NCBI RefSeq assembly: GCF_027859075.1
Contig: NZ_JAQIBL010000327.1
Coordinates: forward strand, 1 to 32,679
DNA length: 32,679 bases
Source of the DNA: Oceanispirochaeta sp.
GTDB lineage: Bacteria > Spirochaetota > Spirochaetia > DSM-2461
Direction: 5' to 3'
A program made the translations under genes and the position numbers. How positions within the stretch are numbered: position 1 is the stretch's first letter; every line of letters begins with the position of its first letter. The notes beneath the pieces are model-generated. The model saw only the letters and a list, made by a program, of their open reading frames with translations. It searched no databases and was not told where the DNA came from. Of this stretch, positions 1-32,679 are shown piece by piece.

Positions 1-37
1 ACTCCTTTTAAAAATTGAAACTGATATATATCTAATA
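1..37 (-). promoter_or_regulatory. Leader and ribosome binding site of a gene off the left edge
   Basis: Read on the minus strand, this A/T-rich stretch follows the operator at 38-51 and ends at the window edge with AAAAGGAGT, a good Shine-Dalgarno sequence. A minus-strand gene therefore most likely starts just outside the window, directly downstream of the LacI-type regulator and under its operator. The gene itself cannot be seen. Confidence 0.5.
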
Positions 38-51
38 TGGACACGTGTCCA
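38..51. promoter_or_regulatory. LacI-type operator (perfect palindrome TGGACACGTGTCCA)
   Basis: This is a perfect 14-base palindrome with a central CG, the usual form of LacI-family operators. It lies just past the end of the LacI-type gene and before the leader of the next minus-strand gene. An almost identical site lies at 1096-1111, upstream of the regulator gene. Two matching sites around one LacI gene suggest that this regulator controls itself and the neighbouring off-window gene. Confidence 0.75.
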
Positions 52-68
52 CAATTTGAAAAATAAAA

Positions 69-1070
69 TCATTTTTCCGCATTTGCTCTGGTGCTCTTCC
101 TGATTACAAGATGAGGAACAATTTCAGGTACATTGTCCTGAGGATTCCCTTCAATCAGGTTTATCAAGGCTCTGGCACACTCCCTTCCATGGAGATCCGG
201 TTTTAATGAAACTGTTGTCAATGCCGGAGTTGTATAGATTCCCCCGAAGTGACCGTCGATCCCGATGATAGACAGCTCATCGGGAATTGAAATACCCTGC
301 TCATTCAGTACACTGAGCATTCCAATGGCTATATCATCATTGAAACAGAGAATGGCGCTGACATCCAACGACCTCTCCAGAAACTGGTTTGCGGCCAATG
401 TACCGGCCTCATAAAAATTCATTTCACCCATGGTCTTTTCGACTTTGGATGGCCCGAGGATCAGGGATGATGGATTAACAACTCCCTTGTCCAGAGCACA
501 TCTCAAAAAAGCATTTTGACGCGGATCACGATCATTCGATGTATCCATAGAGGCATAGGCAATTTTTCTATGACCCAAATCATTCAGATGGTCATAAGCA
601 ATATGAACAGCCTGACTGACTTTTACATTGATGCGCAATATATCGAGAGAATAAGGCATGTCATACCCGGCGATGGCCATGGGAACCTTGACTTCCTGAA
701 GAAATTCATTAGAGGCTACATCCTCAGAGGGCAGAAGTATTCCATCGACCATTAAACTACCAATCTGCCGACTCTCCATATACCCGGCAATTATAAAGAC
801 GTACCCTTTAGAGGCGGCGTATTCAACCATTCCCCGGTACATTTCCATGTAATAGTAATTCTTTAAGTCCACAACATAATACAGGATCTGCTTAGTCCGG
901 TTTTTCTTGAGAGAGACAGCCACGGGATGGGGATTGTAGCCCAGCTCCTTCACTATCTTCAGAACCCGCTTCCGTTTCTCCTCGGCCACATAACCCGAAT
1001 CATTAATGACCCTTGAGACAACGGCGGGGGAAACTCCTGCTTTTTCGGCAACATCTTTTCGGGTTATGAT
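69..1070 (-). CDS. LacI-family transcriptional regulator, apparently with a non-AUG start
   Basis: DNA-binding sugar-responsive repressor. The first AUG/GUG/UUG-type start in frame is a GTG at 987-989, but translation upstream of it gives the complete LacI helix-turn-helix (ITRKDVAEKAGVSPAVVSRV, then IND), so the protein must start before that GTG. An in-frame TAG at 1074-1076 closes the frame, leaving only AAT, ATC (1068-1070), ATA and ACC as possible first codons. An AGGAG ribosome binding site (1077-1081) sits six bases before ATC and nine before ATA. I place the start at ATC, which would give about 333 residues, normal for the family. The C-terminal part is the usual periplasmic-binding-protein-like effector domain (for example ILCFNDDIAIGML and SIIGIDGHFGG). 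A sequencing error or mutated start codon is the alternative. The ligand is unknown. Both flanking palindromes (38-51 and 1096-1111) are likely its operators. Confidence 0.88.
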   Translation of the reverse strand: MITRKDVAEKAGVSPAVVSRVINDSGYVAEEKRKRVLKIVKELGYNPHPVAVSLKKNRTKQILYYVVDLKNYYYMEMYRGMVEYAASKGYVFIIAGYMESRQIGSLMVDGILLPSEDVASNEFLQEVKVPMAIAGYDMPYSLDILRINVKVSQAVHIAYDHLNDLGHRKIAYASMDTSNDRDPRQNAFLRCALDKGVVNPSSLILGPSKVEKTMGEMNFYEAGTLAANQFLERSLDVSAILCFNDDIAIGMLSVLNEQGISIPDELSIIGIDGHFGGIYTTPALTTVSLKPDLHGRECARALINLIEGNPQDNVPEIVPHLVIRKSTRANAEK

Positions 1071-1095
1071 ATTCTACTCCTGAAATAAAACGAAT

Positions 1096-1111
1096 GTGGA
1101 CACGTATCCAC
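1096..1111. promoter_or_regulatory. LacI-type operator upstream of the regulator gene
   Basis: GTGGACACGTATCCAC is a 16-base palindrome with one mismatched base pair, and its core matches the operator at 38-51 in 13 of 14 positions. It lies between the predicted minus-strand promoter (1126-1154) and the regulator's ribosome binding site, so a bound repressor would block its own transcription. Confidence 0.72.
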
Positions 1112-1125
1112 ATGGACTCGTGATC

Positions 1126-1154
1126 ATATTAAGAGGAGTTTTTCAATCTGTCAA
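1126..1154 (-). promoter_or_regulatory. Predicted promoter of the LacI-type regulator
   Basis: On the minus strand TTGACA (1149-1154) is followed after 17 bases by TAATAT (1126-1131). The expected transcription start near 1119 lies just upstream of the operator at 1096-1111. Confidence 0.5.
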
Positions 1155-1279
1155 CAAAAAAAGGAATGATAGGAGTAGTAGTTCGATACGATAACTTTGC
1201 ATTCAATACCTTAACATCAGTGTCTGGATAGAGATGAGAGACGATTCAACACTATTCAGACTAGTCTTTTGGGTGATAT

Positions 1280-2542
1280 TCAAACTGAAGATTTCTTCCT
1301 TCTCCTCCAGATCAGAAATGCCTCCACTTTCGGGATTCTTTTAATTATGATCCGAGCCGCCAGAGCAGCCCCCTTGGTGACGGGGTGTTCCAGTTCTTTC
1401 CGAACTTTTTTGAAGACTGATCTGACAGGAATGGACTGAGGGCATTTGGTTTCACATCTGCCGCAGTTGATGCAGCTGTTGGTCCAGCGGGGTTTACCAT
1501 CAGGAGTTTCGATCCCCATGTACTCCATATGCCGCAGCAAGGCTTCGGTTTTGGAAAACATATGGTAGTTGTTCAGATTTTTGAAAACAGCAGGTATATC
1601 AATCCCCGCAGGGCAGGGCATGCAGTAGGCGCAGCCGGTACATCCCACCTGAAGAAGCTCGGCATACTTGTCCCGGACACGTTTAATAATTTTTTTGTCA
1701 TCTTCGGTCAGGCTCAATGGAAGAGCTTCCCCGGCAATCCTCAGATTTTCTTCAATATGCTCATCCACATTCATCCCCGAAAGGACCATAGTGACCCCTG
1801 GATGATCCCAGACCCAGCGGAGGGCCCAGTCGGCCGGGCTCCTCTTAACTACTGCAGAATCATATATTTTCTTTACTTCTGCCGGGATTTTTCCAACAAG
1901 GGACCCGCCGCGGAGGGGTTCCATGATAATGACTCCCATTCCCTTTTTATGAGCATACTCCAGTCCCTCAATTCCCGCCTGAATATGTTCATCAATAATA
2001 TTGAACTGTATCTGAACGAACTCCCAGTCATACTCATCCACAATCCTCATGAAGTCTTCCTTCCTTCCATGGAAGGAAAAACCCATATGCCTGATTCTCT
2101 TCTCATCCTTCAAGCGGTCCATAAAATCCCGGATTCCCAGATTTTTCATCTTGTCCCAGGTGATGCCGTTCAGACCGTGTAGCAGATAGTAGTCGATGGT
2201 ATCTACATGAAGCTTATTCAGCTGATTCTGAAAGATTTCCTCAAATGATTCAGATCTATTGATGATCATACAGGGCAGTTTGGTGGCGATTTTCACCTTT
2301 TCCCTGTATCCGTCTTTCAGGACATGCTCTCCCAGGAAACTTTCCGAAGCCCCCAGATGGTAGGGATAGGCGGTATCGAGGTAGTTGACCCCCTTATCAA
2401 TGGCATGGCGTATCTGCCGGAGGGCTTTCTCTTTGTCGATCAGATTGGATGCCGGCCCACCGACGAATGTAGGCAGCCGCAGGCAGCCATACCCTAAGGC
2501 AGAAAGTTTTTCATCGGACCCCGGCATGGTTCGGTACTGCAT
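1280..2542 (-). CDS. Aldo/keto reductase with C-terminal 2x[4Fe-4S] ferredoxin domain
   Basis: Predicted cytoplasmic oxidoreductase of 420 residues. Residues 1 to about 280 form an aldo/keto reductase TIM barrel with the catalytic tetrad visible as D56, Y61, K88 and H122 (in DTAYPYH, IATKLP and LLHGLNG). The C-terminal part carries two four-cysteine clusters, C301/C304/C307/C310 followed by P, and C357/C360/C363/C367 followed by P, the pattern of a bacterial-type two-cluster ferredoxin. The fusion is a known subfamily in anaerobes, usually annotated 'aldo/keto reductase, 4Fe-4S binding', whose substrates are mostly undefined. AGGAGT lies seven bases before the ATG, which fixes the start. The tail is very basic (IWRRRKKSSV). 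The gene stands alone between the LacI gene and gltA. Electron transfer between the Fe-S clusters and a nicotinamide or other redox site is an inference from the domain architecture. Confidence 0.92.
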   Translation of the reverse strand: MQYRTMPGSDEKLSALGYGCLRLPTFVGGPASNLIDKEKALRQIRHAIDKGVNYLDTAYPYHLGASESFLGEHVLKDGYREKVKIATKLPCMIINRSESFEEIFQNQLNKLHVDTIDYYLLHGLNGITWDKMKNLGIRDFMDRLKDEKRIRHMGFSFHGRKEDFMRIVDEYDWEFVQIQFNIIDEHIQAGIEGLEYAHKKGMGVIIMEPLRGGSLVGKIPAEVKKIYDSAVVKRSPADWALRWVWDHPGVTMVLSGMNVDEHIEENLRIAGEALPLSLTEDDKKIIKRVRDKYAELLQVGCTGCAYCMPCPAGIDIPAVFKNLNNYHMFSKTEALLRHMEYMGIETPDGKPRWTNSCINCGRCETKCPQSIPVRSVFKKVRKELEHPVTKGAALAARIIIKRIPKVEAFLIWRRRKKSSV

Positions 2543-2835
2543 TCACAAACTCCTATATAATATATTATTGATATGAATAACACCAGTTTATACCCGGCAG
2601 GGTGAGGGGTCAATAAAAATGAAGACATTCACAACTTCATTGAAGGGGAACCAGACAGACAAGAGCCTCAAACTGAAACGAATCAGCCTGAATCAAAAAA
2701 GTCCGGACCAACAACCGGGTCGGCGTGGCGGAAGCGATACGGTATATAATAGAAGCCAACAGGAGTTGATATGCCTGAACCCGTACAGCTATAATACGGA
2801 AAACACTATAAAGCATCACACGAGGGAGATGTAAA
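2543..2835. other. Intergenic region between two divergent genes
   Basis: This stretch separates the minus-strand reductase from plus-strand gltA. It holds the reductase ribosome binding site at its left end and the gltA promoter at 2766-2795. A 71-codon open frame (2619-2834) has no good ribosome binding site and no recognisable composition, and I do not treat it as a gene. Confidence 0.5.
2766..2795 (+). promoter_or_regulatory. Predicted sigma-70 promoter of gltA
   Basis: TTGATA (2766-2771) and a perfect TATAAT (2790-2795) are separated by 18 bases. The start of transcription would be near 2802, about 34 bases before the gltA ATG, which has its own GAGGGAG ribosome binding site. Confidence 0.7.
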
Positions 2836-4113
2836 ATGGCTAATGCACGACTGGATCTGGGAAGTCATACTGTCGAACTGCCCCTGGTTACAGGAACCAT
2901 GGGAGAGAAGGCAATTGACATTACGAATTTGAGAAAGGACAGCGGTTTTATCACCCTGGACAGCGGATACCAGAATACAGGGAGTTGTAAAAGTGCCATC
3001 ACTTTTGTTGATGGTGATAAGGGGATACTCAAATACCGTGGAGTCAATATCGAGGATCTGGCTACCAATGCCCGATTCACCGAAGTCGCCTATTTCCTGG
3101 TTCATGGGAAATTTGCCAATCAGGAAGAAAGATCTGAGTTCTCACAGCAGCTGACAGAGAACTCCATGCTTCATGAGGATATGATCAAGTTTTTCCATTC
3201 CGTTCCGCCGACGGCCCATCCCATGTCTATCCTCAGCACCATGGTCAATGCCATGAGTATTTTCTACCCTCAGTACTTTGTGGATGAGAATGATGATGAA
3301 GTCTACAAACTGATGGCGTCCAGGCTGATTTCCAAAATCAGAACCATTGCTGCCTTCTCTTATAAACGATCCATCGGAGAGCCTCTGGTATACCCCCGGC
3401 ATGACCTCCCCTACTGCAGCAATTTCCTCAATATGATGTTTGACAGTCCCGTCAAACCCTATGAGATTGATCCGGAAACGGAACGCCTGCTGAATATGAT
3501 CCTCACCCTACATGCAGACCATGAACAGAACTGCAGCACCTCGACAGTGCGACTTGTAGGCAGTTCAAAAGTCAATCTCTACTCATCAGTCTGCGCAGGA
3601 ATCTGCGCCTTGTGGGGACCTCTCCATGGTGGAGCCAACCAGGAAGTGATTGAGATGCTGGAACTGATCCACAGGGAGAAGCTGCCTGTCAAATCGGTCA
3701 TTGAAAAATCCAAGGATAAGAACAGTGGCTTCAAACTGTCAGGTTTCGGCCATAGAGTATACAGGAACTTCGACCCCAGAATGAAGATTCTGAAACAGGA
3801 AGCCCAGTCCTTCCTCAAGAATAGGAATATGGACGACCCCCTCATGAATATTGCTCTAGAACTGGAAGAGGCGGCCCTGAAAGATGAGTATTTCATCGAG
3901 AGAAAACTCTACCCTAATGTGGATTTTTATTCCGGAATCCTCTACAGAGAGATGGGTTTTCCCACAGAGATGTTCACTGTACTCTTCGCCATGGGACGAA
4001 TGCCGGGCTGGATCGCCCAGTGGAAGGAGATGCACGACAGCGTACCCTTCAAAATCGGACGTCCCCGGCAAGTCTATATCGGTCCCGCAGAGGCTGTGTA
4101 CCCCGGAAGATAA
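2836..4113 (+). CDS. gltA: Citrate synthase
   Basis: Condenses acetyl-CoA and oxaloacetate to citrate in the cytoplasm, the entry to the oxidative branch of the TCA cycle and to glutamate synthesis. At 425 residues it has the length of the hexameric, E. coli GltA-like type. Active-site residues are visible: H226 and H229 in HADHEQNCSTS, H264 in GPLHGGANQE, H306 in GFGHRVY and D363 in NVDFYSG, so H264, H306 and D363 fall at or within one residue of their E. coli counterparts. The N-terminal extension (residues 1 to about 60) has the family form SGFITLDSGYQNTGSC. The start is supported by GAGGGAG and a strong promoter just upstream. It appears monocistronic. Two broken copies of its 3' part lie downstream (5938-6032 and 7559-7680), so this locus has undergone duplication or a recombination event. 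Confidence 0.97.
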   Translation: MANARLDLGSHTVELPLVTGTMGEKAIDITNLRKDSGFITLDSGYQNTGSCKSAITFVDGDKGILKYRGVNIEDLATNARFTEVAYFLVHGKFANQEERSEFSQQLTENSMLHEDMIKFFHSVPPTAHPMSILSTMVNAMSIFYPQYFVDENDDEVYKLMASRLISKIRTIAAFSYKRSIGEPLVYPRHDLPYCSNFLNMMFDSPVKPYEIDPETERLLNMILTLHADHEQNCSTSTVRLVGSSKVNLYSSVCAGICALWGPLHGGANQEVIEMLELIHREKLPVKSVIEKSKDKNSGFKLSGFGHRVYRNFDPRMKILKQEAQSFLKNRNMDDPLMNIALELEEAALKDEYFIERKLYPNVDFYSGILYREMGFPTEMFTVLFAMGRMPGWIAQWKEMHDSVPFKIGRPRQVYIGPAEAVYPGR

Positions 4114-4140
4114 ATGCAGACCTCCCTGATCCCGGAGCTG

Positions 4141-4161
4141 GGCGGTCCCTACTGGACCGTC
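4141..4161 (+). terminator. Stem-loop after gltA (weak terminator candidate)
   Basis: GGCGGTCC (4141-4148) can pair with GGACCGTC (4154-4161), with one G-U pair and a five-base loop, 27 bases after the gltA stop. No U-tract follows, so it is at best a weak or factor-dependent terminator. The homology with the second gltA tail at 7559-7680 ends inside the left arm of this stem. Confidence 0.35.
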
Positions 4162-4314
4162 CGGCAATGAAAGCAGTCAGGAATCTGATCCGGCCTCATC
4201 GGAGCTTCACCCAGTACTTGCTTGTCATCCATGGACTTGAGTGTTAGGATTTCCACATATCAGGCTCAGGTTTTGCAGGGTATCTCTGGTTATTAAGCCA
4301 TAGGAAATAAAACG

Positions 4315-4869
4315 ATGAAAATTGAAATTGAAAACTTTGCAAAGAAAATATCACAGAAGTACAAAATCATTATGATAACAGCCCTGGTGTTGTTGCTGGC
4401 CCTGGTAACAGTGGATATTTTCTCCGGATTCCTGTCACAAATGAACCCATCTGCTCTTTACTCCTTCGCCCTTTCTCTGGGCAGCATTGGTGCCTTTTTC
4501 GCCTTTGCAGCCGTAATTTTCTATCCTCTGAGAAAAGCATCAATTCACCTGAGAAAAAAGGTCCCATTTCTGACATCACCATTTTATAAAACCCTGTCAA
4601 AAGTGACCGCTCATCTGCACCCTGTCATAGCCCTGCTGGCCATTTTCATTCTATCTCTTCCTGGTTTTATTTTTATGAAAGAGCTCTACAACTTTGATTT
4701 CTCAATGGTATTGATAATGGGTAGTTTCACACTGATTGCTCTCACCTTCCTTTTCATCACCGGTTCGGTTCTTAAAACTGACCTGACACAGAAAAGAGTG
4801 AGAAGGGTGCATTTACCTTTGGCCGCCTCCTTTATCATTTTCTTTATTGCTCACAATCTTTTTATGTAA
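4315..4869 (+). CDS. Small polytopic membrane protein, unknown function
   Basis: A 184-residue hydrophobic protein I do not recognise. About five membrane-spanning stretches can be seen, near residues 17-37, 47-70, 97-118, 127-150 and 166-183. Charged loops lie between them (RKASIHLRKK near 73-82, KTDLTQKRVRRVH near 154-166). Histidines occur at the ends of two helices, in AHLHP (about 95-99), in RRVHLP (about 166) and in FIAHNLF near the C-terminus. Such a pattern would suit haem b ligation as in small membrane cytochromes, but no clear family signature is present and this stays a guess. AGGAA lies eight bases before the ATG. It lies between gltA and the patchwork region, with no evident operon partner. 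Confidence 0.7.
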   Translation: MKIEIENFAKKISQKYKIIMITALVLLLALVTVDIFSGFLSQMNPSALYSFALSLGSIGAFFAFAAVIFYPLRKASIHLRKKVPFLTSPFYKTLSKVTAHLHPVIALLAIFILSLPGFIFMKELYNFDFSMVLIMGSFTLIALTFLFITGSVLKTDLTQKRVRRVHLPLAASFIIFFIAHNLFM

Positions 4870-4977
4870 AACTGTCAGCGGATCTAGTCTGGCGAGGAAG
4901 TGAGATTTCTGTCAACCTAAGTTAAAATTTTTTTCAATAATGCCACTATATGACGATTTAAAGGTATTTCAGGCGCC

Positions 4978-4996
4978 GTACTGAGCTTGTCGAAGT
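4978..4996. repeat. REP-like intergenic motif
   Basis: GTACTGAGCTTGTCGAAGT matches the core CTGAGCTTGTCGAAG, which recurs as half of intergenic palindromic repeats in many bacterial genomes. Only one arm is present here and there is no second copy in the window, so the assignment rests on general knowledge of the motif. Confidence 0.35.
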
Positions 4997-4999
4997 GAT

Positions 5000-5092
5000 G
5001 TGTATCAGCTGATACTCAAAGTTTTCGAGTTCACAAAGGGCTTTCCGAGGGAGTATAAATATACCCTCGGTCAGGATATGAAACGGGATGTG
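5000..5092 (+). pseudogene. Truncated Avd-like four-helix-bundle protein (DGR accessory protein remnant)
   Basis: The first 30 codons read YQLILKVFEFTKGF followed by PREYKYTLGQDMKRD. This is the typical first helix and turn of the Avd / four-helix-bundle family, the accessory protein of diversity-generating retroelements (DGRs), in which FPREYKYTLGQ is a hallmark. The family is normally about 110-130 residues, but here the similarity stops after about residue 30 and the frame continues into unrelated sequence up to 5299. The apparent start is a GTG with no ribosome binding site, and the REP-like motif abuts it. No reverse transcriptase, template repeat or variable repeat can be identified nearby. 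I read it as the stump of a deleted DGR or of a related free-standing four-helix-bundle gene. Confidence 0.6.
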
Positions 5093-5315
5093 ATTTTTAA
5101 GCGCCATCCGTGCCGCGGCTTAATGGGATTTCATAGCCCAGCCCCAGCCGATAACAACAGCGAATATGTGGCTACGGGAACAAGCCCCTTCGCCCAAATC
5201 CTTCGCTTGCAGAGGACTTTGCCACTAGACGCAAAACGCTATCGGAAATTCCCCTTAGAAAGGGGATGGAAAAATATGTTGACAGAAGGTATCCTGTGAG
5301 ATACACCTTATTAAG

Positions 5316-5612
5316 ATGTTTGAAGTACGCCAGACAGAAACATACAAAAAGTGGTTTAAAACGCTAAGGGATCGAAGAGCAAGAGCGCGAATTGATATTC
5401 GCATTAAACGGATATCATTAGGAAACCTTGGTGATGTAAAATCCGTAGGAAGGGGAGTTTTTGAACTTCGAGTAGATTATGGGCCAGGATACAGGGTTTA
5501 CTTTGTAGAAAGAAATGAAATTAGAATCATCCTATTAGCAGGGGGAAAGAAATCCACTCAAAAAATGGATATAAAAAAAGCACAAGAACTGGCCCGATTG
5601 GTGGAGGATTAG
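5316..5612 (+). CDS. RelE/HigB-like toxin of a type II toxin-antitoxin pair
   Basis: A 98-residue basic protein of the 'addiction module killer protein' group within the RelE/ParE superfamily, which typically cleaves mRNA on the ribosome. Family features are the N-terminal VRQTETYKKWFKTLRDRRARARI, the central GDVKSVGRGVFELRVDYGPGYRVYF and the C-terminal LLAGGKKSTQKMDIKKAQELA. In this group the GXXKXXGXGVXELR and GPGYRVYF segments form the sheet with the basic active-site residues. The antitoxin gene begins two bases after its stop codon, giving the toxin-first order typical of HigBA-like pairs. The ribosome binding site is weak. It lies in the patchwork region beside gltA fragments, consistent with an acquired stabilising cassette. 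Confidence 0.9.
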   Translation: MFEVRQTETYKKWFKTLRDRRARARIDIRIKRISLGNLGDVKSVGRGVFELRVDYGPGYRVYFVERNEIRIILLAGGKKSTQKMDIKKAQELARLVED

Positions 5613-5614
5613 AA

Positions 5615-5920
5615 ATGAAAAAAGAAAACACTACTTTCTGGGATCCCGTAGAACATTTCAATAACGAAGAAGATATTGCAGCTTACCTGGAAGCAGCATT
5701 TGAGGAAAATGACACATCTCTAATAGCGGCAGCACTTGGTGATATCGCCCGTGCTAAAGGTATGTCTAAAATTGCTGAAGATACAGGCCTCGGTCGAGAA
5801 AGTTTGTACAAAGCTTTGTCTCCGTCCGGAAACCCAGAGCTCTCAACAGTCTTAAAAATAATCGAAGCACTCGGTTTACATTTGCAAGCTGTTCCAAGAA
5901 GAATAAAGCATGCTGGATAG
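5615..5920 (+). CDS. HigA-like antitoxin (addiction module antidote protein)
   Basis: A 101-residue partner of the preceding toxin. The N-terminal part (WDPVEHFNNEEDIAAYLEAAFEEND) is the usual toxin-neutralising segment of this family. Residues from about 38 to 90 form an Xre-like helix-turn-helix (ALGDIARAKGMSKIAEDTGL, then GRESLYKALSPSGNPELSTVLKIIEALGL). GGAGG lies eight bases before the ATG and within the end of the toxin gene, so the two are co-translated. By analogy it binds the toxin and represses the pair's own promoter. The second gltA fragment begins 17 bases after its stop codon. Confidence 0.9.
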   Translation: MKKENTTFWDPVEHFNNEEDIAAYLEAAFEENDTSLIAAALGDIARAKGMSKIAEDTGLGRESLYKALSPSGNPELSTVLKIIEALGLHLQAVPRRIKHAG

Positions 5921-5937
5921 TAATAATGTGGTTCATT

Positions 5938-6032
5938 AAGAGGCGGCCCTGCAAGATGAGTATTTCATCGAAAGATGGATTTTCCCACAGAGATGTTCAC
6001 TCTACTCTTCGCCATGGGGCGAATGTCCGGGC
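5938..6032 (+). pseudogene. gltA 3' fragment A (internal deletion, frameshifted)
   Basis: These bases match gltA 3866-4008. A 49-base segment is missing, removed between two short AGAGA-type repeats (gltA 3901-3949), so the catalytic Asp codon is lost and the frame shifted. One extra T is present at 6026. The remaining differences include K-to-Q, G-to-D and V-to-L changes, so the piece is not under coding constraint. It and fragment B (7559-7680) together cover most of the gltA 3' end and flank the ATPase gene. Confidence 0.85.
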
Positions 6033-6085
6033 AATGCCCGATGTATTCCTGTGGGAAGGAAATTTTTTACAAATTGAGAATTGAA

Positions 6086-6114
6086 TTGACAGAATGTAAA
6101 GCCATAGCTACTAT
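6086..6114 (+). promoter_or_regulatory. Predicted promoter giving a leaderless ATPase mRNA
   Basis: TTGACA (6086-6091) and TACTAT (6109-6114) are 17 bases apart. The predicted transcription start falls on or within a base or two of the ATG at 6121, and there is no Shine-Dalgarno sequence before that ATG. Confidence 0.5.
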
Positions 6115-6120
6115 GAAACC

Positions 6121-7275
6121 ATGATCCAAAGAACTGCGGAAGCAACCCTCCACCGCCTTGCCAAAGGGTTTCCTGTCATTTGTGTAACCGGACCAAGGCA
6201 ATCAGGCAAAACGACCCTTGCCAGGAAAGCTTTTCCCCATAAATCCTATTTATCTCTTGAAGATCCCGATATAGCACGCCTTGCCCGCGAAGATCCCCGA
6301 GGACTTTTAGATAGATATAAAGGGGGCCTGATACTCGATGAAGCTCAGGCTGTTCCGGAAATTTTTGTGTATCTGAAAACAGTAATAGATAAGGATACAA
6401 CTCCCGGCCGGTATATTGTAACCGGTTCCCAGCAGTTCAATTTGCTTAACCATGTGACTGAATCCCTAGCAGGCAGGGCGGCGTTCTTGACGTTGTATCC
6501 TTTTTCAGTACAGGAACTCAAAGGTGCCGAAATAACAATACTTGATCCCTTTGAGACAGTTCTGAAAGGGTTTTATCCTCCTTTATTTGATCGTGATGTA
6601 ACTCCTTATGATTGGTATACAAACTACATTTCATCATATATTGAGCGGGATGTCCGTTCTGTGATTAATGTAAAGGATTTGGGTCAATTCCAGACCTTTG
6701 TAAAGATGTGTGCTTCCCGGGTCGGGCAATTGGTGAATTTGAGCGCTTTAGCTATGGACTGCGGAACTACACATAACACGGCCAAAGCATGGCTTTCTGT
6801 ACTCGAATCGAGTGGCATTATCTTTTTTCTGAAACCGTATCACAACAACTTTGGAAAACGGCTGGTAAAAAGTCCAAAGATCTACTTTATTGATACCGGC
6901 CTCCTATGCAGGTTGCTTGGCATAAATGATGCGGAACAACTGTTCTTACATCCAAACAGGGGTAATGTTTTCGAAAGTTTTGTTGTTGCCGAAATGTTGA
7001 AGAATCGTCTCAACAAAGGGCTTACACCTGAATTATACTTCTGGCGGGATAATACAGGAACTGAGATTGATGTTGTGTATGAAGATGGAAAGGTAATCCG
7101 GTCGGTCGAGATTAAGTCGGGAAAGACGTTCACAACAGATTTTGCATCTGGTCTCGAAAAGTGGATGCGCTATTCTGGTGAGGCTCCGGAGACCTGCTCT
7201 ATAATCTATGCAGGAGAAATGGAAATAAAAATGAAGGGAATTGCTCTGAAAAAGTGGGATTCTGTGGATTTATAG
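6121..7275 (+). CDS. AAA+ ATPase with C-terminal DUF4143 (AAA_14 family)
   Basis: A 384-residue ATP-binding protein of the widespread AAA_14-DUF4143 family, whose biological role is poorly defined. Visible are a Walker A at 24-31 (GPRQSGKT), a Walker B at 69-74 (GLILDE, followed by AQAVPE), and a sensor-like TGSQQ at 101-105. The DUF4143 part (from about 165) includes YIERDV, a winged-helix-like section (LVNLSALAMDCGTTHNTAKAW) and IYFIDTGLL. The C-terminus resembles a PD-(D/E)XK nuclease fold with E285, D317, E330 and K332 in order (NVFESF, TEIDVV, VEIKSG); whether it cuts DNA is unknown. The start lacks a ribosome binding site and is probably read from a leaderless mRNA. Members are often found with toxin-antitoxin and mobile DNA. 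Here it lies within an interrupted second gltA tail, so it was probably inserted. Confidence 0.93.
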   Translation: MIQRTAEATLHRLAKGFPVICVTGPRQSGKTTLARKAFPHKSYLSLEDPDIARLAREDPRGLLDRYKGGLILDEAQAVPEIFVYLKTVIDKDTTPGRYIVTGSQQFNLLNHVTESLAGRAAFLTLYPFSVQELKGAEITILDPFETVLKGFYPPLFDRDVTPYDWYTNYISSYIERDVRSVINVKDLGQFQTFVKMCASRVGQLVNLSALAMDCGTTHNTAKAWLSVLESSGIIFFLKPYHNNFGKRLVKSPKIYFIDTGLLCRLLGINDAEQLFLHPNRGNVFESFVVAEMLKNRLNKGLTPELYFWRDNTGTEIDVVYEDGKVIRSVEIKSGKTFTTDFASGLEKWMRYSGEAPETCSIIYAGEMEIKMKGIALKKWDSVDL

Positions 7276-7276
7276 A

Positions 7277-7553
7277 GTGAAAAGTGCCAATTTTGAAGAA
7301 CTGAATCCCTTCGAAGCTGTGATGGGTGCCCATCCCCACTTCTGGCATATGCATTTCAAGGATTCAAATTCACTGACTCCAGGTTATGGGAATGTGGATT
7401 TCAAAGCAGTCATCGGTACAGTGAAAAAAGCGAATACCAGGGAACAGTGTTCTGGCAAGTGCTCCCATGGTTCCGGATGCCGAGACTGCAGCAAAAGACA
7501 GGATTGAATACCTGAAACTGATTGCCTCAGTCGTTCAAAGCCGTTTTAATTGC
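7277..7553 (+). pseudogene. 3' fragment of a sugar phosphate isomerase/epimerase (TIM barrel), frameshifted
   Basis: The first part reads GAHPHFWHMHFKDSNSLTPG then YGNVDFKAVIGTVKKA, the C-terminal metal-site region of the xylose-isomerase-like TIM-barrel (AP_endonuc_2) family, with the characteristic HFWHMHFKD and G-x-VDF elements. The match then jumps frame: EYQGTVFWQ in a second frame and VPDAETAAKDRIEYLKLIAS followed by VVQSRF in a third. At least two frameshifts are therefore present. The N-terminal half is absent, and its left end abuts the ATPase stop codon. It is a dead remnant whose origin is not in this window. Confidence 0.75.
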
Positions 7554-7558
7554 CCGGA

Positions 7559-7680
7559 GGAGATGCACGACAGTGTACCCTTCAAAATTGGACGTCCCCG
7601 GCAAGTCTATATCGGTCCCACAGAGGCCGTGTACCCCGGAAGATAAATTCATCCCTCCCTGACCCCGGAGCTGGGCGGTC
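7559..7680 (+). pseudogene. gltA 3' fragment B (C-terminal codons plus downstream sequence)
   Basis: This 122-base stretch aligns without gaps to gltA 4026-4147 with eight differences (about 93 percent identity). It encodes the same last 28 residues up to the same stop codon. The four differences inside the coding part are all silent third-position changes, and the other four lie after the stop. Homology ends inside the left arm of the stem-loop that follows gltA. The silent-only pattern suggests that it diverged as part of a working gene, for instance a related strain's gltA or this strain's original 3' end, before being cut off. Confidence 0.88.
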
Positions 7681-7819
7681 TAAATCAACTCCCCATCCAT
7701 CACTTTTCATATAGTACATTCGTCGTATTTATCTCAAATTATGCAAATCATACATATGTAGAATAGTGATTCAAAGGACCAGCTGTTAACTTTCATTCAT
7801 CTTAACTAAGGAGTTGATT

Positions 7820-8407
7820 ATGAAAAAATTAACAATTATCTGTCTGCTGGGTCTCTTAACATCTTTCCTCTTCGGAAATACAAATTCTGAGACATCTTTT
7901 AAAGTTTATCTGGGTAGTGGAATTACACAACTTGATAACGAACCTGTAATATCACTTGATGCAACACTGTCATATCCTTTGTATCAATGGATGAATGTTG
8001 GAATTAGCGGAAGTGCTTTTCATACTCTTGAAAGAGAATATAAAGACGCTCTGGATAATGCCTATCAGGCAGAATCAGGATTCTCTGAAATTTTTATACA
8101 GCCTCATTGGAATGTAAATGAGAAATGGGATCTGGGTGTGCGATTAGGAGTGGGTATGCAGCTCGTGCAGTTCCGTTATGAGGAAGATTTAAGAGATGAT
8201 CTGGTATGGACTGAAGAGTATCTGGATAAACTTGAAATCCCCATGCAGACGATAGCCATGACTGCGGAATACACATTATGCCCGGCCCACAGTCTTTCTC
8301 TTGATTTAGGGTACAGGAATATAAAAGAAACTAATACACCTTTTGCAGACGACATCACGTTAACCGGAGCCTTCTTTGGTAAGATCCAATATGGATTCAG
8401 TTTTTAG
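7820..8407 (+). CDS. Predicted outer-membrane beta-barrel protein
   Basis: A 195-residue exported protein of unknown function. Starting at ATG 7820, which has AAGGAG six bases upstream, the first 20 or so residues form a signal peptide (MKKLTIICLLGLLTSFLFGN). The mature part alternates hydrophobic and polar residues in strand-like blocks, for example FKVYLGSGI, NVGISGSAF, WDLGVRLGVGMQLVQF, SLSLDLGYRNI and TGAFFGKIQYGFSF. It ends in an aromatic residue (Phe), the usual signal for outer-membrane barrel assembly. About eight strands could fit, as in small OmpA/OmpW-like barrels, but there is no family signature I can name. The next gene starts three bases after its stop codon, so they probably form an operon. 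Confidence 0.75.
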   Translation: MKKLTIICLLGLLTSFLFGNTNSETSFKVYLGSGITQLDNEPVISLDATLSYPLYQWMNVGISGSAFHTLEREYKDALDNAYQAESGFSEIFIQPHWNVNEKWDLGVRLGVGMQLVQFRYEEDLRDDLVWTEEYLDKLEIPMQTIAMTAEYTLCPAHSLSLDLGYRNIKETNTPFADDITLTGAFFGKIQYGFSF

Positions 8408-8410
8408 ATA

Positions 8411-9019
8411 ATGCAAAAGTCATTAGAACATTATAATATGTGGTGGGCTGTAATAGTCTGGATTGTTTTATACTCTCTCATCCTGTTATTCCTGCCCTTC
8501 TATAGGAAAAGCGCTTATAAACCCAAATCAGTATATATTGCGTTTGTAATCGCTTTTGCACTGGAAATGTTCGGAATTCCCTTTTCCTTGTATTTTGCAG
8601 CCTGGGCATTTAGAGTCAATTTACCGGAAGGCATCTTCTGGGGACATACTCTCATTGACTCAATAGGACATGCAGGTATGTATATTGGAATTCTGTTCAT
8701 GGGAATCGGACTTATACTGATTATTTCAGGTTGGCAGCAGATTTACGACCGTTACTGGAGCCGTGAAAAAGGGAGTGGAAAACTGGTTCAGGATGGTATA
8801 TATCAATATATAAGACATCCTCAATACACAGGTCTATTTTTAATAACCCTTGGTATGATGCTTGAATGGTTAACAATCCCTCAATTGCTGATGTGGCCGG
8901 TTCTTCTTTTTATCTACGTAAGATTAGCCAGAAAAGAGGAAAAGGATATGAGATCTGAATTTGGACTTGAATACGATGTATATAAAGATGAGACGGGAAT
9001 GTTTTTTCCGCGACTTTAA
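8411..9019 (+). CDS. Isoprenylcysteine carboxyl methyltransferase-like membrane methyltransferase
   Basis: A 202-residue membrane protein of the ICMT/PEMT-like family, which uses S-adenosylmethionine at the membrane. About five hydrophobic segments are present (near 12-30, 41-66, 88-107, 141-153 and 156-172). The family signature is at 129-141 (GIYQYIRHPQYTG) with R135, H136, P137 and Y139, followed after the last segment by ARKEEKDMRSEFGLEYDVY, where the Glu pair and the final Tyr are conserved in the family. In bacteria the substrate is usually unknown, since prenylated cysteine is not expected; a lipid or small-molecule substrate is possible. It begins three bases after the barrel protein gene without its own clear ribosome binding site, so translational coupling is likely. 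Confidence 0.85.
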   Translation: MQKSLEHYNMWWAVIVWIVLYSLILLFLPFYRKSAYKPKSVYIAFVIAFALEMFGIPFSLYFAAWAFRVNLPEGIFWGHTLIDSIGHAGMYIGILFMGIGLILIISGWQQIYDRYWSREKGSGKLVQDGIYQYIRHPQYTGLFLITLGMMLEWLTIPQLLMWPVLLFIYVRLARKEEKDMRSEFGLEYDVYKDETGMFFPRL

Positions 9020-9043
9020 CCTGGTGTATTACAAAAGAATCCC

Positions 9044-9072
9044 TTGACAACAAAATTTGTTATTACTAACAT
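9044..9072 (+). promoter_or_regulatory. Predicted promoter giving a near-leaderless LuxR-type mRNA
   Basis: TTGACA (9044-9049) and TAACAT (9067-9072) are separated by 17 bases. The transcription start would be near 9079, only about two bases before the ATG at 9081, and there is no ribosome binding site. The arrangement closely resembles that in front of the ATPase gene at 6121. Confidence 0.5.
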
Positions 9073-9080
9073 ACCCTAAT

Positions 9081-9980
9081 ATGAAACCAGCAATAGTGAT
9101 TGTCTATATACTGTTTTTCTCATTAGGGTGTGTTGGTTCCGCCAGCATTGGCTATCTTCACAAGTGTCTGAAAACACCATTAACCAAATATTTATTTTAT
9201 CTGTATCTTACTTTACTGATAAGTGTCGCAAGAATCCTTGTGGATACATTTTTTTCTGCTCTGGGTTTCAATCTTCACATCCCGATGATCATAAATGTCA
9301 TCATAGGAACAGCGATTGGAACACTGGTCTATTATTTTATTTACAAAGTTTTAGTTCAGTTAAAAAATATAACCCCGGTCATTGCCTTTGCCCCTACGGC
9401 GTTTATTTTTATTCTCCAAATAGTAAGAACGATTATTTTTTATGTTTTCGGTCTACCCTTAACCATGCTTCTATACCCCTATATGATTTCAATAATTTCA
9501 TTTTATCTTTTTTTTGTTGGAGTGTCCTTCAGGAGAGGCATTGACAAGAACTGGAATCAGGCGCTTCAGATTCTGATAAATAAAATGGGAATCATTACCA
9601 TGATTTTTGCACCACTATCAGCAATTGTATATATCTCTCTTCATTATCTGGGTAAAAGAGGAATGAATTTTATCTCCCTTGATTTTCTTTTCCTCGCTAT
9701 GTGGAGTATTGTTTCAGTCGGGGTTGTACTTCATTATCTGACAAGATTAGGCACCATTCCCAATAAAACAAGGGCAGACCAATCTTTCCTGGATACTTTT
9801 AATATCAGTCCCAGAGAATCAGAAGTTCTAGAATTAATCCTTAAGGGTTATTCCAATAAGGAGATCGGAAATAAACTTTTTATCTCCTTCACCACCGCCC
9901 GTACACATGTGTCTCATATCTTTGAAAAAACAAATGTTAACAGCAGAATGGAACTGGTTTCAAAAATCATGACAATATAG
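9081..9980 (+). CDS. Membrane-bound LuxR-type transcriptional regulator
   Basis: A 299-residue protein with about seven predicted membrane segments in residues 1-225 and a LuxR/FixJ-type helix-turn-helix at the C-terminus (about 240-299: ISPRESEVLELILKGYSNKE, then IGNKLFISFTTARTHVSHIF). The HTH has the conserved S-x-RE-x-EVL-x-L, G-x-SN-x-EI and T-x-x-TH-x-x-IF-x-K elements. Such one-component regulators are thought to sense a signal in or across the membrane and bind DNA from it. The ligand is unknown. I take ATG 9081 rather than the upstream TTG at 9057 because 9057 lies between the -35 and -10 boxes. The neighbouring barrel and methyltransferase genes are possible targets, which the sequence does not show directly. 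Confidence 0.88.
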   Translation: MKPAIVIVYILFFSLGCVGSASIGYLHKCLKTPLTKYLFYLYLTLLISVARILVDTFFSALGFNLHIPMIINVIIGTAIGTLVYYFIYKVLVQLKNITPVIAFAPTAFIFILQIVRTIIFYVFGLPLTMLLYPYMISIISFYLFFVGVSFRRGIDKNWNQALQILINKMGIITMIFAPLSAIVYISLHYLGKRGMNFISLDFLFLAMWSIVSVGVVLHYLTRLGTIPNKTRADQSFLDTFNISPRESEVLELILKGYSNKEIGNKLFISFTTARTHVSHIFEKTNVNSRMELVSKIMTI

Positions 9981-10369
9981 ACAATATAAATGACCCATAT
10001 TGATCTCTGATAATTAAGAAAAATATCAATCATACTTCCAGACCTTAACTACGCACTCAAGGTTTAATCCAGGACTCCCGGGGTCAGGGGTTTGCTTTTG
10101 GAACAGTTAAATTGATGATTAATCATGGGTAGGAAATTATACATTTAAAGACTATCTATGGTGTTGCCTTTCATGAAAATACGGCTTCCATTAATATTTT
10201 AAACAAATGCGGCATGAAAATAGACGAATCAATTAACCTGTATGGCAATTCTGTCTTTTCTTTCGCCAGAAGTTCTCACATCCAGACCCGATTCTGATGA
10301 AAGAGAGGAGCCGCATCAAAAGCCGAAAAAATATTTTATTAATTTTTTAGATTATAGAAGCCTCAGGGT
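9981..10369. other. Intergenic stretch with a dead gene
   Basis: Apart from the GNAT remnant at about 10050-10297, I see no gene, RNA or repeat here. The right end forms the tail of the minus-strand FadR-type gene. The 67-codon open frame at 10242-10445 is a shadow in another frame. Confidence 0.5.
10053..10297 (+). pseudogene. GNAT acetyltransferase C-terminal remnant
   Basis: One frame reads RGQGFAFGTVKLMINHG, then an in-frame TAG at 10130-10132, then EIIHLKTIYGVAFHENTASI and NILNKCGMKIDESINLYG, ending at TGA 10295-10297. This is the acetyl-CoA binding motif A (RGQGxAxGT) followed by the motif B region (HENTASINILNKCGM) of GNAT N-acetyltransferases of the RimJ/RimL kind. The N-terminal half is missing and the frame is closed upstream by TAA near 10050. 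The premature stop and truncation make it a pseudogene. Confidence 0.75.
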
Positions 10370-11095
10370 TTACTCATCGGAACTCATGTTTTCAACCTTA
10401 ATAAGGGTGAGTCTGATATGCTTTTCCATCGTCTTTTTAGCCTGATCCCCATCTTTGTTGACGATAGCCTTCAGCATTGCATGATGGTCGGCGATACTGG
10501 TTTCCAAACTACCCCGCACATAGCCTGTCTTGGAGAAACTCCGCATCATCAATTGAGTGAGGTGTTTGTAGAGGGAGATAAGGATTTTATTATCTGTAGC
10601 CTCAATGATGGACTTATGCAGCTCAAAATCAAGGATATTGTAGGCATCAATCTTATTTTCACCGGCCTTTTGATCCAGCTCTTCTATCAGATGAGCAAAG
10701 CGGGAGATAAAACCCTGGGGAGGATCAATGGCAACATCGTAGATGGCTTGTGATTCGATGATGCGTCTTGTATTGGTCAGGTCGATGAGAAGATCCTTCT
10801 GACTGGGAAAGTGAAATACAAAAGAGCCCATCAGAGTTTCCAGAAAGTTGTCTATGTTGGTTTCTTTAATGAAAACACCCTTACCCTGCCTGGTCTCAAC
10901 CATCCCCCGGGATTCCAACGAGCGGATGGCTTCCCTAATGGATCTGGTCCCCACTTTGAGCTTTTCCGACAATTCTGCCTGAGATGGGAGTATATCACCG
11001 GAAACAAGATCGTTTTCTACAATGATATTTTCCAGGGCATAGGTCACTTCATCCGAAACTTTTACTTTTTTAAGGGGTGCAATATCTCTATACAT
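10370..11095 (-). CDS. FadR-subfamily GntR transcriptional regulator
   Basis: A 241-residue regulator. Residues about 10-78 are a GntR winged helix (SGDILPSQAELSEKLKVGTR, then SIREAIRSLESRGMVETRQGKGVFI). Residues about 95-225 are an all-helical FCD effector domain, with the metal- or ligand-binding positions seen as D and H in DFELHKSII, H in DHHAMLKAI and H in EKHIRL. FCD regulators usually respond to sugar acids or other organic acids. It is divergent from the TRAP operon at 11264, and a perfect FadR-type palindrome lies in that operon's promoter at 11181-11197, so the TRAP-aldolase operon is its likely target. The start has only a weak GAGAG upstream. Confidence 0.93.
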   Translation of the reverse strand: MYRDIAPLKKVKVSDEVTYALENIIVENDLVSGDILPSQAELSEKLKVGTRSIREAIRSLESRGMVETRQGKGVFIKETNIDNFLETLMGSFVFHFPSQKDLLIDLTNTRRIIESQAIYDVAIDPPQGFISRFAHLIEELDQKAGENKIDAYNILDFELHKSIIEATDNKILISLYKHLTQLMMRSFSKTGYVRGSLETSIADHHAMLKAIVNKDGDQAKKTMEKHIRLTLIKVENMSSDE

Positions 11096-11178
11096 ATTTT
11101 TCTCTCAGGCAATTATAGACAAATGATAGATTTTATTGTACCCCTGTCCTGTCCTATGTCAAGTCTTAAATTTAACTA

Positions 11179-11207
11179 TTGACTTGTGACACAAGTCATA
11201 ATACAAT
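11179..11207 (+). promoter_or_regulatory. Predicted promoter of the TRAP operon
   Basis: TTGACT (11179-11184) and TACAAT (11202-11207) are spaced by 17 bases, close to the sigma-70 consensus. The operator at 11181-11197 overlaps the -35 box and the spacer, so a bound regulator would exclude RNA polymerase. Confidence 0.7.
11181..11197. promoter_or_regulatory. FadR-type operator GACTTGTGACACAAGTC
   Basis: A perfect 7-3-7 inverted repeat. Its core TTGTGACACAA fits the TNGTNNNACNA pattern typical of FadR-subfamily operators. It lies in the TRAP operon promoter, opposite a FadR-type gene, so the pairing of site and regulator is well supported. Confidence 0.8.
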
Positions 11208-11263
11208 TTCCCTATCCTTAAAACAAAGGATGATTTTTTATATCCAATAAAAGGAGTCACTCT

Positions 11264-12283
11264 ATGAAGAAACTGCTCACTCTATTATTAATCAGTATCT
11301 TTTCAATTACCCTGGCATTCTCAGAAGGTCAGGCAGAAACAGGCACAGACAAAGTCATCGAAATTAACTTTTCATCTGTCAGTGTTCCCGGAGATGCCCA
11401 TACAGAAGCCATGACCGTGTTTAAGAAGGAACTCGAAAAACTCTCCGGCGGAACCATGAAGGTTAACGTCTATCATTCAGGCCAACTCTTTCCTCAGGAA
11501 GGAGAACAGGATGCGGTACGGCAAGGGACAGTAGACATGGTTTATACCAGCGCTCCCTGGCTGGCCGAATTTGTTCCTTACCTGTCCATGTTTTCTGCGG
11601 TTTATACCTTTCAGGGTTATGACCACATGACAAAGGTTCTCAATGGAGAAATCGGAAAGAAAATTTTTCAGGATGTTGTCGATTCTCAGGGAATCCGCCC
11701 TCTAGGCGCCTATTATCTGGGCACCAGACAGCTCAACCTTGTTGAAAAAGTGGGCCCAGTCAGAACTCCGGCAGATATGGCCGGCGTGAAACTGAGAACT
11801 CCCGGTAGTCCCTCCTGGATTGCTCTTGGAAAAGCTCTGGGCGGCAACCCCACTCCCATGTCTTTTGGTGAAGTCTATATGGGCCTGAAGACAGGAGCTG
11901 TTGAAGGTCAGGACAACCCTCTGGGAACAGATAAAAATGCGAAATTCTACGAAGTCACTAAATACATCGTTTTGACTAATCATGTCGTAGACTCCACCTG
12001 GCCCACCATTAATGAAAAGAAATGGCAGTCTTTTTCTGACAAACAGAAAGAATGGGTATTGAAATCCGTTGATAAAGCCAGAATAGCCTGTGATAAACAG
12101 AACCTTGAAACAGAAGCGGGAATCCTTGACTTCTTCAAGGGTGAAGGTATGATCATCATCGAAGATCCGGATGTGAAGGCCTTTGCCGATTATGCAAAAA
12201 ACTCTTATTTGACAGAAAGCAAAGACATATCCAAAGACTGGGACTGGGACCTATATGACAAGGTTCAGGGAATGGTCAAATAG
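11264..12283 (+). CDS. dctP: TRAP transporter substrate-binding protein DctP
   Basis: A 339-residue periplasmic binding protein that hands an organic acid or sugar acid to the DctQM membrane complex. Residues 1-20 form a signal peptide (MKKLLTLLLISIFSITLAFS), followed by a short EGQAETGTD linker in spirochaete style. The DctP fold is recognised by SGGTMKVNVYHSGQL, EQDAVRQGTVDMV and the carboxylate-binding segment AGVKLRTPGSPSWIALGKAL, in which the Arg normally binds the substrate carboxylate, then MSFGEVYMGLKTGAVEGQDN. A GGAG ribosome binding site precedes the ATG. It is the first gene of a dctPQM-aldolase operon. A stem-loop at 12309-12338 follows it. The substrate is unknown; the linked aldolase suggests a 2-keto-3-deoxy or sialic-type acid or a precursor. 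Confidence 0.95.
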   Translation: MKKLLTLLLISIFSITLAFSEGQAETGTDKVIEINFSSVSVPGDAHTEAMTVFKKELEKLSGGTMKVNVYHSGQLFPQEGEQDAVRQGTVDMVYTSAPWLAEFVPYLSMFSAVYTFQGYDHMTKVLNGEIGKKIFQDVVDSQGIRPLGAYYLGTRQLNLVEKVGPVRTPADMAGVKLRTPGSPSWIALGKALGGNPTPMSFGEVYMGLKTGAVEGQDNPLGTDKNAKFYEVTKYIVLTNHVVDSTWPTINEKKWQSFSDKQKEWVLKSVDKARIACDKQNLETEAGILDFFKGEGMIIIEDPDVKAFADYAKNSYLTESKDISKDWDWDLYDKVQGMVK

Positions 12284-12308
12284 TATTAAAATAGGAATTG
12301 ATTTTTCC

Positions 12309-12338
12309 GGTGAGGCCTGAGGGCCTCACCTGTTTTTT
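12309..12338 (+). terminator. Stem-loop with U-tract between dctP and dctQ
   Basis: GGTGAGGCC (12309-12317) pairs perfectly with GGCCTCACC (12322-12330) across a four-base loop and is followed by TGTTTTTT. It has the form of an intrinsic terminator inside the operon. Partial read-through would give much DctP and less membrane protein. Confidence 0.85.
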
Positions 12339-12352
12339 GTAAAGGTATATGA

Positions 12353-12847
12353 ATGAAAACAGCATTGAAAAGAGCAGGCAAACTATTTATTGATACAATA
12401 GAAATTTACATCCCCTTTGCCGCCTTTGTGACCCTCTTTATCGTATTTATAACTGGAATTTTCTTCCGGTATTTCCTCAAGCCCCTCACATGGACCCTGG
12501 AACTATCTCTCATTTGTTTTATCTGGACCTCTCTCTTAGGCGGTTTATTTGCAAAAAGAGAGGATGCTCATGTCGCCTTTACCATGGTTTATGATGCGGT
12601 GAGTCCTCTCATACAGATCTGGATGAGACTCATCGGCCACAGTCTGCTTGTTCTTTCCTTTGCGATTGGGCTGATTCCTTCCTGGAAATACGTCCTGTTT
12701 ATGGGTTACAAAAAATCCAATGTCCTCAAGATCCCTATGGATCTTGTGTTTCTCCCCTTTGTAATTTTTCTCGCTTTTATGATCGGCCGGTACACTGTGG
12801 ATATATACAGAGACACGCGGAAACTGATAAAGGGAGACCTTTCATGA
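12353..12847 (+). CDS. dctQ: TRAP transporter small permease DctQ
   Basis: A 164-residue inner-membrane protein with four predicted helices (near 18-38, 50-67, 92-112 and 132-152), the size and layout of the TRAP small subunit. FRYFLKPLTWTLELSLICFI with the following WTSLLGG is the conserved DctQ core. It partners DctM to form the Na+-driven membrane complex. AAAGG precedes the ATG by eight bases. Its end overlaps the dctM start by four bases (ATGA), so the two subunits are translationally coupled. Confidence 0.93.
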   Translation: MKTALKRAGKLFIDTIEIYIPFAAFVTLFIVFITGIFFRYFLKPLTWTLELSLICFIWTSLLGGLFAKREDAHVAFTMVYDAVSPLIQIWMRLIGHSLLVLSFAIGLIPSWKYVLFMGYKKSNVLKIPMDLVFLPFVIFLAFMIGRYTVDIYRDTRKLIKGDLS

Positions 12848-14139
12848 ATATAGCTCTACTTGTTTTTATGCTCTGTTTTCTTCTCATATTCCTGATCAGA
12901 ATTCCCATCGCACCGGGCATGCTGATGGCCTCGTTTTTTTACTTCGCCCTGGCTCCCGGACTGTCAGCTGATATCAGTATGGCGGCTTCACAGTTTCTGT
13001 CAAATATGAACTCTAAATTCGTTCTGATTGCTGTTCCCCTCTTCGTCTTTATGGCAGAAGTCATGAACAGCGGGAAGATCACTGATATGATTTTCCGTTT
13101 TGCCAACGTGATTGTTGGAAGAAAACGGGGGGCTCTGGGACATGTGAATGTGGTTGCCTCCATCATCTTTTCCGGAATGACCGGGTCTGCCCTGGCGGAT
13201 GCATCCGGTTTGGGAATGATGGAAATCAAAGCCATGAACGATCATGGTTATGAACGGGGGTTCAGCAGCGCCATCACAGCTGCATCCGCAACCATTGGAC
13301 CCATCTTTCCTCCCAGCATTCCCATGATCTTTTACTCCATGCTCTCTGGAGCGTCCATCGGTGCCCTTTTTATCGGCGGCATGGTTCCCGGGATTTTTAT
13401 CGGCCTGGCTCTGATGGGGTATATCGCGGTTGTAGCACGGATACGGAATTATCCCAGAGGTGAAAAACTGATTCTCCGGGATGCTATGGCTATCACAGTG
13501 AAAGCCCTCCCCGCGCTGCTTTCCATCGTGGTTCTCCTGGGGGGTATCTACAGCGGTATCGTGACCCCCACAGAGGCGGGAGCCCTGGCGGCACTCTATG
13601 CCATTTTCGTATCATTTTTTGTATATAGGGCCATGGGATTCAAAGATCTCCTCAAGGTGATCATGAACACAGTCAAGACAACGGGAACTCTGTCACTCCT
13701 TGTGGGAACGGCCTATGCCTTTTCCTACATCGTGGCTATTGAACACATTCCCGATGAAGTTGCCGGGTGGCTCCTGACAATAACAAATAACAAATATGTC
13801 CTGCTCCTTTTGATTAATATTGTTTTCATTGTCCTGGGCATGTTTATCGACACCATGTGCATCACCCTGGTTTTTATTCCCATAGTACTGCCCCTGGTGA
13901 ATACTCTAGGCATTGATCTGGTGCATTTTGGTGTGATGATCACGCTCAACATGATGATTGGTCTCTCCACTCCCCCCTTCGGAATGCTTCTGTTTGTGGT
14001 GTCGGGGATATCCAAAACACCCCTGATAGAGGTGATCAAAGAGATACTGCCCATGCTGCTCGTACTTTTCGGAGTGCTTTTTATGGTGACCTTCATACCA
14101 CAAATTGTCACGTTCCTCCCCAATTTGATGGGAATGTAA
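12844..14139 (+). CDS. dctM: TRAP transporter large permease DctM
   Basis: A 431-residue inner-membrane protein with roughly twelve hydrophobic segments, the transport-catalysing subunit of the TRAP complex. Family hallmarks include VPLFVFMAEVMNSGKITD, the hairpin region GSALADASGLGMMEIKAM, ITAASATIGPIFPPSIPMI, GGIYSGIVTPTEAGALAAL, and the second hairpin FGVMITLNMMIGLSTPPFGM. The ITAAS and TPxEAG segments form substrate and Na+ sites in characterised TRAP systems. The start overlaps dctQ by ATGA. The aldolase gene begins 18 bases after its stop codon. Confidence 0.95.
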   Translation: MNIALLVFMLCFLLIFLIRIPIAPGMLMASFFYFALAPGLSADISMAASQFLSNMNSKFVLIAVPLFVFMAEVMNSGKITDMIFRFANVIVGRKRGALGHVNVVASIIFSGMTGSALADASGLGMMEIKAMNDHGYERGFSSAITAASATIGPIFPPSIPMIFYSMLSGASIGALFIGGMVPGIFIGLALMGYIAVVARIRNYPRGEKLILRDAMAITVKALPALLSIVVLLGGIYSGIVTPTEAGALAALYAIFVSFFVYRAMGFKDLLKVIMNTVKTTGTLSLLVGTAYAFSYIVAIEHIPDEVAGWLLTITNNKYVLLLLINIVFIVLGMFIDTMCITLVFIPIVLPLVNTLGIDLVHFGVMITLNMMIGLSTPPFGMLLFVVSGISKTPLIEVIKEILPMLLVLFGVLFMVTFIPQIVTFLPNLMGM

Positions 14140-14157
14140 AAAACAAAGGAATTATTG

Positions 14158-15105
14158 ATGAGAAAAGAAATTACCCCGGGGGTATACCCCACAATGATTA
14201 CCCCCTTTCACGAGGATTTATCCATTGACTATGAAGCTCTGAAAAACCTGATTGAGTGGTATATTCACAGAGGCATTGACGGCCTGTTTGCCGTCTGCCA
14301 ATCCAGTGCCATGTTTGAGCTCAGCCGGGAGGAACGGGCGTCCTTATGCCGGAGCACAGTTGAATATGCGGGAGGCCGTTATCCTGTGATGGCCTCGGGT
14401 CATGTATCCGATACAATTGAGGGTCAGATTGATGACCTTCAAGCCATGGCTGACTCTGGCGCTGACGCTCTTGTACTGGTCAGTAACCGTCTGGCTGCGC
14501 CCTGGGAAAACGATTCCAAATGGCTTAAAAATCTGAACCGCTTATTGAAAAAACTGCCCACAGATATTCCATTGGGATTTTATGAATGCCCCTACCCTTA
14601 TAAAAGAGTTCTATCTATCGAACTTGTCAAAGAGTTGATTGGCATGAACCGCTTTGAGTTTATCAAGGATACCTGTTGCGACCCCCCGATGATCAAAAAG
14701 CGGGCCGCCTTATCCAAGGGATCAAAGGTTCAGTTCTTTAACGCCAATGCAGCCACACTCCTGATGAGTTTAAAGGAAGGCTATGCCGGTTATAGCGGCA
14801 TCATGACAAACTTTCACAGCGACTTGTACTACAGGCTCTGCCACGATTGGCAGGAGATGGGTGAAGATGCCCAGAGCCTGCAGGACTACCTGGGATTAGC
14901 CTCTGTGATTGAATGCCAGTTTTATCCGGCAAATGCACGGTACAGTCTGGTCAAAGAGGGAGTCTTGAATAACCTTGTTTCCCGGCGGCAGGATGCTAGG
15001 CTGAGACAATTAACCAAATCCCAGGAAATGGAAGTCGATCAGTTTTACGCCATATCTCAGGAGATGAGCAACCGGTATAAGAGAAAAGAACAACCAGGGG
15101 GATAA
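14158..15105 (+). CDS. DapA/NanA-family aldolase (dihydrodipicolinate synthase family)
   Basis: A 315-residue class I aldolase/lyase. I choose ATG 14158, seven bases after AAAGGA, rather than the TTG just before it. The Schiff-base lysine is K170 in FEFIKDTCCD and the catalytic tyrosine is Y142 in GFYECPYPY. The N-terminal substrate-carboxylate loop reads FAVCQSSAMFELSREER (about 44-60) where DapA and NanA have GTTGE or GSTGE, so the conserved Thr/Ser-Gly pair is replaced. It is therefore unlikely to be a true dihydrodipicolinate synthase. Being last in the TRAP operon, it probably cleaves the imported acid, or a product of it, to pyruvate and an aldehyde. The substrate is not determined. Confidence 0.88.
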   Translation: MRKEITPGVYPTMITPFHEDLSIDYEALKNLIEWYIHRGIDGLFAVCQSSAMFELSREERASLCRSTVEYAGGRYPVMASGHVSDTIEGQIDDLQAMADSGADALVLVSNRLAAPWENDSKWLKNLNRLLKKLPTDIPLGFYECPYPYKRVLSIELVKELIGMNRFEFIKDTCCDPPMIKKRAALSKGSKVQFFNANAATLLMSLKEGYAGYSGIMTNFHSDLYYRLCHDWQEMGEDAQSLQDYLGLASVIECQFYPANARYSLVKEGVLNNLVSRRQDARLRQLTKSQEMEVDQFYAISQEMSNRYKRKEQPGG

Positions 15106-15175
15106 ACCCTGGCCCGGGAGAGATTCAGCAGGTTTTACGGCTGAAACTCCCGGTTAAACGACCGTGTCTAATCCC

Positions 15176-15273
15176 TTAGACCAGGAATAAAGCCAGTGTT
15201 TTGATCTCAAAAGGTCTGAATGACAAGGCAATATCCCCTGCGAATCGCTCACTCATCGGTCTTTCAAGGAGAT
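15176..15273 (-). pseudogene. Displaced C-terminal codons of the GH38 alpha-mannosidase
   Basis: Directly past the apparent stop codon of the mannosidase gene, a different frame reads VNLLERPMSERFAGDIALSF then RPFEIKTLALFLV before TAA at 15176-15178. NLLER and the F-RPFEIKTL-L ending are typical of the last strand region of bacterial GH38 enzymes. Inserting one base in the G-run at 15282-15285 (minus strand) joins the two frames. The cause may be a real one-base deletion, ribosomal frameshifting or a sequence error. Confidence 0.8.
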
Positions 15274-18270
15274 TCACGAGACCCCATGATTAAAATCAAT
15301 CAGGCTCTCCACCTTTAAATCGCATTCCATACCCGCATATTCATGCATTCTGATTATCACAGCCTTTCCATCTTCCGATAGTTTGACCGCATCAATAAGA
15401 ATATTCTCCCGGTCAAGGCTGACAAATGTCTCAGTATTTCCGACATGCCCTTCAAATACCTGAGCAGGATTATTCAGAATCAGGGATTCCTTCTCAACGC
15501 CGGCCGTATAAATATCACCGTCATGAGGTAGAACGGAATAGCAGAACTCATGAATACCCCAATCCGCCGTCTTATCCGGAGCCTCTGCAGATTTCAACAG
15601 AGACATGCCCAGGGTGGAATTCTTGATGCTGTAACCATATTTACAGTCATTAAGAAGTGCCAGACCTCGGCCTCTCTGGGAAAGATCACTCCATTTTTGT
15701 GCAGGAACTTCAAATTTTGCGAAATCCCAGATGGTGTTGTCATGAGTATTCCTTTCCACATGTCCAAACTGAATATCATAACTCGCCCGGGTGCTGCGTA
15801 TATCCGTCTCAAAAAATGTTCTGAGAAGGGTATTCCGCTCCTGCCAATCCACTGTCGTGTCAAAGTCAATCCGCTCCGTATCAGCATACAACTTCATATA
15901 CTGAGTAATTGAAGAAGACTGGTATTTCCAGACAAATTCGATAATTTTAAGAACAGGTCCATCTTCAATCAATCTGGATGATATCAGATCATCAACGGGT
16001 ATGCATTTTTCCCTATAATAGGGTTCCAGCTCCCAGGCATCGAAATGCCTTGGCTTATCCTCAAAAGTCTTTAGATCATTGTAGAATTTCCCCTCGGGAA
16101 CGAGTTCCTTTCCCGCCGACTTCTGCAGCAGAGACGTGATTTTACCGGCATTATTCCATTTAATCCTGTAATGCTGATCTTCCACTTCTCTCAGATCAGT
16201 ACGAGAATCCTGATTATTCTGTTCATCCCTTCTCTCGGAAGAGGATACAAGATTGAGATTTTTAAAGGAAAGGGGCGCCAGCTCTACCGAGAGATAGAAT
16301 CCATCTTTTTGAAGGCTCCTCTGGGAAGGAACTCCCTGACCACCCTCGTCCAGAAATGCCCCGGGGACATCACCGGCGACAAAAACTGTCTCGTGAGTAG
16401 CAAATGAATTTGGATTGAACAGAGCATAACCCGAACCAGGACACTTCATTTCATTCACTGTATCCTGTATTTTCTCATTCAATGAAGCTTCAAGTTTTGT
16501 ATACGTTTTTTCTGCTTCATCATACACTTCTGTGATACTGGACCCGGGAAGAATATCATGGAACTGCCGGGTCAAAACTTCTTTCCAATGGGCTTCAAAG
16601 AAATCACTCGGGTATGAATCTGTTCCCTCCATAAGGGCTAGCACTTCACTGTTGCGCAGTGCATATTCCAGCTTCCGATTGAATCTCTTTGTTTTAGCCT
16701 GGGAGGTAAAGGTGCCTCTATGGAACTCAAGATAAAGCTCACCATCCCAGGTGTTCAATCCTTTTTCCTTTTTGAGATCCTGAAGTTTCTCAAAATACTC
16801 CCCTGCTTTCCCGGTTACCAGCTTGGGATTTCCTGGAATTTTATCCAGTTTATCTACCATCTCGAGCATCTCTCTCGTGACACCCCCACCCCCATCACCA
16901 TAGCCGTAGCTCAGGAGCAGCTCATCAGTAAAACCCTTGTTGCTGTAGCTGTTCCAGATACCGTTGATGGAGCTGGCTGTTATCATGCCGTTGTAGGTAT
17001 AAAAATCGAGGGACTCCAGATCTCCGGCATCTCCGAGGGTAGGAGTCGTCACAAAATGAGTGATGACTTCTGAACCATCGATGCCGCGCCAGTTAAAGGT
17101 ATCATTGGGAATTCGATTGTATTGATTCCAGCTTATTTTCGTCGTCATGAAGGAATCGATGTCAGCCAGCTTCAGGATCTGAGGCAGAGCAGCAGAATAC
17201 CCGAAGACATCGGGAAGCCAGAGCACATTGCTTTCGACTCCGAATTCCTCATTGAAGAAGGCTTTTCCATAAAGCAGCTGCCTCACAAGAGACTCTCCTC
17301 CGGTCAGAAGGCAGTCGGCTTCCACCCACATGCCGCCGTTAGGCTCCCAGACTCCTTCCTTGACCCTCTCTTTGATCTGTTTATAGATTTCCGGTGCATC
17401 CTGCTTCAATTTGTCATAGATGTGAGGCTGTGACTGGAAAAAAATATAATCAGGGTAGCGCTCCATCAGCCTTAAGACAGTCGCAAAAGAGCGCTGCGCC
17501 TTTTCCCGGGTATGATCCAGGGTCCAGAGCCAGGCGACATCTATATGAGTATGTCCCAGACAGCGCACGGTGTCAGAGTGGTCTTCCCGTAGTACTGAAA
17601 GTTCTTTTTCCAGAAAAATATGGGCATCATAGATATCCTGAATCATTTTCTCAGGGTTATTCAGAGAGATCCTGTTGTAAACCTGGTTTAGTAAATTCAT
17701 CAGTTTCTGATACAGGCTGCTGCCTTGATCCATCTGCTTCAGTGTTTGAAGAAGGGCCTTCAGCAGGTAATAAAAATAGTCAATTTTCTTGTCCAGGACT
17801 GAAAAAAGGCATTTTTTGATCTCATGAGTCAGGCCGAGTTCGGCTTCATTTCCTCCGCCATCCAACCCGGCCCAAAGCAGAAATTTCATTTCGAAAGAGA
17901 CCAGCCCCTCGGGAAGGAGGACTTCCTGATGATTCAGGTCTACCCCCTGGTATTTTTCACCATTGAGGTAGCACAAAGACTCAAAACCGCTGTTATTCCC
18001 CATCCCGGTTCTTCCAAAGTCAAAAAGACCGGTAACCAGTTTATCCTTGAAATATTCGGGGAGATTTATATTGAGAATGAGCCAGCCGTACTGATTATAC
18101 CCACCCCAGCGGAAGCCAGGTTTTATGGTCTGGATTCTGGATTCATCCAGTTCCTTTCCACTGCAAAACTGAATATCAAAATTGTTGAAAATCCTGGTGT
18201 ACCTCCTGGGTTCAAGGAGGCTCAGCATTTTTTCACTTTTTTCATATGTAAACATAAGACTGTGGTTCAT
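15274..18270 (-). CDS. Alpha-mannosidase, glycoside hydrolase family 38 (C-terminus frameshifted)
   Basis: A 998-residue retaining alpha-mannosidase, probably cytoplasmic since no signal peptide is present. The Zn site and nucleophile are visible: H242 and D244 in GHTHIDVAWLW, nucleophile D354 in WLPDVFGYSAALPQI, and the later His in RQFHDILPGSSITEVYDEAE. The N-terminal domain ends near 235. The middle part has the family motifs QPHIYDKLK, EPNGGMWVEADC and SYGYGDGGGG, and the C-terminal half is the beta-sandwich region. The reading frame stops at 15274, but another frame continues the normal C-terminus for about 33 residues (15176-15273). AAGGTAG precedes the ATG. It is the last gene of the sugar ABC operon, so it likely hydrolyses alpha-mannosides brought in by that importer. 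Whether the truncated protein is active is open. Confidence 0.93.
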   Translation of the reverse strand: MNHSLMFTYEKSEKMLSLLEPRRYTRIFNNFDIQFCSGKELDESRIQTIKPGFRWGGYNQYGWLILNINLPEYFKDKLVTGLFDFGRTGMGNNSGFESLCYLNGEKYQGVDLNHQEVLLPEGLVSFEMKFLLWAGLDGGGNEAELGLTHEIKKCLFSVLDKKIDYFYYLLKALLQTLKQMDQGSSLYQKLMNLLNQVYNRISLNNPEKMIQDIYDAHIFLEKELSVLREDHSDTVRCLGHTHIDVAWLWTLDHTREKAQRSFATVLRLMERYPDYIFFQSQPHIYDKLKQDAPEIYKQIKERVKEGVWEPNGGMWVEADCLLTGGESLVRQLLYGKAFFNEEFGVESNVLWLPDVFGYSAALPQILKLADIDSFMTTKISWNQYNRIPNDTFNWRGIDGSEVITHFVTTPTLGDAGDLESLDFYTYNGMITASSINGIWNSYSNKGFTDELLLSYGYGDGGGGVTREMLEMVDKLDKIPGNPKLVTGKAGEYFEKLQDLKKEKGLNTWDGELYLEFHRGTFTSQAKTKRFNRKLEYALRNSEVLALMEGTDSYPSDFFEAHWKEVLTRQFHDILPGSSITEVYDEAEKTYTKLEASLNEKIQDTVNEMKCPGSGYALFNPNSFATHETVFVAGDVPGAFLDEGGQGVPSQRSLQKDGFYLSVELAPLSFKNLNLVSSSERRDEQNNQDSRTDLREVEDQHYRIKWNNAGKITSLLQKSAGKELVPEGKFYNDLKTFEDKPRHFDAWELEPYYREKCIPVDDLISSRLIEDGPVLKIIEFVWKYQSSSITQYMKLYADTERIDFDTTVDWQERNTLLRTFFETDIRSTRASYDIQFGHVERNTHDNTIWDFAKFEVPAQKWSDLSQRGRGLALLNDCKYGYSIKNSTLGMSLLKSAEAPDKTADWGIHEFCYSVLPHDGDIYTAGVEKESLILNNPAQVFEGHVGNTETFVSLDRENILIDAVKLSEDGKAVIIRMHEYAGMECDLKVESLIDFNHGVS

Positions 18271-18330
18271 AATTATTTTCTACCTTGTAATATTTTAATT
18301 TAAAGACATTCTGATGGATAAATTCTAAGA

Positions 18331-19197
18331 CTATTTAATAGAACCCCCAAGAGAAAATCCATTGGACATAAATCTTTGTGACAAAATGTATAAGCCGGCA
18401 ATGGGGAGGGTATAAAGCAGGGAAAAGGCCGCCAACTGTCCGAATTGAACCGTTCCATAGGCACCAAAGAACTGATAGATGGCCACAGAGGCCGGCATTT
18501 TCTCGACGGAACTGATCAGTATAAAGGGGACGAAAAAATTTCCCCAGCTCCCTGAAAACGTGAATATGAAAACAACAAGAAGTCCTGGCAAAATGGCTGG
18601 TAAAATAATGTGCCGGATCGTTTGAAGCGTGCTGGCGCCATCAATCCAGGCAGCCTCTTCCAGAGTGATAGGAACATCATCCAGAAAATTCTTCATCATC
18701 CAAATGCTGTAGGGCAATGCAGTGGAGACAAGAAACAGAGTGGTGGAGATCAGGGAATTGATTATTTTCAACTCAAAAAAAACCATGTAGACAGGAACCA
18801 TAATGGCTGTGATAGGCAGGCCCGTCAGAAACAACAGACTGTACATAAGAGTCCCCTTCCCTTTGATATTATACCGGGACAAGGGATAGGAAGCCAGAAT
18901 GGACAAAATGACAACCAGGGTCGCCTGAGAAAATGACAGGATAAAACTGTTGAGAAAAGATCGGTAGTTTGAACCATTGGTTAACACTTCTCTGTAATTA
19001 TCCAGAGTGAATTTCTCGGGGATTCTGACTCTGAGAGGGGCATTCGCATCAAAAGAGGCAAAGACCAGCCAAAGCATCGGCCATATGAACAGGACCATAA
19101 CAAATATAAGAGAGACATTGGCGCCCTTGTTCCGTAGAAGCCTTTTGATGTAAAAGGATCTTCGTTTAGTAGTGATTTCCGGGATTGATTGACCCAT
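18331..19197 (-). CDS. Sugar ABC transporter permease, MalG type (CUT1)
   Basis: A 288-residue inner-membrane protein with six predicted helices after a basic N-terminus (KRRSFYIKRLLRNKG). The cytoplasmic EAA loop, which docks the ATPase, is clear at about 187-210 (LEEAAWIDGASTLQTIRHII then LPAILPG). MalG-type endings SQRFMSNGFSLGGSIK are typical. It pairs with the permease at 19281-20156 and the binding protein at 20214-21524. No ATPase gene is in the operon. In CUT1 systems of this kind a shared MsmX/UgpC-like ATPase encoded elsewhere usually serves several importers. The downstream mannosidase suggests a mannoside or mannose-containing oligosaccharide as substrate. Confidence 0.94.
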   Translation of the reverse strand: MGQSIPEITTKRRSFYIKRLLRNKGANVSLIFVMVLFIWPMLWLVFASFDANAPLRVRIPEKFTLDNYREVLTNGSNYRSFLNSFILSFSQATLVVILSILASYPLSRYNIKGKGTLMYSLLFLTGLPITAIMVPVYMVFFELKIINSLISTTLFLVSTALPYSIWMMKNFLDDVPITLEEAAWIDGASTLQTIRHIILPAILPGLLVVFIFTFSGSWGNFFVPFILISSVEKMPASVAIYQFFGAYGTVQFGQLAAFSLLYTLPIAGLYILSQRFMSNGFSLGGSIK

Positions 19198-19280
19198 TTG
19201 ATACTCCTGGGATTAAATTAAATGAAAAACAATATCCTTCCGGATCGTTGATTCAGGTTCTAAAACGAGACATAACAAGA

Positions 19281-20156
19281 TTACATTTCATGCTTGAAGC
19301 TTTTCATATAGAGGGCACTCAGCAGTATTCCAAAGATGAGAAGAACGATGGCCATGGCAGTCCCATATCCCAGCTGATAGGAAATAAAAGATTTTTGATA
19401 CATATAAATTGGAACTGTAGTTGTATCATAACCCGGCCCGCCGCCGGTCAGGGCAAAAATAAGGCCAAATAAACCAATGGTCTGTAAGGTAACCAGGATT
19501 GTATTTGTTACGATGGTTCCTTTTATGATTGGAAGTATGATCTTAAATAATAGCTGCCAGCTGTTGGCACCATCGAGCCATGCGGCTTCGATTGAATCAT
19601 CCGGAACATTAGCCAGGGCAGACTGATACATCAGCATCGAAAAGGCTGTTCCTCTCCAGATATTGGCCAGGATGACAGCCAGCATCCCGTAATCAAACAA
19701 CCAGGCAATAGGTTTGATACCGAAGACTCCCAACAGGTTATTCAGGGATCCGGTGGTATTGAAGAATGCAAAAAAAACAAAAGCAACTACGACTTCAGGG
19801 GTGACCCATCCAAGGAGAACGGAAGTGCCGACAAGGCGCTGCAGGGTTTTTCCCTGCTTCTCCATAAAACGGGCGATTGTAAATCCCAGTATCTGCTGTC
19901 CCAGGACAGCGGAAAAGAGCAAAAAGACGGCTGTATTGATTAAAGACTTGATGTACCGGGGATCCGAAAACATTTTGGTATAATTGCTCAAACCGACAAA
20001 ACCAAAGTTTTGCGATTTTACACCGATAAGGGTTTTGTCTGTAAATGAATAAACAAGGGCCATTATAGAGGGCGCAAAATAAAACAATACGATGAGAATG
20101 AGGGCAGGTGATAAAAAACCGATTATATTTATATTTTGTATTATTTTTTTATCCAA
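19281..20156 (-). CDS. Sugar ABC transporter permease, MalF type (CUT1)
   Basis: A 291-residue inner-membrane permease with about six helices. FLSPALILIVLFYFAPSIMA is the usual first helix of MalF/UgpA-type subunits. The EAA loop is at about 190-215 (IEAAWLDGANSWQLLFKIIL then PIIKG), followed by LTGGGPGYDTTTVPIYMYQK, strongly conserved in this subfamily. GGAG lies upstream of the ATG. It forms a heterodimer with the MalG-type subunit. A stem-loop (20176-20204) separates it from the binding-protein gene, consistent with lower expression of the membrane subunits. Confidence 0.94.
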   Translation of the reverse strand: MDKKIIQNINIIGFLSPALILIVLFYFAPSIMALVYSFTDKTLIGVKSQNFGFVGLSNYTKMFSDPRYIKSLINTAVFLLFSAVLGQQILGFTIARFMEKQGKTLQRLVGTSVLLGWVTPEVVVAFVFFAFFNTTGSLNNLLGVFGIKPIAWLFDYGMLAVILANIWRGTAFSMLMYQSALANVPDDSIEAAWLDGANSWQLLFKIILPIIKGTIVTNTILVTLQTIGLFGLIFALTGGGPGYDTTTVPIYMYQKSFISYQLGYGTAMAIVLLIFGILLSALYMKSFKHEM

Positions 20157-20175
20157 TTATATTCTCCATTCAAAT

Positions 20176-20204
20176 CAGAAGCATTACACCCTGTAATGCT
20201 TCTG
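20176..20204 (-). terminator. Intercistronic stem-loop after the CUT1 binding-protein gene
   Basis: CAGAAGCATTAC (20176-20187) and GTAATGCTTCTG (20193-20204) form a perfect 12-base-pair stem with a five-base loop. It lies between the binding protein and first permease genes. No U-tract follows on the minus strand, so it is more likely an mRNA-stabilising or weakly terminating element than a full terminator. Confidence 0.8.
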
Positions 20205-20213
20205 AAAATTAGT

Positions 20214-21524
20214 TTATTTTTCTATCCAGTTGCCTTCACCGGCAAGGTCTTTCACATTGACGGCATAGGATTCAGCAGCTTCATCAGCGCTCATTTTACC
20301 GGTGATGACAGCTTCGACAGCAGCCTGAATCTCAACTGAGATGCTGGGATACAGTTCCTTACCCGGACGGAAGTGGGTATATTCTGCAAAGGGTGTCATA
20401 TCGGCTCTAAATTGGCCGCCTTCAATATAGGCTTTATCTGCAGCCACATCCCGTCGGGTCGTCATGTCTCCGGAAGTATTGACATAGAGAAGCATATTCT
20501 TTTTATTGCAGGCGATTTTCAGAAAGTCCATGGCCAGGTCTTTATTCTTTGACAGTGAAGAGATACCTAGAGTCCAACCACCACTCATAGAGGTAAATCC
20601 GTTGCCGAATTCCTGAGGCATAGCTGTGACGGCAATCGAATCTTCATAACCCTTAAAGTCTCCACCTTTCCAGTTACCATCCAAGACGATCCCGATTTCT
20701 TTGCCTTCGAGCATCTTTTTATTCAGGGCCTGCCAACCCTGGGCATCAAGCATGGTAGCCAGTTCATTGTTCGTATATACACCCATGTCATAGATAGCCT
20801 GGATAAATTTCAATGAGTGAGTGATTCCATCAGCCTTTGCAACCCATTTATCTCCGTCGATAATCCAGTCTTTCGTCCCGGATATCAGCATTTCAAATGT
20901 TTGCATTGTAGTCCCTTCACCCTGGGCCTTAGATCCATTCATCCAGATGGGGTAAGCGATCCCTGCATCATGAAGTTTTTGAACCGTAGTCAGAATATCC
21001 GACCAGTTTTTGGGAGCGAAGGGCAGGGGTATTCCCGCTTTTTTGAATACAGGGATGCTGTAGTAAAGACCGCGTGTGTCCGTGGAAAATGAAACAGCAT
21101 AGGTACTGCCGTCAATCTTCATTCCCTCTTTGACATTTCCAGCAAACTGATCGTTATACTCGGCCCATTCATCAGTGGGAATTGCTGCCAGATAACCGGG
21201 TCCTACAAGAGCCGGAACCAGAAAGCTGTCCACGTGAACGATATCCAGAGAATCATCAGATTGTAAAATAAGAGCCGTCTTTGTGTTATAATCCGCTTCA
21301 TTACTCAAGTTGGCAGATAGTTCTACTGAGACGTCAGGATATGTTGCCTCAAATTCTGCTTTCGCGGCGGTCATCCATTTTGTCATGGCTTCATTACCAC
21401 CAGGTTCTTTGTAGGCAATCTTGACAGTTCTTTTTCCTGATTTTCCCTCATCAGACGATCCATTGGCAAACATCATTGTTGTTGCCAGCACCAGTAACAA
21501 CGGGATAAAAAATTTTCTCTTCAT
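20214..21524 (-). CDS. Sugar ABC transporter substrate-binding protein (CUT1)
   Basis: A 436-residue periplasmic or membrane-anchored extracellular solute-binding protein (family 1). ATG 21524 is preceded by GAGGAGA and gives a proper signal peptide (MKRKFFIPLLLVLATTMMFA then NGSSDEGKSG); an upstream in-frame start (21587) would bury it. There is no lipobox cysteine, so it may be a free periplasmic protein. The mature part has the family pattern KIAYKEPGGNEAMTKWMTAA, FEATYPDVSVELSAN, LDIVHVDSFLVPALVGPGYL and GIVLDGNWKGGDFKG, plus GGWTLGISSLSKNKDLAMDF. It is the first structural gene of the importer-mannosidase operon and is likely under the GntR/LacI hybrid encoded upstream. Confidence 0.94.
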   Translation of the reverse strand: MKRKFFIPLLLVLATTMMFANGSSDEGKSGKRTVKIAYKEPGGNEAMTKWMTAAKAEFEATYPDVSVELSANLSNEADYNTKTALILQSDDSLDIVHVDSFLVPALVGPGYLAAIPTDEWAEYNDQFAGNVKEGMKIDGSTYAVSFSTDTRGLYYSIPVFKKAGIPLPFAPKNWSDILTTVQKLHDAGIAYPIWMNGSKAQGEGTTMQTFEMLISGTKDWIIDGDKWVAKADGITHSLKFIQAIYDMGVYTNNELATMLDAQGWQALNKKMLEGKEIGIVLDGNWKGGDFKGYEDSIAVTAMPQEFGNGFTSMSGGWTLGISSLSKNKDLAMDFLKIACNKKNMLLYVNTSGDMTTRRDVAADKAYIEGGQFRADMTPFAEYTHFRPGKELYPSISVEIQAAVEAVITGKMSADEAAESYAVNVKDLAGEGNWIEK

Positions 21525-21553
21525 ATATCTCTCCTCTTTGATTAAGTATTCGA

Positions 21554-21568
21554 GTGATACATTATCAC
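21554..21568. promoter_or_regulatory. Palindromic operator candidate GTGATACATTATCAC
   Basis: A perfect 6-3-6 inverted repeat over the -10 region of the predicted minus-strand promoter of the sugar importer operon. It shares the core TGATACAT with a second site at 21611-21622. The GntR/LacI hybrid encoded next door is the obvious candidate regulator. Confidence 0.6.
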
Positions 21569-21587
21569 CGCATTGACCTATTGTCAA
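21559..21587 (-). promoter_or_regulatory. Predicted promoter of the CUT1-mannosidase operon
   Basis: On the minus strand TTGACA (21582-21587) is followed after 17 bases by TAATGT (21559-21564), or after 15 bases by GATAAT (21561-21566). Either -10 lies within the palindrome 21554-21568. The binding protein's ATG follows at 21524. Confidence 0.5.
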
Positions 21588-21610
21588 ATACTTTAATACA
21601 TTTAAGGATT

Positions 21611-21621
21611 TGTATGATACA
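21611..21621. promoter_or_regulatory. Second operator candidate TGTATGATACA
   Basis: A perfect 5-1-5 palindrome upstream of the -35 box of the importer operon and just after the regulator gene. Both sites contain TGATACAT, separated by 59 bases from the one to the other, a distance that could allow looping. Confidence 0.45.
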
Positions 21622-21632
21622 TATTGATTTTT

Positions 21633-22775
21633 CTATATAATTGATCTTACAGAATTGCCTTCGATCAGTTCTACAGGGAGTACAGACTTCTGGAGACGGC
21701 TCTCACCCTCTATGATCTCATTCAGCATATCCATGGCCAGAACACCCATTTCAGATTCATTCTGTCTGAGGTGTGTAAAATCATACTGACCCAGATAATC
21801 GGCAGGGCTGTCAAAACAGAGGATGGAAACGTCTTCGGGAACCCGAATTCCCAGCTCTTTCAAAACCAGATACGCCAGCAATGCCAGGTCATATTCGCAG
21901 GCAAAAAGTGCAGTGATCCCCTTCTCCCGGCTAAAATAGTCGAAAAGAATTTTCTTATCAATATCCACATAAGCAAGAGACCGGCTTTCCGGTCTGGTAC
22001 TATGAAAATCTGTCAGGAAACGTGATTCGAGAATGGGAATATCCTGGGCATCAAAGGCCGCACGGGCTCCCTCCAGCCGATCTTCCAGAACCGAGGTGTT
22101 ACGGACAGGAGAAGACAAATACAGAATATTGCGGTGCCCTTTGTTAATGAGAGAAGTAATACCCCGGTAGGATCCTTCCCGGTTGTCTGTTCCCACATAT
22201 GAGGACTTCAACCCCCGTAACTCACGATCTACCAAAACAAAGGGAAACTCTTTGATGGATAATTCCATGATGACCGGATTGTAATACTCACCATGCTGAG
22301 GGAGGATGATCAGTCCATTCACTCCCAGGACGAGAAGATCCCGGATAGCCTTTTCCTCCAGCTTCTGATCGCCTTTTGTCAGTTTTATAACAAGGTAAAA
22401 TCCGCATTTCTCCGCTTCTTTTTCAATCCCCGCCAGGATCTTCATTCCGAAACTGGATGAAAAATCAGGAAGTATAAAACCGATGACCCGCTGCCCTCCT
22501 GAAGCGAAGGATGAACCGGTTTTCAAAGAGACGGGCAACCCGGGACTCCCAGGGGAATCTCCATTGAGAGTCACCACGGTCCCCTTTCCCCGCTGGCGGG
22601 TAATAAAACCTTCTTCAACCAGAAGTTCCATGGCTTTGCGTATGGTGACCCTGCTGACCTTGAATTGCTTCGTCAGCTCCATCTCTGTTTCCAGAGTGGA
22701 ACCATCCTGCAGTTCACCACTGTTGATTCTATTTAGAATATGTTTATATATCTTGTAATATTGAGGTTCTCTCAT
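21633..22775 (-). CDS. GntR-type regulator with LacI-like sugar-binding domain (AraR-like architecture)
   Basis: A 380-residue hybrid repressor. Residues 1-70 are a GntR winged helix (MELTKQFKVSRVTIRKAMEL then LVEEGFITRQRGKGT). From about residue 95 the protein is a periplasmic-binding-like domain as in LacI/GalR (VIGFILPDFSSSFGMKILAG, NGLIILPQ, FVLVDREL, GHRNILYLSSP, ITALFACEYDLALLAYLVLK, VSILCFDSP). This architecture is known from AraR, the arabinose repressor of Bacillus. It is separated by 108 bases from the importer operon it precedes, where two palindromes lie. The inducer is probably the sugar handled by the importer and mannosidase, an inference from position. Confidence 0.93.
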   Translation of the reverse strand: MREPQYYKIYKHILNRINSGELQDGSTLETEMELTKQFKVSRVTIRKAMELLVEEGFITRQRGKGTVVTLNGDSPGSPGLPVSLKTGSSFASGGQRVIGFILPDFSSSFGMKILAGIEKEAEKCGFYLVIKLTKGDQKLEEKAIRDLLVLGVNGLIILPQHGEYYNPVIMELSIKEFPFVLVDRELRGLKSSYVGTDNREGSYRGITSLINKGHRNILYLSSPVRNTSVLEDRLEGARAAFDAQDIPILESRFLTDFHSTRPESRSLAYVDIDKKILFDYFSREKGITALFACEYDLALLAYLVLKELGIRVPEDVSILCFDSPADYLGQYDFTHLRQNESEMGVLAMDMLNEIIEGESRLQKSVLPVELIEGNSVRSII

Positions 22776-23252
22776 TATTTACCGCCTATTTGTACTTAAC
22801 AATAATACATTTAGACCAAATAGTGCAATATCGAAGCCGTATAAAAGAGCTTTTTCGGCAGGCAGGTATTTTTCTGTATTTCTACGTATTAACACAGATA
22901 GGCATAGCTAATATTCTAGGTACTTCTCTCAATAATAACAAATATAGGAGCAAATTTCAAAATAGTAGTTTCAGCGCAAAAGGCTGCATAAATATGCACG
23001 TTTTCAGTTTCAAAGGTTCAGCCCAGGATCTGCCAGGGAGCGTATCCAGGAGGTGCTGTTAGAATCTGGTGAGCATGGGGTAGTTTCTCAGTTTAGCAAG
23101 CTGATGCAAAATAAATCAGACTCATAAATAACCCCATCCTGTTCACAGGGATTATATCAGATTGACAGAGTCACGGATTGTTCACTATGTTCCCCTTCAA
23201 TGTCTCCTATTATGTATCATATAATAAGGGATATCGGGGAGATCACATCATC
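22776..23252. other. Long intergenic region with an unassigned open frame
   Basis: No recognised gene. The left end must hold the promoter of the minus-strand regulator. A plus-strand frame, 22969-23127, is open for 52 codons without any start and ends SARERIQEVLLESGEHGVVS then QFSKLMQNKSDS. It could be the end of a decayed gene, but I do not recognise the family. The right end supplies the GGGGA ribosome binding site of the HAD gene. An in-frame upstream start at 23178 would add 25 residues before the HAD motif and is unlikely. Confidence 0.4.
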
Positions 23253-24086
23253 ATGAACAAGATTAAACTCATAGCCTGCGACATGGACGGGACCCTCCTG
23301 GATGATGATAAACAGATCTCCCGGGAGAACATCGAGGCCATTGCCAAACTGAAGACCAGAGGAATCTATTTTGTCATTGCCACTGGCAGGCATGATTCCA
23401 TGGTCAAGAGCTACCTGGATACACTGGGACTCGAAATGCCCGTCATCTCCTGTAATGGTGCCATGGTGAGAGAGCCCTTCTCCAACCATCTGTTTTCATC
23501 GATCCCCCTCCTTTCAGATCAGGTGCTGGTGATCATTCAAGCCTGTAAACTCCACCATGCGGACTACCATATTTATGCACGGGATGTCATATACGGAGAA
23601 ACCCTGACCAGCCGGATGTTCTACTACAATGAACGAAATAAGACCCTGCCCGACCGGGACAAGATAAAGCTCTTAGTGTCTCGGGACTTCAAAAAATATG
23701 TGGCCGACAACACGGGGGAGCTCTACAAGGTATTGATCATTCCTCCAAGGCAGGAAGACTTTATAGCTATTCAGAAGGAGATCTTCAAATCAACCGGTCT
23801 CCACGCATTTCAATCGGATTCAGAACTTCTGGATGTATCCCAGAAAGGAATCACCAAGGCCCATGCCATTCAAGTCCTCTGCAATGAGCTAAACATTGAC
23901 AGAAGTGAAACAGCAGCCATCGGCGATCAGCTGAATGACCTCGATATGATTGAGTATGCCGGAGTAGGCGTCGCCATGAAGAATGCAGTTCCCCGTGTAA
24001 AAGAAGCAGCCCAGATCATAACCGAAACTACGAACCATCAGAATGGAGTCGCCGAAGCCCTGGAACGCCTGATGGGACGTTCCTGA
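23253..24086 (+). CDS. HAD-superfamily phosphatase, Cof type (IIB)
   Basis: A 277-residue cytoplasmic phosphatase of the Cof/YidA kind, which usually dephosphorylates sugar phosphates or related small molecules. The start at 23253 places the catalytic motif I right at the N-terminus (MNKIKLIACDMDGTLLDDDK, D10 and D12). Motif II is in FVIATGR. The type IIB cap follows in the middle region, and motif III/IV are KGITKAHAIQVL and AAIGDQLNDLDMIEYAGVGV, with the Asp pair binding Mg2+. It stands alone, 96 bases before the next gene. The substrate cannot be read from the sequence. Confidence 0.92.
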   Translation: MNKIKLIACDMDGTLLDDDKQISRENIEAIAKLKTRGIYFVIATGRHDSMVKSYLDTLGLEMPVISCNGAMVREPFSNHLFSSIPLLSDQVLVIIQACKLHHADYHIYARDVIYGETLTSRMFYYNERNKTLPDRDKIKLLVSRDFKKYVADNTGELYKVLIIPPRQEDFIAIQKEIFKSTGLHAFQSDSELLDVSQKGITKAHAIQVLCNELNIDRSETAAIGDQLNDLDMIEYAGVGVAMKNAVPRVKEAAQIITETTNHQNGVAEALERLMGRS

Positions 24087-24124
24087 GGGGAGATTCCAGA
24101 TCAGATGTTTTAATTATGATTCAA

Positions 24125-24154
24125 TTGTTCTAAACCCGAAATACAACTTATACT
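24125..24154 (+). promoter_or_regulatory. Predicted promoter of the unknown gene at 24183
   Basis: TTGTTC (24125-24130) and TATACT (24149-24154) are separated by 18 bases, about 28 bases before the ATG, which has GGGGA upstream. Confidence 0.45.
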
Positions 24155-24182
24155 GATATATGTAATCAAAACGGGGAATGAT

Positions 24183-25091
24183 ATGAACAACTACCAGATC
24201 AAACAGTATTCTGAACAATTCGCAGACAAGTCGATCACCATCAATCCCTATATCATGAAGAAACTGGGGATCATCAAGGCAAAGAGTCTTATTCGGATCA
24301 ACGACTACCAGCTGGTGTGCGTACCCTATACCATATCCCTTTCTGACTGCCGGATTCTCCTGATCCTCAGCCCTAAGGAACAAAGCATCATCACCGAGGG
24401 GAGTAAAGGGAACATCATGCTTCACCTCGAATTCCATCACCCTAACCTGGATAAAGATATTCCCCTGTTTTTCAGGATCGCCATCAAAAGTTTCAAACAG
24501 CTGAATACCCGTCTGAACCAGTGCCTTCTGGAAGCCTCTCTTCTGACTGTCCCTCAGGATTACAGAGAGATCCTCCTGGAGTACTTCCTGAAGAATGAAG
24601 AAAATCTAACCATTTACAAAGATCCTGAGTTGAGTGAAAAAATTGTGACTGCAAAGCAGTTTGAGCCTCTCAAAATGAAGAAACAGGGATTCATCCGATT
24701 CAGCAACGACCTCAAGCTGCACTGCCGCATCATCACAACCAGCTTACAGAAAATTGTTCTCTTTATTGATACTGAGGAGTCAATTCTAAAGTCTCCTCCT
24801 GAAAAGATCATCCTCGAAATAATACTGGCAGGAGATCCCTTCTTTATAAATTCCTCTTTCCTGGATTACAGTGTATCCACAGAAGTAGAAGGATTTTTCA
24901 TTGTCAGTCTGAAGTTAGAGTATTCTTCTATTCTGACGGAGGGATTAGCACCTCTTCTAAAAGGTGAGAAGATACCTCAGGAGGAAACAATTAAGGAAGA
25001 GAAACCCATTGATGAATCTTCCGTCAGGGATGAGGAAGCAGAAGAAAATAGTGATGCCGACGACGTCCTGGAGGAATCACCCGTTTCCTGA
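24183..25091 (+). CDS. Conserved-looking protein of unknown function with acidic tail
   Basis: A 302-residue soluble protein that I do not recognise with confidence. Residues 1 to about 255 are a mix of beta-strand-like and helical segments (LVCVPYTISLSDCRILLILS, KGNIMLHLEFHHP, FIRFSNDLKLHCRIITTSLQ, KIVLFIDTEE, EKIILEIILAGDPFF, TEVEGFFIVSLKLEY). The last 35 to 40 residues are strongly acidic and probably unstructured. The alternation of short strands and the repeated 'LHxxF/LHCRII' units recall PilZ-like c-di-GMP proteins that are common in spirochaetes, but the RxxxR and D/NxSxxG motifs of active PilZ domains are not visible. The ribosome binding site GGGGA and own promoter support expression. 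It has no evident operon partner. Confidence 0.75.
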   Translation: MNNYQIKQYSEQFADKSITINPYIMKKLGIIKAKSLIRINDYQLVCVPYTISLSDCRILLILSPKEQSIITEGSKGNIMLHLEFHHPNLDKDIPLFFRIAIKSFKQLNTRLNQCLLEASLLTVPQDYREILLEYFLKNEENLTIYKDPELSEKIVTAKQFEPLKMKKQGFIRFSNDLKLHCRIITTSLQKIVLFIDTEESILKSPPEKIILEIILAGDPFFINSSFLDYSVSTEVEGFFIVSLKLEYSSILTEGLAPLLKGEKIPQEETIKEEKPIDESSVRDEEAEENSDADDVLEESPVS

Positions 25092-25133
25092 TTGAATTTG
25101 TCTCTCTTTGACTCAGAACTACCCCTTCAAATA

Positions 25134-25169
25134 TGGGTCATAAGCACCCATCGTGGTCATTATGACCCA
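25134..25169. promoter_or_regulatory. Upstream activator site candidate (paired inverted repeats)
   Basis: TGGGTCATAA (25134-25143) and TTATGACCCA (25160-25169) form a perfect 10-base inverted repeat with a 16-base spacer. The second arm is itself part of GGTCATTATGACC (25155-25167), a perfect 5-3-5 palindrome. The cluster lies about 160 bases upstream of the sigma-54 promoter, where enhancer-binding activators usually bind. It has no U-tract and follows the preceding gene by about 45 bases, so a terminator role is less likely. Confidence 0.6.
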
Positions 25170-25325
25170 GTTTCGTTAAATACTTGAGGCTTTGACTCAA
25201 AAAGACACAGTCCAGATACTTCTTACCCATTTACAGTCCTTAATATCGACAAACCACAAGACAAGCCCATCAATTAAAATTATTATTTTCTTTATACATA
25301 TATATTTAAAAACTTAAAATAATAG

Positions 25326-25341
25326 TTGGCACGCCTTATGC
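25326..25341 (+). promoter_or_regulatory. Sigma-54 (RpoN) promoter of the hsp20 operon
   Basis: TTGGCACGCCTTATGC has the -24 GG and -12 GC exactly 12 bases apart and matches the TGGCACG-N4-TTGC consensus in all but one base. Transcription would start near 25353, about 33 bases before the ATG of the first hsp20 gene. An RpoN promoter requires an ATP-driven activator, which fits the upstream repeats. Confidence 0.75.
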
Positions 25342-25385
25342 ATTATAGAGTATCAGAAACATAAAAATAATCTGGAGGTACAGAT

Positions 25386-25814
25386 ATGACAAATATGATC
25401 GTAAGAAACAGAGTACAGCTTAATCCCTGGAATGAAATGGATAGAATCTGGGATTCCCTGTACAAACCGGCTCAGGTCGCACCGCGCAAACCTGTTGTGA
25501 ACATAGTGAACGAAGAAAACAAGGTGATCCTGACGGCAGAACTCCCCGGATTCGGTCCTGAAGACATCGACATCCAGGTGAAAGAAAACCTGTTGATCCT
25601 GCAGGCTCTGAAAAGAGTGGAAATAAAAGAGTCATCAGAAGAAGTCAAAGAAGAAAAAGAAGAAAAAGAAGTGGTTTTTGAAAAGAGTTTTGTCCTTCCT
25701 GAGGATCTGAGAAGAGAAAACTTTGTAGCACAGATGAAAAATGGTCTTTTGACCCTGGAATTGCCCCGGAGCGAAAAACCGGCTCCCCTGGCCATTAAAG
25801 TAATAAGTAAATGA
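25386..25814 (+). CDS. Small heat shock protein (Hsp20/alpha-crystallin), first copy
   Basis: A 142-residue ATP-independent holdase chaperone that keeps unfolding proteins soluble. The alpha-crystallin domain covers about residues 35-130 (PVVNIVNEENKVILTAELPG, FGPEDIDIQVKENLLILQAL, FEKSFVLPEDL, MKNGLLTLELPR). A charged insert rich in Glu and Lys (about 78-97) lies in the middle loop. The tail PLAIKVISK holds the I-x-V motif that docks neighbouring subunits in the oligomer. GGAGG precedes the ATG by eight bases. The next hsp20 gene starts 20 bases after its stop codon, so the pair forms an operon read from the sigma-54 promoter. Confidence 0.95.
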   Translation: MTNMIVRNRVQLNPWNEMDRIWDSLYKPAQVAPRKPVVNIVNEENKVILTAELPGFGPEDIDIQVKENLLILQALKRVEIKESSEEVKEEKEEKEVVFEKSFVLPEDLRRENFVAQMKNGLLTLELPRSEKPAPLAIKVISK

Positions 25815-25834
25815 AACAATTCGGAGGAAATGAA

Positions 25835-26236
25835 ATGAACAATATAGTAGTACGAAGAAATCCTGCACCCGCTGTTAATGCCTGGAAAGGATTAAACAGA
25901 ATGTTTAATGATGAGAACAGTGCCTTTGAGGCTGAACCCCGCAAACCCGTGGTCCATGTGGAAAACGAAGAGTCCCGGGTGGTCCTCACAGCAGAACTTC
26001 CCGGTTTCGGATCTGATGACCTGGATATACAAGTCAATGAAAACCTGCTGACCATCAAGGCTCTTAAGAAAGGCGATAAGAAGGAAGAAGAAATTGTCGT
26101 CTTTGAAAGAAGCTTTGTCCTTCCGGAAGACCTGAAAAGGGAAGACATCCAGGCCGAAATGAAGAATGGACTACTGACACTGGATCTTCCCCGCAAGGAG
26201 AAACCTGCTCCTCTGGCCATTAAGGTCAAAGGTTAA
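25835..26236 (+). CDS. Small heat shock protein (Hsp20/alpha-crystallin), second copy
   Basis: A 133-residue paralogue of the preceding protein. I choose ATG 25835, seven bases after GGAGG, rather than the upstream ATG at 25811. The alpha-crystallin domain is very similar to that of the first copy (KPVVHVENEESRVVLTAELP, GFGSDDLDIQVNENLLTIKA, FERSFVLPEDLKREDIQAEM, KNGLLTLDLPRKEKPAPLAI), but the charged middle loop is shorter and the N-terminal arm differs. Such tandem pairs often form mixed oligomers, as IbpA and IbpB do in E. coli. A strong terminator follows. Confidence 0.95.
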   Translation: MNNIVVRRNPAPAVNAWKGLNRMFNDENSAFEAEPRKPVVHVENEESRVVLTAELPGFGSDDLDIQVNENLLTIKALKKGDKKEEEIVVFERSFVLPEDLKREDIQAEMKNGLLTLDLPRKEKPAPLAIKVKG

Positions 26237-26280
26237 AAAAGCAGTTTATATAGATATCTAACGGTTTATACCGCTGGAGG

Positions 26281-26307
26281 AGCCGGGATTTTTCCCGGCT
26301 TTTTTTA
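26281..26307. terminator. Intrinsic terminator after the hsp20 pair
   Basis: AGCCGGGA (26281-26288) pairs perfectly with TCCCGGCT (26293-26300) and is followed by a run of T. It lies between the end of the hsp20 operon and the oppositely oriented isomerase gene. On the minus strand a shorter A/T-rich stretch follows, so it may also act on the opposite transcript. Confidence 0.9.
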
Positions 26308-26342
26308 TTCCCTCAGCAACGGTACGACTCAACTGATTAGTT

Positions 26343-27761
26343 CTATTTAAAAGAAGAAAAATCCCAGTTCAGATACCTGACCAATGCTTCTTCTACAATG
26401 GAAAGCACGCTGCCCCGGACCATAGACACATGGTGCTCAAACCCATTTCGGCATATATGCTCCATCACATCATTCAATCCCGGAACCTTACAGACCGCAA
26501 TGCCTCCATCCATCCCATAGGGTTCATTCACAAACTCACCCTCACCGGCATAGGCCTTCAGCACCCCCTTCGGATCATCCGATGAAACCCTGAAATAGGT
26601 CATCTCACCGGGGGCTACTTTTCCTTTGATGGCTCCAAAGCACTTTTCGCGCCCCAAAGTCTCTCCCAGAATATCCAGCTGTGATATTTCAATGGGATTT
26701 CCCATAAAACTGGCTGGATAATTGCTGCAATGAGTACAGACACAGATATCCCGGTCATAGTCAAAATTGTTATTCCAGTCCAGAAATCCCGGTGCCTCTT
26801 CGGCAGCCAGACGGAGGATCAACATCGAAAGGGCTCCGGCCACATCCATTTCACAGGCCGAAGGGCATCCGATTTCACCCATCATACTCATGGAAAGACA
26901 TGTGGCGCATCCATAATTGCTCTGAATGCTGTCCCAGCACTGAATGGCCGTAGCATCCAGCTTGTTCTCTTCTACAAACCGATCTATCACGACAGACAGC
27001 TTGGCCTGCTTCATGACATCCGAGCCTTTTATCCGATCAGGAACGGTACCATAACCATAGATTTTTTCAATCTTAGCCTTCACTCCCTTATCATCCTCTC
27101 CCAGATCAACCGCAGCGGCAATGATCTCAGAGAGGTCTACGGGCACCACGGTAATGCCTGATTTCTGCATGATCTTCTCACTGAAACGGACCGTCTGAAA
27201 GGCAGCGGGTCTTGCCCCGATGGCACCGATACGGGCCCCTCGGACACCCTTGACAACTCGGCAGACCCCAGCAAACCTATCTAAATCGGCACTGAACTCA
27301 TCCGACTTGATATCACTGGTATGGGTGCTCGTATTGGTAAAGGGAATCCCGTACTGATAGAGGTTATTGCACACCGAGATTTTACCGCAGAAGGCATCCC
27401 GTCTGTGCAGAACATCCACCTTATCATTCTGGTCATTAGAAGCCTGGACGAGTACCGGGACCTTCAGATCGGCCGACTGGATTGAATTGACAACGCCTAT
27501 TTCATCGCCGAAATTCGGCAAAATTACCACGATCCCATCAATGATATCCCGGTTTTTCCTGAAAAGAGCCGCACACTTTTCCCCATCCGGATATCCTTCA
27601 ACCACACCGGTGGGAGTGTCTGTGGTCTCAAGAATGACGGCATCAATTCCCTTTTTCTTCAGCACAGCCATGATATCGGTTCTGCCCGCAGCAGCTAGTT
27701 TCGGACTGAAAAACCCTCTTGTTCCCACAATGACGCCAAAAGCCATTTTTTTTCTGTTCAT
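26343..27761 (-). CDS. L-fucose/L-arabinose isomerase family protein
   Basis: A 472-residue cytoplasmic aldose-ketose isomerase of the FucI/AraA fold group, shorter than E. coli FucI (591 residues). Possible Mn2+ ligands are E304 in CEMDVAGA and D328 in FLDWN, spaced by 24 residues exactly as E337 and D361 in FucI, and H443 or H444 in GFEHHVSMVRG for the third ligand. Several Cys residues cluster near 285-345 (CATCLS, GCPSACE, CVCTHCS), unusual for the family. It overlaps the upstream permease gene by four bases (ATGA), so it belongs to the CUT2 importer operon and probably converts the imported sugar, or a close derivative, to a ketose. The nearby transketolase fits such a product. The true substrate is unknown. 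Confidence 0.85.
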   Translation of the reverse strand: MNRKKMAFGVIVGTRGFFSPKLAAAGRTDIMAVLKKKGIDAVILETTDTPTGVVEGYPDGEKCAALFRKNRDIIDGIVVILPNFGDEIGVVNSIQSADLKVPVLVQASNDQNDKVDVLHRRDAFCGKISVCNNLYQYGIPFTNTSTHTSDIKSDEFSADLDRFAGVCRVVKGVRGARIGAIGARPAAFQTVRFSEKIMQKSGITVVPVDLSEIIAAAVDLGEDDKGVKAKIEKIYGYGTVPDRIKGSDVMKQAKLSVVIDRFVEENKLDATAIQCWDSIQSNYGCATCLSMSMMGEIGCPSACEMDVAGALSMLILRLAAEEAPGFLDWNNNFDYDRDICVCTHCSNYPASFMGNPIEISQLDILGETLGREKCFGAIKGKVAPGEMTYFRVSSDDPKGVLKAYAGEGEFVNEPYGMDGGIAVCKVPGLNDVMEHICRNGFEHHVSMVRGSVLSIVEEALVRYLNWDFSSFK

Positions 27762-28834
27762 GCAGCATCTTCCTTTCTTGTTTTTCTATCTTTCAATTCG
27801 GTTGACCGGGCATTCATTTTCTGCTGCATCTGGTCAAAGACAACCGCAGCAATGATAACAAATCCCTTGATGACATTCTGCCAGAACTCTGAGACCCCCA
27901 GCATAACCAGTCCATCACTGAGGACACCGATCACAAAGGCACCGATGATGGTTCCTCCTACGGTTCCAATTCCTCCGGAAAGAGACGTCCCCCCCAGTAC
28001 AGCGGCGGCAATGGCGTTCATCTCATAACTTTCACCCGTAGCCGGATGGGAAGCCACAAGCTGGCTGGCAATGATCAATCCTACCAGAGCAGAACAGAAT
28101 CCGGAAAACATATACACAATCGTTGTGATCTTGCCAACCTGTACACCAGAGAGCTCTGCGGCTCTTCTATTCCCGCCAATGGCATAGATATGCCGCCCCA
28201 GGGGTGTCTTTTTGGCTATGTATACGGTGGCAAGGAGAAGGATAATCATAATCCAGATGGAGAGGGGGATTCCAAGGACATGGCCTACTCCAAGAATAGG
28301 GAATCCTGTATTCCCCAGTTCGACTTCCCCCTGGAGATTCGGAAAAGTTGCCCCTCCGGATCGAATATTTGCAAAACCTCTTGCAATGTACATGACCCCT
28401 AAGGTTCCGATAAAGGGGGCCACATTCATTCTGGTTATCAAGATCCCGTTGACTCCACCCAGCAGGACACCCAGAATAAGACATATGATCAGAATCACCC
28501 AGATATGGAAGAAGATTGTTATGCCAAAGATATTGAGAATAAGTCCTTCATGGATCAGCCCACCCGCTATCATTCCTGTCAGTCCGACAATGGAGCCGAC
28601 AGAAAGATCGATACCACCGGTTATAATAACAAAAGTCATTCCTATAGCCATAATCCCTGTAATGGCAACATGCTTGGCAATGGTTACAAGGTTCAGGGGA
28701 TGCAGAAAATTGATACCCTTATCCGCCTGCAGGAGTATGGTAAAAACGATCGTCAACAGTACCAGTGCAATGACTGTCCTCAGTTTGAGGAGAAGCATCG
28801 CAATTGAAATATCATTTTTTAGAATTGTATTCAT
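27758..28834 (-). CDS. Sugar ABC transporter permease, RbsC type (CUT2)
   Basis: A 358-residue inner-membrane permease of the BPD_transp_2 family with about ten hydrophobic segments. Family motifs are GITGIMAIGMTFVIITGGID then LSVGSIVGLTG, LGGVNGILITRMNVAPFIGT, YAIGGNRRAAELSGVQV, the EAA-like ATPase contact, and AIAAAVLGGTSLSGGIGTVG. The start overlaps the ATPase gene by four bases and the stop overlaps the isomerase gene by four, so three proteins are translationally coupled. It forms a homodimer in the importer with the ATPase below. Confidence 0.95.
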   Translation of the reverse strand: MNTILKNDISIAMLLLKLRTVIALVLLTIVFTILLQADKGINFLHPLNLVTIAKHVAITGIMAIGMTFVIITGGIDLSVGSIVGLTGMIAGGLIHEGLILNIFGITIFFHIWVILIICLILGVLLGGVNGILITRMNVAPFIGTLGVMYIARGFANIRSGGATFPNLQGEVELGNTGFPILGVGHVLGIPLSIWIMIILLLATVYIAKKTPLGRHIYAIGGNRRAAELSGVQVGKITTIVYMFSGFCSALVGLIIASQLVASHPATGESYEMNAIAAAVLGGTSLSGGIGTVGGTIIGAFVIGVLSDGLVMLGVSEFWQNVIKGFVIIAAVVFDQMQQKMNARSTELKDRKTRKEDAA

Positions 28835-30402
28835 ATGATTTCCTTTTTCAAACGCTGAGAGGTAGTTATATGACCGATGGCGGAAGCATTTACCAGGTTT
28901 TCCTCGGTCATTTCTTTATCACTGAATTCTCCGGTGATTCGGCCCTTTGAAAGAACAATGACCCTGTCGCAGATAGCCAGAAGCTCTTTAATCTCTGAAG
29001 TAACGAGGATGATACCCAGGCCTTTTTCTGCAAGATCATTCATGATATTAAAGATTTCTCCCTTGGCCCCTACATCGATACCCCTTGTCGGTTCATCCAA
29101 TAGAAGCACTTTCGGGTTCGTCAGCAGGCTCTTACCAAAGACAACCTTCTGTTGATTCCCTCCGCTGAGGGATGTAATAAGGACTTCCGGACCGGGAGCC
29201 TTGATGGACAGGTTCGCAAACATGGCGCTTACATTTTCCACTTCGGCTTTCCGGCCGATGTGAAATTTGTTCTGAACAATGCGCCATAAACCGGCCAAAG
29301 TCAGGTTATGAGAGACAGTCATGGATTGTATCAGGCCTTCCCTCTGGCGATCTTCAGGGACAAGGGCAATGCCCTTGTGAATAAGATCTTTTATATTCGG
29401 CTCACCCAAAAGTTCATCCACTAGAGTGATCCTGCCTGTGGCGAATTCATGCAGCCCCATAATGGATTCCAAAAATTCCGAGCGCCCTGCACCCAGCAGT
29501 CCATATATCCCGAGGACTTCACCCTGCCTCAGTTCCAGGGAGACATGATTCAAAACAGGCTCTTCCAGAGCTCCCTGAAGAAAAAAATCTTCTACCTTTA
29601 ATAGAACATCCCCTATGGACCGGGTTCCCGAATGAAAGATTTTGCTGGTATCTCCACCCACCATAGAACTGACAATCCATTGAAGATTAACTTCATCCAT
29701 GGGCTTCTCTGTAATCAGGTTCCCATCTCTAAGAACCGTAATAAAGTCACCGATCTGAATGAGTTCCTCCAGACGGTGTGAAATATAAATGATGGAAACA
29801 CCATTATTCTTTAATTCATCAATGATCTGGAATAGTACATCTACTTCTGATTTTGAAAGAGCAGAAGTCGGTTCATCCATGATCAAAATGGAAACATCTT
29901 CTACCAGGGCCTTTGCGATCTCAACGATCTGCTGCTGCCCGACTTTCAGACTCTGAACAAGGCTGCGGGGGTCAATCTCCTGTTCCAGCTTGTTCAGAAT
30001 TTCCGATGCTCTTCTCTCCTGCTCTTTATGGTCGATCCATCCGGGTCGGGACTCAATTTCCCGCCCTAAAAAAATATTCTCGGCGACACTCAGATTCGGA
30101 AAAAGATTGAGTTCCTGGTAAATGATTCCGATGCCCTGTTGTGCAGCAGTTTTCGGTGTCAGATGGGAGAACTCCATACCGTTGCAGTGGATGATTCCAC
30201 TGGAGGGGTGCTCGACACCGGACAAAATTTTCATCAGTGTAGATTTGCCGGCACCATTTTCACCGACCATAACATTGACCTTTCCACGGTACACATTAAA
30301 ATTAACACCATTAAGGGCCATCGTACCGGGATAGACTTTTCTTATCTTTTCAGCACGGAGAATAATCTCTAAATCATTCTCCCTGCTCTGATTATTTTCC
30401 AT
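28831..30402 (-). CDS. Sugar ABC transporter ATPase, RbsA type (CUT2, two ATPase domains)
   Basis: A 523-residue ATPase with two tandem nucleotide-binding domains. The first has Walker A at 47-55 (GENGAGKST), signature SLKVGQQQIVEIAKAL and Walker B LIMDEPTSAL. The second has the degenerate Walker A GLLGAGRSEF (about residue 300) normal for RbsA-type proteins, signature LSGGNQQKVVFGKSL and Walker B LLLDEPTRGIDVGAKGEI. It sits between the DUF2291 lipoprotein gene (one base apart) and the permease gene (four-base overlap). It powers import of the sugar bound by the protein at 31132-32085. Confidence 0.96.
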   Translation of the reverse strand: MENNQSRENDLEIILRAEKIRKVYPGTMALNGVNFNVYRGKVNVMVGENGAGKSTLMKILSGVEHPSSGIIHCNGMEFSHLTPKTAAQQGIGIIYQELNLFPNLSVAENIFLGREIESRPGWIDHKEQERRASEILNKLEQEIDPRSLVQSLKVGQQQIVEIAKALVEDVSILIMDEPTSALSKSEVDVLFQIIDELKNNGVSIIYISHRLEELIQIGDFITVLRDGNLITEKPMDEVNLQWIVSSMVGGDTSKIFHSGTRSIGDVLLKVEDFFLQGALEEPVLNHVSLELRQGEVLGIYGLLGAGRSEFLESIMGLHEFATGRITLVDELLGEPNIKDLIHKGIALVPEDRQREGLIQSMTVSHNLTLAGLWRIVQNKFHIGRKAEVENVSAMFANLSIKAPGPEVLITSLSGGNQQKVVFGKSLLTNPKVLLLDEPTRGIDVGAKGEIFNIMNDLAEKGLGIILVTSEIKELLAICDRVIVLSKGRITGEFSDKEMTEENLVNASAIGHITTSQRLKKEII

Positions 30403-30403
30403 T

Positions 30404-31066
30404 TTACTCTCCAGGATGAATGATCAATATGACTGGAGTAATGATGATGCTGCCGGTACCATCCAGTATAAAAACACCGAAAAACTCGGCTGAACTATTC
30501 TCTGGAACATCATCTCCCAGAGTACTCACAACATGATCCCTTATATAAAAATTGATCTCTCTCGAAATATTGGCAAACTCTATTTGATTGGCAAAATCTC
30601 CAAAATTAATAAAGGACAGAGCATCCCTGACGGCACTTTTCTTAATGACCGGTCCAATCTGAATCTGACAGTATTCATTCCCTCTCAGGTCAGGTGTATC
30701 GAGGGCGAGAAGTCCTGCAGCGGACTCTTGATTGATGCTTTTTATCGGGATATTACCTTTTACAATAAAACTGAAGGGTGAGCTCTCTTCTTTCCTGATA
30801 CCGTGCTTTTCGATTGTCTCATCCTGATCCCGCCTGAGCGAGACCATAAGGAAGTTCAGATCCACAGCATTCTCCTTGATTTCGGGAACAATCCGGGCAT
30901 CCCAGCATTCTTTAATAAAGCTGGCGGCATCAAAGTCTTCGCTTTCAAAATAGAAGGTGACACCCCCCTCTTCCTTTTGGTCATCGTCATGACGCACGAC
31001 GGTACAGGAAAAAAGCAAAGGGAACAAACAGAGACTGATTAAGATTTTAGATAATTTTTTCAGCAT
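30404..31066 (-). CDS. DUF2291 family periplasmic lipoprotein
   Basis: A 220-residue lipoprotein. I choose ATG 31066, five bases after GGAG; an upstream in-frame start (31081) overlaps the ribosome binding site. The signal peptide ends in the lipobox LLFSC, with C21 as the lipidated residue. The mature part carries DUF2291 features such as FDAASFIKECWDARIVPEIK, IQIGPVIKKSAVRDALSFIN then FGDFANQIEFANISREIN and the ending IIITPVILIIHPGE. DUF2291 genes occur between the binding-protein and ATPase genes of CUT2 importers in proteobacteria and spirochaetes, for example near erythritol-type systems, but their function is not known. Here the order is the same, so an accessory role in this importer is likely. 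Confidence 0.85.
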   Translation of the reverse strand: MLKKLSKILISLCLFPLLFSCTVVRHDDDQKEEGGVTFYFESEDFDAASFIKECWDARIVPEIKENAVDLNFLMVSLRRDQDETIEKHGIRKEESSPFSFIVKGNIPIKSINQESAAGLLALDTPDLRGNEYCQIQIGPVIKKSAVRDALSFINFGDFANQIEFANISREINFYIRDHVVSTLGDDVPENSSAEFFGVFILDGTGSIIITPVILIIHPGE

Positions 31067-31082
31067 AGTAACTCCAGCCATG

Positions 31083-31111
31083 ATTGCCCTGGCAGTTCCT
31101 GCCAGAGCAAT
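31083..31111 (-). terminator. Intercistronic stem-loop after the CUT2 binding-protein gene
   Basis: ATTGCCCTGGCAG (31083-31095) pairs with CTGCCAGAGCAAT (31099-31111) over 13 positions with one mismatched (C-A) position on the plus strand, equal to a G-U pair in the minus-strand RNA, around a three-base loop. It lies 20 bases after the binding-protein stop codon. No U-tract follows on the minus strand, so it probably stabilises the upstream message or partly attenuates the rest. Confidence 0.75.
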
Positions 31112-31131
31112 ATTTCTTCTATTTTTTAATT

Positions 31132-32100
<969 letters not shown>

Positions 32101-32115
32101 TTACATTTACTTACG

Positions 32116-32144
32116 GTTTTATCATAGAAACAGTGAGTTGTCAA
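32116..32144 (-). promoter_or_regulatory. Predicted promoter of the CUT2 importer operon
   Basis: On the minus strand TTGACA (32139-32144) and TAAAAC (32116-32121) are separated by 17 bases, about 30 bases upstream of the binding-protein ATG. Confidence 0.5.
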
Positions 32145-32167
32145 TTTTATTTGCTATTAAACCTTCG

Positions 32168-32253
32168 TATGGTTTCATTATTCACCATTAAGCTTTCGTT
32201 TGTTTTCGTACAATATTGACAATTGGAAACATCAATGATATGTTTTCATAATT
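32168..32253. promoter_or_regulatory. Three direct repeats in the shared promoter region (operator candidates)
   Basis: TATGGTTTCATTATT (32168-32182), TTTGTTTTCGTACAA (32199-32213) and TATGTTTTCATAATT (32239-32253) resemble one another; first and third agree in 13 of 15 positions. The third overlaps the plus-strand -10 box and is also one arm of an inverted repeat with GGAAACAT at 32225-32232. Such repeats would suit one regulator acting on both the importer operon and the transketolase genes. No regulator gene for this module is visible in the window. Confidence 0.5.
32216..32244 (+). promoter_or_regulatory. Predicted promoter of the transketolase gene
   Basis: TTGACA (32216-32221) and TATGTT (32239-32244) are spaced by 17 bases. 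Transcription would start near 32251, about 27 bases before the ATG. Confidence 0.55.
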
Positions 32254-32277
32254 ACAAATTAGAAGGATCCAATTGTG

Positions 32278-32679
32278 ATGAAAAATCCATTTAGCTTGAA
32301 TGCTTTAGAGATTATTGAGAAAGCCAGGAACATCCGGAAAAGTATAATTTCGATGAATTCCAATGCAGGTGCGGGCCATACCGGTGCCGACCTTTCAGAA
32401 GCAGATATTCTCGCCAGTATATATTTTAATATCCTGTCTTATGACCTTAATTCTCTGTCCCATCCCGATAGAGACAGATTTATTCTCAGCAAGGGCCATG
32501 GAGTCGGCGGGTATTACTGCACATTGGCGGAAGCCGGAATCATCGAGAGAAAACTTCTGGATCTCTATTTGAAAAAAGACTCCCCCCTCCCCGGCCATCC
32601 AGTCCGCCAGAAAACCCCGGGAATTGAGTTCAACACGGGAGCCCTAGGTCACGGATTTCCAGTCTCTGTGGGTCTGGCA
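32278..32679 (+). CDS. Transketolase, N-terminal subunit of a split enzyme (5' part only)
   Basis: The first 134 codons of a gene that runs off the right edge. It matches the thiamine-diphosphate-binding half of transketolase: SMNSNAGAGHTGADLSEADI, LASIYFNIL, DRDRFILSKGHGVGGYY, GHPVRQKTPGIEF and NTGALGHGFPVSVGLA. H in GAGHTG and H in SKGHG are cofactor or substrate-site residues, and NTG-LG-G is the strongly conserved core. The compact start and GALGHGFP form are those of split transketolases, whose second half is a separate gene, expected beyond the edge. AAGGA lies ten bases before ATG 32278; a GTG directly before it is also possible. It is divergent from the importer-isomerase operon and probably acts on the ketose made by that isomerase. 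Confidence 0.9.
   Translation, partial: MKNPFSLNALEIIEKARNIRKSIISMNSNAGAGHTGADLSEADILASIYFNILSYDLNSLSHPDRDRFILSKGHGVGGYYCTLAEAGIIERKLLDLYLKKDSPLPGHPVRQKTPGIEFNTGALGHGFPVSVGLA

Follow-up and report, generated by a model that had tools for sequence, protein, structure and literature searches.

A putative Rrp2-sigma-54 enhancer and promoter upstream of a tandem hsp20 operon in Oceanispirochaeta, with a proposed regulon across the Spirochaetia

The window, that is, the whole 32,679-nucleotide stretch of Oceanispirochaeta sp. DNA that was analysed, carries a tandem pair of small heat-shock protein (sHsp) genes preceded by a sigma-54-type promoter and a series of upstream repeats (Table 1). Both genes were assigned to the Hsp20 family by Pfam or NCBIfam matches together with homology, in agreement with the tandem operon proposed in a preliminary description of this DNA; the product of the second gene is 60% identical to that of the first and gives NCBIfam Hsp20-type matches. 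A strong stem-loop followed by a T run lies 3' of the pair. The regulatory element had been placed at 25134-25341, which is correct as far as it goes, the element beginning earlier, at 25099. Elsewhere in the window (5316-5920) there are small ORFs, one of which encodes an addiction-module antidote protein (PF21716) and is probably part of a toxin-antitoxin pair.

Table 1. Features of the hsp20 operon and its upstream region (window coordinates)
Feature	Coordinates	Strand	Remarks
PilZN3-domain protein gene, upstream neighbour	24183..25091	+	Pfam PF20424, 7.5e-12; stop about 8 bp before dyad 1
UAS dyad 1, TGTCTCTCTTTGACTCA	25099..25115	+	-227 from start of -24 element; dyad scans, weight matrix (PWM)
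UAS dyad 2, TGGGTCATAAGCACCCA	25134..25150	+	-192 from start of -24 element; repeat of the preliminary description; PWM score 13.5
UAS dyad 3, GTGGTCATTATGACCCA	25153..25169	+	-173 from start of -24 element; dyad scans
UAS dyad 4, TGACTCAAAAAGACACA	25193..25209	+	-133 from start of -24 element; PWM score 13.7, best in window
Sigma-54 -24/-12 promoter, TTGGCACGCCTTATGCA	25326-25342	+	Near-consensus; equivalent site at 30/30 sHsp loci of the class
Predicted transcription start	25353	+	Placed from the -12 GC and promoter geometry
hsp20 gene 1, 142 aa	25386..25814	+	Pfam HSP20 PF00011, 3.5e-16
hsp20 gene 2	25835..26236	+	Start by homology and ribosome-binding site; ORF open from 25811
Intrinsic terminator, AGCCGGGA-TTTT-TCCCGGCT-T(n), operon end	26281..26307	+	Read directly; absent from the list of a simple scan

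The promoter, TTGGCACGCCTTATGCA, has the exact GG-N10-GC spacing that had been claimed for it and departs from the consensus once, with ATGC in place of TTGC. A search of the window for TTGGCACGNNNNNTGCW allowing up to 2 mismatches returned this site as the sole match, with 0 mismatches, and it is among just 6 exact TTGGCAYN6TGCW sites across the 4.36-Mb genome. The host is a spirochaete with an rpoN gene, as had been supposed: a 463-aa open frame matches PF04552 at 8.6e-56. HrcA/CIRCE control of the operon was considered and rejected, since a search of the window that tolerated 3 mismatches found no CIRCE operator (TTAGCACTC-N9-GAGTGCTAA). No strong sigma-70 promoter stood out near the operon.

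Conservation of the promoter was assessed using the first Hsp20 as a query against 61 genomes of the class, 55 of which gave matches; from each of 30 genomes the best sHsp locus was then examined in its correct orientation. Every one of these loci carries a -24/-12 site scoring at least 15 of 17.3, which precedes the start of the protein match by approximately 60-150 bp. In the class, this sHsp therefore appears to be under sigma-54 control as a rule, and the earlier remark that RpoN control of small heat-shock genes is uncommon is not supported there. Among eight extra sHsp loci taken from small genomes, six have a sigma-54 site; Borrelia turicatae has none, and the locus of G032 was not properly scored, its open frame overrunning the promoter region. 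That the -24/-12 likeness is accidental and the operon is driven by a sigma-70 or HrcA-type promoter is barely credible: the few weak sigma-70-like matches close by could be cited for it, the promoter's presence at 30 of 30 loci contradicts it, and the missing CIRCE element counts against it. In G002, another and more distant tandem pair of sHsp genes (L295, G002:C1 ~119200-122200) likewise has a sigma-54 site and a dyad; this pair seems to be missing from the window genome.

Enhancer-type repeats do lie upstream of the promoter, as the preliminary description had stated, but their unit had been misjudged and two of the four copies missed. The genome scan that it had suggested, using its repeat GGTCATTATGACC, gave hundreds of matches and was too loose to be of use; that unit was therefore dropped and replaced by a 17-bp dyad of consensus TGTGTCANNNTGACACA, which occurs four times. 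NtrC-type enhancers are tandem dyads approximately 100-200 bp upstream of the promoter, bound by an enhancer-binding protein (EBP) with a Fis-type HTH; the dyads described here resemble them in this layout and differ from them in sequence (TGTGTCA-N3-TGACACA) and in a characteristic 40-bp spacing. The right half of dyad 1 is kept as TTGACWCA in four other members of the genus, and dyads are found at the place equivalent to dyad 2 in G002, G003 and G004. Dyad 3 is separated from dyad 2 by 19 bp and from dyad 4 by 40 bp, the latter spacing recurring class-wide. With a matrix built from other genes outside the genus, the score of dyad 4 was equalled in 1 of 1000 dinucleotide shuffles. The regulon list for the window genome rests on pattern scans, in which the other dyad-like matches inspected (L055, L057-L060) were mostly intragenic and had no strong sigma-54 site beside them.

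The dyads are likewise a property of the class. Across the 30 sHsp promoters, the 300-bp upstream regions together contain 43 dyads at a score of at least 17 of 22, against 0.63 expected from dinucleotide shuffles, a count for which the motif had been picked after viewing the same sequences. A cleaner test was therefore made with an independently trained PWM, derived solely from 24 upstream regions of the sigma gene described below, all outside the genus. This matrix found a site at 30/30 sHsp loci, each matched by at most 1% of 1000 shuffles. Distances between dyads at these loci are quantised, falling at 40 bp (17 pairs), 19 bp (7), 59 bp (7) and 54 bp (4).

A second target was revealed by the sole perfect dyad in the window genome (contig C128), which, with another dyad 40 bp away, precedes a gene for a 281-aa group-2 sigma-70 protein. 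The protein contains Pfam regions 1.2, 2, 3 and 4 and reaches no NCBIfam cut-off for RpoD, RpoS or RpoH. Immediately upstream of the start of its gene lies TTGGCACGGTATTTGTA, and groES is a neighbour. The gene is near-universal in the class, with matches at 1e-60 in 59 of 61 genomes, a few of them through RpoD alone. Orthologues fetched from class genomes have the promoter in 30/30 cases and at least one dyad at a PWM score of at least 9 in 28/30, and the dyad-to-dyad distance is exactly 40 bp in 23 of 24. As a control, the best 80 loci of the sigma protein family, obtained by scanning an independent collection with the sigma protein, were examined. Those from Spirochaetota (named as Spirochaetes or Treponema relatives, 18 scorable) had the promoter in 16/18 and dyads in 14/18, and the group-2 sigma loci from outside the class, one Leptospiraceae locus included, had neither promoter nor dyads (0/60 for each).

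The window genome contains 10 clear EBPs. To these were added EBPs collected from 16 small or key genomes, and the resulting tree contains one response-regulator clade (support 99/99) to which every one of the 17 genomes searched contributes a single member. In G031, G036, G056 and G044 this member is the only EBP. Since G044 is Borrelia turicatae 91E135 (100% plasmid identity), its only EBP is Rrp2, and the clade carries that name here. G036 has dyads at both the sHsp and the sigma promoters, and G031 and G056 have them at the sigma promoter, more weakly in G056; no other exact sigma-54 site in these three genomes was clearly paired with dyads. In G058, G033 and G053, approximately 4 kb separates the Rrp2-clade gene from the sigma gene, and the order holB-hk2-rrp2 is common to B. 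turicatae, G002 and G036. The G002 and B. turicatae proteins contain receiver, sigma-54 AAA+ and Fis-type HTH domains (Pfam), and the HTH recognition segment NKSKxAExLxIGRKTLHxK is preserved, Borrelia included. The single-EBP genomes, the co-occurrence, the shared gene order and the preserved HTH segment led us to assign the dyads to the Rrp2 orthologues: by exclusion and co-occurrence, the Hk2/Rrp2 response regulator is most likely the activator. The stress-sensing activator that the preliminary description had supposed to be undescribed would thus fall in a named family, its DNA site and the hsp20/sigma regulon being the new elements.

Some observations count against this assignment. B. turicatae has Rrp2, yet carries neither dyads at rpoS nor a sigma-54 site at its sHsp gene. 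Every dyad in the window differs from the consensus at several bases, and the rrp2 orthologue of the window genome itself (L065, G000:C171, ~5793-6293, minus strand) has two in-frame stops, TGA and TAA, one codon apart in the ATPase domain before the Walker B region (...FELSG*G*IFLDE...). The gene is intact in G002, of the same genus, and the window genome is a 364-contig draft assembly; the stops may reflect either an assembly error or a broken activator in this strain, whose hsp20 switch would, if they are real, be without its activator. The apparently broken rrp2, the number of EBPs in the genome and the presence of an NtrX-like regulator approximately 4.5 kb from rpoN (C191) would suit an alternative in which promoter and dyads are real and a different EBP, such as the NtrX-like one, binds the dyads. 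We consider this unlikely: G036, G031 and G056 retain dyads at the targets with an Rrp2-clade EBP only, and among the sampled genomes the NtrX-like clade was recovered just in the window's family. The NtrX-like protein was set aside because the sole EBP of the single-EBP genomes belongs to the Rrp2 clade.

A further alternative dispenses with an enhancer altogether, the dyads being bound by a repressor or nucleoid protein and Rrp2 acting from solution, as at Borrelia rpoS, where its activation is enhancer-free (PMC1976401). A homodimeric repressor could fit the dyads. Tandem arrays approximately 90-220 bp upstream of the -24 element at fixed 40- and 19-20-bp spacings are nevertheless the layout expected for EBP sites, and the dyads accompany the sigma-54 promoters of two unrelated genes, which makes binding by a non-EBP regulator very improbable.

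On sequence comparison, we regard it as highly probable that this region serves as enhancer and promoter within an Rrp2-sigma-54 regulon spanning the class. The reading rests on the promoter, on dyads that are conserved and regularly spaced, on a second target with the same elements, and on the presence of rpoN and of a co-occurring activator. In the model that we propose, the sensor kinase Hk2 would phosphorylate Rrp2 in response to a signal that may be protein-damaging or redox stress, and Rrp2 dimers would bind the TGTGTCA-N3-TGACACA dyads, set at their fixed spacings of 19-20 and 40 bp approximately 90-220 bp upstream. The AAA+ ring of Rrp2 would then touch and open the sigma-54 RNA polymerase sitting at TTGGCAC-N5-TGC, so that the two Hsp20 chaperones would be produced on demand. 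Through the same kind of site Rrp2 would also turn on the group-2 sigma-70 factor, which would widen the response. We take the system to be a class-wide version of a familiar arrangement, the EBP/sigma-54 regulon, with an activator most likely from a known family; its DNA site is newly defined here, and its targets are new. Both the dyad site and the hsp20/sigma regulon appear to be undescribed in the literature searched, in which few subscription papers were covered and no description of either was found.

The nearest known system is that of Borrelia, in which Rrp2 and RpoN activate rpoS and no enhancer is required within the 238 bp of DNA upstream of it (PMC1976401). The two have in common an orthologous activator, the gene order holB-hk2-rrp2 and a sigma-70-family gene preceded by a sigma-54 promoter. 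They differ in that the Borrelia rpoS promoter is free of dyads, which are present at the targets described here, and in that the B. turicatae sHsp gene is without a sigma-54 site, though Rrp2 is present. At B. turicatae rpoS we found the sigma-54 site TTGGCATGATTTTTGCA and no dyads, which agrees with the reported enhancer independence (PMC1976401). Borrelia RpoS was rejected as an orthologue of the dyad-bearing group-2 sigma factor (p-AU 0.00026; RpoS is a long branch). B. turicatae RpoS groups instead (100/99) with other sigma-70 proteins, L253 (G001), L248 (G007), L259 (G010) and L250 (G020), all from the window's family, whose genes have sigma-54 sites and lack dyads. These proteins are possibly true relatives of Borrelia RpoS; the long branch makes the grouping a lead and not a result. 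An ancestral Spirochaetia stress circuit can be imagined, in which Hk2/Rrp2 acted through 40-bp-spaced enhancers on the sHsp and the group-2 sigma factor. The Borrelia virulence cascade would be an offshoot that kept the Rrp2 recognition helix, became enhancer-free and uses another sigma lineage, one whose relatives elsewhere have sigma-54 sites and no dyads. We judge the case for such a history to be evenly balanced. How the sigma-54-sigma-S cascade of Borrelia arose becomes testable in harmless free-living relatives; that Rrp2 works without an enhancer in Borrelia has long been an oddity.

A 2025 paper describes the Rrp2 of Treponema denticola as unstudied and the kinase Hpk2 as responsive to oxygen (PMC12070737). 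By its name and description, this Rrp2 is a response regulator of the sigma-54 type from within the class, and it very probably belongs to the same family; it differs in that PMC12070737 gives neither a dyad site nor targets. The present analysis supplies a candidate DNA site for Rrp2, together with a list of targets and a collection of orthologues, and it suggests how a whole bacterial class controls its small heat-shock proteins. Outside the class, E. coli ibpB is a sigma-54-dependent sHsp gene. A 2025 survey of sigma-54 regulons assigns the chaperone cluster that includes an sHsp to Planctomycetota and Bacteroidota, and its passage on chaperones does not name Spirochaetia for this cluster (PMC12316311). 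These cases resemble the present one in placing chaperone or sHsp genes under sigma-54, and differ in that no common activator or site is shown.

Other EBP-associated loci were encountered in the same genome. At G000:C297 3400-3570 (L009, L067, L288), a sigma-54 promoter with palindromes of the TGTGTAAC-N-GTTACACA type precedes a gene for a substrate-binding protein, which is divergent from its own, different EBP gene, and this is apparently a separate EBP regulon. At G000:C94 51114-52228 (L061, L003), a consensus sigma-54 promoter lies between a gene for a GAF-type EBP and the following gene, whose product starts like an ammonium transporter; this arrangement looks like ordinary nitrogen regulation.
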